From a virus: a DNA stretch of 52,183 nucleotides. A program made the position numbers and the translations under genes. The notes under the pieces are model-generated. The model was given only the letters and a program-made list of their open reading frames with translations. It did no database searches and was not told the DNA's origin. This document shows, in pieces, positions 1 to 52,183 of the stretch. The stretch is taken from IMG/VR virus record IMGVR_UViG_3300027805_000020, positions 1 to 52,183 of that record; one strand, 5' to 3'. How positions within the stretch are numbered: position 1 is the stretch's first letter; every line of letters begins with the position of its first letter.

Positions 1-2
1 AT

Positions 3-2195
3 TGTGCATACGATAAGTTACTGTCCTATCATTTAAATATCAGTGACGAATATTGTTCAGGCGAAAGAATGATGAAGTCGGTACTTGCTGCTGGCTCATC
101 AGATTCTGTTGCTACAAATTGCAATAGCCTTGGAGATATATCTAATAGTATAAACATTCTTTCGGTTGATAATATTTACGGAGATAGTTTTAGTTATAGC
201 CCTAAGTTATCTGGCGGGCATTTCACTTCTGTAAAATCTTTTGATGTGAATCAGCTTAAGTATTTAAGTTTACACATAGCATCTAATTTTAAACAAACCG
301 ATGCCGCAAACTTATTTACATTGGGTTCTTATGGAGTTTACGGAGATTTTACTTTACAATCTAAGGGGTCTATATCCGTAGACGGTAATACAAGTTTATT
401 TTTGGGGCCATCAGTATATAAAAATAACGCAACATTATTTATTAAAACACCTAATGTTGTACTAGAAGATCCTTCCGGTGTTAGAAATAACAATATATCG
501 CTTTATGCATTAGGGAGTAGAAAAATTGGCGAGTTTATTGATTCGCAATCTAATATATTTTTAAAAACTGTAGAAGATCAGGCCACAACAACATTATTTA
601 TAATGGGGCCGATATTAAATAGTGGTGCCGTTAATTTAGTCTTTCCCGGATCACATACTTTTGTAACTTCGTCTAATTGCGATTCTCCGAAATTATTCTT
701 GTTTGGGTCTTATAAACAAGATTCAAATATTACTTTAGAACTTTCTGGTAATAAACCGGAAGCAATTAGTTTAAATATTAGCGGGCCGTCAAGCGTTCTT
801 GCCGCAGCAAATTTACATATAGCCAGCAATATACAACAGTTATACGATAATTCAACTCTTGTATGTTTTCAAAAACCTGCTCAAAACCTAAATCTTTTTA
901 TAGATTCCCCCGAGGCATTATCACAAAACACAACTTTATTTATAGGATATAATCCAAAACCTATCAATAGTATCGATAACGCATTAAGCAGTTTTTGCAA
1001 TTTAACCAAGAATACGCAAGCTTTTGATTTATCATTTCCTAGAGAGGAATTAATTATTGGGACTAACTCTTTAGTTGATAAAGTTTATTCAGAAAATACA
1101 AAAGATTTCGGACTTAAATCTAAAACTATAGAACTAGACAAAATATCTTCGGATTATGAATTTTATAGATATGGACGCAATCAATCATTAACTCACTGGA
1201 ACGAGTTTAATTTGGTTGCAGGAGCAATTGAAAATAATTTACCTAAATTTTACATATACTCTTTAAGTAATAAAAAAGTTTCACTACAAAAAGCCATAAT
1301 TCCGTATTTACCAGCGAGTGGTATAATAATAAACGATTCTTATATTCAAGATATTAAAATAGCTTCTTGGGGAGATATAGCTATTTCTTATTATATAGAA
1401 ATTGCTGACGCTTTCGGAAATATAACCGGAGGAATGTTCGAGATTGCTATATTCGATATTAATGGAGACATAAAAAGGCGAATAACAAGAACATTTCTTG
1501 GTTTTAACGAAGATTTATTTTTATCTAACTGCATGGGGCTTAGCTTACTGTTTCATCAGAATAAATTATTCTTTACAAAAGAAAGTGGCTCTGACACAAT
1601 ATTGGTTTCATGCCAAAAGGATCTCTATGATCCTATAGATACTCAATCTTTTATGAAAGACTTTCTTTCTGCGGATAGAGCTATAATAGAAAACAATATA
1701 ACAAAAGGTTACGTGCCTTTTAACAGATCTGCGTTCGGACACAAGATAGAAATTACTGGTTCAAATCAAATGTTTATATCGGCACCATTATTTAATAGGT
1801 TTTGGTTATCTAGTGAAGATTTTACACCGAATGCTGTTAATTGGGGCAACATAAGCTGGTTAATTAGTTCTGGTTACGGAACGATAACAAGCAAACAAAT
1901 AACAGGAATAGAAGAACCTATAACCTTAAGAGTGACAGAAGCAGTAACAGCACCGGATGCTACATTATGGTACAGAGTAACTAATACAGAAATCACTGGA
2001 AACCAAACAACTATTCCTTCTTCTCCTTGGCAGCAAATATCTGAATCTGGCACTACATTTTCTGTTGCAAACAATCAGTGGGTAAGTTTTTGTTGTTACG
2101 GAACTTCAAAAACTGCTGCATCAATTATTAGCGTAACAAATTTAAGCGATTCCGGAAAAACACTGGACTCTTTTGGAATGGAGGTCACAAACTAA
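3..2195 (+). CDS. LF-repeat virion structural protein, 5' partial
   Basis: Probable tail or other virion surface protein; exact role unknown. The reading frame is open to the left edge: codons before the first ATG (position 69) read through with no stop, and that ATG has no good Shine-Dalgarno, so the gene probably starts outside the window. The first third of the visible protein carries degenerate repeats of the type N-x-T-L-F-I-x-G-P every 20-25 residues, as in the gene two places downstream. The middle part is a non-repetitive globular region. The last 100 residues are Thr/Ser-rich with the look of a beta-sandwich. It is followed at once by further structural-looking genes. Assignment as structural rests on repeat character and context, not on a recognised family. 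Confidence 0.7.
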   Translation, partial: CAYDKLLSYHLNISDEYCSGERMMKSVLAAGSSDSVATNCNSLGDISNSINILSVDNIYGDSFSYSPKLSGGHFTSVKSFDVNQLKYLSLHIASNFKQTDAANLFTLGSYGVYGDFTLQSKGSISVDGNTSLFLGPSVYKNNATLFIKTPNVVLEDPSGVRNNNISLYALGSRKIGEFIDSQSNIFLKTVEDQATTTLFIMGPILNSGAVNLVFPGSHTFVTSSNCDSPKLFLFGSYKQDSNITLELSGNKPEAISLNISGPSSVLAAANLHIASNIQQLYDNSTLVCFQKPAQNLNLFIDSPEALSQNTTLFIGYNPKPINSIDNALSSFCNLTKNTQAFDLSFPREELIIGTNSLVDKVYSENTKDFGLKSKTIELDKISSDYEFYRYGRNQSLTHWNEFNLVAGAIENNLPKFYIYSLSNKKVSLQKAIIPYLPASGIIINDSYIQDIKIASWGDIAISYYIEIADAFGNITGGMFEIAIFDINGDIKRRITRTFLGFNEDLFLSNCMGLSLLFHQNKLFFTKESGSDTILVSCQKDLYDPIDTQSFMKDFLSADRAIIENNITKGYVPFNRSAFGHKIEITGSNQMFISAPLFNRFWLSSEDFTPNAVNWGNISWLISSGYGTITSKQITGIEEPITLRVTEAVTAPDATLWYRVTNTEITGNQTTIPSSPWQQISESGTTFSVANNQWVSFCCYGTSKTAASIISVTNLSDSGKTLDSFGMEVTN
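300..970 (+). repeat. LF-type protein repeat region (first copy)
   Basis: The encoded protein shows about ten imperfect repeats with consensus (N)-x-T/S-L-F-I/L-x-G/S-P/S, spaced roughly 20-25 residues. Alternating hydrophobic residues separated by Gly/Pro turns suggest a stacked beta-strand array. The DNA itself is not strongly repetitive, so the repeats are old or under protein-level selection. Confidence 0.6.
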
Positions 2196-2196
2196 A

Positions 2197-2817
2197 ATGT
2201 TTAAAAAATACAATATTGACGAAAATAATTTTATTAGCTATGAAATACTAGATAATTTTGTTATAGTAAAATTTATATTTTTTGATACAGTTGATAATTT
2301 AAAAGTTTGTATAAAAAAGTATATAGATTATTTCATGACTTTAAACGTAGATTTTTTAGGATGCTATCCCGGAACATGTAATCCAATTGTTATAGATAGC
2401 ACTATTAATGTATTTTCTTGTTATGAATTAAAATACAGAATTTTTTATGATGGAGAAGAAATAAATAATATACAGAGTTTTATAAAAAAAACTATAAAGC
2501 CATGCACGCAAAAAATTTTATCGATTCCAAATCAAAATATTTCCCAATCTGCTTGCGATGGAGAAATCGGTAGAAATGCTTCAAAAGAAGGTTTTAAGTC
2601 GTGTTGTATTTTTGGTCAACTAAACAAAAAAACAGAAGGTCCGAAAACACCTATAAGGTATTACAAAGTGGACGAAAACGGATTCTTATGTGAGGAATTT
2701 TTAGAAAAACCTAGTGATAATGCATATTACTACAAATCGATAAGACTTAAAGACATGTTCAAATCTCACAAGATACTTTTAGAAAATGGCGTTCCTAAGT
2801 ATTTGCCAAAGGATTAA
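2197..2817 (+). CDS. hypothetical protein in tail gene block
   Basis: Not recognised. The 206-residue start is chosen at the ATG that follows GGAGGT by 11 bases; an in-frame upstream ATG inside the preceding gene has no such site. The protein is acidic/aromatic in its N-terminal half. It has scattered cysteines: C-Y-P-G-T-C near residue 60, then S-A-C and S-C-C-I-F near residues 125-145. It sits between two LF-repeat proteins, 4 bases before the next gene, so it is probably co-expressed with the virion genes. It could be an adaptor or chaperone for the repeat proteins, but nothing in the sequence proves this. Confidence 0.65.
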   Translation: MFKKYNIDENNFISYEILDNFVIVKFIFFDTVDNLKVCIKKYIDYFMTLNVDFLGCYPGTCNPIVIDSTINVFSCYELKYRIFYDGEEINNIQSFIKKTIKPCTQKILSIPNQNISQSACDGEIGRNASKEGFKSCCIFGQLNKKTEGPKTPIRYYKVDENGFLCEEFLEKPSDNAYYYKSIRLKDMFKSHKILLENGVPKYLPKD

Positions 2818-2820
2818 TAA

Positions 2821-4074
2821 ATGCCCAAAATATATACAAAATCTTATCACGGAGCAATTTTTACTGCAAACGCCAGCGGGACCGCACAATCCTCAAGATC
2901 TTATACGGGCAATACATATGATTGCAGTAATAATTTTTATGGCTATGAATTAAAAGTTGCCGGAAACAAATTCTATGTAACATACAAAGATTCCGCCTTT
3001 AAGATAAAGGAAGTATCTGCACATAATTTTGTTCTAACAGACTCTACGATTCATGAATCAACTGATCCTGATTTTATTAACAATATTACTATTTGTAATG
3101 GTATCATATATACAATATTGAATAAAAAAATATACAAAACTAATGGAGACGCATTCGAGTTTGCCGAAGCCGAAGAATTTTCCGAGATTAGGCCGTATAT
3201 TCCGTTTGGACATGTTGTACACGCAATAGATCAGTCTTTGGCAAATCCGCTAATACTTCAAGATATGCTTTTAGTGTATCGCAAATTTGATGTAAAGTAT
3301 GGACTTAACAGCACTAAGACTATAAACAAAATATCCCGAATAGAAGATGAAGTTAAGCTCCAAACCCCAACACTTTTTCTGAAAAACTTTGGATCTATAA
3401 ATAATCTAAATCTATTTTACAAAACGCCCGAACTGCTTGCTAGGCCCGCAACACTTTTTACCGAAGGCGTTGTGTCTACTTCTAACGGATTAAATTTTCA
3501 CATAGAAGTTGGAAATCGCAATGTTCTGCCGTTAAATTTGAAAACTATAGATCCCGACAAACTCTCTAATACATCAACGTTATTTACTTACGGGGCGACT
3601 GTATCGGGGGGCGGATTTAACACCAAAGACACTACCTTATTTTTATCTTCTATAGTCGCAGGCGAATCGGGAAGTGTACCGCTGGTTTTAGTCAGACCAG
3701 ATAAATCAGACGTTTCAGGCACTTTAAGTTTAAACATTGTCAACCAACCAAAAAATATACAAGAAAATTTGAGTATATTTATACAGAACAATCAATTGTC
3801 TCAGTCTGACGACATATCGTTGTTTTGCGTTTCCGTTTCTGGTAATGTTTCAAATCCTATGAATTTGACTTTATTCAGAAAGGGATTAGGAAGTGGACAG
3901 GAAAAAGAAGAGGAATTAGGATTATATATGCATAGCGAAAAAACTTTGAAGGATGTGTTTTTGTATACGGACGGAGTTTCTGGGTCTGGAGATTCTTGCA
4001 CATTGGTTATGCCTAAGTGTCACGAATTACCATCTTCTAATGCAACCCTTAATGTTTTTGGATATTCCGAATAA
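2821..4074 (+). CDS. LF-repeat virion structural protein
   Basis: A 417-residue protein related in style to the first gene of the window. Residues about 1-170 form a non-repetitive head. Residues about 175-417 hold some ten repeats such as P-A-T-L-F-T-E-G and T-S-T-L-F-T-Y-G, ending close to the C-terminus. The start ATG follows AAAGGA by about 7 bases. Its stop overlaps the next ATG (TAATG), so translation is probably coupled. Probably a virion surface or tail-associated protein that assembles from stacked strands; the exact position in the particle is unknown. Confidence 0.7.
   Translation: MPKIYTKSYHGAIFTANASGTAQSSRSYTGNTYDCSNNFYGYELKVAGNKFYVTYKDSAFKIKEVSAHNFVLTDSTIHESTDPDFINNITICNGIIYTILNKKIYKTNGDAFEFAEAEEFSEIRPYIPFGHVVHAIDQSLANPLILQDMLLVYRKFDVKYGLNSTKTINKISRIEDEVKLQTPTLFLKNFGSINNLNLFYKTPELLARPATLFTEGVVSTSNGLNFHIEVGNRNVLPLNLKTIDPDKLSNTSTLFTYGATVSGGGFNTKDTTLFLSSIVAGESGSVPLVLVRPDKSDVSGTLSLNIVNQPKNIQENLSIFIQNNQLSQSDDISLFCVSVSGNVSNPMNLTLFRKGLGSGQEKEEELGLYMHSEKTLKDVFLYTDGVSGSGDSCTLVMPKCHELPSSNATLNVFGYSE
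3360..4060 (+). repeat. LF-type protein repeat region (second copy)
   Basis: Second array of the T-L-F-x-x-G repeat, in a separate gene. The repeats are about 20-25 residues apart and occupy the C-terminal half, whereas in the first gene they lie in the N-terminal third. The two genes therefore share a module in different architectures. Confidence 0.6.
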
Positions 4075-5591
4075 TGATAACTTTCACTCCTTACAATGCT
4101 AGTTCAATACAGTTAGGTGGCGATGCTTCTATAGGAGCTTTTCCGAAATATGGAATACAAAAAGACATTACTGCCGTTACTTCCGAGGGTGGTATACTTA
4201 ATAGTAAATATACAATAACAATATCTGGAACTTTTATAGTACCATCAGAGATAGACATTACTGATATAGGAGCAAGACAATCTCGCTATAACAGTATGAT
4301 GGCTGAGAGAATAAATTACCTTAAGACCAGCAAGGGTATTACGGGAAAACTTGAGATAGCCCCCTACGGTGGAAAACCCGGAAAAATTATTTTTAGTGAC
4401 GCTAGATTATTAAGCGTATCTACTCCTGAATCACCGGAAAATAGCTCCGCTATATTGTATTCAGAATATTCATTAAGCTTTGAGGCTTATATAGATTCTT
4501 CTATCGGAGACGGCATAACATTACAGCCTTTTGATCACACAGGATACTTACTAAGTTCTGTTGAAGAAAATTGGGGCTACGAACTTGATGACAATGTTTC
4601 TTATATCGGCAACAATATAACGGGGGACATATATAAAAATTATATTATTACTCATACTGTTTCGGCGACCGGCATAAGAAAGGGAAATTCGGGAGGAACT
4701 GGTTTTGCATCTACCGCTTGGAAAGAGGCAGAAAGATGGGTTAATACCAGACTAAAAACATCTCCGTTTGATCCTATCACAAAAGAGATGCTATCAAATG
4801 TTGATATCGAAAATCAATTTAATGGTAGGTATGCAAGCAATTCCCCAAGCGGCTTGATACCAAATCTAGATTCATTTCTTCCTTACAATCACACAAGAAT
4901 TCCCGAAATAAATATTTCGGAGGGATCATACTCTGTAACGGAAACTTGGTCAACATCTAGGTCTAATGCTTCAATTGATATCGATGTAAATATAGAAATA
5001 GACCAAAACGACACAGTAAGCATTACGGTAGAAGGAAGTATAATTGGTTACGACGAATCGCCCGCATCGTCTACTATCATAAGAAAAATACAAAATGCCG
5101 AACTCGCATTTCAAACTGTAAAGAGTAATGTTTATAGCTTTGCCCTGTCTAACTATTTAACTCTTGGAGTTTCCGGGCAACTATCTAATGTAGTTAGATC
5201 AAGCACTGTTGGAAAGAATAATAAAAATGGAACAATAAGTTTCAGTTTTTCTTATAATGATCTTCCTATTTTAATTAATGGTGCTAAAAATACAAACATA
5301 TCTATTAATTATGATAATGATCAGTATCAGGTTCAAACTGTTGCTATAATACCTGTAATAGCACGGGCTAACGGCCCTGTTATTCAAAACATGAAAACAA
5401 GTAAAGAAAGAAGAAGATCGGTTCAGTTGGACGCAGTAATGTCTAAAAATAATAGAGTAAGTAAACCTAATGGATATTCTGTGGTGGCTGTATATGCTCC
5501 CGTAGGTCCAAACTTAGCAATACAAAGTCATGTTGAAAACTGGGAACCTCAAACGGGAAATTATAGCTTAAGCGTGGAGTGGATATACTAA
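4074..5591 (+). CDS. putative tail/baseplate structural protein
   Basis: A 505-residue protein without a family I can name. It is rich in Ser, Thr, Asn and Ile with many alternating beta-type stretches (for example I-D-I-D-V-N-I-E-I near residue 300), consistent with a beta-rich virion protein. It overlaps both neighbours by TAATG, so it belongs to a tightly coupled structural operon. Its place just before the very large next protein suggests a tail or baseplate component. No catalytic motif or membrane segment is visible. Confidence 0.65.
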   Translation: MITFTPYNASSIQLGGDASIGAFPKYGIQKDITAVTSEGGILNSKYTITISGTFIVPSEIDITDIGARQSRYNSMMAERINYLKTSKGITGKLEIAPYGGKPGKIIFSDARLLSVSTPESPENSSAILYSEYSLSFEAYIDSSIGDGITLQPFDHTGYLLSSVEENWGYELDDNVSYIGNNITGDIYKNYIITHTVSATGIRKGNSGGTGFASTAWKEAERWVNTRLKTSPFDPITKEMLSNVDIENQFNGRYASNSPSGLIPNLDSFLPYNHTRIPEINISEGSYSVTETWSTSRSNASIDIDVNIEIDQNDTVSITVEGSIIGYDESPASSTIIRKIQNAELAFQTVKSNVYSFALSNYLTLGVSGQLSNVVRSSTVGKNNKNGTISFSFSYNDLPILINGAKNTNISINYDNDQYQVQTVAIIPVIARANGPVIQNMKTSKERRRSVQLDAVMSKNNRVSKPNGYSVVAVYAPVGPNLAIQSHVENWEPQTGNYSLSVEWIY

Positions 5592-8500
5592 TGGAAATTA
5601 ACCCAGTAATAATATTTGACGGTGAATTAATAGATGCTTCATTCAATGTCGGCTGGGGAAGCCAATCTAGTACGTGTCAGATGAATATTGTCTATGAACA
5701 AGACGGACCCTTAAGCGGAAAAGATTACAGTAAAAATTTTCCCTCAATGGGAACATGTGTCGGTTTGTCAATAGGAGAGCTTAAATTCGCCGGTTTATTC
5801 CAAAGATACACGCAACAAAGATCGTTAGATGGTTATAAGTATAATATTATACTAGAATCACCATCAAGAGCTTTAGATGGAGTTCAAGTTGTTCTTGATA
5901 CATTTCAGGGAACTAATTATTACGGAATGGGAACATTTACCAATCAAGCCGATAATATCTGGAATCCTTTTGCGATAAAAGAAAATTTTAGTTACGGCGG
6001 AAGCTTTGGTTTATCAGGAGTTAATTCACTAGGTTTTCCCGGATATGATTGCTTAGTTTTACTCGAAGAGATATCAAAAGGATCTCATCCATTCGGGGGA
6101 AGAATTAATTATGGCGACACCAAGTTCGAATTAGATTTAACAGAAGTAAAAAAATTATTACTTTCTATTCCTAATTATCATATGTATCGTGTCAAAGGTC
6201 CGGTTCAAACAATATCTTCTATACTAGAAGATGTTTGCTCTTTATTTATGCATGATTATGTCGTAACAGTAGAACCTAAAAACGGAGAAATAACCACGGG
6301 CATAATTCAAGATGCTAAGATAAAAATTAAAGTTATAGACAAATCAATGCCTCCGGACCCGGAAGTAGTAAAACAGATAGTTAACAGATTTGAAAAAGAA
6401 CAAAAATTAGTAAGCGGCGATGTAGGAAAAGAACTTAATGATGCTGTTACGCAAAAAATAGTTGTTGGAGGCCCGGCAACAAGATATTATAGAGCTAGTC
6501 CTATATCTCTAACACAAATATGGGGTCGCACAAAAAGCATACAGCCAGAATATAGTGAAAATATTATTCTAGATAATGGCGAACGCTATCCTCCCGATAT
6601 AATGGAGGTTAGATGTGCAATGCATTCTTTTGATAGCTGGATATTATTTCACATTATAAGAAGGTATTTGGGTCGCCGTAACCCTATCATTGATAGATAT
6701 GCAAATGCACTATTTACAAACGTTAGAATAGACCAGTTTGTTTTAAATAGAATTGCCACGGGCAAAATTAGTGCAATTGATTTTATGGATTCTACTTTTA
6801 AATACGCTCAGCAAAAAAATCTGATAACAGCCGGAAAGTTTATGTATGAAGACTTGGAGAAAATACATAATGCTATAAAAAGTGCCGGTGAAGAATATTG
6901 GGGCAGAAAATATTTCGTATCATTACCGCAAGAGCCGGGCGGAATAGCAAACAACTTAAAGTTCGTGCTAACTGATTTTCAATACATTAATAGTTGGGAA
7001 GTATCCGATGCTGCTTGGTCGGAAAACTCAGGATTCCAAGACATATCTTTTTACGATGGCGAAGGAAGATTAAAACCGACTGCTTCTTGGAACTATGATA
7101 AATTTAACAAGGACTACACGAATCTTGGTAATGGTTATTCTTTTACTTCTACAGGAGCGATAGCGTCGGTTATTAATTTAGAGAAGGATATAACATGGAG
7201 AGCCAACGGCCCGTCCTGCGTTGCGGAAGTTCAGGCTGTTAACCATGTAGACCAGTACACAACACAAAGCAACGGACTTGCTTGGTTACTTAATATTTAT
7301 TTCGGATATAGTTTTCAAGATTTACAACCTTTATTTGCTTTAACGGCGGAATCTGGAACTACAAATTATGGTATAGCACCGGCAAGAGTTGCACCAATGC
7401 AAATAGGAATACCTCAGCAAAGCACAAGATATAGATGGGGTCCGTGGTGGAACTATAAGGCTAAAAACGGTAAAGCTGAGTTTATTCTGGAAGAATCTTT
7501 AACTCCTGAAACTTACGGTGGCATATCAAATATGAACGATGTCGGTCTTACCTATGCAGCAGTTGTTAATGCCGAAGTTAGCGGAAGAGAAACCGGAAGT
7601 GTAGAAACTTATGGTATGCCCGAGTCTAATCTGGCGGATAGATTTTTACAATCGGGACCGTACATAACAGGAATGTCTGTTAATTACAGCACTGGAGGAA
7701 TTACTACATCCTACTCCTTCAATACTTGGACTCCGCAGTTCGGCAAGCTCGCTAAATATAACGCCGATAGATTTGCACTTATAAATAAAAGTGCTATAGC
7801 ATTTATGCAGAATATGCGAAGCAAAATGGAACTTCGGCCTTTTTCGGCACCACCATACAAGGACAGTTTTTACGGCAAGGGACTTAAACATTTAATGGCT
7901 TTAAATGCTGGTATTAATTTTCCAGTTGCGAACATAGCTAAAGACGAAGAGAAAAAAAAGGAACCAGAACAGCCAGAACAGCCCGAGGGTGAAAATCCTC
8001 CAGAAAACATTAATTTGCTTGCTACGGAGAATGGCGAAGAAGCTACTGCGAACGAAGAGGCTGTAGACCCAAAAACCGAAAAGAAAAGAACTGTTGTAAA
8101 TTGTGGAGTACCACAAAATCAAGTGGCTGCTATCAATAGAGATTTTAGCAATAGTTATGGTTGTTCTATGGAACAAATATTAACACCAGTAGGATCTAGA
8201 AAAGAAAAAACACTAATTGTATCTGGACCTGAATTACAAAAGTCAGAAGCAGATGCCAACTTTAAAGCTCCAAATTCTGATAATTATGATCCCTACTATT
8301 TCACAGAAAACGATTTTACTTTAGTCGTACACGGAGAAGAAGTTACTCCCGATTTAGACATGAATTTAAACAATCAGGATGCTAAGCCGGATGTGGTTCG
8401 TTCTATGGGTCTTAGAGGCCCGCTGATGCTGTCGGGATGGGGAATGGGTCTTGACGGTAAGGCTGCACCCTACGATTCGTCAGGAGACGTTGAGGACCGC

Positions 8501-8860
8501 TTTAATCAGTTGGAAGAAATCGGAAGGAAAAGACATTTATGGAAAACTGGTCCAGTTGATTTAAGATGGGATGAAGAAAGAAAAACTTGGGGTAGCGGCT
8601 TCGATTTTATAGAAGGTTTTTTATCGGAAGATTTAAATGCTCCAGAATCTTTTGATGCTCCCGAGCAATTCGTGGTAAATATAGCTAGATCTTCTCATTA
8701 TATAGAATCAGAAGGTGCAAAACTAGATAATAAAATTACCGAAAGCGGAGAAACTATTGTCGGAATGAATAGAGACACCTCGCTATCGCTTAAAAAAGGT
8801 GCGTATGTTTTATGTAACAGAATTAATTACGAATGGAGAATAATTAATTATTCTTGCTAA
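5591..8860 (+). CDS. large tail/baseplate protein, possibly hub-like
   Basis: At 1089 residues this is the largest virion protein in the window. The start is the ATG in a TAATG overlap, with GGAG 11 bases upstream; a GTG four codons earlier is less likely. The N-terminal 110 residues (a beta-rich region ending G-E-L-K-F-A-G-L-F) recall the first domain of baseplate hub or GpD-type tail proteins. This is an impression only. The centre is globular and Trp/Tyr-rich. Around residues 785-840 there is a charged Pro/Glu/Lys linker with small P-E-Q repeats, followed by a C-terminal domain of about 250 residues. The layout of two folded parts joined by a flexible acidic linker suits a tail tip or baseplate protein. 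Confidence 0.7.
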   Translation: MEINPVIIFDGELIDASFNVGWGSQSSTCQMNIVYEQDGPLSGKDYSKNFPSMGTCVGLSIGELKFAGLFQRYTQQRSLDGYKYNIILESPSRALDGVQVVLDTFQGTNYYGMGTFTNQADNIWNPFAIKENFSYGGSFGLSGVNSLGFPGYDCLVLLEEISKGSHPFGGRINYGDTKFELDLTEVKKLLLSIPNYHMYRVKGPVQTISSILEDVCSLFMHDYVVTVEPKNGEITTGIIQDAKIKIKVIDKSMPPDPEVVKQIVNRFEKEQKLVSGDVGKELNDAVTQKIVVGGPATRYYRASPISLTQIWGRTKSIQPEYSENIILDNGERYPPDIMEVRCAMHSFDSWILFHIIRRYLGRRNPIIDRYANALFTNVRIDQFVLNRIATGKISAIDFMDSTFKYAQQKNLITAGKFMYEDLEKIHNAIKSAGEEYWGRKYFVSLPQEPGGIANNLKFVLTDFQYINSWEVSDAAWSENSGFQDISFYDGEGRLKPTASWNYDKFNKDYTNLGNGYSFTSTGAIASVINLEKDITWRANGPSCVAEVQAVNHVDQYTTQSNGLAWLLNIYFGYSFQDLQPLFALTAESGTTNYGIAPARVAPMQIGIPQQSTRYRWGPWWNYKAKNGKAEFILEESLTPETYGGISNMNDVGLTYAAVVNAEVSGRETGSVETYGMPESNLADRFLQSGPYITGMSVNYSTGGITTSYSFNTWTPQFGKLAKYNADRFALINKSAIAFMQNMRSKMELRPFSAPPYKDSFYGKGLKHLMALNAGINFPVANIAKDEEKKKEPEQPEQPEGENPPENINLLATENGEEATANEEAVDPKTEKKRTVVNCGVPQNQVAAINRDFSNSYGCSMEQILTPVGSRKEKTLIVSGPELQKSEADANFKAPNSDNYDPYYFTENDFTLVVHGEEVTPDLDMNLNNQDAKPDVVRSMGLRGPLMLSGWGMGLDGKAAPYDSSGDVEDRFNQLEEIGRKRHLWKTGPVDLRWDEERKTWGSGFDFIEGFLSEDLNAPESFDAPEQFVVNIARSSHYIESEGAKLDNKITESGETIVGMNRDTSLSLKKGAYVLCNRINYEWRIINYSC

Positions 8861-8861
8861 A

Positions 8862-9845
8862 ATGTCAAATTGTAAATGCTGCGATAAAAGTGTTTGTACT
8901 TGTGATAGATTACTGAAAACTATAGATATAGAACTATTCGGTAATAAAGTCACCCTGCCTGTAAATAAAACTATTTCAAGCATGGGTTGTTTTGAATATT
9001 TTTACGTAGGAGACGGAACTGCTTATTATAGTTATGTTCAGAGTGATAGTACGGGTCAAGTTCCACCAATCGCGGTTAGAAAAACTTATAAAAATAGAAA
9101 GATTAGAATTAGGTTTAATCCGACATCTGTTATTTCTGATTTTACAATATATAGAGGTAGCGACATTCGCTTTTATCAGCCCATGTTTGCTAAATACGGA
9201 AAGATATCGCAAGAAAACAATATATTAATTATAGAAATACCCGACGAAAGATTAGATCCTCGCAGAATAGTTTTAAATTATAAAGAAGAACAAATAGTTG
9301 TAGGAACAACAGAATTTGAAGCCCCTCAGACTTTTAATGATACAAAATTTACTGAACTACATAATTCAAACGCCACGGATATATCAGAACATCTGGATAG
9401 ATACGCAGCAGACTTGGAATGGAAAAACGAAGCTGTCTTGTGCTCTACATTAGATGTAGAGGGAGGAATTACAGGAAGTGAATCACAGGGAACTGGTGTT
9501 CCAGATCCCGAATGCGATTCTCAATCAAGAATAATATCCTATTCTTCATCATGTAAAACATTGGAGGGATTTGAAGTAAGCGGTTGCTGTAAAGTCGCAA
9601 CTAAATATACAGGATTTTTTATAGTATATACTGGAAACGAACCTAACGGATTACGTGTTGATCCAACATATTATACAGAAATGACTGAAAATACTTATCC
9701 CGACAAGATATTTTATAATTATAAAGAAAAAGAATATCGTAGTTATTGCGGTAATTCAAGAAGAAATTTTGAAGATCCGGTGCAGGAAGGAGTTACACAT
9801 GAGTCAAATATTTATGGGTGCCCGGCAGTTATAGAAAGTTTTTAA
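8862..9845 (+). CDS. cysteine-rich virion-associated protein
   Basis: A 327-residue unrecognised protein. It opens with a dense cluster, N-C-K-C-C-D-K-S-V-C-T-C, and has more Cys near the C-terminus (S-S-S-C, S-G-C-C, Y-C-G, Y-G-C-P). Such patterns suit zinc binding or disulfides. It starts one base after the previous stop without a clear Shine-Dalgarno, so translation probably depends on coupling, and it ends in a TAATG overlap with another Cys-rich gene. Probably a tail or fibre accessory protein; function unknown. Confidence 0.65.
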   Translation: MSNCKCCDKSVCTCDRLLKTIDIELFGNKVTLPVNKTISSMGCFEYFYVGDGTAYYSYVQSDSTGQVPPIAVRKTYKNRKIRIRFNPTSVISDFTIYRGSDIRFYQPMFAKYGKISQENNILIIEIPDERLDPRRIVLNYKEEQIVVGTTEFEAPQTFNDTKFTELHNSNATDISEHLDRYAADLEWKNEAVLCSTLDVEGGITGSESQGTGVPDPECDSQSRIISYSSSCKTLEGFEVSGCCKVATKYTGFFIVYTGNEPNGLRVDPTYYTEMTENTYPDKIFYNYKEKEYRSYCGNSRRNFEDPVQEGVTHESNIYGCPAVIESF

Positions 9846-11257
9846 TGTTAAAAGAAACTACTTGTGAAACAATTAAAAGATCTAACGAATATTTAGATTA
9901 CTGTCCTGAAAAGACTGCTAATTGTACCCCTCTGTACTCAGCAAAAAGGCCACCTATTACATTCATGGGAAATTCTGTTACTCCAAATAAGAAATGCTTT
10001 GGTGATACAATGCCTGCATTGCAATCTGCCCCGACAGGTGCTGAATGTTGGTGTGGTAACGGTTTTAAAGGAAATAATTTTCCATACTATATATGGGAGC
10101 CTTGCATGGCTAACTGCATAAAATGTGATAATACTTGGTGTCAAGGTGGTAGAATTTATACTGTTTATCCAGATTGCTGTTCGTTAGTCTCTATAGAAAA
10201 TAGCGTTTATCCATACAACAATTGTATAGGCTGTAGTAACAGCGGAATTCAACCGATATACAATCCCAAGGTTGGTCACGACTGTTGCAGTCCTATATGT
10301 CAACCAGTCATGGGCAGAACAACATATAGAAATGAATCAAGTTTTACAGCAGAAATTGATGTTATACGTAAATACCCTACAGGCGGATCTTTTATTGACA
10401 GAGGAAACTCGAAACTTACACAATTTTGCTGTTGTTCAAAAACAAATAAAATGGTTTATACAGCACCCACAAGTTTTAGTTTTACAGCATCGGCACTTCC
10501 ACTCATTAATTGGTTTGATATAGACTCGACACGGACTAATCTTAATCCCGCTTATTTTGGAGATGTAACTTTTTGCGGAGATAGTATAAATAAATCTGGC
10601 GAACTAAAGGTGACAGCTAATTTTGGAGAAATAAATAAAAACTGTTACATTAAAGATATTACAAATTTTTTCATGGAAAGATATAATAAACTTCCGCCGA
10701 TCAAAGGCGTATCCTTAGATATAAACTTTCCTGCTCGTGAAATCGCCGGTTTGAAAGAAAAAAAATTTTTATTCGATATCAGCCCACAGTACAACGAGAC
10801 TAACAATTCTAATGTTGTATTTGATTATAATAATTCCGAGACAACTATTTTTGCAAAATTTGGTTTAGACACAAGTGTATGTCAAAAATACGATGAAAAT
10901 TACTCGGATATACCTACGGACGGTGTTTATAATGAAAACGACGGTAAAGCTTTTTATATGTATTTTCCCGCATCAGCCAGTTTGATAGGTGAAGAAGAAC
11001 CTCTATCGGCATTAAATATATATATGCTCAGGCCCGCAATAAGACTTCAATATTTTAACAATAAAATATACATGACTTTTACAGTTGATTTTCAAATATC
11101 CGGAATGAGATATCCAACAGCCACTGTATCAGCTAGTCAGTTTAGAGAAGTAAAAAAAATAATAGATTTATATGAAGACTTTAACATAGAATATTTTCTA
11201 TATAACGGTACTATCAAAGCGTCTTTATTAAAAATAAGAGGAAACATATATGCATAA
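9845..11257 (+). CDS. cysteine-rich virion-associated protein
   Basis: A 470-residue protein starting at the ATG of a TAATG overlap; the longer GTG-initiated version is less likely. About two dozen cysteines fall in the first 230 residues, including C-W-C, C-I-K-C, D-C-C-S twice and C-C-C-S, while the C-terminal half is almost Cys-free and beta-rich. This suggests an N-terminal disulfide- or metal-stabilised domain joined to a more usual structural domain. Position in the tail block implies a virion role. I do not recognise the family. Confidence 0.65.
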   Translation: MLKETTCETIKRSNEYLDYCPEKTANCTPLYSAKRPPITFMGNSVTPNKKCFGDTMPALQSAPTGAECWCGNGFKGNNFPYYIWEPCMANCIKCDNTWCQGGRIYTVYPDCCSLVSIENSVYPYNNCIGCSNSGIQPIYNPKVGHDCCSPICQPVMGRTTYRNESSFTAEIDVIRKYPTGGSFIDRGNSKLTQFCCCSKTNKMVYTAPTSFSFTASALPLINWFDIDSTRTNLNPAYFGDVTFCGDSINKSGELKVTANFGEINKNCYIKDITNFFMERYNKLPPIKGVSLDINFPAREIAGLKEKKFLFDISPQYNETNNSNVVFDYNNSETTIFAKFGLDTSVCQKYDENYSDIPTDGVYNENDGKAFYMYFPASASLIGEEEPLSALNIYMLRPAIRLQYFNNKIYMTFTVDFQISGMRYPTATVSASQFREVKKIIDLYEDFNIEYFLYNGTIKASLLKIRGNIYA

Positions 11258-11603
11258 TGAACCTTTCGTTTTTTCTTATCCTAATCAGCCCGAAAGTTTT
11301 CCTAAAAAAGACTCTTTACCCAAGCAGGAAATACCCGGTTTTCTTACTCAGGCTGTGAATTTTTCTACTTCTATAGTAAAACATATGGCTGGCGGAATGC
11401 CTCAGACTAACGATAACGATCAGGCGAAACGTCTGGAAATATGTAGATCTTGCGATAGATATAATTCTAACGATCCAAATAATCCCCGATGTAATGAGTG
11501 TGGATGCTTCTTAAAAATTAAAACTAGCTGGGCTGGAGAATCTTGCCCGTTAAAAAAATGGCCAGCAGTTAACTCCGGGGGCGACTGCAACTGTAATAAG
11601 TAA
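11250..11603 (+). CDS. zinc-ribbon protein in tail block
   Basis: A 117-residue protein with a Pro-rich N-terminus and a C-terminal zinc ribbon: C-R-S-C near residue 68, then C-N-E-C-G-C and C-P-L-K-K-W. The pattern C-x2-C ... C-x2-C-G-C-F-L-K ... C-P-L-x-K-W is, from memory, common in small proteins of phage structural blocks, whose role is not known. It has a strong Shine-Dalgarno (AGAGGA) and overlaps the previous gene by 8 bases. It is the last gene before a short intergenic gap. Confidence 0.7.
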   Translation: MHNEPFVFSYPNQPESFPKKDSLPKQEIPGFLTQAVNFSTSIVKHMAGGMPQTNDNDQAKRLEICRSCDRYNSNDPNNPRCNECGCFLKIKTSWAGESCPLKKWPAVNSGGDCNCNK

Positions 11604-11629
11604 AATTGTGTATTTATAATTGTTAACAA
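11593..11629 (+). promoter_or_regulatory. possible late promoter with TTGTTAACAA palindrome
   Basis: The only real gap between the tail genes contains TATAAT (11615-11620), but no good -35 box at 16-18 bases. The palindrome TTGTTAACAA starts at the last T of the -10. It lies about 35 bases before a gene that looks highly expressed and has its own terminator. Reading it as a promoter is inference; a phage-specific late promoter without a -35 is possible. Confidence 0.35.
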
Positions 11630-11655
11630 CATTTTTCAATAAATAAGAGGATTAA

Positions 11656-12564
11656 ATGGCAGAAATTTCTTTTGGAACATACAACACACCTAACCTAAAC
11701 GGGTCTGGACTTGGTTTTTACGGGTCTTCTTTCGGAAGCTCAGTACAAATAGGTGCTTATCAAGATAAAACATTTATCACTAATGCTGACGGAACCATAA
11801 ATGGCGGAAATGCTTATAACTTTAAGTTTACCGCAGCCGCTTCTGGTATACCAGATACAGATACTTCCGGCATTCCTTTGTCTAGGCTAAATAGCCATCA
11901 CAGAACTCTTGATATAAATTTTACTCACAGTACGCCAGTAAACGTTCAAAATGCCCAACTAAGAATATACGATAGAGTCAGTATTAACAATCCCGCCTCG
12001 GGCGTTAACACTAAAGTTGCTGAATTAGTTAATTTTAACGGTCAGGCATATGCTACTTGGGTGGCTGGTCCCGGAAGTGCAAATACATCCGGTGATGGAA
12101 TCGGAGGAAACCCAATCGGTTCTGGTGATCATGTTTGGTGGGGCGAGGCTTGGCCCTCTAATCAGTGTGCTCAATTTACATGGCAAAATAGTAGCGGTAT
12201 TGTGTTCCGCAATGGATCAACGGCAGACCCTAAGCTTAACGGCGATTCTCGTCTGGGTGCTTTAACTGGTGACGACGATACTGTTGGCGGAAGTGGAATT
12301 GTTGTTCCTCTGTTAGATAATCCCGGATCTGGACAAAGATTCTTGGACGGAACTTATGATACAGCGTATAAACCTAAGTGGTTACAATACTATAATACAT
12401 CAAGTCCTAATTTAGCAAACATTGGGGCTAACTCAACGACCAGAACTTTCGGCGGAACTGGTGTAGACACAAGACATACTTGGAGAGTAGCAATTTCAGC
12501 GACTCCATTAACAGTAGGAAGTAAGAGTAATTATGCACTACAATTTAGCTGCGAATACCTCTAA
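11656..12564 (+). CDS. Gly/Ser/Asn-rich virion protein, probably abundant
   Basis: A 302-residue protein rich in Gly, Ser, Asn and Thr and poor in Lys, with no membrane or signal segment, as expected for an abundant beta-rich virion protein. Beta-sandwich-like strands surround residues 95-125. The strong Shine-Dalgarno AGAGG lies 6 bases before the ATG. A possible promoter stands upstream and a strong terminator follows, so it may be transcribed as a single-gene unit, as abundant structural proteins often are. It could be a tail, fibre or decoration protein; the family was not recognised. Confidence 0.65.
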   Translation: MAEISFGTYNTPNLNGSGLGFYGSSFGSSVQIGAYQDKTFITNADGTINGGNAYNFKFTAAASGIPDTDTSGIPLSRLNSHHRTLDINFTHSTPVNVQNAQLRIYDRVSINNPASGVNTKVAELVNFNGQAYATWVAGPGSANTSGDGIGGNPIGSGDHVWWGEAWPSNQCAQFTWQNSSGIVFRNGSTADPKLNGDSRLGALTGDDDTVGGSGIVVPLLDNPGSGQRFLDGTYDTAYKPKWLQYYNTSSPNLANIGANSTTRTFGGTGVDTRHTWRVAISATPLTVGSKSNYALQFSCEYL

Positions 12565-12590
12565 GATATTTTTATTCTAAGTTTTTATCG

Positions 12591-12617
12591 ACCCCTTCAT
12601 TTGAAGGGGTTTTTTTA
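12591..12617 (+). terminator. rho-independent terminator
   Basis: Perfect 8-bp stem ACCCCTTC / GAAGGGGT with a 4-base loop ATTT, followed by a run of seven T after the stem. It ends the tail block transcript. Its 3' arm (GAAGGGG) also resembles a Shine-Dalgarno for the next gene. Confidence 0.92.
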
Positions 12618-12622
12618 TTATC

Positions 12623-13480
12623 ATGAATATTATAAAAATACTAATTATCATAGGCTTGCTATTTTTTGCATTTTATAATCCACAAGATCCCGAGGATAAA
12701 ACCAGTGTGGAAGAAAAAAAAGAAGTAGTCATAAAACCTGAACCGAAACCTTTTCCGGCCCGCAAACGCTTTTTTACAACCAGAAATGTCCCGGTGGTAA
12801 ATAATTTTGATATGAAAGATGCTTACGGGCAAATTATATCTAGATGTAGAACTCCACAGCTAGATAATCAAAGAATGACAAATGCTCATGAAAGCACTCA
12901 TTTTATACATTCACAATTAAGAAACGATGATGTTTTAAGCCGCAGGGTAAAAACTTTTCCGGGTGCATTTTATATATTTCCTGATAAGTCTTTTCATATC
13001 GAACAGCCAAAATTTCTAAGAAAAGAAATCGAGAGATATATTCCTGTATCCTTAAGGTTTAGTAGGTTTAACACTTATTTCGGTAGAAATAAATCATGGG
13101 CAGAATATCCATTATACATCATAGATGAATTCGTATCATATATAAACGGTTCTATAGTAGCTCTGGATGACCATAAAAACGGACGGAAAGTTGTTTCATT
13201 AGATCCGATGGTAGGCCCGATAGAATTTGCTGTTTACTCAGTAGCTACATGTATGGCGATTAAAGACTTAGATCCTGAGTATTGGAACAATCAAGAGTTT
13301 CAAGATTTTATGTATGACACAATGAAAAAGTCCGAGAGCATTTTTAAAGCCGGAAGAAATATCTATCCTTACAAAAATCAGGAAGAAATACTAACGAATT
13401 TAAAAACGTCCCCGGACGCAGAAAATATCAGAGCATTCATGAAAGAACACTTTGATAGTTTTTTTCTTTCTATAGACTGA
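12623..13480 (+). CDS. membrane-anchored zinc metallopeptidase candidate
   Basis: A 285-residue protein with one N-terminal hydrophobic segment (residues about 3-18: membrane anchor or signal), a Lys/Glu/Pro linker (20-48) and a soluble domain. The domain holds the zinc-peptidase motif H-E-S-T-H at residues 89-93 and a likely third ligand Glu169 in I-I-D-E-F. HExxH plus a downstream Glu is the gluzincin arrangement; the exact family was not recognised. It would act at the membrane or outside the cytoplasm. It begins 6 bases after the T-run of the terminator, and the only SD-like sequence is in the terminator stem. Its 3' end overlaps the opposite-strand gene by 11 bases. Confidence 0.7.
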   Translation: MNIIKILIIIGLLFFAFYNPQDPEDKTSVEEKKEVVIKPEPKPFPARKRFFTTRNVPVVNNFDMKDAYGQIISRCRTPQLDNQRMTNAHESTHFIHSQLRNDDVLSRRVKTFPGAFYIFPDKSFHIEQPKFLRKEIERYIPVSLRFSRFNTYFGRNKSWAEYPLYIIDEFVSYINGSIVALDDHKNGRKVVSLDPMVGPIEFAVYSVATCMAIKDLDPEYWNNQEFQDFMYDTMKKSESIFKAGRNIYPYKNQEEILTNLKTSPDAENIRAFMKEHFDSFFLSID

Positions 13481-14201
13481 ACCAGTTGGGGTTATAACTA
13501 AACCCAGACACTTCCTCGGGAAGTCCTGCTTGCTGAACCTCGTTGATCTTGGTGATTAACGAAGAAGCAAACTTCTTAGTCCATTTTTCGGGCTTATCAC
13601 AACCAGCAAGCTTTCTAGGATCAACATTAAGCTGTTTGCACTTAATACTGATCAGATTACGCTGCTGATCACTCATTTTGTCTGAATCATTAATTTCCCC
13701 GTTTGTTACGGCACCGACTTTAACAGACTTGGATACTAGGCTTTGAACGATAGCAGCAGTATCTTTAACTGTTAATTCTTCTGCTGAAACAGCACTGATT
13801 AATAAAGCCTTACGCCAACAACGAGCTTCTGCCTTGGTGGACGCACAAGCTACAGGGTGAGCCGCAAACATGTCGTCGGTATTACCGTGCCAAACGTCAG
13901 CAACATCACCGAATGTACGCTGTCCATCAGCAAACTTAAACACCATCTGGTATACAACCGTGGCTCGCCCCGGACCATCATTATCGGTAGCGGGAGACAC
14001 ATGAATAGGCCCGGTAAAAACGGGGTCTCCAAGCACTGTACGTCCAACACGCCTAAGCCCTACGCATCGCGGTTTACCATCAATTAATTCCTCAGGTTTA
14101 AATAATGACATTACGTATGAATCCCACCCCTCCGAACCATACTCGGGAGTTTCGCTAGCGATAACATCATTTCCTACAACAGCTTCAATCTTCTTTCCCA
14201 T
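13470..14201 (-). CDS. putative single-strand DNA annealing / recombination protein
   Basis: A 243-residue protein. The segment around residues 115-135, S-T-K-A-E-A-R-C-W-R-K-A-L, resembles the basic helix (a-x-T-A-x-x-R-A-x-R-x-A-L) seen in Rad52, ERF and Sak-type annealing proteins. The C-terminal part, M-S-D-Q-Q-R-N-L-I followed by a small helical domain, resembles the tail module of such proteins. If right, it would anneal ssDNA during phage recombination and replication, working with the SSBs and nucleases of the same strand. This is a motif-level guess. It is the last gene of the minus-strand block, overlaps the upstream homing endonuclease by 17 bases and converges on the tail block. 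Confidence 0.5.
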   Translation of the reverse strand: MGKKIEAVVGNDVIASETPEYGSEGWDSYVMSLFKPEELIDGKPRCVGLRRVGRTVLGDPVFTGPIHVSPATDNDGPGRATVVYQMVFKFADGQRTFGDVADVWHGNTDDMFAAHPVACASTKAEARCWRKALLISAVSAEELTVKDTAAIVQSLVSKSVKVGAVTNGEINDSDKMSDQQRNLISIKCKQLNVDPRKLAGCDKPEKWTKKFASSLITKINEVQQAGLPEEVSGFSYNPNWFSL

Positions 14202-14967
14202 TGCTTAATTCAACCTCTACAAGTTTACTGGTAACTTCGCCAGCACGAATTTTCCTTACGCTTTCCACTATAAGAGATAACGTATCTCTTTTCATTTTTT
14301 CTGTTAAATTTTTATACATACATTTAACACGTACAATTGTTAATCCCATTCTTATAAGGCTACCGTTTTTCGCCGCATCGAAACGCATTGTTTTTTCTAG
14401 TCTTTCTTCTCCGAAGATAGGTAGAAAGTGATGCGGCCCGTCTAGTTCTATAGCAATACCTTCATCCTTTAAAAGAAGGTCGATTTCGTATTCTCCACCC
14501 ATAAAATTCTTTACGTGTTTCAGTACAACAAAACCTTCTTTAATCAAAGCTCCTTCTAAATACTGTTCTATTTCAGAGCCTTCTGTAGCAACTCTTCGTA
14601 GGGCAACACCGGCAAGTCTAAGCATTTCTTTTTTATCGAAATCGCTTAATTTAGACCAACGCTCCTTTGCGGCAGTTTTGAATTTGTCTCTGTCCGCATC
14701 AGTCATTCTAGCCCACCTATTAGCCGCTTTGTCGCTCATGGCAACCTTGGCCTCTACACTATGACCAACTCCTGCTGTCGGGTTCTTAGAACGGCCAGTT
14801 GCTAGGGCTAATTTTTGAGCCTCTGATGCACTTCTAATGTGAACACCCATCTTTTTAAATATTCTATGAACGGTAGTTTGGCTTCGCTTATATTTTTTTG
14901 CTATTTCGCCCATACTTAAACCAGTTTCATAGTCTTCCTTCATTCTAAAATTAACGTCTTCTGTCAT
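14185..14967 (-). CDS. HTH plus Vsr/DUF559-like homing endonuclease
   Basis: A 260-residue free-standing homing endonuclease candidate. Residues about 10-45 form a sigma-like helix-turn-helix (S-M-G-E-I-A-K-K-Y-K-R-S). The middle has NUMOD-type basic segments (R-W-A-R-M-T, E-R-W-S-K-L-S). Residues about 135-240 form a Vsr/DUF559-type PD-(D/E)XK nuclease with E-I-D-L-L-L and I-E-L-D-G-P-H-H-F, the arrangement of the EDxHD endonucleases such as I-Bth0305I. It has a strong Shine-Dalgarno AGAGGA. It overlaps both neighbours by 17 bases, which suggests insertion at a gene boundary between the annealing-protein gene and the glycosylation island. Confidence 0.8.
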   Translation of the reverse strand: MTEDVNFRMKEDYETGLSMGEIAKKYKRSQTTVHRIFKKMGVHIRSASEAQKLALATGRSKNPTAGVGHSVEAKVAMSDKAANRWARMTDADRDKFKTAAKERWSKLSDFDKKEMLRLAGVALRRVATEGSEIEQYLEGALIKEGFVVLKHVKNFMGGEYEIDLLLKDEGIAIELDGPHHFLPIFGEERLEKTMRFDAAKNGSLIRMGLTIVRVKCMYKNLTEKMKRDTLSLIVESVRKIRAGEVTSKLVEVELSNGKED

Positions 14968-15427
14968 AAAGTCCTCTTATTTCATCTATATTCCAATCAC
15001 TGATAATATAATCAACCTTTCGGTTACAATAGTTTTTAATAGCACTTGCATGATTTTCAGATCTAGCTATTAACTCTATATTATGATTACACAAAATATC
15101 TACAGTTTCTTTGTAATTGAGAACTCCCGACTTATTTAGCCTTAGCCATTCTAAATCCCAAACATAAAACATTTTACGGGCATTAGTATTAATAGTTTTT
15201 AATATCTTTAGAGTATTAATAGTATTACATATAATGATTCCGTTATAAAAGTTATTTAAATAATAAACATTCATAGTGGCAAAATTAGGTTTTATTCCGG
15301 TGGCCGTAAGATCTCCGTAAAAACAAAATGGCTCTATTCCGTGTTCACCCAGCCTGTTAAATGTTTTAGTCATGAAAAAATTACTCTGGTTAAGAGAAAG
15401 ATTTTCTACAACTGATGCTATTTTCAT
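14951..15427 (-). CDS. hypothetical protein of glycosylation island
   Basis: A 158-residue protein with alternating hydrophobic strands and helices (N-terminal M-K-I-A-S-V-V-E-N) that looks like one Rossmann-type half of a GT-B enzyme, without the nucleotide-sugar-binding half. It overlaps the CgeB-like gene upstream by 4 bases (ATGA). It may be a partner or remnant of a glycosyltransferase. No catalytic residue can be assigned. Confidence 0.6.
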   Translation of the reverse strand: MKIASVVENLSLNQSNFFMTKTFNRLGEHGIEPFCFYGDLTATGIKPNFATMNVYYLNNFYNGIIICNTINTLKILKTINTNARKMFYVWDLEWLRLNKSGVLNYKETVDILCNHNIELIARSENHASAIKNYCNRKVDYIISDWNIDEIRGLYDRRR

Positions 15428-16443
15428 TGTAAGCCCTTTAATATATTATCGGCATGTGAGTGTTCGCCAAAATTTTCCAGTATTGTACTGGCCCGATGAA
15501 AGTTTGTATGCTCTTTCATAACAATTTCATGACCCTTCCTAGCTATTTCCATTCTTTGTTCAGTGTTAGACTCCATGACGAAGTATTCAACAGCTTCTTC
15601 AAATCCTGCATCGCTATCTACGAATACAACACCATCTTTGAATATTTCCTTAGCACGCTTTACATTATCCATAATACAAAATCCGCCCGCAGCTAGAACC
15701 TTAAAGGCTCTTTCATTAACATCGATGCCATAGGTGTGTGAGTGAGGCTCACTTAAATTCGGGCATATCTTAGCTGAAACAAATAGGTTTTTTACATCTT
15801 CGTCATTAAGAACTCCGCAATACTGATTAACATGCGGCCACAATTGATTACCAAAAATCTTAACGTGAAATCTAAAATCATTAAGTATTCTAGTTAAGTA
15901 TTGATCTATGATTCTACCCTTGTATGGCCAATAACCCCCGACGAATCCTATATCGCACTGTAGATAGTCTTTGAACTCGGCATTGCCATACGCCAGAATG
16001 TCTCCCGACATAGGAACGCCCGTAAGCTTTATTCCGAATTTATCCTTAAACAAATGGTGTGTATCTTCAATGTCTTGTTGAAAATAGTGAGTATATATAA
16101 AACTTGGAAGTCCATGATTTTCAATCAATTCATTCAGATTTTTTAAATCCGCATCAGTTGTTTGTAATATCTCCGGTGGCATTTTTTCATTTCTATATTC
16201 ACCTGCGCGTAAAGCTACTTTTAAGTGCGGTCTTTCGGATATGCACTTAATTGTAGCCCGGTCTAGATTGTACAACTGCCCAATAAAAATATCTGGCTGA
16301 AATTTATCGAATACATCAAATGCCCTAAGTGTTTTACAGTTATAAACAACACACTCAATTCCGGAAGCTTTAAATGCGTTAGCCCATGCCATTCGTTCAA
16401 AAAAGTGGGCGTGCATTCCATCATTACTTATAAGTATTCTCAT
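15424..16443 (-). CDS. CgeB-like GT-B glycosyltransferase
   Basis: A 339-residue glycosyltransferase of GT-B fold. The N-terminal half has the M-R-I-L-I-S-N-D-G Rossmann start. The C-terminal half has D-V-N-E-R-A-F-K-V-L-A-A-G-G at residues 241-254, the hallmark of the CgeB / glycosyl-transferase-1_2 group, where the conserved E contacts the nucleotide sugar. It would transfer a sugar to a protein, glycan or base; the acceptor is unknown. It sits head-to-tail in the glycosylation island, one base after the nucleotidyltransferase gene and with a 4-base overlap downstream. Confidence 0.82.
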   Translation of the reverse strand: MRILISNDGMHAHFFERMAWANAFKASGIECVVYNCKTLRAFDVFDKFQPDIFIGQLYNLDRATIKCISERPHLKVALRAGEYRNEKMPPEILQTTDADLKNLNELIENHGLPSFIYTHYFQQDIEDTHHLFKDKFGIKLTGVPMSGDILAYGNAEFKDYLQCDIGFVGGYWPYKGRIIDQYLTRILNDFRFHVKIFGNQLWPHVNQYCGVLNDEDVKNLFVSAKICPNLSEPHSHTYGIDVNERAFKVLAAGGFCIMDNVKRAKEIFKDGVVFVDSDAGFEEAVEYFVMESNTEQRMEIARKGHEIVMKEHTNFHRASTILENFGEHSHADNILKGLQ

Positions 16444-17112
16444 TTAGCCCTCTAGGTTATTAATATCTTCAAGCGAATCTATTTCGTTTATAGTGCCAAT
16501 ATGAGGCACCGCTTTAAATTTTCCGCCCAAAGCGATGATTTGGTTAATTAATTCAAATGTCATGAAATAACTTTTAAAGTTTGGTGCTTCGCATATTGAA
16601 TATAATAAATCAAGCTCCTTGCCTGTTAAATAAAGCATTTGGGACCACTTTGTTTCTAATCCATATGATAAGTTGTTTACATATCCATCTTGTATGTTGA
16701 CCCCCACTTCATCCTGCCTAAAATCGTATGATCCATCGTAGAAGCATGTAGATTCCTCTTTAGGCATTGGGGCATCAATAAAAAGCAAGTCTCCATGAAA
16801 AATAATCAAGTTATCCACTTTGTTATCTTTCAAGTAAATTCTAATGCTTTCGGCTTGATTTGTACTGGCGTGATTTTCATTAATCAATATTTTGATACCC
16901 TCGTATCCTTTTATGACACGTTTAATTTTTCCGGGCTTATATCCGGCTATTACAGTAAAAGTGAAATCTTCATCTTTTATAAAGTTATTTCTAATTGTAA
17001 AATACTGTCGCAATACAACTGGGACTCCGCGAATAGAAAGTGCTGCTCTAGGCTCTTTAGATTTTATTCTTTTGCCTATACTAGCCGCTAGCGATAAAAA
17101 GTTTGTGGTCAT
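16444..17112 (-). CDS. sugar nucleotidyltransferase-like protein
   Basis: A 222-residue protein of the NTP-transferase (GT-A-like) fold that makes activated sugars or alcohols from NTP. Visible features are a degenerate N-terminal signature L-A-A-S-I-G-K-R (8-15), where the family has L-A-A-G-x-G-x-R; I-R-G-V-P-V-V-L-R-Q (27-36); N-H-A-S-T-N-Q-A-E-S; and the metal-site segment F-H-G-D-L-L-F near 105-111. The altered signature loop leaves catalytic activity uncertain. It overlaps the GT2 gene by 4 bases and would supply donor sugar to the neighbouring glycosyltransferases. Confidence 0.72.
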   Translation of the reverse strand: MTTNFLSLAASIGKRIKSKEPRAALSIRGVPVVLRQYFTIRNNFIKDEDFTFTVIAGYKPGKIKRVIKGYEGIKILINENHASTNQAESIRIYLKDNKVDNLIIFHGDLLFIDAPMPKEESTCFYDGSYDFRQDEVGVNIQDGYVNNLSYGLETKWSQMLYLTGKELDLLYSICEAPNFKSYFMTFELINQIIALGGKFKAVPHIGTINEIDSLEDINNLEG

Positions 17113-17870
17113 CTTGTTTGTATGTACTCCATGTTTTTTTTATAAATTTCATTACTCATTTTCATTGACTGATTATTACCGTGCTCACTTACGATACTTA
17201 GTGTTTCTGGAATATGAACCATAACACATACATTTGACAATCTAAGCCACAGATCATAATCCTCAGTGCATCCTATAAAAGTAGTGCTAGCGGGTCCGTG
17301 TAAATTTATGTCATAAATATCCCCATTGGAAAATTTAACTAAATTTAAATAATGCTTTCTAATTAGAGATCCACTGTGGACTATACACTCATGCTTTAAA
17401 TGGTTTTGATCGTAAGGATATTTAAACTCTATTTTTGAATATAGAGGACGCTTTATGATGTAATCTGCATAGACAACACCTACTTCCGGATGCTCCATTT
17501 TTTCAAGCATTTTCACGATTTTACTATCAGTCATTTTGTCGTCAGAATCTAAAATGTGAAAGAATTCAGTATTGTTCCAGCTATGTTTAATTGCTGTATT
17601 TCTAGCTGCGGAAGCACCCATGTTAGGACTAACTATAAAATCAAAATTATCCGAAGTATGTATAGTTAAATAACCTTTAGTATAAACAGTTTTAAATTTG
17701 TGCCCGAAGGCTTGTTTCACACGATCAACTGAGTTATCCGTTGAACCATCGTCTACTAAAACTATTTTATGCACAAGGCCCGTAGTATCACAATTAAAAG
17801 CACTATCTAAACATGCAATTAACCTGTCTCCATAGTTAAAGTTGGCTATAACAGTCGTTACTTTATGCAT
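17109..17870 (-). CDS. family 2 (GT-A) glycosyltransferase
   Basis: A 253-residue glycosyltransferase. It has V-D-D-G-S-T-D at 39-45 for nucleotide binding, the D-S-D-D metal motif at 108-111 and T-E-D-Y-D-L-W-L-R-L-S near 200, which provides the catalytic base as in GT2 enzymes. The start is set at the ATG preceded by GGGGAGA; a longer reading would begin inside that Shine-Dalgarno. The ATG lies inside the end of the upstream gene, so the two are coupled. It probably adds a sugar in a cytoplasmic step. Confidence 0.88.
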   Translation of the reverse strand: MHKVTTVIANFNYGDRLIACLDSAFNCDTTGLVHKIVLVDDGSTDNSVDRVKQAFGHKFKTVYTKGYLTIHTSDNFDFIVSPNMGASAARNTAIKHSWNNTEFFHILDSDDKMTDSKIVKMLEKMEHPEVGVVYADYIIKRPLYSKIEFKYPYDQNHLKHECIVHSGSLIRKHYLNLVKFSNGDIYDINLHGPASTTFIGCTEDYDLWLRLSNVCVMVHIPETLSIVSEHGNNQSMKMSNEIYKKNMEYIQTR

Positions 17871-18606
17871 TAAATATTTCTCCCCAAGCAAAAATGCAGT
17901 TATTCTCCGAATTTAAGTCACCTGCTTTTTCCAAGAAATTTCTATTGTCAACAGATCCATCAGATAGCATTCTAGCTTTATTACCGTTTAGATATTTAAA
18001 TAGCATAGATTGAAACAGTATAAAGTTTCCGTCATAACAAACCATCACGGGCTTCATCTGATTATTTATTGCATTGTTTAATTGATCTATAAAATTAGGA
18101 GGAAAAAACGTTCCGGAGTTTACATAGCAGAAGTAACCGTTTCTACCGCCCGCATTAAAGCCTTCATCTATATAATATTCAGGTTTTTGATTGATAATTT
18201 GAACTATATTAATTCTGGACGGATGAACATTAGTTTCTTGTTTGACTATACCATAAAGATCTTTATTATGTTCCGGCCTGTCATTAATAATTATATAGTA
18301 TTGTGCATTATTAATACTTTTTACAGTTTCTCTTAGCAGTTCATTATCGTAACTTCCTATAAAGTTAATACAAACACCGAGCCTTGCCTTTGTTTCTAGT
18401 GCGACTTTTTCCTTTGGACAGCCATCTACATTTTTAAGCCATTGCTCATCTCTGAAAGAATTGCAATGTCTGTCGAATTTATAGAAACCTTCCTCTAATA
18501 CTTTATTTTCAATGCTATCCGTCTTTCCCAGCAGACATTCATTTTGAACGCCGTCTTTTACTCCAGCAAAAACACAATCTTTACAGTGAACTTCAAACTT
18601 TAGCAT
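17863..18606 (-). CDS. Cys-motif N-terminus plus GT-A-like domain, hypothetical
   Basis: A 247-residue protein. The N-terminal 75 residues hold several Cys/His (H-C-K-D-C, N-E-C, R-H-C, D-G-C), probably a small zinc or disulfide domain. The remaining part looks like a GT-A fold (G-V-C-I-N-F-I-G-S-Y-D-N, strand/helix alternation, C-Y-V-N-S-G-T-F in the place of a D-x-D), but a clear D-x-D is missing. It could be an inactive or divergent glycosyltransferase. It is tightly packed between a methyltransferase-like gene and a GT2 gene, with a strong Shine-Dalgarno AAAGGGAG. Confidence 0.6.
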   Translation of the reverse strand: MLKFEVHCKDCVFAGVKDGVQNECLLGKTDSIENKVLEEGFYKFDRHCNSFRDEQWLKNVDGCPKEKVALETKARLGVCINFIGSYDNELLRETVKSINNAQYYIIINDRPEHNKDLYGIVKQETNVHPSRINIVQIINQKPEYYIDEGFNAGGRNGYFCYVNSGTFFPPNFIDQLNNAINNQMKPVMVCYDGNFILFQSMLFKYLNGNKARMLSDGSVDNRNFLEKAGDLNSENNCIFAWGEIFNA

Positions 18607-19046
18607 CTTACTCCCTTTACTACAAAATTTCTATTGTTTTCTATGTATCTTTCGGTAATATGAATGCCCGCCGAAGTTAGTGTTTCTACTATGGATTCGG
18701 CCCCAAAGAAAGATGATAAAGCACCTTCGGTAAAAAGCAATTCATTTAAAACTTTTTCTTCAATTAATCCTCTTCCGGACGCATAAGCGACTAAATCAAA
18801 GTCTAGATCGGTTACAACTATCTCTCCACCAATTCTTAGTTTTGAGCAAATTTTTAGAAGTACCATTCTGACTGTGTCATAATCATATAGAGATAAAAAA
18901 TTATCAACTTTAATATCGGTAGCCTCAGCATCACAGCATATGTCATCTATATTTTTTATATCGTTTCTGACTAAAGCTAGCGGAGCACTTACGGTTTCAT
19001 ATCCGTTTATTCTTTCTTTACGGTTTCTTGTTAGTAATAACTTCAT
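18600..19046 (-). CDS. short methyltransferase-like protein
   Basis: A 148-residue protein. L-R-I-G-G-E-I-V-V-T-D-L-D-F-D near residues 70-84 matches the strand after the SAM pocket in class I methyltransferases (K-P-G-G-x-x-x-x-x-D). The N-terminal G-x-G-x-G SAM loop is not present, so it may be a reduced or structural relative rather than an active enzyme. It overlaps genes on both sides by a few bases in the glycosylation island. Confidence 0.55.
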   Translation of the reverse strand: MKLLLTRNRKERINGYETVSAPLALVRNDIKNIDDICCDAEATDIKVDNFLSLYDYDTVRMVLLKICSKLRIGGEIVVTDLDFDLVAYASGRGLIEEKVLNELLFTEGALSSFFGAESIVETLTSAGIHITERYIENNRNFVVKGVRC

Positions 19047-20026
19047 GATAATATTGTCTTTCTAAAAATTGAATCCCACGACCGGCAAAAATTAATAAGG
19101 TTGTAATGTTCGAAAATTGTCATTCGGGCATTAGCACCGATTTGTTCGGCCAATTCTTTATTATTATATAATAGCGTTAAGTATTTATTAAATTCGTCGG
19201 GCGTGCTAGCTAGAAATCCGTTAAATTCATGCGTAATGATTTCGGGTATCATGCATGTATTGCTCGACACAACAGCACAGCCGCACGCCATAGCTTCAAT
19301 TAAAGCCATCGGGACGGGAGAAAATTGCGATGTATTTAGAAATATAGATGATTCGTTATACAAATCAACGAGTGCCTTTGTGCTACTGGCCGGTTTAGAT
19401 AAACCCGGATTATCTCCCGCAACAATAAATGTTTTATCTTTATTTCCATTAACGATTTCTTGGTATAACTTCCAGCCGCAGGCCCAATCTCGATTAGCCC
19501 ATTTGTTCACAACAGATAATACTGTATTTTTTCTTTCTATATTTTTATCAGAAAAAAAACTCGTATCAATTCCGTGCGTAATAACATCGGTTTTCTGATT
19601 ATTTAAACCCCATGCATTTTTACTGTATTCAGATATGAATGTATTTAAATCTGCATATTGAGAACGGAATACCTTTAGTTCATAATCATTTTCGGGCAAT
19701 GTATGCGTATGTCGTATTACTTTTACATTAAAAATTCTTGCGTATTCATTAGCTATATCAAGTCTTTCTCCGGAGACATGAGTTAAAATTAAGTCGGGTT
19801 TTAAATCATGAGGAATGTAATCTATGATATGATAATTTTTCGGAATATCACCGCAGTTTAAATCCCATTGCTTCCCATGATTAATTGAGAAAAAGTTATG
19901 GCCGGTTTTACATAATTGTTGTTCATAGCGTTCATGTGTAGATCCTATGACTAATATATTTAGTGAGTCGGCGTTATTCAATAAATCTGCGGATCTTAAA
20001 TATTGCCTTATTTTATTTTGTATCAT
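19043..20026 (-). CDS. family 4 (GT-B) glycosyltransferase
   Basis: A 327-residue GT-B enzyme with a Rossmann N-terminus (L-N-I-L-V-I-G-S-T) and the C-terminal nucleotide-sugar domain. The signature P-V-P-M-A-L-I-E-A-M-A-C-G (238-250) carries the GT4 E-x7-E-type motif. The pocket G-D-N-P-G-L-S lies near 205. It transfers a sugar from a nucleotide donor; the acceptor is unknown. It overlaps the next glycosyltransferase upstream by 14 bases. Confidence 0.87.
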   Translation of the reverse strand: MIQNKIRQYLRSADLLNNADSLNILVIGSTHERYEQQLCKTGHNFFSINHGKQWDLNCGDIPKNYHIIDYIPHDLKPDLILTHVSGERLDIANEYARIFNVKVIRHTHTLPENDYELKVFRSQYADLNTFISEYSKNAWGLNNQKTDVITHGIDTSFFSDKNIERKNTVLSVVNKWANRDWACGWKLYQEIVNGNKDKTFIVAGDNPGLSKPASSTKALVDLYNESSIFLNTSQFSPVPMALIEAMACGCAVVSSNTCMIPEIITHEFNGFLASTPDEFNKYLTLLYNNKELAEQIGANARMTIFEHYNLINFCRSWDSIFRKTILS

Positions 20027-21131
20027 TTAATGCCTCCATAATTTGCTTTCCGGTTCTATCGTAACCGAATTCAAAAGCACGCTCCTTAATTTTTTCTCTA
20101 TCTATAAAATTTTTTCTATAAAATGCCCGTCTCATAGCAATCTGTAAACATGATATGTCAATATTTCTCCATGTTTCAAAACCTGTGTATATTTCAGGTA
20201 ATGTGTCTAAGGCATCTGTACAGGGACTAATCGTGCTATTGACCGCTATTGCGTCACTAAAAGCAAATTCTGATAAACCAGTACCTTTAGTATATATTAA
20301 GTCTAGACCTAATGCCATTCCTTCTAGTGCCGGAATGCACCATGCCTCGCCACTGCTAGCGCATACGAAGCAATGACACTGACTCATGAAAGACAAAAGA
20401 TCGTTGTCATCGCAGTGCCCGCATAAAACAAACGGCTCTTTGTATTTATTTCTTATTTTAAGGCCGCGAGTAACATTTTCATTTAATTCATTTGCTATTT
20501 GAAGCGTTTCATTAGCACTCTTTCCGGGCATATTAAGTTTTAAAAATAAGTTCACATTCTCATGCATACCAAACTCCAAATGGAAAGCCTGCAAGATAGC
20601 TTTAACATTTTTTCTCTTACTTAATTCCCCGACGTAACAAAAGTTATAAGCATTTTTATCTTCAAGTCCCGCTATAACATTTTGCGGTACAAAATTTTTA
20701 TACTTATCAACATCAATGCAATGATTAACTACAGTTGCTTTGCATTTTACCCCGGACAAAAATGAGTCCATAACCATATCATTATTTGGAACCCAACACT
20801 CTTTAAACATGTTGATGTACTTATGCCACTGAGTATATCCAAAATCGTTAGTCTCAGTTTCGTACATGCATATGTTTCTGATTTTTGACCTACCGGAGTA
20901 ATAACTATAATTAGTCGGTAATGTATGTTGAACGCATACATCTACTCCGTACAAAGATTTTTGTTCTAGCTCTGCTATTTCTTGAGGTACTGATTGTGCT
21001 TCTTCTGGTTTGTATGAAACTCTCCTTGGAACAACATCTATTCCAATTCTGTTCATAGCTATAATGTTATGGAGTGCGGCATTGCCCCAACCAGTTCCAT
21101 CAGCGTAATGACCTATGTACAATACTTTCAT
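20013..21131 (-). CDS. family 4 (GT-B) glycosyltransferase
   Basis: A 372-residue GT-B glycosyltransferase. The N-terminus M-K-V-L-Y-I-G-H-Y-A-D-G-T-G-W-G is the usual sugar-acceptor-side Rossmann start. Y-V-G-E-L-S-K-R-K-N (near 167) and G-E-A-W-C-I-P-A-L-E-G-M-A-L-G (near 260) form the donor-side signature. It overlaps the 544-residue glycosyltransferase upstream by 32 bases, so both are probably made together. Confidence 0.87.
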   Translation of the reverse strand: MKVLYIGHYADGTGWGNAALHNIIAMNRIGIDVVPRRVSYKPEEAQSVPQEIAELEQKSLYGVDVCVQHTLPTNYSYYSGRSKIRNICMYETETNDFGYTQWHKYINMFKECWVPNNDMVMDSFLSGVKCKATVVNHCIDVDKYKNFVPQNVIAGLEDKNAYNFCYVGELSKRKNVKAILQAFHLEFGMHENVNLFLKLNMPGKSANETLQIANELNENVTRGLKIRNKYKEPFVLCGHCDDNDLLSFMSQCHCFVCASSGEAWCIPALEGMALGLDLIYTKGTGLSEFAFSDAIAVNSTISPCTDALDTLPEIYTGFETWRNIDISCLQIAMRRAFYRKNFIDREKIKERAFEFGYDRTGKQIMEALNDTK

Positions 21132-22734
21132 TTCTGTTCTGTTCCCATTTATTATAAAAATCTCTTAGCTGAACCATTGATTCATATGCATCTTCAAATG
21201 TAAATGGTCTGCCTTTTAAATTATCCTTGAATGAATTTTCATTAAAATATAATAGTCCCATACCCGGCATTGTACTTCTATAAGTAAGATCTTTAACAAG
21301 CCTTCTCCATAAATTAGAAAACATAAATTCCGGCTTCTTTAAAACGTTATTGATTAAAAATACAGCCTGTTCGCACGGAGACATGCCCACGTTCATTATA
21401 GGGTCCGGCTGCAAAATTTCAACGGGATCATTCCATTTTTTACTCTTTAAAGGAATTGATTCGATTGCGTCGATCCAAACCTGTGCGTTTTTATCCCAAG
21501 AATAAAAATCACTAGATAATTTATGACAGGCTTTTCCAAGAGATGAATGCATGTAATCTCTTGGGAGAGAGAATAAATCAAACAAAATATCTACTGCCGA
21601 ATTTTCACAGGGGACTGCAAGCAATCTTGAAGTAGAAGCCTCTTTAACATATTCTTTTACATCAATAGGTATAGTAGATATCGTTTGTGAAAAATCTTCC
21701 ATTGAAGAATAATTAACATTCATTACCGGAACACCCGCTTTAGCCGCTTCTACTATAGGAATTCCAAAACCCTCATTTGTAGCGTATTGAATATATACAT
21801 CAAATAGGTTATATACAAAGTTAAGCTCTTGTTCTGTCAGGCTATTATTAACGCCCGCGATATTTTTACTAAAGTTTCCGCATTTATTGCAGTATTTTAC
21901 TGTATCGGAAAAATGCTCGACAGATATGTTTTGGCAAGTCTTACATTTGTAAGTAAAAAGAACTCTACTGGATAATTCTGATTCCATTAATAATTCCGGA
22001 ATATTCCATCCAACATCAGGAAATGCAGTATGGCAGTATAAGTAAACATCTCTACGGCCCGACTCTCTGACATATCTCTTGAATAGTTTAAATAATTCCG
22101 GAAACAATTTTCTAGGCTGATTACGCATAACGGTGCCTAGAATATAAATATCCTGAGGAATATTATTGAAGGCCCGCAACTGATTTTTTTCTTCTATAGT
22201 AAAAGGCTTGTAGTTTTCGCTCGCCGCAGGACTTGCAACTCCTAAGACGTTAATATTGCTAGATTGAGCCAGAATAGTTTTTTTGCCGAATTCAGAGTAT
22301 GTTAAAACACCATCGGCATTTCCGTACAATTCCATCCAGTCAGCATTTTGTGGTCTAGCGTCTACAGTTGGGCATATAAGCCAGTTGTAAAAATTCCGAA
22401 ACGGCGATCTGCTTTGATATTCAAACGCCCAAGGATCTCTAAAGTCTATGACATAGTCAGGTTTAAAATCTAATAATACATTGTTGAATGTATATTCGCC
22501 GTATTCAAAAGAACTAGACGCTAAATAATTATTATAATCAGGACTGTTTTCGCTAGGCTTGTTCGGATAAACCCTCCAAGGATAATTAGACATTCTTGGA
22601 TCATCAGGTGTTATGTAACAACCTAGCTCGGCCACTTCGTAGTGTTTAGACAGCCTGCTTAGAAGCTCTCTACCGTAAACTCCGTATCCCGTACTAAATC
22701 CGCTAAACTCTGTGCATAGCAATATTTTTTTCAT
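21100..22734 (-). CDS. family 4 glycosyltransferase with inserted zinc ribbon
   Basis: A 544-residue GT-B enzyme, longer than the usual 350-400. The N-terminal Rossmann domain starts M-K-K-I-L-L-C-T-E-F. The donor domain holds E-G-F-G-I-P-I-V-E-A-A-K-A-G (321-334). Inserted before this motif is a zinc ribbon: Cys264-x2-Cys267 and Cys282-x2-Cys285. A C-terminal extension after about residue 430 is helical and unassigned. The ribbon could hold the acceptor or a partner protein. It is coupled to the SSB-like gene upstream by TAATG. Confidence 0.85.
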   Translation of the reverse strand: MKKILLCTEFSGFSTGYGVYGRELLSRLSKHYEVAELGCYITPDDPRMSNYPWRVYPNKPSENSPDYNNYLASSSFEYGEYTFNNVLLDFKPDYVIDFRDPWAFEYQSRSPFRNFYNWLICPTVDARPQNADWMELYGNADGVLTYSEFGKKTILAQSSNINVLGVASPAASENYKPFTIEEKNQLRAFNNIPQDIYILGTVMRNQPRKLFPELFKLFKRYVRESGRRDVYLYCHTAFPDVGWNIPELLMESELSSRVLFTYKCKTCQNISVEHFSDTVKYCNKCGNFSKNIAGVNNSLTEQELNFVYNLFDVYIQYATNEGFGIPIVEAAKAGVPVMNVNYSSMEDFSQTISTIPIDVKEYVKEASTSRLLAVPCENSAVDILFDLFSLPRDYMHSSLGKACHKLSSDFYSWDKNAQVWIDAIESIPLKSKKWNDPVEILQPDPIMNVGMSPCEQAVFLINNVLKKPEFMFSNLWRRLVKDLTYRSTMPGMGLLYFNENSFKDNLKGRPFTFEDAYESMVQLRDFYNKWEQNRNESIVHRSLR

Positions 22735-23027
22735 TAATATGCCTTTCTGAAACTGTTGACTCTTATGTAATCTATTCCGTCTTCGTCATGACGTAAGGAG
22801 CCTTCAATAAAAATCATATCGCCCTTGACGAGTTTGGCATATAATGCGTCAGCACCTTTATCCCAAGCAGTGCAGTTAATCATAGTTTTAATGATATTTT
22901 TTTTACCATCAGTTTTTCCTTGCCACTTCTCTTCAACTTCTATGACAAAATCACACACATTACAATCATGCTCAACATTAAGAGTTAAATCTTCTAATAT
23001 TCTTCCGACAAAATAACAATTATTCAT
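22734..23027 (-). CDS. SSB-like OB-fold protein
   Basis: A 97-residue protein with the single-strand-binding OB fold: N-terminal N-N-C-Y-F-V-G-R-I-L-E-D-L, the middle M-I-N-C-T-A-W-D-K-G-A and the end G-D-M-I-F-I-E-G-S-L-R, all standard SSB blocks. It lacks an acidic C-terminal tail. It lies directly after the polymerase gene, so it may serve the polymerase. The phage carries a second, longer SSB at 33032-33340, so the two may have different jobs. Confidence 0.8.
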   Translation of the reverse strand: MNNCYFVGRILEDLTLNVEHDCNVCDFVIEVEEKWQGKTDGKKNIIKTMINCTAWDKGADALYAKLVKGDMIFIEGSLRHDEDGIDYIRVNSFRKAY

Positions 23028-23029
23028 AT

Positions 23030-26000
23030 TTAAACCTGTACAATTTTCCTAACATTTAACGAGTATTCATCATTTCTAGATTCTACCGATCCCTGAATCA
23101 TAATGTTGTTATTTTCAACTAACAAAGCTCTGTATTCTGCATATTCTTTAGGAAAAGCAACAATAGACTTCAAGCATCCTGTACTATCTTCACCACTAAT
23201 AAAAGCCATCATTTGGCCCGCCGTCTTACCGCTTTTGACCTTATGTTCTCTAACATTTGTTATATTAACTATAAGATTAATCGTCCCCTTAGCATTTCCG
23301 CTCACAACATCAAGACATGTAGTATCGGAAGAATAACTTCCCGGAGATACATTACCTAAATAAGAAAGAGGAAGCCCCATATAAAAACGCTCTTTTTGTA
23401 ATATCATAGCCGCAGAATCATTAATATCGTACATTGGATTTTCCAGTGCCGACTTCATTCCTAAAACTTTAGCCATTCTACTGCTTGTGAGCTTATATTT
23501 ATTTATAAGCAAATTTATATGATACAGCAAACCCTTGTCATTTTCTACGTTTTCTTTAATAAATAATATTTCTTTATCGGTAAGATCCTTAAAGGTATTA
23601 TATTCGTAAAGCATTTTATCTCTACTGTTTTTATTATAGTCACCATTAAAAGCACCGACTGCGATGAGTGCATTCATTGAAAGGCTATTGATTTTATTAA
23701 AAGTGCATAATATATCTATCCAATTGAATTTCTCTACATCGTGTTTGGATTTTATATCTTCTATTTTAGCTGCTTCTTTTACACCTACATTTTTAACGTG
23801 CCCGTATCCAAAAGCAATCGAATTTTGTTCCGGAACAGCAGTAAAATTTTCATATAAATTACTCAAAGATGGCGGTACAACATTAATTCCATGCTGTCTG
23901 GCATCATTTACTAAATCTTTTATTTCTTCCATTCGGTCGGGACCATTTTTAGAATGATTTAGATAGACTTCGTAGAACTTAATCGGATTATGAGTTTTAC
24001 AGTACGCGGAATAATAAGCATTGTGTCCATATGAGTACGCATGACTCGCGTTAAAGCTGTAACGCTGCGATTTCTCAATCCAGTCAAATATTTTTTTAGT
24101 AATCTCTTCTGATGTAACTGATACTCTGGAAGAACCTTTGAAGAATTTATCTTTTACTTTAGCCATAACATCGGTGCGTTTTTTACCAATAGCTTTTCTT
24201 AATTCATCGGCTTCATCCAGAGTAAATCCTGCGACATCTCTGGACAATAACATCGCTGTTTCTTGATATACCAAAACTCCATATGTATCCTTAAGGGTCT
24301 TATCTACAACCTCATGTATACTTGGAACTTCTTCTTCTCCGTTTTTTCTGTCGATATAGTGCTGAGTCATAGATACACCATCTTCTCCCAGTGATTCAAC
24401 GCATCCCGGACGGATAATTGAAACTAGAGCAGCTAAATGGTGAATGTTTTCTGGTTTTAATTTTTTAACCCATCGTTTTTGTTTTTCTAGCTGAAATATA
24501 CCCTTTACGTCACCATCTGCGAAAGTTTTCCAAGTCGCTTTATCTTCTAGATTTTCAACATTACACCCTTCTGGCAAATGCGGAATTATATCCATTAACT
24601 TATCTAAGATAGACACACCAAGAATATCAAATTTTACGTGCCCCAAAGCCTCCAAATCGCCCATTTCTAAGCCCGCGATGGGTGCTCCGTCTTTATCCCT
24701 AACGATGGGGCAAATCTCTTGTAGCGGCCTATAAGAGATAATAACGCCCGCTGGGTGCTTGCCTTGAGATTTATAACAGCCTTCAATTTGTATGGCTCTA
24801 TAAAAAGATCCCGCCAAAGGCCCGGACAAGTTATCGTCTTCATCGATAGTACACCATTGAGACAGCTTGCTTGCTCTATGAATCAATGCCCATTTAATAA
24901 TAGATGCATCTTCCATGTTTTCTAATTCATCGGCAATTTCTGCTTTATCGGGAATATGTTCCGTGATTTCATTCGCTTCTGCTGGAGTTACAACATCTTC
25001 AATGCGTAGGACTTCTTTCATGGCAGACTTACCCATTAAGGAAGAGAATGTAGCCATCTGTGAAACTTTATCTTCACCATATTTAGTCTTAATATACTGA
25101 ATGATTTCATCCCTATGTTGACTCGGAATATCAAGATCAATATCTGGCAAAGTACCTTTTCTTCCGGAGTTATAAAACCTACTAAATAGTAGATTGTACG
25201 GAATGGGGTCAATGCCTGTAATGCCTATAAGATATGATATTAAACAACCTGAAGCTGACCCTCTACCCACGCCCGTTTTCCAGTTTTTAGACTTGCAAAA
25301 TCTGATGATATCCCAAACAATAAGAAAATATCCAGCCAGATTAGCTTCCTCAATAACTTGAAGTTCTTCCTTCACACGATCAATATAAACTTGATCTTTT
25401 TGTTTTTTAAAAGGAAGTTTTTTCCATCCTTCACGGCATAACTGTTTTACATATTCGATTTCAGACATACCGTTTGGACAATCAAATTTTGGCAATTGTG
25501 GAGTTGAAAGAATGTCGTACTCTTCACACATGTCCGCTATCAAAACTGCATTCTCCAGTTCTTCCTGAGTGTGCAATGCTTGCATTTCAGCATATGTAGG
25601 AATATGATAGTTATCAGACACGAAGAATGTACCAAGAGGAACGTCTTTTCCGTTCTGGATATCTCGCATGACTCCCGGCAGGGTACGCCCCAAGTTAGAA
25701 CATAGCAAAATTCTTTGGTAAATAGCATCGCTCTTACGAACGTAATGACTATCTGCGGTCGCCACTGTTTTAATGTTTAATTTTTGAGACATATACCTTA
25801 GACATTCAGCCGTTACGGAAGTCATGGGTAAATGTTCTTTATCGATTAGTTGAATCTCAAGAAAAAAATTCTCTTTGCCGAATACATCAATATGCTTTTG
25901 TATATGTTGCTCCAGAACTGTTTCCCAGTCTTCGCGTAAAAATGTCCGGGCTTGTTCTTCACTCTTGCTTCTGTAAACAGATGTGGAAGTAAAAAGTATA

Positions 26001-26449
26001 TCACAAATTGTACTTCCGGCATGGCCGCTGATAGCTACATGGTTTCCGCTAGATAGAAACTCTTTGCATTCTTCTAAAGATATGCGGGCCTTGTAATAAA
26101 AAGAATTAGGATCGTTTGTTTTTGATACGGCCCGAAGCATTTCATACCACCCGGCCAAATTTTTACACAGAACTACTAAGTGATTAGTAGAGCGATTTGC
26201 CGCAGTTCTAACAGTGGACAAATCATCTGATATATCAAATTCGCAGCCTAAAATCGGTTTAATACCGGCATCTTTACAAGCCTTAAAGAATTTTACGTGG
26301 GCGGCTACGTTTCTGTGGTCAGTAATAGCTGCGGCCCGATAACCATAGCTAGCACATGTCTGTGCAATATCTTTAGGAACGGAAAAACCGTCCAGAAGAC
26401 TAAGATTTGAGTGTTGGTGTAGAGGAACCCAAGGAACAAATTCTGTCAT
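23030..26449 (-). CDS. dnaE: DNA polymerase III alpha subunit (DnaE type)
   Basis: A 1139-residue C-family replicative polymerase. The N-terminal PHP domain has H11-Q-H13 and D-H-R-N-V. The catalytic palm has P-D-I-D-L-D at 435-440 (Asp436 and Asp438 match the E. coli pair), and the third Asp lies in K-F-D-I-L-G. V-G-R-G-S-A-S-G at 394-401 is the nucleotide-binding segment. A C-terminal OB domain follows (N-I-M-I-Q-G-S-V near the end). It is close to bacterial DnaE in length (about 1160). It follows the DnaQ-like exonuclease by 4 bases, giving a polymerase plus proofreader pair. Phages more often use family A or B polymerases. Confidence 0.96.
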   Translation of the reverse strand: MTEFVPWVPLHQHSNLSLLDGFSVPKDIAQTCASYGYRAAAITDHRNVAAHVKFFKACKDAGIKPILGCEFDISDDLSTVRTAANRSTNHLVVLCKNLAGWYEMLRAVSKTNDPNSFYYKARISLEECKEFLSSGNHVAISGHAGSTICDILFTSTSVYRSKSEEQARTFLREDWETVLEQHIQKHIDVFGKENFFLEIQLIDKEHLPMTSVTAECLRYMSQKLNIKTVATADSHYVRKSDAIYQRILLCSNLGRTLPGVMRDIQNGKDVPLGTFFVSDNYHIPTYAEMQALHTQEELENAVLIADMCEEYDILSTPQLPKFDCPNGMSEIEYVKQLCREGWKKLPFKKQKDQVYIDRVKEELQVIEEANLAGYFLIVWDIIRFCKSKNWKTGVGRGSASGCLISYLIGITGIDPIPYNLLFSRFYNSGRKGTLPDIDLDIPSQHRDEIIQYIKTKYGEDKVSQMATFSSLMGKSAMKEVLRIEDVVTPAEANEITEHIPDKAEIADELENMEDASIIKWALIHRASKLSQWCTIDEDDNLSGPLAGSFYRAIQIEGCYKSQGKHPAGVIISYRPLQEICPIVRDKDGAPIAGLEMGDLEALGHVKFDILGVSILDKLMDIIPHLPEGCNVENLEDKATWKTFADGDVKGIFQLEKQKRWVKKLKPENIHHLAALVSIIRPGCVESLGEDGVSMTQHYIDRKNGEEEVPSIHEVVDKTLKDTYGVLVYQETAMLLSRDVAGFTLDEADELRKAIGKKRTDVMAKVKDKFFKGSSRVSVTSEEITKKIFDWIEKSQRYSFNASHAYSYGHNAYYSAYCKTHNPIKFYEVYLNHSKNGPDRMEEIKDLVNDARQHGINVVPPSLSNLYENFTAVPEQNSIAFGYGHVKNVGVKEAAKIEDIKSKHDVEKFNWIDILCTFNKINSLSMNALIAVGAFNGDYNKNSRDKMLYEYNTFKDLTDKEILFIKENVENDKGLLYHINLLINKYKLTSSRMAKVLGMKSALENPMYDINDSAAMILQKERFYMGLPLSYLGNVSPGSYSSDTTCLDVVSGNAKGTINLIVNITNVREHKVKSGKTAGQMMAFISGEDSTGCLKSIVAFPKEYAEYRALLVENNNIMIQGSVESRNDEYSLNVRKIVQV

Positions 26450-26453
26450 TTTT

Positions 26454-27146
26454 TTATTCTATAAATAAAGGGCTGTCGGCAAAAGCCTTGGAATAATCTG
26501 TTTTTAAAGTAATAGCACGCTGGTAATGCATTAGCTTAATAAAAATATTAGCGGTGCATTTTACATCGTGCAATCCATCGTGTGCGTTAGCTTTCATATG
26601 AGGGGGCATTCCCATAAAATCCATCATATCAACAAGCTTGCGGGAAGTTATATTAACCGAATTTTCAGTCATCATCATAAAATAATCAAGCAAATCGACT
26701 TTGTATAATTGATTAAATATAGACTGCTTATCTTTAGATGCAGGCCCGTATTGCAGGCATAACCTATTAATAATGGGCATGTCATAATTTATTATATTAT
26801 ATCCCACGGGAATAGGTGCGGTATATACGCTATTTTTTATATTAAACCGTTTGATAAACTGCTTGAATTTTTCCCATACGATTTTTTCCGGTGGAGCCTC
26901 CATAAGTTTTTCTTTAGTCTTACGTGTAACATCTAAAGCTTCTTGCTGAACAGGATTTAGGTCCGCTGCAATAGCTTTATCGTTATCAAATATGGGCTGA
27001 ACCTCGGAATCAAATATTCCTCCGGGTTCTACCCTTAAACTTCTAGGATTAATTATAACTGCCGATAATTGAGTTATCTGGCACTTGGACGGATTTTCGC
27101 CGCCGCCCGTTTCAAAATCGAAAACACAAAAATGATTCTTATTCAT
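26454..27146 (-). CDS. DnaQ-like 3'-5' exonuclease (DEDDh)
   Basis: A 230-residue exonuclease. F-D-F-E-T-G-G (Asp10 and Glu12) is motif I, Y-N-I-I-N-Y-D is motif II, and A-H-D-G-L-H-D is motif III with the catalytic His. It would proofread as the epsilon subunit does for Pol III. Its place immediately upstream of dnaE supports this. RNase T or oligoribonuclease-type roles are less likely. Confidence 0.9.
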   Translation of the reverse strand: MNKNHFCVFDFETGGGENPSKCQITQLSAVIINPRSLRVEPGGIFDSEVQPIFDNDKAIAADLNPVQQEALDVTRKTKEKLMEAPPEKIVWEKFKQFIKRFNIKNSVYTAPIPVGYNIINYDMPIINRLCLQYGPASKDKQSIFNQLYKVDLLDYFMMMTENSVNITSRKLVDMMDFMGMPPHMKANAHDGLHDVKCTANIFIKLMHYQRAITLKTDYSKAFADSPLFIE

Positions 27147-27147
27147 A

Positions 27148-27525
27148 TTAAAACACCAAATTCTTTGTAATTATTCTAGAGTAAAATTTATAGTCGGAAG
27201 ATCTGTATAGCTTGTTTTTAAACTTTCGTTTGTCTCTAGATAGCACTTTCTTCAAGAGCATTTTACTATAACCCTTATGTCTGAACGACATACGTGTATA
27301 TGCAGCAATATTATACATATCAAATATTGCATTACTCTTAGTTGTTATAGCACAAGAACAAGCAAGCCCGTCAACGTATAATATACCAATGGTATCTATA
27401 GAGTCAAGTTTGTCAAATAGTTGAGATATGCCGCCATATTTATACATAAGACCGGCTGACTTAATAATACTTAAAAAATAACTAAACTTTTCCCTCTTCT
27501 GAGTTGTCCGCATTGTTATCGTCAT
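27148..27525 (-). CDS. GNAT-type acetyltransferase-like protein
   Basis: A 125-residue protein with the acetyl-CoA loop pattern R-M-S-F-R-H-K-G-Y-S-K-M-L-L (near residues 78-91), matching the R/Q-x-x-G-x-G/A segment of GNAT enzymes, and a preceding beta strand I-A-A-Y. Substrate unknown. GAGGA lies 6 bases before the ATG, which lies 44 bases inside the previous gene. Confidence 0.65.
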   Translation of the reverse strand: MTITMRTTQKREKFSYFLSIIKSAGLMYKYGGISQLFDKLDSIDTIGILYVDGLACSCAITTKSNAIFDMYNIAAYTRMSFRHKGYSKMLLKKVLSRDKRKFKNKLYRSSDYKFYSRIITKNLVF

Positions 27526-27997
27526 TCAAATCCTCAATTTTCAAATTGTAACAATCACTTTTAACAGTAAACCAATTAGAACCGTCTTTTTGGCCCTTGT
27601 ATAGCTTTCGGGCCTTATTGAAATATAGATTTTTATCTATACTGCCAAGATACCACGCTCTAGTATATTTATTATCAACAAACTCAACTCTAATAAAAAT
27701 ATACTTATCACACTTTTGGACTGTATTATAAGCTGCAACACTACATTCATAGTGAGCCATAGGCTCGGAAGTACACCGCTTCGTTTTGACATCATAAGTC
27801 GTTCCATCAGGCCCGACAAGATCGTAATCCTTCGTATTGACTATTGTACCACCGATCACAAGGTTTGCAACCTGTTCTCCGATAAATCCCGCAATATTTC
27901 CATCGCCTTCGGTTATGGAATTCTTAAGCTTGCCCATATCAATAGATTTAGCCCAAGCTTTTCTAACCATTTCGTCTGTAATTTTAAATTCAATCAT
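27482..27997 (-). CDS. PD-(D/E)XK-fold nuclease-like protein
   Basis: A 171-residue protein. Glu41 in F-I-G-E-Q-V, D-Y-D-L (57-60) and D-V-K-T-K (69-73) form the E ... D ... D-x-K arrangement of the restriction-endonuclease fold. The C-terminus is a short acidic tail. It starts one base from the RecB/Cas4-like nuclease gene, so the two nucleases may work together in recombination or DNA breakdown. It could also be a DNA-binding relative without activity. Confidence 0.7.
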   Translation of the reverse strand: MIEFKITDEMVRKAWAKSIDMGKLKNSITEGDGNIAGFIGEQVANLVIGGTIVNTKDYDLVGPDGTTYDVKTKRCTSEPMAHYECSVAAYNTVQKCDKYIFIRVEFVDNKYTRAWYLGSIDKNLYFNKARKLYKGQKDGSNWFTVKSDCYNLKIEDLNDDNNADNSEEGKV

Positions 27998-27998
27998 A

Positions 27999-28997
27999 TT
28001 ATTTTACTGATCCCGGAGATTGATAAAAACTTGTTTCAAACCCCTTTTTCTTTAAATTTTGTGTTGTTTCTTCTATTCCGTACAATTTTATGTTATCTTC
28101 TACGTATTGACAAATGTTAGTTTTAGTTTCCGGCCAATTTGTTTTGTAATAATGGCAAAGTTTTTGACATCTAAAATCGCTTCTCCATCTATTGATCGGT
28201 TTAGGATTTTTGTTATTTTTTATTTCTATATAAAGTCTTTTTAGTTCATTCATGAAGTATTCTTCGTCCTTACTATCGTACAAGACGGTGAAAGGTCCGC
28301 CATCACGCAGAAAGAATATTGTCATAATTACATTCTTGTATTGCGGAAATATTTGTCTTATTGCGTAATAATACAGCAATAGTTGTATATCTTTTTGCAG
28401 TTTAGGCAGGTCTTTAATCTCGCCAGTGGCCCAATCTTTTCTTGCCCCTGTCTTATAATCTACATACTCTATAGTGTCAGAATCTCCGAGTGTCAATAAA
28501 TCCATTGTGCCTTTCAGCCTTAAGCCGTTAGCCCAAGGCTGTTTTACTTCTAAATCGAATGGGCATTCTGCTTGCAATATATTCATTTTTCTAGGATCAA
28601 ATTGACCACTGTTTATATTTAAGCAAGCGTCCACCATTTTTTCGCAAAAAGGATAATGCTCATTACGAATATAGTTTAAATGCGGAGTGTTTTTAGTATA
28701 ATATTCATAGGATAAATTTAATATAGTTTTAACAAATTCTTCCGACATTAATGTTTTATAGCTATATTTAATTTCCCCAAAATCCGTATCGTTGAATATA
28801 AATTTTTTATTTTTAGGATTATCCTGTATTTGTTTTTTGCAGTTAGCTAATATTTCAAGTGCTTTATGGGTAATCGTCCCCAAATTTGCTTTTAGCTGAC
28901 TAGGTTCTTGAATTCCTAAGTTGTATGTAATATATGTTTTTAACTGACAGTAGGCGTAAGAACCAAGCAGTGAAGATCTGGCGTAACTAATTTCCAT
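27999..28997 (-). CDS. Cas4/RecB-like nuclease with Fe-S cysteines
   Basis: A 332-residue PD-(D/E)XK nuclease of the RecB/Cas4 family. Core motifs are the G-T-M-D-L strand near residue 165, V-D-Y-K-T-G (the D-x-K) and the helix with Q-L-L-L-Y-Y-Y, the usual Q-x3-Y motif. One Cys near the N-terminus (Cys17) and three near the C-terminus (C-Q-K-L-C and N-I-C) match the four ligands of the Fe-S cluster in Cas4 and AddB. It probably resects DNA ends during replication or recombination. Confidence 0.85.
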   Translation of the reverse strand: MEISYARSSLLGSYAYCQLKTYITYNLGIQEPSQLKANLGTITHKALEILANCKKQIQDNPKNKKFIFNDTDFGEIKYSYKTLMSEEFVKTILNLSYEYYTKNTPHLNYIRNEHYPFCEKMVDACLNINSGQFDPRKMNILQAECPFDLEVKQPWANGLRLKGTMDLLTLGDSDTIEYVDYKTGARKDWATGEIKDLPKLQKDIQLLLYYYAIRQIFPQYKNVIMTIFFLRDGGPFTVLYDSKDEEYFMNELKRLYIEIKNNKNPKPINRWRSDFRCQKLCHYYKTNWPETKTNICQYVEDNIKLYGIEETTQNLKKKGFETSFYQSPGSVK

Positions 28998-29015
28998 AAA
29001 GTGCTCCGTTAATAT

Positions 29016-29519
29016 TTATAAGTTAATAATTTCAATTATTTCTTGGCGATCTATTCCGTTATTCCAAGGCTGTTTAAACAAAATTCCGTTTCCGCCATAT
29101 CTATTGAAAATATTGATATTTTCAGTGTAATCATCTATTAGTATTCTACCTTTACCTGCAAGTAATTCTTTTCTTCCTCCAACCATTATATCTCTTCTTT
29201 TAATACCTAGTTTGTCTTGACAAAAAGCAATTTTTTCCTGAGTGCATAAAGGGTGGGAACTTGGCGATGTGGAAATAACAACGTCTCCATGTTTTTTAAG
29301 TAAGCTATAAAACTCTTTAGCCCAAGGATATAACTCTAAATTATACCAAAATCCCGGAACAGAACATTTTTCCCAAAACTCTTCATCTGAAATACCCCAC
29401 TCTCTGTAAAAATTCCATGATTTAATATCGTCATGTTTTTCATGTCTGCCTAAAACTTTTAAGTATCCAGATATAAAATCGACTAATACACCGTCAAGAT
29501 CTAATAGAATTATTTTCAT
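29016..29519 (-). CDS. 5'(3')-deoxyribonucleotidase (HAD family)
   Basis: A 167-residue HAD phosphatase with D7-L-D9-G-V-L-V-D at the N-terminus (nucleophile and acid/base), V-I-S-T-S-P-S-S-H-P as the middle motif and I-L-I-D-D-Y as the metal motif. The size and motif spacing fit the NT5C-type nucleotidase that removes phosphate from dNMP. It overlaps the dNMP kinase by one base (ATG/TAATG), so synthesis and breakdown of dNMP lie side by side. Confidence 0.87.
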   Translation of the reverse strand: MKIILLDLDGVLVDFISGYLKVLGRHEKHDDIKSWNFYREWGISDEEFWEKCSVPGFWYNLELYPWAKEFYSLLKKHGDVVISTSPSSHPLCTQEKIAFCQDKLGIKRRDIMVGGRKELLAGKGRILIDDYTENINIFNRYGGNGILFKQPWNNGIDRQEIIEIINL

Positions 29520-30361
29520 TATTCAAGCCATCCCCAGTCTGATATTTGTTTTTGAAGTGCGATGCACGTATCTGTTAAAGACATATTCATGTTATCAAGA
29601 ACAAGATCGGCATATTGTAAATTAGTTCCATCTTCCGAAGCATGTTTATCATCAGCATTAATATATCTCGTAAGATATACGAATTTTACATCATAGCTTT
29701 CTCTCGGTAGAGATTTTAATCCTTCAATCTCGTTATCAAAACGGCAGTCGGTTATAATTGATAGATCAGATCGCTCTGACTGAATTTGTCTCTTTAACAA
29801 GTTTACCCAAACCGGCAGGTATATCTTACGCATGACTTCCGTACCCATAAACTGTAGGAATTCACGCACAGTCATAAGGCCGGGGTCATGCTTATACATC
29901 CAATAACAAGCATCTTCGAAACTTCCATCAGAATGTTTTCCAACATAGTCTTGTCCGTATATAGACATTTCAGGAGTCATAACTCCCGGCATGTTTTCCC
30001 ACCTAAGATGCTCCATGACCGTGTTTTTATCTTCGTCAGTACCATGCAGTAATTCCCTAGGAATCTCAAAAAGTTCATGACATATATCCTTTAGAGGATT
30101 TGCAAACGCATATGTCTTAACGAACGGCCAGATACTTTGAGACGCATAAACTCCGAAGTCAAAATCATTTCTGTTTAGATCTAAAAGCCCCTCGGCATCT
30201 TTACCATTCGCATCATATAAAGCAAATAATCTACCTTTATCGTCAAGCGAAAAATCTTTGATAATCTCATTCGCCCGTAGCTGATAGCCCGTCAAGAAAT
30301 TCGCCAATGTGTTTTTGCCGCTACCTTTTTTGCCGCAAAAAGCTAAAACCTTACTTTTCAT
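29519..30361 (-). CDS. deoxynucleoside monophosphate kinase
   Basis: A 280-residue P-loop kinase of the phage dNMP kinase type (T4 gene 1 group): Walker A G-K-K-G-S-G-K-N-T at 10-18, R-E-F-L-Q-F-M-G-T-E-V-M-R (near 165-177) and I-I-T-D-C-R-F-D-N-E near 205. It phosphorylates dNMPs, including modified ones in some phages, toward dNTPs. It overlaps the primase gene upstream by 4 bases (ATGA type). Confidence 0.88.
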   Translation of the reverse strand: MKSKVLAFCGKKGSGKNTLANFLTGYQLRANEIIKDFSLDDKGRLFALYDANGKDAEGLLDLNRNDFDFGVYASQSIWPFVKTYAFANPLKDICHELFEIPRELLHGTDEDKNTVMEHLRWENMPGVMTPEMSIYGQDYVGKHSDGSFEDACYWMYKHDPGLMTVREFLQFMGTEVMRKIYLPVWVNLLKRQIQSERSDLSIITDCRFDNEIEGLKSLPRESYDVKFVYLTRYINADDKHASEDGTNLQYADLVLDNMNMSLTDTCIALQKQISDWGWLE

Positions 30362-31362
30362 AGTTTCTCCAAATCAATATAATTACCTAGTATATTTTTT
30401 ACTTCCACACCTAATTCGCCGGGGTCTTTCGCTCCGTATTCAGGCACGTAATAATTAAATCTTCTTCCGCACTTTTTAACAATAGAATCTGCACAATTTC
30501 TTCCGGCTGAATCCATGTCTGTAAATATTAATAAATTTAATGCACCGCTTTGCTCCAGCAATAATAGTTGTTCATCAGTAAAAGCTGTTCCCATTATAGC
30601 CACAGAGTTACGAAAACCATGACTGAAAACCCCCCAAAGATCCGGATTTCCCTCGACAATCACTGCCCATCCCGACTTTTGTATATGTTCCAACGAGAGG
30701 TTTAATCCGTATAAAAAGTTGCCCTTATTAAATGAATAAATCCATTTATCTTTATGTCCAACAATGGTACGTCCGCAACAACCAGCATAAGATCCATCTA
30801 TATCGTATACCGGCACTACTGCTCTTTCGTGCATCATGCGTCCGGGCTGATGCGAATCTCCAACATCGAACATGTCTAATATTTCAGCAGAAAAATTTCT
30901 TCCCAAAAAATATGGAGACGGACACACAAGATTTTTTCTTATGTAATCACGGTCTATATTTTTAGTTACCTTATTTGTACCCACAGATAATGCCCGAGTC
31001 AAAATCTTTTGCTGATTAGCAGGAGTTTTTTCTATAGAAACAAAAAAATCAAGATTCTTATTACGTAGAAAATTGTTTACGGCCTTAAAATCAACTTCTT
31101 CTCCGCCACGGGCCGATAAAACCCCACGTATAAAACCGTAAAGTCCTTTGCCGTATGTATTCTGACATTGGTGTGTCCAGCACTGCCAATTTGGAATATC
31201 GTGCCTGCCTTCAAAAATTGTACATGCAGTAGCATTATCGCCATTATGAACGGGACATGCAAAAGAGTATGTACCGGCCTTATATTTAAAATCTATCTTA
31301 AAAGATTCTAATATATCAGGAATTTGCTGGGCCGTCAGATATTTCTTTTGTGTCGTCGTCAT
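30358..31362 (-). CDS. DnaG-like primase (CHC2 zinc plus Toprim)
   Basis: A 334-residue primase. The N-terminal zinc domain has F-A-C-P-V-H ... W-Q-C-W-T-H-Q-C (about 34-65). The Toprim core has V-I-V-E-G-N-P-D near 230, where the Glu is catalytic, and F-T-D-M-D-S-A-G. It is shorter than bacterial DnaG (about 580) and has no helicase-binding C-terminal domain. It lays RNA primers for the DnaE-type polymerase. It begins 47 bases inside the helicase gene, so the two are coupled. Confidence 0.9.
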   Translation of the reverse strand: MTTTQKKYLTAQQIPDILESFKIDFKYKAGTYSFACPVHNGDNATACTIFEGRHDIPNWQCWTHQCQNTYGKGLYGFIRGVLSARGGEEVDFKAVNNFLRNKNLDFFVSIEKTPANQQKILTRALSVGTNKVTKNIDRDYIRKNLVCPSPYFLGRNFSAEILDMFDVGDSHQPGRMMHERAVVPVYDIDGSYAGCCGRTIVGHKDKWIYSFNKGNFLYGLNLSLEHIQKSGWAVIVEGNPDLWGVFSHGFRNSVAIMGTAFTDEQLLLLEQSGALNLLIFTDMDSAGRNCADSIVKKCGRRFNYYVPEYGAKDPGELGVEVKNILGNYIDLEKL

Positions 31363-32788
31363 TTTGTCCTACACTTGATATATCTGGAACTTGAACATCT
31401 ACTTTTACGCCACGGGCCAATTGATCTCTAGTTGGGCCAACTGTTAATCTGCTATATTCGCCCTCCATGCGGAGATTGATATAGTTACCAAAGTCCATAG
31501 CGGGTCCGTAGCGGGCTACCTGAGGCTCTAGCTTGCGGTTATACGGCACCGGAACTCCCGCAGCGATATCATCGGCCTGTTCTTGCTGAGACTTCTCCTT
31601 GAACTTGGTGTAGCTCGTACAGAGCCACAAGATACGATCCGATTGGGCGATATCATCTTCCCGACTTAACTGTACGAACGCTAAGCACGGCACTTTATAT
31701 TTTACCATAAAGTTGTGCAGGTTTGTCATCTGGAATCCAAGAATTTGATATTCCTTCATAGCCTCAGTGATATTATCGCCGCTCGTAAGTTTTAAATAGT
31801 CATAAACAATGAGGCACGGTTTTGCGGTTCCATCATTATTAAATCCAACCTTGCGATAGATCCACTGTCTCATAATCGATAGTATAGAATCAAACGAACG
31901 CCCGGAAACATTAATATGCTCAATCTTAGAATCTTTCAAGGATTCTGCCGCCTTCAACATTTTTTCTGCATAGCTTTTATTTCCTGCGGCAATATCATTA
32001 ACATTAACGCCAGAAGCATTAGCGAGCAATCTATTTTGTTGACTTGCAGAATCCATTTCGGTGTCTATTATCAGGGTAGGTATAGATAATACATCCTGAT
32101 TTTTCGACACTTGTAGGCCGAGTGTACTTTTGCCAGTTTTAGGTCGGGCCGCAACAACATCGACGCACCCATTGCGTAAACCGCCACCTAGAGCCTTATC
32201 AAATTCTTCAATACCAGTTTTTATACCATTGAAGCCCGCAGGATTATTTAGTAATTCCACTACATAATCATACATGTTAACGCCGATTTCTACGGGCTTA
32301 CTATTATCGCTATTATATATTGTTTGAGCTAGATTATTTCCGGGTTGTTCAATACTTGTGAGAATATCCGCAATATCTTCCTCGCCCGTAAATTGAGAGA
32401 GGCCATCCATTGCTTTCTGAAACTCTTTGCGGGCATCCCTAAGAAGCTTTAGCTTCGTAAGTTTTGCGGCGTAATTTGTTACATTGTTTTTGTTTACGGG
32501 GAAATTAAATAACGATCTAATATATTCTAATTCGTCTTTATTTTCAAATAAGCTCGCAAGCCCCAAAGAAGAAGCTTTGCTCAAAATAGTAGAAAGATCT
32601 AGAGTGCTACCGTCATAGATACATTTTTTAGCAATATCGAATACTATCTGGTTTGTCGGCTCAGTGAATGTTTCATTAGTGATATAATCTACATCAATAA
32701 ATACTTCCAGTCCCATCTGACATATGGCCGACAATAGTGCCCTTTCATATGCCAGATCTTTTAAATCAACATTAATTTTTTTCTTCAT
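31316..32788 (-). CDS. dnaB: DnaB-like replicative helicase
   Basis: A 490-residue helicase with an N-terminal helical domain (1-130), G-I-E-E-F-D-K-A-L-G-G-G-L, Walker A A-R-P-K-T-G-K-S-T (near 215) and L-I-V-Y-D-Y-L-K (Walker B, Asp in D-Y). Q-L-S-R-E-D-D and the C-terminal R-M-E-G-E-Y-S-R follow the RecA-fold pattern. It unwinds DNA at the fork as a hexamer and pairs with the primase. It overlaps the end of the small secreted protein by TAATG. Confidence 0.92.
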   Translation of the reverse strand: MKKKINVDLKDLAYERALLSAICQMGLEVFIDVDYITNETFTEPTNQIVFDIAKKCIYDGSTLDLSTILSKASSLGLASLFENKDELEYIRSLFNFPVNKNNVTNYAAKLTKLKLLRDARKEFQKAMDGLSQFTGEEDIADILTSIEQPGNNLAQTIYNSDNSKPVEIGVNMYDYVVELLNNPAGFNGIKTGIEEFDKALGGGLRNGCVDVVAARPKTGKSTLGLQVSKNQDVLSIPTLIIDTEMDSASQQNRLLANASGVNVNDIAAGNKSYAEKMLKAAESLKDSKIEHINVSGRSFDSILSIMRQWIYRKVGFNNDGTAKPCLIVYDYLKLTSGDNITEAMKEYQILGFQMTNLHNFMVKYKVPCLAFVQLSREDDIAQSDRILWLCTSYTKFKEKSQQEQADDIAAGVPVPYNRKLEPQVARYGPAMDFGNYINLRMEGEYSRLTVGPTRDQLARGVKVDVQVPDISSVGQNDDDTKEISDGPANS

Positions 32789-33030
32789 TATTTCTTTTTG
32801 GTGCCATAAGAGTTATAGTTTTGACCGCCATAAATGTTTGGACGAGAATACCCGACCGGCCTGCCAGAACTATAATATCTTTGACCACCAAAAATATTTG
32901 GTCTACTCTGAAAAGAATTCCTAGATTCGGAAGAATTTGCGGAATGAGGTCGCCCGGACGAAGTTTTATCCGCCCCGGCAGCTTCTAATGAAAGAAAAAA
33001 TACACACACAATCATTAATAAGTTCTTCAT
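32788..33030 (-). CDS. small secreted repeat protein
   Basis: An 80-residue protein not starting at the first in-frame start codon: the ATG with AGGA 5 bases upstream opens a textbook signal peptide (residues 1-20, ending A-A-G-A before D-K). The mature part has two copies of S-R-P-N-I-F/Y-G-G-Q-R/N-Y and a Lys-rich end (K-K-K), and is Ser, Tyr and Gly rich. Secreted, unknown function; perhaps cell-envelope or adhesion related. It is oddly placed between the SSB and the helicase. Confidence 0.75.
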   Translation of the reverse strand: MKNLLMIVCVFFLSLEAAGADKTSSGRPHSANSSESRNSFQSRPNIFGGQRYYSSGRPVGYSRPNIYGGQNYNSYGTKKK

Positions 33031-33031
33031 A

Positions 33032-33340
33032 TTATCCTGCAAAATTAAAATTATCAACGAGTAATGAATGTTTCGACCGCTTAACTCCGTCAGATCCGGT
33101 CCAATTCTCAAGCCGCAGCTTTCCGTCAACTAGCATTTGCTTTCCCTTGACTAAATATTGTGCGACCTTTTCGGCCCGCTCACCAAACATGACACAGTCT
33201 AAATACAGCACTTCTTCTTTGTCTCCATACTTATCGCTACAAGCGATAGAAAACTCCAAAACTTTCTTTCCGCTAGTGGTAGAAGTTAGCGTTGAGTCTT
33301 TAGTAAGCCTTCCGCCCACTATAACTTTGTTATAATTCAT
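33032..33340 (-). CDS. ssb: single-stranded DNA-binding protein
   Basis: A 102-residue SSB. The chosen ATG has AGAGG 4 bases upstream; earlier in-frame starts have none. V-I-V-G-G-R-L-T-K-D at the N-terminus, F-S-I-A-C-S-D-K and L-D-C-V-M-F-G-E-R-A-E-K and K-Q-M-L-V-D-G-K-L-R are standard SSB OB-fold blocks. There is no acidic C-terminal tail. The start overlaps the stop of the small membrane protein (ATGA). It coats single strands at the fork with the helicase and polymerase. Confidence 0.88.
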   Translation of the reverse strand: MNYNKVIVGGRLTKDSTLTSTTSGKKVLEFSIACSDKYGDKEEVLYLDCVMFGERAEKVAQYLVKGKQMLVDGKLRLENWTGSDGVKRSKHSLLVDNFNFAG

Positions 33341-33495
33341 AAAACCTCTTTTGTATATTCGTACCATAGCAAAGCCACGTTTGCTAAACCGTAACAAAAC
33401 CACATCATGGCATGTGGATAATCTTTATCTTTTAAATTACCGGCGGCGATAAACATATAAAGTAGTATCGCCAGAAAAATACCGACCTTACCCAT
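33337..33495 (-). CDS. small two-helix membrane protein
   Basis: A 52-residue protein. It starts in a TAATG overlap with the P-loop kinase stop and ends in an ATGA overlap with the SSB start, so the frame is bounded on both sides. Two hydrophobic segments (about 3-19 and 30-45) predict two membrane passes separated by a charged loop (K-D-K-D). No family recognised. The overlaps support it as a real gene. Confidence 0.7.
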   Translation of the reverse strand: MGKVGIFLAILLYMFIAAGNLKDKDYPHAMMWFCYGLANVALLWYEYTKEVL

Positions 33496-33950
33496 TAAAC
33501 GGCCCAGCCCTTTGCTTCAAGTTTGGTGATAATTTCTTTTGTGGTTTCCCATTTATCAAGCATTTTTTGAATAGCGGCCTGACTGACCTTATGGACGTTC
33601 TTTTCGGCCAATTGAACCGTATCGCTTTTCCACTTAGTTTTTGGTTCTACCACTTCCCAAGGAATTTTAGCCTTAAAAGCGGCCTCAATATATTTATCAA
33701 CTGTCCAATACTCGACGAATGTATTTGCTACAATAACATTCTTGCCGCGAAATAAATGATAAAAAGCCTGCCCGAGACACCAAGAATGTGCCACGGTTAA
33801 AAAGTCGAACGTAAATTTATAATCATTTTCAATCATAAAAAACTGATCGGCTTCTAATACCACACTATTTCCATCGGCTTCCGCTAGCTTGTGTGCAAGC
33901 GTGCTTTTACCCGAACCCGGAAGACCTCTAACTATTGTCAACTTGCTCAT
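33495..33950 (-). CDS. P-loop kinase (AAA_33 / polynucleotide kinase-like)
   Basis: A 151-residue P-loop protein with Walker A G-L-P-G-S-G-K-S-T at 9-17 and E-A-D-Q-F-F (about 33-38), as in the AAA_33 group that includes the kinase domain of polynucleotide kinase and NEDD4-binding-protein-2-like kinases. It could phosphorylate RNA or DNA 5' ends, or a small molecule. It is near a Thg1-like polymerase and a metallophosphoesterase, so an RNA-repair role is plausible but unproven. Confidence 0.75.
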   Translation of the reverse strand: MSKLTIVRGLPGSGKSTLAHKLAEADGNSVVLEADQFFMIENDYKFTFDFLTVAHSWCLGQAFYHLFRGKNVIVANTFVEYWTVDKYIEAAFKAKIPWEVVEPKTKWKSDTVQLAEKNVHKVSQAAIQKMLDKWETTKEIITKLEAKGWAV

Positions 33951-34197
33951 TTTTTCTTTCTACCTGTTTTTCTAATGGTGCCCATGCTAAAAAATGTACA
34001 GCCAAACCGCCAGTTACTACACCGGCGATATAAACTGCCAGAGGGCTTGACCATGCCCACTGATTTACAACGTAACTTATTGTTGCTTCTTCATTAAAAA
34101 TGAACAGTGCGAACAAATCGTATAAAATAAATAATAATCCACCGAATACTATTACTATGGCGGTTATCTGGTTAGGTTTAAAATTCAAGTTTTTCAT
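33928..34197 (-). CDS. small membrane protein
   Basis: An 89-residue protein with two hydrophobic helices (about 14-38 and 55-72) and a charged end (E-K-Q-V-E-R-K-N-E). No family recognised. The start at the ATG is preferred over an upstream TTG; neither has a strong Shine-Dalgarno, and translation probably couples to the zinc-ribbon gene it overlaps by 20 bases. Confidence 0.65.
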   Translation of the reverse strand: MKNLNFKPNQITAIVIVFGGLLFILYDLFALFIFNEEATISYVVNQWAWSSPLAVYIAGVVTGGLAVHFLAWAPLEKQVERKNEQVDNS

Positions 34198-34345
34198 ATA
34201 ATTTATCAATAACGCTTACATATTCCTTTTTGTCTTTTTCGGATTTCTCCGGAATCCATTGCTTTCCGCATTTATAACATAGCATATACTTAGACTTGGG
34301 CGTTTTCCAATGTCCGTCATAATTGCATTTTGGGCACTTTTCCAT
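34178..34345 (-). CDS. small zinc-ribbon protein
   Basis: A 55-residue protein with C-P-K-C-N near residue 5 and C-Y-K-C-G-K about 20 residues later, a clear four-Cys zinc ribbon. The ATG with GGAG about 8 bases upstream is preferred over the earlier start. Possible nucleic-acid or protein binding; function unknown. Confidence 0.7.
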   Translation of the reverse strand: MEKCPKCNYDGHWKTPKSKYMLCYKCGKQWIPEKSEKDKKEYVSVIDKLYEKLEF

Positions 34346-34349
34346 TTTC

Positions 34350-34940
34350 TCACTCCGTAGTATTAGTGTTATGATGATCAACAGCAGTCCACTTCTTTTG
34401 TTTCATAATAGACATGACTTCGTCGTAATGATACAATGTATGTTTTTCGTGTCCGTACAGTTCAGTATCCCAACCAACATCTATAGATAGAAGATCGGGG
34501 TCGTCTGGTAGACTGCCGTGACTATGCCCGTAAAGCATTATAGATCCTCTGTGCGACATATTCCATATGCGTTGTGCGTAGTGATGAAGGTAAAAATATG
34601 TATCATGAATTTTTCCTTCCCATACGGGCTTTATCCATTTAAATAGGTGCCTGTGATCATATACATGCTTGTCATGATTGCCCGTAACTAGGAAAATGTT
34701 TTGACAACGAATACTTTTGCGGAACGTTTCAATGTTATGTTTTCCACCGAAAGACCAATCGCCAAGATGGTAAATAATATCATTCTCGCCAGCCTCGTTA
34801 AAAGATTCAACCAATGCTTCATTCATATCGTGGGTACTATTAAAGTTACGATATCCAGAATTCCACGAGCTTACTTTAGGCCCGGCAATATTTGAGTGCC
34901 CGTAATGAGAATCCGAAGTGAAAAATACATTAATTGACAT
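34350..34940 (-). CDS. metallophosphoesterase
   Basis: A 196-residue calcineurin-like phosphoesterase: D10-S-H12 (first metal motif), H-L-G-D-W near 58, T-G-N-H-D near 85 and Y-G-H-S-H near 138. These are all the dinuclear metal ligands expected. It could remove phosphate or a cyclic phosphate from nucleic acid ends or nucleotides. Next to Thg1-like and kinase genes, an RNA 2',3'- or 5'-end function is an attractive guess only. Confidence 0.88.
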   Translation of the reverse strand: MSINVFFTSDSHYGHSNIAGPKVSSWNSGYRNFNSTHDMNEALVESFNEAGENDIIYHLGDWSFGGKHNIETFRKSIRCQNIFLVTGNHDKHVYDHRHLFKWIKPVWEGKIHDTYFYLHHYAQRIWNMSHRGSIMLYGHSHGSLPDDPDLLSIDVGWDTELYGHEKHTLYHYDEVMSIMKQKKWTAVDHHNTNTTE

Positions 34941-35643
34941 TGACTAAATCTCCAAATAAAATTTCAACTCTTTCTTCGTGACTATATTGTGTTAGAGGCA
35001 TTATATCTAGCGGGCAATATGATCTTTTTCCGGTAATTTTATTTCTTAGCTTTTTAGTATAACCACCACGTTTAAAGCGTGCGGGATAATTATTCCAGTT
35101 AACACCTTTATTAATTAGCATATCGCTAAGATCTGAAAAGTTTTTATTATTGCATTCTTTATGCGAATAATAAGTTCTAGCGGCCATTTGAATTGAGTTT
35201 CGTGCTGCATCCATCTCTCGCCAGAGCAAACAATTTGTAGCTTCGGATAAATTTGGCACGGAAAACACACGGCAGTCAAATAGTGCCATTTTTCCTTCGT
35301 TTTTGAAAATGTTATTGAAAGTATAGGTTGCAAAGGATGCAAGAACGGAACATAGCTTTTGTATTTTTCCGCTGAAAAATAATTCTTGCTCCGGCGATTC
35401 TTTGGATAACACGAGTGTTATTTCGTCGCTCTGTGTATATCCTAAAACCGCATCACTAAAATTACAAAGATCATAAGTCAAAGTATCCATTGCTTGTACT
35501 AAACCATCATCATAAGGCTTATTCAAATTTGAAGTAAAACTATGAAAAGCCTTTCCGTCGATACGAACTATGATCGGGCAATTAGGCATTGCCTGCATAC
35601 CGTAAGCCTTTTCGTAATCTTTCATTCTGTCGCCGATTTCCAT
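34930..35643 (-). CDS. Thg1-like 3'-5' nucleotidyltransferase
   Basis: A 237-residue protein of the tRNA-His guanylyltransferase family. R-I-D-G-K-A-F-H-S-F at 27-36 (metal Asp29) and Y-T-Q-S-D-E-I at 69-75 are the signature sites; N-C-L-L-W-R near residue 140 is also typical. Thg1-like proteins add nucleotides to the 5' end of RNA in the 3'-5' direction and repair truncated tRNAs. Bacterial and phage members are usually repair types. AGGAG lies upstream. This gene, a P-loop kinase and a phosphoesterase lie close together. Confidence 0.93.
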   Translation of the reverse strand: MEIGDRMKDYEKAYGMQAMPNCPIIVRIDGKAFHSFTSNLNKPYDDGLVQAMDTLTYDLCNFSDAVLGYTQSDEITLVLSKESPEQELFFSGKIQKLCSVLASFATYTFNNIFKNEGKMALFDCRVFSVPNLSEATNCLLWREMDAARNSIQMAARTYYSHKECNNKNFSDLSDMLINKGVNWNNYPARFKRGGYTKKLRNKITGKRSYCPLDIMPLTQYSHEERVEILFGDLVNVN

Positions 35644-35646
35644 TGT

Positions 35647-35889
35647 TTATATCTCCTGAACTGACAAGACACCCAGCGGCGGACAACAACCGCAAGGCTC
35701 TTGAGGCTGCTTAATCTGATGCAGTCTTTCAAGCCGCTCTAGCCGTTCACTGTCGTCCTTCTGCCAAGACCATACAATCAGCGACAGGCTCAAAACTGCG
35801 ATGGTTAAGATACATGAAAACACGAAGAGAAATGTGCTTTGCGACTGTAAGTCTTCGCGATATGATTCAATCCTTGCGATTTCGTTCAT
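35647..35889 (-). CDS. small single-pass membrane protein
   Basis: An 80-residue protein; GGGAG 8 bases before the ATG favours this start over a much longer in-frame version. One hydrophobic helix lies at about 19-42 (F-L-F-V-F-S-C-I-L-T), then a charged stretch with E-R-L-E-R-L repeats (short coiled coil) and a terminal C-G-C-C. Topology resembles small envelope or lysis-related proteins, but the function is unknown. Confidence 0.65.
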   Translation of the reverse strand: MNEIARIESYREDLQSQSTFLFVFSCILTIAVLSLSLIVWSWQKDDSERLERLERLHQIKQPQEPCGCCPPLGVLSVQEI

Positions 35890-35900
35890 TACCACACTCC

Positions 35901-36002
35901 CTAGTAAGACCGCATCGAAGTAAAACCGGCGCATATCATCATGAGGATGCAGACGAAACACATAAACGCAATAAAGAGCCACTCACATATTTTTTCAACC
36001 AT
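35901..36002 (-). CDS. very small membrane peptide
   Basis: A 33-residue peptide with one hydrophobic helix (residues about 9-26, Cys- and Met-rich). The ATG stands one base after the stop of the preceding gene (TAA-C-ATG), and its stop is 11 bases before the next start. G-rich sequence upstream could bind the ribosome. It fits the run of small membrane proteins here; being so short, it needs protein evidence. Confidence 0.5.
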   Translation of the reverse strand: MVEKICEWLFIAFMCFVCILMMICAGFTSMRSY

Positions 36003-36003
36003 G

Positions 36004-36198
36004 TTACCACGCCCCCAAATAAATTATTAAATCTACGAACTTCCACATTGCCAAAATGGGAATTGAGATGACTGTGAACCATAAAAGTAATCCAAAAATC
36101 CATATTAAAAAATTACATGCGATTTCCATTAGTTTTCCACCACTGTCCTTTCTTCGTCGTCTTTCAGCAAATGCTGCTTCAAGTATGTCGCCAATCAT
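36004..36198 (-). CDS. small membrane protein
   Basis: A 64-residue protein, first gene after the promoter at 36.2 kb, with the strong Shine-Dalgarno GAGAGGGG before the ATG. Charged N-terminus (E-R-R-R-R-K), then two hydrophobic segments (about 29-43 and 45-62). Function unknown. Confidence 0.65.
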   Translation of the reverse strand: MIGDILEAAFAERRRRKDSGGKLMEIACNFLIWIFGLLLWFTVISIPILAMWKFVDLIIYLGAW

Positions 36199-36212
36199 TT
36201 TTTACCCCTCTC

Positions 36213-36240
36213 ATTATAACATGGCTTTAAGCCATGTCAA
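36213..36240 (-). promoter_or_regulatory. consensus sigma-70 promoter with embedded 19-bp palindrome
   Basis: On the minus strand, TTGACA (36240-36235), a 16-base spacer and TATAAT (36218-36213) match the sigma-70 consensus at all twelve positions. The -35 begins one base after the stop of the vWA gene. The spacer and flanks hold the perfect palindrome ACATGGCTTTAAGCCATGT (36219-36237), overlapping the -35 edge and touching the -10. This suggests an operator for a dimeric repressor. It would drive the small membrane genes, Thg1, SSB and replisome genes. Function is inferred from sequence only. Confidence 0.88.
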
Positions 36241-36241
36241 G

Positions 36242-37249
36242 TTATTTCATCACCAAAATCCTCTGCTTTGGAATGACGTTCCGGTTATGCGAATTGCTTT
36301 GAACATACACCAGCCATTCGCCGTAGTCGCCAACACTCAACTTGACTTCCATGTTTGACGGAAGCCCGAGAAGCTGACGTGCATTAACGCCAGAATATGC
36401 CTTACCAGTTTTCTTGTTCTGAATGATAATATTTTTATTGGGCTGAACATGTTCATTCTTTACTAATTCATAATAAGAATTACCTCTTATGTAATTAAGA
36501 CTTGTCTTACTTTCTACAATATCTCGAATCCATAAAGCTTTTACATCCTCATTGATAACAATAGTAAAATCTTTCTTGCTCAGTTCATCTAGAACTTTAG
36601 TTACGTTGGTAGAGTTTACGTCTTTTAGGCCCGAGAAGATTGTTTGTGAAGATCTTACACCCGATTGTCTACTGCTATAGTATTGAGTCATAGATCTATC
36701 GAATGTATCTTCAACTTCTGCGATACCCTTTTTATCGGCATCCCAGCGTTCGATATTACCCTTTGGAATACCGTAAGATTCTAAATACTTACCAGCATCC
36801 ATACTGGGGACATATCCTGCAATGGTCCAATTTTCCTTCAATGACTTAATTTTTTGAAGCATAGTTTTAGCGTTAGTTGCTCTGGAACAGTTTTCGCCCC
36901 CATCAGATAGAATATAAACTATGTAGGCATGATCCCCATGAATTTCTGGCAGTAATTCTAATTCACAAACAGCCTGATTTAAGCAGTCTAATAATGCGGT
37001 AGATCCACTTGCTTTAAATTTACCTAAATCTATGGGCCGAGTAACATCTGTATCGTATACCACACACTCGGGCTTGTCATCGAAAGTATAAATTGATATT
37101 CGCGTTTCCTGATTAAAGTCAAGACTCATCTTGCGTAAAAATTCAATTCTTTGTTGTAGCACTTTTTGCATATCGCCTATGATACTATGCATAGATCCAG
37201 ATGTATCTAGAAGAATAGCTACGTGATTTTTTAATAATTGTTTTGTCAT
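36242..37249 (-). CDS. von Willebrand factor A domain protein
   Basis: A 335-residue protein. The vWA metal-ion site is complete: D15-T-S-G-S-M (D-x-S-x-S), S-G-S-T-A-L near 82 and L-S-D-G-G-E-N near 115. The last 70 residues form a second small domain (K-T-G-K-A-Y-S-G-V-N-A-R) with the feel of a conserved phage domain. A role in protein assembly through metal-mediated contacts is likely; the partner is unknown. It is the last gene before the promoter of the next operon. Confidence 0.85.
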   Translation of the reverse strand: MTKQLLKNHVAILLDTSGSMHSIIGDMQKVLQQRIEFLRKMSLDFNQETRISIYTFDDKPECVVYDTDVTRPIDLGKFKASGSTALLDCLNQAVCELELLPEIHGDHAYIVYILSDGGENCSRATNAKTMLQKIKSLKENWTIAGYVPSMDAGKYLESYGIPKGNIERWDADKKGIAEVEDTFDRSMTQYYSSRQSGVRSSQTIFSGLKDVNSTNVTKVLDELSKKDFTIVINEDVKALWIRDIVESKTSLNYIRGNSYYELVKNEHVQPNKNIIIQNKKTGKAYSGVNARQLLGLPSNMEVKLSVGDYGEWLVYVQSNSHNRNVIPKQRILVMK

Positions 37250-37258
37250 TTTATTTCC

Positions 37259-37627
37259 TTAGTAATTTGAATTGTATAAATTGTTTAGTTGTAGTTTTTG
37301 TTCCTCAGTAGGCTCTGAGTGCTGTTCAAATACTGATATCAAAAATGTCATTAAGTTTTTATAATATTCAGAAAAATCTTTTTTGTATAAAAATACATGA
37401 ATTGTATAATAATTAGAGCCAAAAACTAAATTTAAGCTAGGGCCATCGCACTGATCGCAGTATAAGTTAACAAAAAATACATCTTTAATTTGTAATATAT
37501 TTCGAATTGCAACACACATGCCCGCGAGAAATAACTTTATATCCTCAGAAGCTTCTCCGTTACACTGTATTTCCCGCATAACGAGCGTTGAATCTTGAAA
37601 AAATATGTACGACTTAGGCTTTTTCAT
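37259..37627 (-). CDS. hypothetical protein
   Basis: A 122-residue protein, not recognised. Hydrophobic strands alternate with charged turns; Y-C-D-Q-C-D is the only Cys cluster. It overlaps the 3' end of the nadV C-terminal gene by 14 bases, so it is co-expressed with NAD salvage and the vWA protein. Confidence 0.6.
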   Translation of the reverse strand: MKKPKSYIFFQDSTLVMREIQCNGEASEDIKLFLAGMCVAIRNILQIKDVFFVNLYCDQCDGPSLNLVFGSNYYTIHVFLYKKDFSEYYKNLMTFLISVFEQHSEPTEEQKLQLNNLYNSNY

Positions 37628-38426
37628 TTTCTAACCTTTGTTTAATAGCGGCAAATGATTCTACTATGTAATTTCCATTGCAGAAAACTGTAGTAAGTAA
37701 CGATTCGTCGCGTTCTTCTTCCTCGGTACGTCTATCCTTTAGGTAAAGCTTGCCCTTTTCGTCTCTCTTGACGCATAATAGCCCGCGAGCAGATTTCTTG
37801 GTTCCATCGTCAGTTATGGGATCTTTAAAAATCTCACGCTTTTCAAGAACTTCATTTTCCATAACTTCGCAGTATGTACTCTTAACTGCGATACCTAATG
37901 TATCTCTAGTATTATAGTTATATGTGTAACTACCGATTCCAAATACTACATTAGTGCTAGCAAAGCCTTTAGCTTCAAGTCTTGCACAAATTCGCTCGGC
38001 CCTATCAAGAGTAATGCTGTCGCCGTAGATAACTCCAATGTGAGGGTCTAGCACCTTATAACCTTTTTCGTTTACAGTTCCGCCGAATACGCCCCAAAGA
38101 AGTTCCACAACACCCTTGGCTTCGTTATCATTTGGTTTAACACTGTCTCTGTACCCATTATAACCTAAAGACGACCACTCTTTACCACAAAGGATATCTA
38201 CAGGGTCTCCGCTGTCAGGTCTAATCACCAGCTTGCCATTGCGAGCCATGATTTTATCTTTAAGCTGCGGCAATATTTCCGTACAAATCTTAAAAAGATC
38301 AAAAGTATCACTAACTAATGATAGTATACCATCAGGGAATTGTTCTAATAGTCTAGTATAAGAAGCTAATTCGTTAGTTTTTACAATTTTGACTTTTCTT
38401 TTTCTTTTTTCAATAACTGTTTTCAT
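37614..38426 (-). CDS. nadV: nicotinamide phosphoribosyltransferase, C-terminal half
   Basis: A 270-residue C-terminal part of NAMPT. V-S-D-T-F-D-L-F near 38-45 and V-I-R-P-D-S-G-D-P near 70-78 are the substrate and phosphate-binding motifs; Y-G-D-S-I-T-L-D near 150 is also typical. The start ATG overlaps the stop of the homing endonuclease (ATGA), so it can be translated by coupling. The frame is the same as in the N-terminal half, and joining both at their shared ATG recreates a continuous NAMPT. A separate GTG start three codons earlier is possible. NAMPT makes NMN from nicotinamide and PRPP. Confidence 0.9.
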   Translation of the reverse strand: MKTVIEKRKRKVKIVKTNELASYTRLLEQFPDGILSLVSDTFDLFKICTEILPQLKDKIMARNGKLVIRPDSGDPVDILCGKEWSSLGYNGYRDSVKPNDNEAKGVVELLWGVFGGTVNEKGYKVLDPHIGVIYGDSITLDRAERICARLEAKGFASTNVVFGIGSYTYNYNTRDTLGIAVKSTYCEVMENEVLEKREIFKDPITDDGTKKSARGLLCVKRDEKGKLYLKDRRTEEEERDESLLTTVFCNGNYIVESFAAIKQRLENEKA

Positions 38427-39172
38427 ATTTTCCACTTTCTTTCTAGTGATGGTATTTTATTACTAATAATAAAATCTTTTAAAAATTTATATCTATTTAT
38501 TCCATGTAAACAAACTTGTGTATTTTTTCTTTTATTGTAAGAAACTGTAAATTTTAATATTGAAAAATCATCTACTAATTTATTACAAAAATTATTTAAT
38601 ACATTAAACCAGTTTTCGTGAACTATTATTCTTATAGATTGGAATGATCCTTTTCTATAAGAAATAGAGCCGTCTCCATCTATAAATCCAATTAAAAAAG
38701 CAATTCTTTCTTCTTTATTTTGAAGAAAATCAAAATTATCTGGTGGATTGTATGTCTTTTTTTTCTTAATTCCTAGTTTATGCTTTAACTTTTCAGAGTT
38801 AATAATATCCATATTAGTTAGTCTAACCATATTTTTGCTTCGCAGATATTGTATATCTTTGTCTATATAATTAGATATTTTTAATAAATGTTTTTTATCT
38901 TGTTCATGCAGTTGAATAACTAACTCTCCTCTATCTGAAATATGACCATCTGATAAAATGAAGCCCCACCAATAACAATTAAATAGTGTATTTGGTAATA
39001 GTAAAGAAATTTTTGAATTTCTAAGTTTTTTTCTACATAATCCAAGTTTTTTAGCTTTATCTTTTATTGATGACCAGCTATGAGGATTTAACAATGTTAA
39101 TAACTCATCTTTGCTACTCTGATGATATTGATCTTTTAAAATCTGCATTTCTTGTTCGGTGTATTTTTTCAT
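38423..39172 (-). CDS. LAGLIDADG homing endonuclease inserted in nadV
   Basis: A 249-residue homing endonuclease with two LAGLIDADG-type motifs, W-G-F-I-L-S-D-G-H-I near 69-78 and L-I-G-F-I-D-G-D-G-S-I near 160, so it can act as a monomer. The N-terminal 50 residues (S-W-S-S-I-K-D-K-A-K-K-L-G-L) are a small helix-turn-helix of the kind seen in such enzymes. AAGGA lies before the ATG. Only about 50 bases of the insert are non-coding, too few for a group I intron core. It splits the NAMPT gene in two. Confidence 0.88.
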   Translation of the reverse strand: MKKYTEQEMQILKDQYHQSSKDELLTLLNPHSWSSIKDKAKKLGLCRKKLRNSKISLLLPNTLFNCYWWGFILSDGHISDRGELVIQLHEQDKKHLLKISNYIDKDIQYLRSKNMVRLTNMDIINSEKLKHKLGIKKKKTYNPPDNFDFLQNKEERIAFLIGFIDGDGSISYRKGSFQSIRIIVHENWFNVLNNFCNKLVDDFSILKFTVSYNKRKNTQVCLHGINRYKFLKDFIISNKIPSLERKWKI

Positions 39173-39218
39173 TAGTTTTTCCTTAAATTTATAATACACC
39201 AGAAATCAAAACATAATG

Positions 39219-40052
39219 TTACATAAATATTTCTTTTTCTGAAATTTTTTCTCCAGAATCATTATAAATTACTTCTACAGAGTATTCTACTTCTATTTCT
39301 TCTTCGTAATAATCAGCATTAGCACACATAATTGAATGCTCCGAAGCCGGTACGCTAGAACCAACTAATTCTTCTTCGATGTTTGCATCGTAATATTCCT
39401 CCAGCATTAATACCGCAGGAATAGTATCAGTGCCCGTAAACGATAGTAAGTGTCCAGCCTGATTAAGTGTAGACTCCATACTGCTTCGGCCACGCATAGC
39501 AAAATCGTGTCCTTGCCATTGCACGAAAGATGGATCGCCGGTTTTTTCGGCCCACTTATTTAGTAGCTTGCGGTACATATGGGCAATAGTTGCTACTGTT
39601 GTCATATCCCAAATAACCGTTGACATTTGAGTTTCTAGAAAGTTGACAAGCCAAGCAAAGTCCGGGTGAGTATTTGTAATAGTAAAAAAAGGAACTTTCT
39701 CGGGAACAAGAGTGCCCTCGGGCAATGCCTTAATTTCTATTGGTAGATATTGAAGCTTATACAGCTTTTCCATGTGTTCAGTGTCTATATCAATAAAACT
39801 AAAGTGCTTATGAAAACGCTTGTACTCGGTCAAAACTTCTTCCAGCGGCCTATCGAAGAAATTAGTTCTCCATTGCCTGACAAGATATTCTTGAATGTAA
39901 TATTGTAGCCCGAACCATACTGCTCTATCACAACCTAAACGCTTAAAGCTTCTAGGAGTCATGTTGCTGCTGAGCTTAATCATGCCCTTGGGGTACATCC
40001 AAGGATGGAATTGTTTATAGCTGTCGGACATCAAAATTGGTAAAATTTTCAT
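39219..40052 (-). CDS. nadV: nicotinamide phosphoribosyltransferase, N-terminal half
   Basis: A 277-residue N-terminal part of NAMPT: I-L-M-S-D-S-Y-K at the start, W-Q-G-H-D-F-A-M-R-G-R-S-S near 180-192 and S-V-P-A-S-E-H-S near 237. The last 30 residues run into an acidic strand pair and then stop one codon after ATG, exactly where the homing endonuclease insert begins. GAGG lies 7 bases before the chosen ATG; an upstream in-frame ATG lacks one. Active-site residues are divided between the two halves, so activity requires both polypeptides to assemble. Confidence 0.9.
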   Translation of the reverse strand: MKILPILMSDSYKQFHPWMYPKGMIKLSSNMTPRSFKRLGCDRAVWFGLQYYIQEYLVRQWRTNFFDRPLEEVLTEYKRFHKHFSFIDIDTEHMEKLYKLQYLPIEIKALPEGTLVPEKVPFFTITNTHPDFAWLVNFLETQMSTVIWDMTTVATIAHMYRKLLNKWAEKTGDPSFVQWQGHDFAMRGRSSMESTLNQAGHLLSFTGTDTIPAVLMLEEYYDANIEEELVGSSVPASEHSIMCANADYYEEEIEVEYSVEVIYNDSGEKISEKEIFM

Positions 40053-40167
40053 CTTTTCCTCATAAAGTGTGTGTAATATAGCGGTAACACAAATTTTCAT
40101 ACAAAGGGAGTCATTACGCTATGTTGACTATAGAACAAAAAAAACACTGTCGAAATTGTTGAGTTTC

Positions 40168-40195
40168 ATTATATCACAAAAAATCGATCTGTCAA
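40168..40195 (-). promoter_or_regulatory. consensus sigma-70 promoter for the nadV operon
   Basis: On the minus strand TTGACA (40195-40190), 16-base spacer, TATAAT (40173-40168): twelve of twelve consensus bases. The first downstream gene is nadV, about 110 bases away. The leader between is about 105 bases long and holds no clear riboswitch or hairpin. The sequence AATTTTGCAAAATT lies just upstream of the -35 (40210-40223), a possible operator. Confidence 0.87.
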
Positions 40196-40221
40196 GCAAG
40201 TTCGGAATTAATTTTGCAAAA

Positions 40222-40596
40222 TTACCAACTTATAGTTACGTCGTCACTAGCCAGTTCGGTCTCATAGCCTTTATCTTTAAAGTGTTCAAGGACCGCAACA
40301 ATATGTTTAGAGTTAACAATATGTGATTCTCTTGTCCACCAGTCGCTATAACCTATTTCTGCTCTTGCGTTTATTTTGTCCATACAATAATCTATAATGC
40401 ACTGTTTAGTTTTTGCATTCATTTCCGAAGCCGTTGGGGTATCGCAAGAAACGGCTGACGGTTCGGCAGGTAGGCACTCGCTTGTTGGAATGAACAATGC
40501 CACAGGACCGCTGAACCAAATCTGAATCCTATCTCCTTCGGTTCTTCCGGCTGTAGCCCGTACCAAAATAGTATCACCAACTTTAAAATTACTCAT
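40222..40596 (-). CDS. hypothetical protein
   Basis: A 124-residue protein; AAAGGA before the ATG supports this start. The N-terminal F-K-V-G-D-T-I-L-V-R has the look of an SH3-like barrel strand. The rest is helical and unrecognised. Its stop lies just upstream of the nadV promoter. Confidence 0.6.
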   Translation of the reverse strand: MSNFKVGDTILVRATAGRTEGDRIQIWFSGPVALFIPTSECLPAEPSAVSCDTPTASEMNAKTKQCIIDYCMDKINARAEIGYSDWWTRESHIVNSKHIVAVLEHFKDKGYETELASDDVTISW

Positions 40597-41020
40597 TTTT
40601 TTCCTTTGTGTATTCTCCAATAAATTCTAACTCAAATACTGAGTCATTGAATAGTTCAAGCAATTGCCTTTCTTTAGTTTCAGGGGTGCTTTTCACCGAA
40701 TCATTTATTTTCATAGCATCAAAAGCAAGTTCCGAATTACTTAAACATGTAGTCAGCGACTCTTTTGTTAAAGCCCGAACGCCACTTGACCGCATTGCTT
40801 TATTTGGGTCGATGACATGTTGGTTAAGACAGCCACTGGGAGCACTTATATCCAACAAATTTTTCTTCGCCACTTTTGATGCAGCCATGCAAAATCCCAA
40901 GCAGCACATATAGCCTTCTTTATTCAAGAGTGCCGTTCTGCCCTCCCCTGTTCGGTTAGTGGAATTTAATCCAGTTCGCCACTTAGACCTGTCAATCGTT
41001 ACTTTGATTTTCCGTTTCAT
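40589..41020 (-). CDS. conserved phage-type hypothetical protein
   Basis: A 143-residue protein. I-D-R-S-K-W-R at the N-terminus, G-E-G-R-T-A-L-L, then G-Y-M-C-C-L-G-F is a pattern I have seen in small uncharacterised phage proteins, function unknown. The ATG is chosen over a TTG two codons earlier. Overlaps both neighbours. Confidence 0.65.
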   Translation of the reverse strand: MKRKIKVTIDRSKWRTGLNSTNRTGEGRTALLNKEGYMCCLGFCMAASKVAKKNLLDISAPSGCLNQHVIDPNKAMRSSGVRALTKESLTTCLSNSELAFDAMKINDSVKSTPETKERQLLELFNDSVFELEFIGEYTKEKNE

Positions 41021-41390
41021 CTTCAATTTTTCCTTTCAGTAGTAGATTATTCAAGTTTTCGATAAATTCTTGCTTGCGGTAAAATTTAACCTTTCCATTG
41101 GGATCAGTCAATTTATAACGTAACAATGAAACCATTCTAACATAAAAAAATCCGTTATTTGTATAAATAGCAACACTATGAGGAGTATCGCTAAGAACAA
41201 CTTTATTAGCTGTTATGGATTTTATAAACCCTGCAAGCTTTTTAGCCGTTGCCTCATTCACGTAATCATAAATGCAAGTGCCAACAGCACTCGTAATATT
41301 ATCAAGTAATGCCTCGGCGTTATAATCGGCAGATTTAGAAGTAACGCACAGCGTAATCTCAAAATTATCGTCTACAATTTTCTTTTTCAT
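40992..41390 (-). CDS. hypothetical protein
   Basis: A 132-residue unrecognised protein, the first gene after the promoter at 41.4 kb. AGGAGAG lies 5 bases before the ATG, within the right arm of an inverted repeat that also encloses the -10 box. Mixed alpha/beta composition with no motif. Confidence 0.6.
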   Translation of the reverse strand: MKKKIVDDNFEITLCVTSKSADYNAEALLDNITSAVGTCIYDYVNEATAKKLAGFIKSITANKVVLSDTPHSVAIYTNNGFFYVRMVSLLRYKLTDPNGKVKFYRKQEFIENLNNLLLKGKIEDETENQSND

Positions 41391-41407
41391 TTTTCTCTCC
41401 TGCCTTG

Positions 41408-41435
41408 ATTATAGCACAGGAGAGAGTTTTGTCAA
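41408..41435 (-). promoter_or_regulatory. consensus sigma-70 promoter inside inverted repeat
   Basis: On the minus strand TTGACA (41435-41430), 16-base spacer, TATAAT (41413-41408), twelve of twelve consensus bases. The 9-bp inverted repeat TCTCTCCTG (41394-41402) and CAGGAGAGA (41417-41425) brackets the -10, and one arm covers the Shine-Dalgarno, so it may act as an operator at the DNA level. A further repeat, AGCTGG (41435-41440) and CCAGCT (41456-41461), begins just upstream of the -35 and reaches the end of the preceding gene. Confidence 0.86.
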
Positions 41436-41452
41436 GCTGGTTCTGGAAATAA

Positions 41453-42187
41453 TTACCAGCTACGACATGCCCAATAACGGGCCTTCCATTTTGGGCCGGG
41501 ATCAGTATCGCATTTGTGTCTTGCCCGAAATGACTTACGCCTCTCCGGTATATGTTTTTTTATAGATCTCTCTGGATCACCAAACCGGACAATAACAACA
41601 TTACCGCTTTCATTTTTAGTATAAACAGCAAATTTCTTTGGGCCGTTTGAAGTTCTAAAAGGTTTATTCAAAGTTACTTTACGCCCCTGATATTCAGCGG
41701 CCATAGCTTCTTCATTTAATTCCTCAGAAATTTCTTCTTCGTTTTCATACCACTCATTTAAATCCTCCATGCAAGTTCCGGGGATATAAAAAGTGTCACC
41801 GTCTTTTGTCGTGTGCGTAAATATACTGTTCAAGCCGATCTTTTTTGCCATATCAAGAGCGGTTTGTTCCTCCCTAAAGAAAAATTCAATCACCGATGCT
41901 TTTGCTCTTGACTGTGCCTTTTTCCATGCTTTAGGATCTGGCCTATCTTTTTCGCCGGGCTTAGCGGGTTTATAGTTTTTACCTTCTCTTTCTTTCTTCT
42001 TTCTTATATTCTCCCAAAGGGAAGCTACACTTACTTCTTCTTCTTCGTCGTCTTTGTCAAATTCTTCAAGTGTTACATACTCGTATTCATGCGGAATGAA
42101 AAATTCATAATCAACTTCTTCGGTAGTTCCAAGCATTGCTTCACTATAAGAATCATCTAGCCTGCATAAAATATCTTTTTTTGTCAT
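41453..42187 (-). CDS. protein with conserved phage C-terminal domain
   Basis: A 244-residue protein with an acidic N-terminal third (D-K-D-D-E-E-E-E-E-V), a Lys-rich central part (P-D-P-K-A-W-K-K-A-Q) and a C-terminal 75-residue domain: K-K-F-A-V-Y, R-F-G-D-P, E-R-R-K-S-F-R-A-R-H-x-C and K-A-R-Y-W-A-C-R-S-W. From memory, that C-terminal domain recurs in phage genomes fused to varied partners, often near head genes; I cannot name it. Here it is outside the structural block, so it may be a shared assembly or modification tag. Confidence 0.7.
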   Translation of the reverse strand: MTKKDILCRLDDSYSEAMLGTTEEVDYEFFIPHEYEYVTLEEFDKDDEEEEVSVASLWENIRKKKEREGKNYKPAKPGEKDRPDPKAWKKAQSRAKASVIEFFFREEQTALDMAKKIGLNSIFTHTTKDGDTFYIPGTCMEDLNEWYENEEEISEELNEEAMAAEYQGRKVTLNKPFRTSNGPKKFAVYTKNESGNVVIVRFGDPERSIKKHIPERRKSFRARHKCDTDPGPKWKARYWACRSW

Positions 42188-42190
42188 TTT

Positions 42191-42907
42191 CTACTCATAA
42201 AATAATGTGCGTTTTTGGTCTATACCGCAATAATGAGTAAACGCCTTAACTTCCCCAGTATTGCTTTCAGTAATATTGCCGAAAAATTCATGCTTTAAGT
42301 GCGGCATTGCCAACTCAATGATAGATTCATCGGTCGGAAAATATCCATGTACTGATTTATACCCATAAATAATACTCATGGGTAAATCAAGCATGGTTTC
42401 GTGTATTACTTTTGCGGCTTTTTTATTAATTACAAACATCGCCGAGTTAATTTTGTGATAAAGCTTTACTTCGTCACCAAACATAAACTCGTAAAAGTCA
42501 TACTTTTTCTTACTGAATTCATCAAAGGTATGATAGTGTAGAGGTAAAAAATTGTCATAGACTATAGCTATCTCGGGCTGTTCGGGATTATTGGCATATA
42601 ATTCCAGCGGGTCTACTTTATATGCTAGCCCCCTGTTTATTACTACGTCGGAATCTATCCACAGCATTTTATCGTACCGATCATTAGTCGCAAATCTTAT
42701 TACTGCATCAAGCTTTAGCCAAGTCCCGTGTTCCCATACATAATCTAAAGTATTATAAATATGATCTTTTTTTATTTCTATATCAGCCCCTAAAAAGTCG
42801 GCATATTCTTTGTAGTCTGCATACAATTCATTTCTGCGGGAATATTCTTTATCATATGGATATAATCCCGTCAGGACATGCCCGGAAACAATTAGTTTTT
42901 TCGACAT
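42191..42907 (-). CDS. GT-A glycosyltransferase (GT8/GT34-like)
   Basis: A 238-residue glycosyltransferase with K-M-L-W-I-D-S-D-V-V at 80-89 (the D-x-D metal motif, Asp85 and Asp87) and N-S-A-M-F-V-I near 150. D-E-S near residue 205 fits the catalytic acid end of such enzymes. Donor and acceptor unknown. It shares a 42-46 kb group with FkbM methyltransferase, another GT-A enzyme and a thioesterase. Confidence 0.83.
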   Translation of the reverse strand: MSKKLIVSGHVLTGLYPYDKEYSRRNELYADYKEYADFLGADIEIKKDHIYNTLDYVWEHGTWLKLDAVIRFATNDRYDKMLWIDSDVVINRGLAYKVDPLELYANNPEQPEIAIVYDNFLPLHYHTFDEFSKKKYDFYEFMFGDEVKLYHKINSAMFVINKKAAKVIHETMLDLPMSIIYGYKSVHGYFPTDESIIELAMPHLKHEFFGNITESNTGEVKAFTHYCGIDQKRTLFYE

Positions 42908-43029
42908 TTTTTAATTCCCCCACGGCATTTATTGCAAAAACAAACGAGCTTATCCATAATAAGCCCGAATGCAATTGTAACCACCAGTATTATCATTTCT
43001 ATCGAGAATCCGCATATGCAAGCAATCAT
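42892..43029 (-). CDS. small Cys-rich membrane protein
   Basis: A 45-residue peptide that starts in an ATGA overlap with the previous gene and ends inside the next. One hydrophobic helix (about 12-25), preceded by C-I-C and followed by C-F-C-N-K-C and K-C, all on one side. The Cys group could bind metal. Too short for homology by eye. Confidence 0.55.
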   Translation of the reverse strand: MIACICGFSIEMIILVVTIAFGLIMDKLVCFCNKCRGGIKKCRKN

Positions 43030-43400
43030 TTTTGAAACCTTTTTTCGAACGGATTAAAAACTGTCGATCTTTTTTTACTGGAAAGAAGAAAAGAATCTAA
43101 AAGTCCGAAATCATTCATAGAAAAAATACTTCCTAATCTAAACCCTCTGCCCATTCTTCCTATTCCTAGTGGTTCACACCATTCTCTGTCGGATGGATCA
43201 TAAGTTACAAATTTTTCTCTAGGAAACATATATCCATTAGGTTCATCTATTGTTTCGGTACATAAAAAATTATCTATTATTAATTCATGACCATGTAATT
43301 TCATAGCTACTTGGCTTATATGAACTTTTATATTATATTTATCATAATTAGTATTAAGATAATCCCAAGTAGACTGATGCATAATCAATTTAGTTCTCAT
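43026..43400 (-). CDS. hypothetical protein
   Basis: A 124-residue protein not recognised; a longer start would overlap far into the SLOG gene, so the ATG 2 bases after that stop is used. Short motif G-R-M-G-R-G-F-R near residue 85. Basic C-terminus. Confidence 0.6.
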   Translation of the reverse strand: MRTKLIMHQSTWDYLNTNYDKYNIKVHISQVAMKLHGHELIIDNFLCTETIDEPNGYMFPREKFVTYDPSDREWCEPLGIGRMGRGFRLGSIFSMNDFGLLDSFLLSSKKRSTVFNPFEKRFQK

Positions 43401-43402
43401 AA

Positions 43403-43867
43403 TCACCAAAAATTTGTAATAGGTCTGCCCTTGGACAGAGCATATTGAACGGTATGATAAGTTCCGCCCGACTGTATTTCTTGATTCCATAAAGCAAATA
43501 CTAGCGTGCAATCATCAACCATTGCTTCATCACGCTTGAAAAACGCATTCTTGGAGTACGAGTTGCTAATATTTTTTATTACTTTAGCCCGCGAAAGAAT
43601 ATGATCGTATTCCTTACGGGATTCTTCCGGCCATTTATTCTGTTGTCCCGGAAAAGGAATATAACACGCAATAGGTATATCTAAAAATAGAGCCTCTTGT
43701 GCTAACCAAGTATCCCAACCAATAGCCATGCCAGTAATAACAAGAGACGGCCCGTATGCAACTAAGCATTCTCGTAAGTCATTTTTTCTTTCTATAAGCC
43801 AAGGATGCTTCGCATCATAAAGACACGGACAGTAAGATGGTCTATGTCCAGTTCCCGCAATAATCAT
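43403..43867 (-). CDS. SLOG/YpsA-like fold protein
   Basis: A 154-residue protein: A-G-T-G-H-R-P at the N-terminus, then V-I-T-G-M-A-I-G-W-D (a glycine-rich loop) and a C-terminal G-G-T-Y-H-T, which match the DprA/YpsA SLOG group. SLOG proteins bind nucleotides, sometimes NAD-derived molecules. It could sense or sequester such a signal; nothing in the sequence proves a target. Confidence 0.8.
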   Translation of the reverse strand: MIIAGTGHRPSYCPCLYDAKHPWLIERKNDLRECLVAYGPSLVITGMAIGWDTWLAQEALFLDIPIACYIPFPGQQNKWPEESRKEYDHILSRAKVIKNISNSYSKNAFFKRDEAMVDDCTLVFALWNQEIQSGGTYHTVQYALSKGRPITNFW

Positions 43868-44301
43868 ACGTCATATACCTTATTTTTATTAGAATTATTA
43901 TTCATAGTAATATCGTGAGGATGGGATTGTCCATTCTTGAAAGAACAGAAACTAAAAACGCCCGAGGCAACTAATTTTTTCTCTCCACCCCAAGCCTCTA
44001 CATGACATTCGACCAAAAACGACATTCTTTTTTTACCGAATCCGGTGGGGGTAACTGTTATTATGATATAATCCCCAAGCTTTGCTCCGTGTAAGAACTT
44101 GACTTCTTCAACACCGACTGTTAAAGCAGAGTCGCATCCTGTGCCATATAAATATTGACGGGCTAATTCTGCTGCGGCCCGATCCATTTTTAAAAGCATA
44201 GTACCGCCGTGAACCATAGGACTGCCATCGCCCACTTTCATATAGTTGCAGTCGCTAGGATAAACAGTAAAAGTTGTTTTGTGTGTTTTCATTTTATTCA
44301 T
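43864..44301 (-). CDS. hotdog-fold acyl-CoA thioesterase
   Basis: A 145-residue YciA-like thioesterase: V-H-G-G-T-M-L-L-K-M-D-R-A-A-A-E (about 30-45; the catalytic Asp in M-D), D-S-A-L-T-V-G-V-E, then L-G-D-Y-I. Hydrolyses acyl-CoA, releasing CoA; the acyl substrate is unknown. Rare in phages. Its two possible ATGs lack a strong Shine-Dalgarno, so the longer start is kept. Confidence 0.83.
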   Translation of the reverse strand: MNKMKTHKTTFTVYPSDCNYMKVGDGSPMVHGGTMLLKMDRAAAELARQYLYGTGCDSALTVGVEEVKFLHGAKLGDYIIITVTPTGFGKKRMSFLVECHVEAWGGEKKLVASGVFSFCSFKNGQSHPHDITMNNNSNKNKVYDV

Positions 44302-45184
44302 AATATTTATGTTTAGAAATTGATGTTACCATACTGGGATTAAGAACTACACTCATTCCTTTTTTGATAATATTTTTATGGAATCCAACATGTTCCGAGT
44401 CTGTATGGTCATCTCGTCCATATGTTGTGACGTAATATTTATTATCATGAAAACATTCCGGGCGATATATGGCGAGTCCATTAAAATTAGAGTCTACCAA
44501 AAAAGGAGGCATACCTATATTTGATTTAATATAATTGTACATATTCATATCGTTGGGAAAATCTTCTTCTGACATGTATTTTCTAAAAGCAAATGAATCA
44601 AACATCATCCAGTGCTTTGAATCAATTTCTTCTAAATTCTTACAATCGTGTGATGCTAAAACGCAATATGATGTTACTGCTCCAACGGATGCTTTATTAT
44701 TCATTATGTTAATAGAATCTAATATTCCGTTATAAGACCAGCCACCCTCAATATCAGTATCGAAAACAAAAATATAATCATATTTGCCTGCGTTAGCATT
44801 AATGTAATCAACGTATTTGTTGCGGGCGTTAGCTATAAAATTACACCGTTGATTTAAAGTTACTTCGTTACGTTTATATCCTGCGTTTTCTATGTGTTCA
44901 CTTTGTAATATTACCCTCGGGTTGTTCATACATCTAATAATATCGGGAGTCCCGTCAGAGCTATTATTTTCATACAAAAATATATCGTAAGAATTAAATA
45001 GACTGCCCGTGTAATCTACAATATCTAGCATTCTTTTTATTGTGCCCGCAACATCTTTACACGCAGCACAGAATAAAACATTGAGTTTTTTAGCAGCTTG
45101 ACGGCCCGACTCAACACTTTTTTTGTATTCAGTTAAATCGTAAGGCCCGTAAAAGTATTCGTCAGGAAATTTAAGATTATCCAT
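44294..45184 (-). CDS. GT-A glycosyltransferase (CMT1/GT69-like)
   Basis: A 296-residue glycosyltransferase with F-D-T-D-I-E-G-G-W at 141-149 (D-x-D) and H-T-D-S-E-H-V-G-F-H near 265 as a catalytic block. N-S-S-D-G-T-P near 75 fits the nucleotide side. The layout resembles alpha-mannosyltransferase GT69. The start overlaps the FkbM gene, and the longer ATG has its ribosome site too near. Confidence 0.78.
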   Translation of the reverse strand: MDNLKFPDEYFYGPYDLTEYKKSVESGRQAAKKLNVLFCAACKDVAGTIKRMLDIVDYTGSLFNSYDIFLYENNSSDGTPDIIRCMNNPRVILQSEHIENAGYKRNEVTLNQRCNFIANARNKYVDYINANAGKYDYIFVFDTDIEGGWSYNGILDSINIMNNKASVGAVTSYCVLASHDCKNLEEIDSKHWMMFDSFAFRKYMSEEDFPNDMNMYNYIKSNIGMPPFLVDSNFNGLAIYRPECFHDNKYYVTTYGRDDHTDSEHVGFHKNIIKKGMSVVLNPSMVTSISKHKYYE

Positions 45185-45866
45185 TGTATTTTGCAATCCA
45201 GTCATCCTTTGCTATTTTTTCTACTCCATAGTTTATAGAAGAAAAAAAATCAATAGTGTCTTGAAAAGTATCTCCGTGAGGTTGGGCCATATGTTCTTCC
45301 CATTCGAAAACTACCACGGGCCTACATTTAGTTATAGTGTTAACACCCCCTCTTAACACCTTTAAGTCATATCCTTGACAGTCAACTTTAATAAAACTTA
45401 CATTGTCTAGATTGTAAGTATCAATAGTTGTAGTTTTAATCATTTGCCCGAAGTGATTGTCTTTACTGGCATGTATTCTTATGTCTCCATAGTTAACCTG
45501 TAGGTTGTTTTCAAACTCAATATCATTGAAATATACATATTCATCGCATTTATCAGATAGTGCCATATTAACAATATGTATTGCCGCAAGATTATTATTT
45601 AGCTCGATATTATTTAGAAATTTACGGATCATGTACAAACTAATATCAAAGGAATATAACTGCCCTAAGGGTCCAAGTTTGCGGGCTATAGGTATAGACA
45701 TCGTTCCAAAATTACAGCCAGCATCTACTGCTGCACTTCCCGGAATAACATATTTATTTATAACATCAAGTAGGTGCGATTCCCATACACGATTATATAG
45801 GAGTTCAACACTTTGGCAATTATCCATACCGTCTAATTCGAAATTACCATTTAATGTAGTTATCAT
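45177..45866 (-). CDS. FkbM-family methyltransferase
   Basis: A 229-residue SAM methyltransferase: V-D-A-G-C-N-F-G at 47-54 is the SAM loop, F-I-K-V-D-C-Q-G-Y near 160 is the FkbM signature, and R-P-V-V-V-F-E-W is the next strand. FkbM enzymes methylate hydroxyls on sugars or peptides. Located next to two glycosyltransferases, it may methylate a sugar in the same product. Confidence 0.88.
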   Translation of the reverse strand: MITTLNGNFELDGMDNCQSVELLYNRVWESHLLDVINKYVIPGSAAVDAGCNFGTMSIPIARKLGPLGQLYSFDISLYMIRKFLNNIELNNNLAAIHIVNMALSDKCDEYVYFNDIEFENNLQVNYGDIRIHASKDNHFGQMIKTTTIDTYNLDNVSFIKVDCQGYDLKVLRGGVNTITKCRPVVVFEWEEHMAQPHGDTFQDTIDFFSSINYGVEKIAKDDWIAKYNG

Positions 45867-45872
45867 TTTACC

Positions 45873-46205
45873 TCAATAGTTTAAGATCCAGAATTTTTCC
45901 ACGGGCCACAAATCTTCGGCTTTTCGCCCGGACGGATCTATTATATCACCATTGACCAATAATGTCCAGTGTTTTTGTTTAGAATTTCTTGGATTTTTAT
46001 GAAGCTGTAGCCAAACCGACGTATTACCGTTCTCATAAGGTATAAGTCCGTGCTTTGTTAAAAGCGAGACGATTTCAGCTTCGGTGGTGATTCCGTCATG
46101 ACCGATAAGCTGTTCCGCTGCCTCGATAGTAATATTAAATAGCATTGCTACTACAGTCTGACCGCAATTAGTTGGCTTTGTTTGCCTTAAATATTTTACT
46201 TGCAT
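45873..46205 (-). CDS. C39-like cysteine peptidase
   Basis: A 110-residue papain-fold peptidase. Gln8 and Cys14 in L-R-Q-T-K-P-T-N-C-G, His79 in K-H-W and Asp90 in I-I-D-P form the C39-type catalytic set. It is shorter than full C39 domains (about 140). It would cleave a protein or isopeptide; target unknown. The start ATG lies one base after the preceding stop. Confidence 0.76.
   Translation of the reverse strand: MQVKYLRQTKPTNCGQTVVAMLFNITIEAAEQLIGHDGITTEAEIVSLLTKHGLIPYENGNTSVWLQLHKNPRNSKQKHWTLLVNGDIIDPSGRKAEDLWPVEKFWILNY
45940..45968 (-). promoter_or_regulatory. near-consensus internal promoter
   Basis: On the minus strand TGGACA (45968-45963), 17-base spacer, TATAAT (45945-45940). One mismatch from consensus. 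It lies inside the C39-like gene and could drive the FkbM, glycosyltransferase, thioesterase and SLOG genes. Weaker evidence than the four perfect promoters. Confidence 0.5.
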
Positions 46206-46206
46206 A

Positions 46207-46632
46207 TTATCCAACCATTCCTATGAAATAAATTTCTATTTGAGTATGAAGTGCTTCCGGCAGTATTTTTATCAATTTTTCTACGTTTTCTAAAAGTATT
46301 GGTATTGATATGCTATCTTCTATTAATGTAGCCCTTCCGTAATCATATGTTTCACCTAAAGATATTCCAAAAAATAAAGAGTTCCCATCAACAATAACTG
46401 AAACATCTTTATACTCATAACTTATACTATATAAATCTTGATAAGATTCTCCCATGAATTCATAATGATATTCCTCGTCTTTTATTTTTACGTTTTCTGT
46501 TTTAATAATTTCTCCAGTCTTTGTATCATATCTATTCTGAGTTTCATACAGAGCCTTTTTATCTATAACTTTTAATTTTTCAATATCAAATTCTAATCCA
46601 AGTATGCATTTTTGAGTGTAATTAACTGACAT
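46207..46632 (-). CDS. hypothetical protein
   Basis: A 141-residue protein, beta-rich, no motif recognised. It ends one base from the C39-like gene's start. Acidic and Ile/Tyr rich. Confidence 0.55.
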   Translation of the reverse strand: MSVNYTQKCILGLEFDIEKLKVIDKKALYETQNRYDTKTGEIIKTENVKIKDEEYHYEFMGESYQDLYSISYEYKDVSVIVDGNSLFFGISLGETYDYGRATLIEDSISIPILLENVEKLIKILPEALHTQIEIYFIGMVG

Positions 46633-46646
46633 TTTATTCCTTTGGT

Positions 46647-47033
46647 TTATGATAATTTATCTATGAGGTCTAAACGCTCCTGATTAAAAAGTTTAAATGA
46701 ATCTAGTTTTTCAAAATCAATGATATTCTGTTCGTCCCATTTAACGAACGATAAATAAGAAGCTGATATTTGTATTCCTTTGTCAAATCCTTTAACGTTA
46801 TTTATTTCATACATAGGTCTTACTGATATATAAAAAGAATTTTGAAGTTGTTTACATATCTCGTGTTTATCTATAGAGCAAATTAAGTATCTTTCTATTT
46901 CAATTTTATTATTTAAGGTTATATTGTAATAAAATTTATGTGCAAATCTGCTTATATCATACTGTTCAATTCTAGAAACTAGAGTTATTTCGGATGTTTT
47001 TATAACATCGCCGTTTAAAAACGTAAAGATCAT
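46647..47033 (-). CDS. hypothetical protein
   Basis: A 128-residue protein, beta-strand rich (F-T-F-L-N-G-D-V-I-K at the start). No motif recognised. It shares a general look with the neighbouring 141-residue gene but the two do not align clearly. Confidence 0.55.
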   Translation of the reverse strand: MIFTFLNGDVIKTSEITLVSRIEQYDISRFAHKFYYNITLNNKIEIERYLICSIDKHEICKQLQNSFYISVRPMYEINNVKGFDKGIQISASYLSFVKWDEQNIIDFEKLDSFKLFNQERLDLIDKLS

Positions 47034-47248
47034 TTTAGAAATTCGTCTAACTCCATTCTTAAGCCTTCATCTGGTATATCTGTTTTTAAAGAACGAATAA
47101 AACTATTACAGTTTTTCTTGCACCATCTATGATAAGCCCGGCGATTAATTATATGCCACCATGTAGTAATAAACCTTTTAAACCATTCGGCTTGCCAGTA
47201 AAGTAAGTGCATGGTGTCACCATTTTTGTATCCGCATTTTTTACACAT
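47030..47248 (-). CDS. small Cys/Trp-rich protein
   Basis: A 72-residue protein with M-C-K-K-C-G-Y at the N-terminus and C-K-K-N-C near residue 43: two Cys pairs that could bind zinc. Trp-rich centre (W-W-H). It overlaps the next gene by 4 bases. Confidence 0.6.
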   Translation of the reverse strand: MCKKCGYKNGDTMHLLYWQAEWFKRFITTWWHIINRRAYHRWCKKNCNSFIRSLKTDIPDEGLRMELDEFLK

Positions 47249-47285
47249 TTTTATTTCTTCTTTAGTAAATTTAGACTTTACGCAT

Positions 47286-47504
47286 TTATGCTTGGTTTTC
47301 GCATAATTCTACTTCTTTATATTTTATGAGACGGAAATTATTACGGGGCCAGTCTATCGTTCCGTTTTTAGCTTTAAGATTTTTGTATTCTTTTAAGGCT
47401 TCTTCGAGTGTATCGAATTCTTGATGATAATCATCGCTATCTACACTTAAATGATCTGAGCTGTACCATGCAGTGTATGAAAGTCTGTATTTATATTTAT
47501 CCAT
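47286..47504 (-). CDS. hypothetical protein
   Basis: A 72-residue protein. The segment F-D-T-L-E-E-A-L-K-E-Y is a helix like that in a second small protein nearby (47817-47990, T-Y-E-E-A-E-E-A-L). No family recognised. Overlaps the zinc-type gene upstream by 8 bases. Confidence 0.55.
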   Translation of the reverse strand: MDKYKYRLSYTAWYSSDHLSVDSDDYHQEFDTLEEALKEYKNLKAKNGTIDWPRNNFRLIKYKEVELCENQA

Positions 47505-47820
47505 GATTTACCCTTAAACATACTTCCGCCCATTCTTCGCGGGTTATTTGTTTTACATTTTTATTGTCAGCGTGTTTTAATTTTTTGTATCCCGACCCCC
47601 ATCCTTGCTCGCTCAGGCCGCAAGCCGTACAGACTAGGTACGGAGGCAGGCTATCGCCAGCTAGCGTAGTCGTCAGCACGTAAGGACTCTCGCGAATAGC
47701 TCCTAAAGGATGTTCGCACTCCTTGATTGTTTTATCTATGAGTTCTCTCTTTTCTTTTAGTAACGCATCTATTTTGGTTTGCAAGCGTTCTAGTTCTATA
47801 CTAATTAAGTAAGGTTTCAT
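47497..47820 (-). CDS. zinc-binding hypothetical protein
   Basis: A 107-residue protein. A helix of Glu/Lys (coiled-coil-like, residues about 8-32), then C-E-H-P and V-C-T-A-C-G-L form a likely zinc site. Function unknown. It overlaps the gene upstream by 4 bases. Confidence 0.6.
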   Translation of the reverse strand: MKPYLISIELERLQTKIDALLKEKRELIDKTIKECEHPLGAIRESPYVLTTTLAGDSLPPYLVCTACGLSEQGWGSGYKKLKHADNKNVKQITREEWAEVCLRVNHG

Positions 47821-47990
47821 TGTGTCAACTCTCTGAGATCAACTATTTCATACCAGTCATAATCGTCACGTTCGATATCTTTTAAAGCTTCTTCAGCTTC
47901 TTCATAGGTTGAGTAAGTGCCTCTCCAATCTTCGGTTCCTGACAATGGATAATGATTGAAGCCCGCTATTAGTAAAAAGGGTTTATTCAT
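47817..47990 (-). CDS. hypothetical protein
   Basis: A 57-residue protein; AGGCG before the ATG supports the short start. Y-S-T-Y-E-E-A-E-E-A-L-K-D forms a helix after a strand, and the end is acidic (D-D-Y-D-W-Y). Unknown function. Confidence 0.55.
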   Translation of the reverse strand: MNKPFLLIAGFNHYPLSGTEDWRGTYSTYEEAEEALKDIERDDYDWYEIVDLRELTQ

Positions 47991-47997
47991 GTTTCGC

Positions 47998-48222
47998 CTA
48001 TTCAAAAAATAATTTGCCAAAAAATACACTAATAAACATCATTATCGGTGCGAAAATTAATGATACAATTGCTAGTATTGGACTGACAAGTAAACTTCCA
48101 ATTCCAAAAAGGAATAATAAAAATGAAATAACTCCCGGTAATATAAACAAAGATGCTTTTATAAAAAGAATAAAAATATCAATGGTGTCTTTTAATACTT
48201 CAAGTAAAAATTGTTTATTCAT
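47998..48222 (-). CDS. small membrane protein
   Basis: A 74-residue protein almost entirely hydrophobic after residue 12, with probably two to three membrane segments (Ile/Leu/Phe rich). A holin-like role is possible from size and topology, but there is no lysis neighbour in the window. It overlaps the YopX-like gene by 8 bases. Confidence 0.65.
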   Translation of the reverse strand: MNKQFLLEVLKDTIDIFILFIKASLFILPGVISFLLFLFGIGSLLVSPILAIVSLIFAPIMMFISVFFGKLFFE

Positions 48223-48655
48223 GCTGCATCAACTCCGGGTTTTCATAAACGTTGCCGATAATTTCCCAATTCTTTCCGGGAGAACGTCCATAATAATACT
48301 CCGTAGCAGGTAACTTACCGTCCGATTGAATTTTAGGATCATTGAAAATGAATTTATCCTCTTTGAAGTATCCTATGCTCAAAAGATTCCATCCTAAAAC
48401 GCTGGCATAATTTTTATCATTAAAATCAACCAAGCATACTTCATTGTTGTAGATTGACTGTACAATATCACCCTCGTAAATTTCTCGACCATCCTTGTCT
48501 GCAAGACCCGTGTATTGCTGTATCTCCCAATCATCATCTTTGCAACCAAGAATTTGACTGTCTTTGATTATTATAACCTGTCCTGACAAAAACCCCGCAC
48601 ACGGATACATTTCTTTGGTAGACTTATTAAAGGCACGAAATTTTAATTTTCTCAT
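48215..48655 (-). CDS. YopX-like protein
   Basis: A 146-residue protein of the YopX type: M-R-K-L-K-F-R-A-F at the start, Q-Y-T-G-L-A-D-K-D-G-R-E-I-Y-E-G-D-I-V and W-E-I-I-G-N-V-Y-E-N-P-E-L at the end are diagnostic. AAAGGAGAG before the ATG supports this start. Its role in phages is unknown. Confidence 0.88.
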   Translation of the reverse strand: MRKLKFRAFNKSTKEMYPCAGFLSGQVIIIKDSQILGCKDDDWEIQQYTGLADKDGREIYEGDIVQSIYNNEVCLVDFNDKNYASVLGWNLLSIGYFKEDKFIFNDPKIQSDGKLPATEYYYGRSPGKNWEIIGNVYENPELMQHE

Positions 48656-48824
48656 CTTTATATCTCTCCTTTCCGGTTCCTTCGCAACAGCCGCATTCTG
48701 GTGAATCTGTACTATCATATCTGCCCGACCCATTGCAGGCAGAACACGGTCGCTGTTTCCAGCCTTTAACATATTTTTCGTAGTGCATTATACGTTCTTG
48801 TTTTCTGGCGTAAAAATCTCTCAT
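48627..48824 (-). CDS. DnaJ-type zinc-finger small protein
   Basis: A 65-residue protein with C-S-A-C-N-G-S-G and C-G-C-C-E-G-T-G, two C-x-x-C-x-G-x-G repeats as in the DnaJ zinc finger. It may bind unfolded protein or nucleic acid. Confidence 0.7.
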   Translation of the reverse strand: MRDFYARKQERIMHYEKYVKGWKQRPCSACNGSGRYDSTDSPECGCCEGTGKERYKDEKIKISCL

Positions 48825-49075
48825 GACTTATTTCCTTTTAGGTGTTTGTTTGCAATGGTAATCATGTTTTTTGGCACGTTTATAATAGTAACCGTTTCTC
48901 CACCATCCATAACAATTATATCATAATGATGATCGTATTCTATATAATTAGCGATGTTAAAATCTATTTCCGGTACAGGATGCGCAATTGTAAAAGTGCG
49001 ACCTAAAGAAAAATCTGTCTTTTTTGTTTTTACAATAAAATAGCTTTGGCATTTAAATCTGGCTGTCATTCCCAT
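48821..49075 (-). CDS. hypothetical protein
   Basis: An 84-residue protein, beta-rich, no motif. It overlaps its neighbours on both sides, so it is part of the same small-gene transcript. Confidence 0.55.
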   Translation of the reverse strand: MGMTARFKCQSYFIVKTKKTDFSLGRTFTIAHPVPEIDFNIANYIEYDHHYDIIVMDGGETVTIINVPKNMITIANKHLKGNKS

Positions 49076-49266
49076 TTTATATCTTCTTTGCTCATGTATC
49101 TAAGTAAAATTTTTAAACTATTTTTTGCTGAAACACAGGATAAGTTTTCAGGACTTATGCTTTTTCTGCAAATGTCGCAGGCCCGTTCTTCGATTATGCC
49201 AATAGTATAGCATTCAACTTCCTGATTGTCAATGCATTTGTTGCAAATATAGTAATATTTTTTCAT
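49066..49266 (-). CDS. zinc-ribbon-like small protein
   Basis: A 66-residue protein with I-C-N-K-C (about 7-11) and A-C-D-I-C (about 29-33), two Cys pairs spaced as in a zinc ribbon. Function unknown. Confidence 0.62.
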   Translation of the reverse strand: MKKYYYICNKCIDNQEVECYTIGIIEERACDICRKSISPENLSCVSAKNSLKILLRYMSKEDIKWE

Positions 49267-49269
49267 TTT

Positions 49270-49587
49270 TTAGCAAATAAAACATATATGAAATGTGATA
49301 GAATCTTCATTCTCCATCGGAACTACAGTTAAATGGCCGTATAAAACGTCTGTTCTAGGGCCGGTATGTGATAACTTATAATTAAGATTAGCCAATATTG
49401 TGCTAAGCATTTTTGATTTTTCAAGATCGTCTAGTTCGCCCTTTTTTATTTCCATAGTAAGATCAGCACGATTTCTATCGTAATCATAATCTAAATCAAT
49501 AGGCCAGTGAACTATCTTATTGTCGAATAGAAAGTATTCTATGTCACGAGCTAATTTTATATAATAAATATCTTGTGGTATGTTCAT
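49270..49587 (-). CDS. hypothetical protein
   Basis: A 105-residue protein without recognised motif; the middle has D-Y-D-Y-D-R-N-R and the end C-F-I-C. It overlaps the next gene upstream by 4 bases. Confidence 0.55.
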   Translation of the reverse strand: MNIPQDIYYIKLARDIEYFLFDNKIVHWPIDLDYDYDRNRADLTMEIKKGELDDLEKSKMLSTILANLNYKLSHTGPRTDVLYGHLTVVPMENEDSITFHICFIC

Positions 49588-49916
49588 GAGGCACTTTCCT
49601 CCATAAGTTTTAATAACGCCACGATCATTTCAATGCCTTCGTCATTAGGCTCAAATCTTGCAACAACAACGTGACCATTTCCCAGTAAATGTGGATCTAG
49701 CATTGTCATTTTTTTAATTTCTTTTTTTCTTCCTTTTACCAGCATTAGCTTTTTGCCATCGAACGTAGTACATCCATGATATTTTGCCATAACAATACAA
49801 AAATCAACTAGCGAAGATTCATAAATATATAGAATAGAAAAATTACATGGATTAGGGTCGGGCGGATTAATCTCTTTGTAGCATCGAGGCGAATCGCTAA
49901 AAAGTTTTATTCCCAT
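49584..49916 (-). CDS. hypothetical protein
   Basis: A 110-residue protein, mixed alpha/beta, no motif recognised. Its end overlaps the 105-residue gene; its start is 2 bases after a zinc-type gene. Co-transcribed small gene. Confidence 0.55.
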   Translation of the reverse strand: MGIKLFSDSPRCYKEINPPDPNPCNFSILYIYESSLVDFCIVMAKYHGCTTFDGKKLMLVKGRKKEIKKMTMLDPHLLGNGHVVVARFEPNDEGIEMIVALLKLMEESAS

Positions 49917-49918
49917 TA

Positions 49919-50137
49919 TTATACTGCCCTTTCTTCTAAGATTTCCACAGCTAGCCTATACAAACAATCAGGTTTGTGGTTTGTTTGAGTAGATTGTTTG
50001 TCGAATCCACGCTTGAAATAGTTGCCATACTCTGTGAGACAGTATTTACAGTAGTCGCTGGCATAGTGATCTTCAGCTAAAAAATTATTTCGAACTAACT
50101 GTTCTAAGATAGAATCAAGTTTACTTTGTGTGTTCAT
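49919..50137 (-). CDS. zinc-finger-like hypothetical protein
   Basis: A 72-residue protein with Y-C-K-Y-C and H-K-P-D-C, likely one zinc site, within a helical frame. Function unknown. Confidence 0.58.
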   Translation of the reverse strand: MNTQSKLDSILEQLVRNNFLAEDHYASDYCKYCLTEYGNYFKRGFDKQSTQTNHKPDCLYRLAVEILEERAV

Positions 50138-50318
50138 TAGAAATACTAAAGTACAAATTTATGTATTGATCACGTTCTTGCCGGGCTTCACAAAGCAACT
50201 TAGCTGCTACTTCTAATAACACCCAGTCTTCGCCATGTGTGCCTGCCTTATGAGTAATCTCTTCAATAGCATTCTTTACATCAACTGGAACTGTTGCTAG
50301 TAATTTATCAATATTCAT
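50121..50318 (-). CDS. hypothetical protein
   Basis: A 65-residue helical protein; no motif. It overlaps the downstream zinc-type gene by 17 bases. Confidence 0.55.
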   Translation of the reverse strand: MNIDKLLATVPVDVKNAIEEITHKAGTHGEDWVLLEVAAKLLCEARQERDQYINLYFSISNEHTK

Positions 50319-50846
50319 TTACTTTTCCCTTGATTTTTGATTATAAAATATTAGATCAACTTCTTTATGCCATTTATTTAACTGGTCTTGATTTGCCCGG
50401 ACAAATTCTTTGCATTCAATCAGTTCCGACTCCGACAGGCAAATATTTTCCAAGAAAGACTGTATTCTTGAAAAGCCCCTTAAAAAGTCGTGCTCCATAG
50501 CCCCTATGCGATACGCCAATATTCCAGCTTCGTCTACTTTTGTCTCGATAATTCCAATCGTTACATCGTAAAGGCTAGGGTTTATCCACTTTGAACCCGG
50601 ACAATCGAAGTACATCTTGCCGGGGCGTTCTTCTACTATTATAGTGCAATTGTGTCGAGACTCAATGTAATTCCTGACAATTTCTGCAAGTTCCGGCGTA
50701 TTGCAAACGTGAGGCTTGATTGTTAATTTATCGGGTGAAGTTAGTCTGTACATACTTTTATGAAATCCTTCATTAATAAAAACCTTCCATTTTTGAATCT
50801 CTTCATCAGAGCCAAGATCAACATAGATGTCTTTTAGATTATACAT
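50319..50846 (-). CDS. hypothetical protein
   Basis: A 175-residue protein with acidic and aromatic composition, several Cys not in pairs, no motif. First whole gene downstream of the internal promoter at 51.0 kb. Confidence 0.55.
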   Translation of the reverse strand: MYNLKDIYVDLGSDEEIQKWKVFINEGFHKSMYRLTSPDKLTIKPHVCNTPELAEIVRNYIESRHNCTIIVEERPGKMYFDCPGSKWINPSLYDVTIGIIETKVDEAGILAYRIGAMEHDFLRGFSRIQSFLENICLSESELIECKEFVRANQDQLNKWHKEVDLIFYNQKSREK

Positions 50847-51459
50847 CTTTCAGTATTTCCTTGACGAGCAAATCGTCTATATTCATCCATTTTCTAAGAT
50901 CTTCTGCAACTTCTGGATCAAGCTTCTGCAATTTCCGTGGCAATTTGAATCCGAATTCGTTCTTTTTTTCGTCATAAAACTCGATTACTTTTATTATATC
51001 ATCCATCTGGATAGTGTCAAGCGAAATTTTGTCCTCAATCAACTTTTTTATTTCTAACCAGCGATTAGTGCAAAAGGAAGTTTCTTTGTTGTAACACGCC
51101 AGCGAAACCGCTTCGTCGTAGTAATAGAGTCTACCGTCTTTTATACATGGAAAGAAAAAATCAATTGGTTCTTCTGTTCCTCGGCGGTTTTTGGGATGTT
51201 CTTCATCGTTAAAAATTTGAATTTGAAATTGAACAAAGCCGCTATTTCTCACAACGTCATTTTGAGCCTTAGGAAAAGCCCGTGTGTGCTCTCCAAACCA
51301 TCCAATGTCATGACTGTGTTCTTCACCCTTCGGGCTAATCCAAATCGTACAATCGCCTTCTTTTTTTCTCCATCCGTACTTGACTAAAAAAGTCTCTTGC
51401 TCTTTTAGGTCTTTTTCAACTTCGTTTATTAATGCTTTTATGTTAACGTCTGGATGCAT
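50839..51459 (-). CDS. hypothetical protein carrying an internal promoter
   Basis: A 206-residue protein with charged helices at both ends and a Trp-rich beta part (W-R-K-K, I-W-I-S). No family recognised. A full sigma-70 consensus lies inside its coding sequence. It overlaps the next gene by 8 bases. Confidence 0.6.
   Translation of the reverse strand: MHPDVNIKALINEVEKDLKEQETFLVKYGWRKKEGDCTIWISPKGEEHSHDIGWFGEHTRAFPKAQNDVVRNSGFVQFQIQIFNDEEHPKNRRGTEEPIDFFFPCIKDGRLYYYDEAVSLACYNKETSFCTNRWLEIKKLIEDKISLDTIQMDDIIKVIEFYDEKKNEFGFKLPRKLQKLDPEVAEDLRKWMNIDDLLVKEILKDV
50993..51020 (-). promoter_or_regulatory. perfect sigma-70 promoter inside a coding sequence
   Basis: On the minus strand TTGACA (51020-51015), 16-base spacer, TATAAT (50998-50993), all twelve consensus bases, inside the 206-residue gene (codons for L-D-T-I-Q-M-D-D-I-I). 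The spacer holds a 12-base palindrome ATCCAGATGGAT. It would supply the small-gene run below 50.9 kb. Confidence 0.8.
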
Positions 51460-51461
51460 AT

Positions 51462-51728
51462 TTAAACCTTTTGTTTAAGAAATTTGCTAATTTTTCCCTC
51501 GAACAACACATTGGACTGATCATCATACTTATCAACGAAACTTTCGCTAATCATGATTTTTGTAGTGGGTGTGAGTCCATAGTATTTTTCTGCAATTGCT
51601 CTTTGTAAAAATTCTTTTGCTTTTTCTAGAGAGCTTACAAAAAAGATATCTGTAAAATCTTTATCGTTACGGTCGTTAGACCAGTTATAGTTTTCTTCTA
51701 TTTCGTAGACAATATATATTTTATTCAT
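51462..51728 (-). CDS. hypothetical protein
   Basis: An 88-residue protein, start I-Y-I-V-Y-E-I-E-E-N, with a helix (L-E-K-A-K-E-F-L) in the middle. A domain of the type seen in small phage proteins that follow a strand-helix plan; not named. Confidence 0.55.
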   Translation of the reverse strand: MNKIYIVYEIEENYNWSNDRNDKDFTDIFFVSSLEKAKEFLQRAIAEKYYGLTPTTKIMISESFVDKYDDQSNVLFEGKISKFLKQKV

Positions 51729-52078
51729 TCTCCACCCGAACTACAATAAAACGTTTGCTCTAGGGCCGGTATATGTATTTTAAACGACCCGCAATGTTTA
51801 CAGGTTGACTCTTGCCGCCACCTTGCGATCTTTTCTTTTTCTTGTTCCGCTAAAACCCCTAGTTGTTCCGGCTCGTCCAGCAACGCATAAGGCAGTTCAG
51901 CATGTCGGATTGCTCCGTGGGTAGTTGGGCCATAAGTAAACTTAAATCCGCTTTCTCTTAAATTTACCAAGGAATATAAGTCACTTCCGCGATCCACTAG
52001 ATTAACAAATTGTCTAGCCAATACGGTGCATTGATCTACTAACTCACGGGCCGCTTTAATTTTTTCAGATGTGTTCAC
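51725..52078 (-). CDS. zinc-ribbon-ended hypothetical protein
   Basis: A 117-residue protein beginning at GTG that overlaps the previous stop (TAGTG). C-K-H-C-G near residue 94 and Y-C-S-S-G near the end form a half-ribbon. Unknown function. Confidence 0.55.
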   Translation of the reverse strand: MNTSEKIKAARELVDQCTVLARQFVNLVDRGSDLYSLVNLRESGFKFTYGPTTHGAIRHAELPYALLDEPEQLGVLAEQEKEKIARWRQESTCKHCGSFKIHIPALEQTFYCSSGGE

Positions 52079-52183
52079 TATTTAATCCTTATTAATTCAT
52101 CAAATTCTGTTGTCATTCTGTATATCTTACAGCTTTCTAAAGCCGCCAGCCCCCTTCTTAGAGCATCTACTTCTGGCCCTTGA
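52078..52183 (-). CDS. partial gene entering from the right edge
   Basis: The final 34 codons of a reading frame that is open to the right edge and ends at TAG, coupled to the next gene by TAGTG. The sequence (E-V-D-A-L-R-R-G-L and D-E-L-I-R-I-K) is helical. Start outside the window; no function can be assigned. Confidence 0.5.
   Translation of the reverse strand, partial: QGPEVDALRRGLAALESCKIYRMTTEFDELIRIK

What the first reader, a model, noticed from the sequence alone, without database searches (positions are those of the whole stretch)
37614..40052. NAMPT gene cleanly split by a LAGLIDADG endonuclease into two coupled genes
The two nadV halves are in the same frame. The insert runs from just after one ATG to a second ATG, is 798 bases (a multiple of 3), and joining at the ATG restores a continuous NAMPT. 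The endonuclease has its own start, and its stop overlaps the start of the C-terminal half (ATGA). Active-site residues are split between halves (the HDFAMRG and PASEHS motifs in one; RPDSGDP in the other), so this may be a working two-piece NAMPT. The insert is too short outside the ORF for a group I intron core.
Basis: partly seen in the sequence, partly recalled or inferred. Interest (0 to 1): 0.85.

Follow-up and report, generated by a model that had tools for sequence, protein, structure and literature searches.

The report
Anti-defence enzyme split by mobile endonuclease
In this phage, a selfish DNA-cutting gene sits inside the gene for an enzyme that probably rebuilds NAD+ after bacterial defences destroy it; both halves stay open and each carries an added tail that may help them rejoin as a two-piece enzyme, as is known for one other phage enzyme.

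Summary
The split is real: N-half (39219-40052), a LAGLIDADG endonuclease (38423-39172) and C-half (37614-38426), all on the minus strand. Two corrections. (1) The split is not clean. About 1.06 kb (~38265-39326, ~25% GC against 41% in the flanks) is foreign. It adds an acidic 31-residue tail to the N-half and a basic 17-residue head to the C-half; the 73 intact relatives checked lack both. (2) The gene is most likely Namat (NAD+ rebuilding, pathway NARP1), not plain NAMPT: it carries the Namat signature GSYTYNYNTRD, and the near-identical 169-kb relative also has an Adps-like gene. The cassette is almost identical in two otherwise diverged phages (5/191 synonymous differences against 32/149 and 54/139 in the flanks), so it moved recently as a unit. 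No intron core is found; the same search finds one around a cousin endonuclease elsewhere in this gene. An unrelated HNH-type endonuclease splits the same loop in another phage. Best reading: a genes-in-pieces enzyme like Aeh1 NrdA/MobE, whose tails are also oppositely charged. Assembly by the tails and enzyme activity are inferred, not shown. New variant of a known kind.

The parts
40168..40195 (-). promoter-like site TTGACA-16-TATAAT with TG, upstream of the N-half
   Evidence: 12 of 12 consensus match; a consensus match only
39219..40052 (-). N-terminal half of the Namat/NAMPT-like gene, 277 aa plus stop; holds D10, Y12, F184, R187, D209 and the catalytic His239 (PASEHS)
   Evidence: model matches Namat 9w5x at TM 0.82
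39222..39314 (-). acidic N-half tail DYYEEEIEVEYSVEVIYNDSGEKISEKEIFM, net about -9, absent from intact relatives
   Evidence: 25.7% GC; coding-like 3-periodicity
39173..39218 (-). 46-nt gap with AAGGA ahead of the endonuclease start
38423..39172 (-). LAGLIDADG homing endonuclease, 249 aa, with two motifs (FILSDGHI, LIGFIDGDGSI)
   Evidence: PF14528 3e-5, above cut-off; PHROG 4645; catalytic Asp columns invariant in 6 homologues
37614..38426 (-). C-terminal half, 270 aa; holds R69, D71, D136 and the Namat motif
   Evidence: PF04095 2.8e-28
38376..38426 (-). basic C-half head MKTVIEKRKRKVKIVKT, net +7, absent from intact relatives; its ATG overlaps the endonuclease TGA
38265..39326 (-). whole foreign cassette: last ~35 codons of the N-half, gap, endonuclease, first ~54 codons of the C-half (17-residue head plus ~37 codons of foreign exon); boundaries approximate
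   Evidence: identity and GC step; little synonymous divergence between window and L001 here against dS 0.25-0.55 in the flanks
37902..37934 (-). GSYTYNYNTRD, the Namat selectivity-clamp helix signature
   Evidence: against the consensus in PMC12774641

Best explanation
A LAGLIDADG homing endonuclease gene, without any intron, entered the loop just after the catalytic histidine of a phage Namat gene (nicotinamide ADP-ribose transferase of the NAD+ rebuilding pathway NARP1) by homing, and brought part of another phage's exon with it (supported by the sequence comparison). The locus now encodes three proteins on one strand: the N-half with an acidic tail, the endonuclease, and the C-half with a basic head whose start overlaps the endonuclease stop, so it is probably translated by coupling (inferred). 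Neither half holds a whole active site. The halves most likely assemble into one working enzyme without splicing, helped by the oppositely charged tails, as in the Aeh1 NrdA-a/NrdA-b pair (inferred). The endonuclease most likely cuts intact alleles at this conserved site and is copied in together with both tails (mobility follows from the pattern of divergence; cutting itself was not tested).
For: Same split in L009 (identical cassette) and L001 (endonuclease 98%); intact in L002-L005 and in the other relatives checked. Window against L001, synonymous differences: 5/191 in the cassette, 32/149 in the N flank (Fisher 2e-8) and 54/139 in the C flank (3e-18); the C flank of L001 is L005-like, and that of the window lacks the long loop insert which L001 and L005 share. 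GC 24-27% in the cassette, 41% outside. Tail and head are open in their own frame and have stops in the other two, with coding-like periodicity. Among 58 window ORFs the tail is the most acidic C-terminus and the head the most basic N-terminus. Of 20 NAD-contacting residues of SPbetaL1 Namat 16 are identical; 8 of the 20 positions fall in the N-half and 12 in the C-half. The N-half model alone matches NAMPT (TM 0.82), the C-half model alone mispacks (TM 0.50, rmsd 18). One copy per genome. No intron core, with matched positive controls (against 78, 88). Precedent Aeh1: the split nrdA is fully functional (PMC2988022); its tails are +6 in 33 and -10 in 30 residues, with the same GC dip. Independent split of the same loop by an HNH/endonuclease VII-like gene in L156.
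Against: No transcript, protein or activity data. The purifying selection on the halves (dN/dS 0.13 and 0.19, window against L001) may date from before the split, because the flanks are older than the insertion. C-half dN/dS against L002 is higher (0.32). Tails are modelled with low confidence and show no sequence similarity to the Aeh1 or L156 tails; the beta-strand signal in the N-tail is only marginal (p 0.058), and the L156 tails are only weakly charged (-4 and +1). The donor was not found.
Confidence: 0.66

Rival explanations
1. The endonuclease simply broke the gene: the halves are a dying pseudogene that persists because homing is recent.
For: Cassette spread is recent; the window N-half has unusual changes Y17P, K18W, Y28S against L009.
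Against: No frameshift or stop in either half in three contigs; catalytic residues kept; the C-half start overlaps the endonuclease stop; coding-like tails on both sides; a second lineage keeps a split at the same loop while also having a group I intron in the same gene.
Confidence: 0.2
2. The insert is an intron removed from the RNA, as in L142, and the tails are intron sequence read through.
For: The same endonuclease family sits in a true group I intron elsewhere in this gene (L142). Deleting tail, endonuclease and head would give a connector of about native length.
Against: No RF00028 match at E up to 10 in 1.1-1.7 kb around the insert, under settings that give 78.9 and 59.9 bits in L142 and L156; only about 140 nt before and 51 nt after the endonuclease, at 25% GC, with ordinary folding energy (z -0.25; the true intron in L142 also has only z -0.63, so folding energy is weak evidence); tail and head look coding.
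Confidence: 0.06
3. Protein splicing: a fractured gene with a split intein, halves joined after translation.
For: Fractured genes with split inteins and free endonucleases are known (Dassa et al. 2009, cited in PMC3653736).
Against: Tail (31 aa) and head (17 aa) are short and lack, by eye, the intein end blocks; the residues before the native C-part are K-T, not the usual H-N; no intein family hit.
Confidence: 0.03
4. Ribosome bypassing or readthrough joins the halves in one polypeptide.
For: Bypassing is known in T4 gene 60, beside a MobA insertion (own knowledge); the halves are in the same frame.
Against: The gap would be about 800 nt and holds a whole gene; the joint protein would still carry the 46 extra residues.
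Confidence: 0.02

Closest known systems
Aeh1 NrdA-a / MobE / NrdA-b (genes-in-pieces ribonucleotide reductase)
   Same: Free-standing endonuclease splits an enzyme gene with no intron; 46-nt gap before the endonuclease; endonuclease overlaps the second half (14 nt there, 4 nt here); extra tails on both halves with opposite charge; GC dip in tails and endonuclease
   Different: HNH MobE and NrdA there, LAGLIDADG and Namat here; charge order reversed; no tail similarity; activity shown there, untested here; here the tails have evidently moved with the endonuclease
L156/L157: Namat/NAMPT-like gene split by an HNH/endonuclease VII-like gene
   Same: Same loop, tail of about 30 residues, no intron core at that site
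   Different: Unrelated endonuclease; TAG read as sense; weakly charged tails; second interruption by a group I intron
L142: group I intron with the same LAGLIDADG family in this gene
   Same: Endonuclease 36% identical, same kind of target gene
   Different: Other site (DTFG/FAMKATY) and a true intron (RF00028 78.9 bits)
SPbetaL1 Namat (9w5x, 9w5w)
   Same: 53% identity over the N-half and 42-44% over the C-half, GS..TRD signature
   Different: One polypeptide there; Adps is next door there, about 20 kb away in the relative G001 here

Membership tests
Genes-in-pieces made by a free-standing homing endonuclease (Aeh1 nrdA type) | Intact in close relatives, interrupted by an endonuclease gene | tested here: met
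Genes-in-pieces made by a free-standing homing endonuclease (Aeh1 nrdA type) | No intron or intein around the endonuclease | tested here: met
   intron: with positive controls 78, 88; intein: by eye and Pfam
Genes-in-pieces made by a free-standing homing endonuclease (Aeh1 nrdA type) | Both halves assemble into an active enzyme | not testable with these tools
   needs co-expression
LAGLIDADG homing endonuclease | Two LAGLIDADG motifs with catalytic acids | tested here: met
   PF14528 above cut-off; D75 and D165/D167 invariant in alignment A3
LAGLIDADG homing endonuclease | Site-specific cutting and homing | tested here: inconclusive
   mobility inferred from divergence; cutting not testable
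Namat (NARP1) | GSX(T/S)X(Q/N)X(N/V)TRD clamp helix | tested here: met
   GSYTYNYNTRD (consensus in PMC12774641)
Namat (NARP1) | Adps partner in the genome | tested here: inconclusive
   Adps-like gene in the relative G001 with the identical cassette (27% to SPbetaL1 Adps, E 5e-15; PF00156 above cut-off); none found inside the 52-kb window
Namat (NARP1) | Uses ADPR-PP to make NAD+ | not testable with these tools
   needs an enzyme assay
Group I intron | Catalytic core (RF00028) | tested here: not met
   controls 78, 88
Split-intein fractured gene | Intein end blocks on tail and head | tested here: not met
   by eye on tail and head; no intein Pfam hit

The most novel reading that the evidence does not exclude
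The mobile unit is not just the endonuclease: it includes a coding tail on each side that docks the two halves of the host protein, so the element carries its own repair for the gene it breaks. Such docking tails have arisen independently at least in Aeh1 NrdA and here, and possibly in L156, and the NAD+ anti-defence pathway NARP1 is a preferred home of this endonuclease family.
Probability: 0.35. Interest if true: 0.8.

Novelty: new variant of a known kind. Interest (0 to 1): 0.6.

Why it matters
Few endonuclease-split phage enzymes have been studied, with Aeh1 NrdA the best known; how the pieces assemble was called a fascinating question in 2010 (PMC2988022). This case gives a second protein, a second endonuclease class, intact near relatives for direct comparison, and a 1-kb cassette whose tails move with the endonuclease. 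The target is probably an anti-defence enzyme, so assembly of the pieces could be read out as NAD+ levels or protection of cells, and the same loop is split independently in another phage.

Tried and rejected
Group I intron: rejected; whole-window and 25-kb scans are not enough (one search missed the L142 intron that one search found), so only the short-stretch scans count. Folding energy as intron evidence: uninformative. Donor gene with a long connector: not found in phages, viral contigs or genomes (the three matches are chance). Homology of the tails among window, L156, Aeh1 and long-loop intact genes: none detected. Split copies in known phages: none seen in a spread sample of 60 of 1936 records, which is no proof of absence. 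A joint model of both halves could not be run (only unchanged window or locus proteins allowed, two jobs). No paper in the library links NARP1 or split NAMPT with homing endonucleases.

Full report
What is there. On the minus strand the window carries, in order, an N-terminal NAMPT-like half (39219-40052, 277 aa), a 46-nt gap, a LAGLIDADG endonuclease (38423-39172, 249 aa) and a C-terminal half (37614-38426, 270 aa) whose ATG overlaps the endonuclease TGA. A 12-of-12 promoter-like site lies about 115 nt upstream of the N-half, and no terminator-like site is found on this strand in the region scanned. The halves hit one family in adjoining regions.

What is not right is 'clean'. The nearest intact relatives (L002, L003, L004, L005; N-half 86-90% identical) run EHSIQTAYGKENEIDGFSRILDIFPEG (L002, L005) or a similar stretch through the split site. 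The window runs EHSIMCANA, then DYYEEEIEVEYSVEVIYNDSGEKISEKEIFM and a stop, then the endonuclease, then MKTVIEKRKRKVKIVKT and NELASYTRLLEQFPDG. Joined, this is 46 columns longer than the relatives at this place. None of 73 distinct other viral-contig homologues has this tail or head; one (L082) has a long unrelated loop here, so the loop tolerates insertions.

The cassette is foreign and moved as a unit. DNA identity to L002 and L005 drops to 52-67% between about codon 243 of the N-half and codon 54 of the C-half, and is mostly above 85% outside except at the variable loop. GC is 25.7% in the tail region, 24.1% in the endonuclease, 27.0% in the head and adjoining exon, and 41% on both sides. 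Between the window and L001 the endonuclease, tail and head together show 5 synonymous differences in 191 sites, against 32/149 in the N flank and 54/139 in the C flank (Fisher 2e-8 and 3e-18). Downstream, L001 shares with L005 a 41-residue loop insert that the window and L002 lack. This is the pattern expected from homing with co-conversion into two different backgrounds. The donor was not found.

Not an intron. Scans of 1.1-1.7 kb around the insert at E up to 10 find no group I core. The same kind of scan finds RF00028 at 78.9 bits in L142 and 59.9 bits in L156, where a cousin endonuclease lies at another site of the same gene. These controls matter, because a scan of longer stretches missed the L142 intron. 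Tail and head are open in their own frame only and have coding-like periodicity. Intein end blocks are not seen.

Which enzyme. The best solved relative is Namat of phage SPbetaL1 (9w5x). Namat with Adps forms NARP1, which rebuilds NAD+ from the products of NAD+-depleting defences, and is told from NAMPT by GSX(T/S)X(Q/N)X(N/V)TRD (PMC12774641). The window C-half reads GSYTYNYNTRD, and 16 of 20 NAD-contacting residues are identical. The 169-kb relative G001, with the identical cassette, has an Adps-like gene about 20 kb away and no NMN adenylyltransferase family hit. So the gene is most likely Namat; the reaction itself is untested. It is the only copy found in these genomes. The active-site residues fall in both halves, so neither should work alone. 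The C-half model alone mispacks while the N-half alone matches NAMPT, in line with two pieces that need each other.

How it probably works. The closest precedent is Aeh1 nrdA, split by MobE, whose enzyme is fully functional (PMC2988022); a paper on its assembly by interaction domains derived from the mobile element is known here by title only (reference in PMC3267527). I read the Aeh1 sequence: 46-nt gap, overlap of MobE with the second half, GC dip, a basic NrdA-a tail (+6 in 33) and an acidic NrdA-b head (-10 in 30). The window has the same layout with the charges swapped (-9 and +7), the extreme values among its 58 ORFs. The tails are not similar in sequence, so this is likeness of design, not shown descent. 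That the tails dock the halves is an inference.

A wider pattern. A search with the endonuclease family gave 80 loci. Eleven have NAMPT/Namat or NAPRT genes beside or around the endonuclease: inside as here (L140, L141), in group I introns at another site (L142, L156, L157, probably L150), just downstream (L145, L148), upstream on the other strand (L159, L163), or beside NadE and NAPRT (L146); three more lie beside Prs or Prs/Adps-like genes (L143, L144, L171). Some of these loci are near duplicates, so the count is not one of independent events. In L104 (the same place as L143) the endonuclease overlaps an Adps-like gene by 12 bp. In L156/L157 the same loop as in the window is split by an unrelated HNH/endonuclease VII-like gene, again with a 30-residue tail and no intron core, while relatives L224-L226 are intact there. 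The loop just after the catalytic histidine is thus a repeated target.

Verdict. A real genes-in-pieces locus, a new variant of a known kind. Shown by sequence: the split, the foreign cassette with its two coding tails and its recent spread, the lack of a detectable intron, the Namat signature. Inferred: function of the two-piece enzyme, docking by the tails, translational coupling, cutting by the endonuclease.

Noticed in passing
L156/L157:1372-2016: The endonuclease ORF is open only if TAG is read as Gln (seven codons), suggesting a phage with a code-15-like stop reassignment.
   Followed up: partly
L142:2716-2936, L156:2555-2769, L150 around 2536-2800: Group I introns at DTFG/FAMKATY of the Namat/NAMPT gene with the same LAGLIDADG family; L150 judged by eye only.
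   Followed up: partly
L104:1438-2268 and 2257-3072: A cousin endonuclease (38% identical in the alignment) overlaps the end of an Adps-like gene by 12 bp.
   Followed up: partly
window 39906-40007 (codons 16-49 of the N-half): The only differences between the window and L009 in the split gene cluster here (11 codons, with YK to PW and Y28S), as if a short recombined patch.
   Followed up: no
window about 35648-36193: About 546 bp present in the window are missing from the otherwise near-identical record G001.
   Followed up: no
L065 and L073: NAMPT-like reading frames of 762 and 624 aa, longer than usual; possible fusions.
   Followed up: no
window 34930-35643: ORF that looks by eye like a Thg1-type tRNA(His) guanylyltransferase.
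   Followed up: no
PHROG 16547 and PHROG 15800: Phage families of 315 and 322 positions that seem to cover only the N- or C-part of this enzyme, so other split copies may exist among known phages.
   Followed up: no
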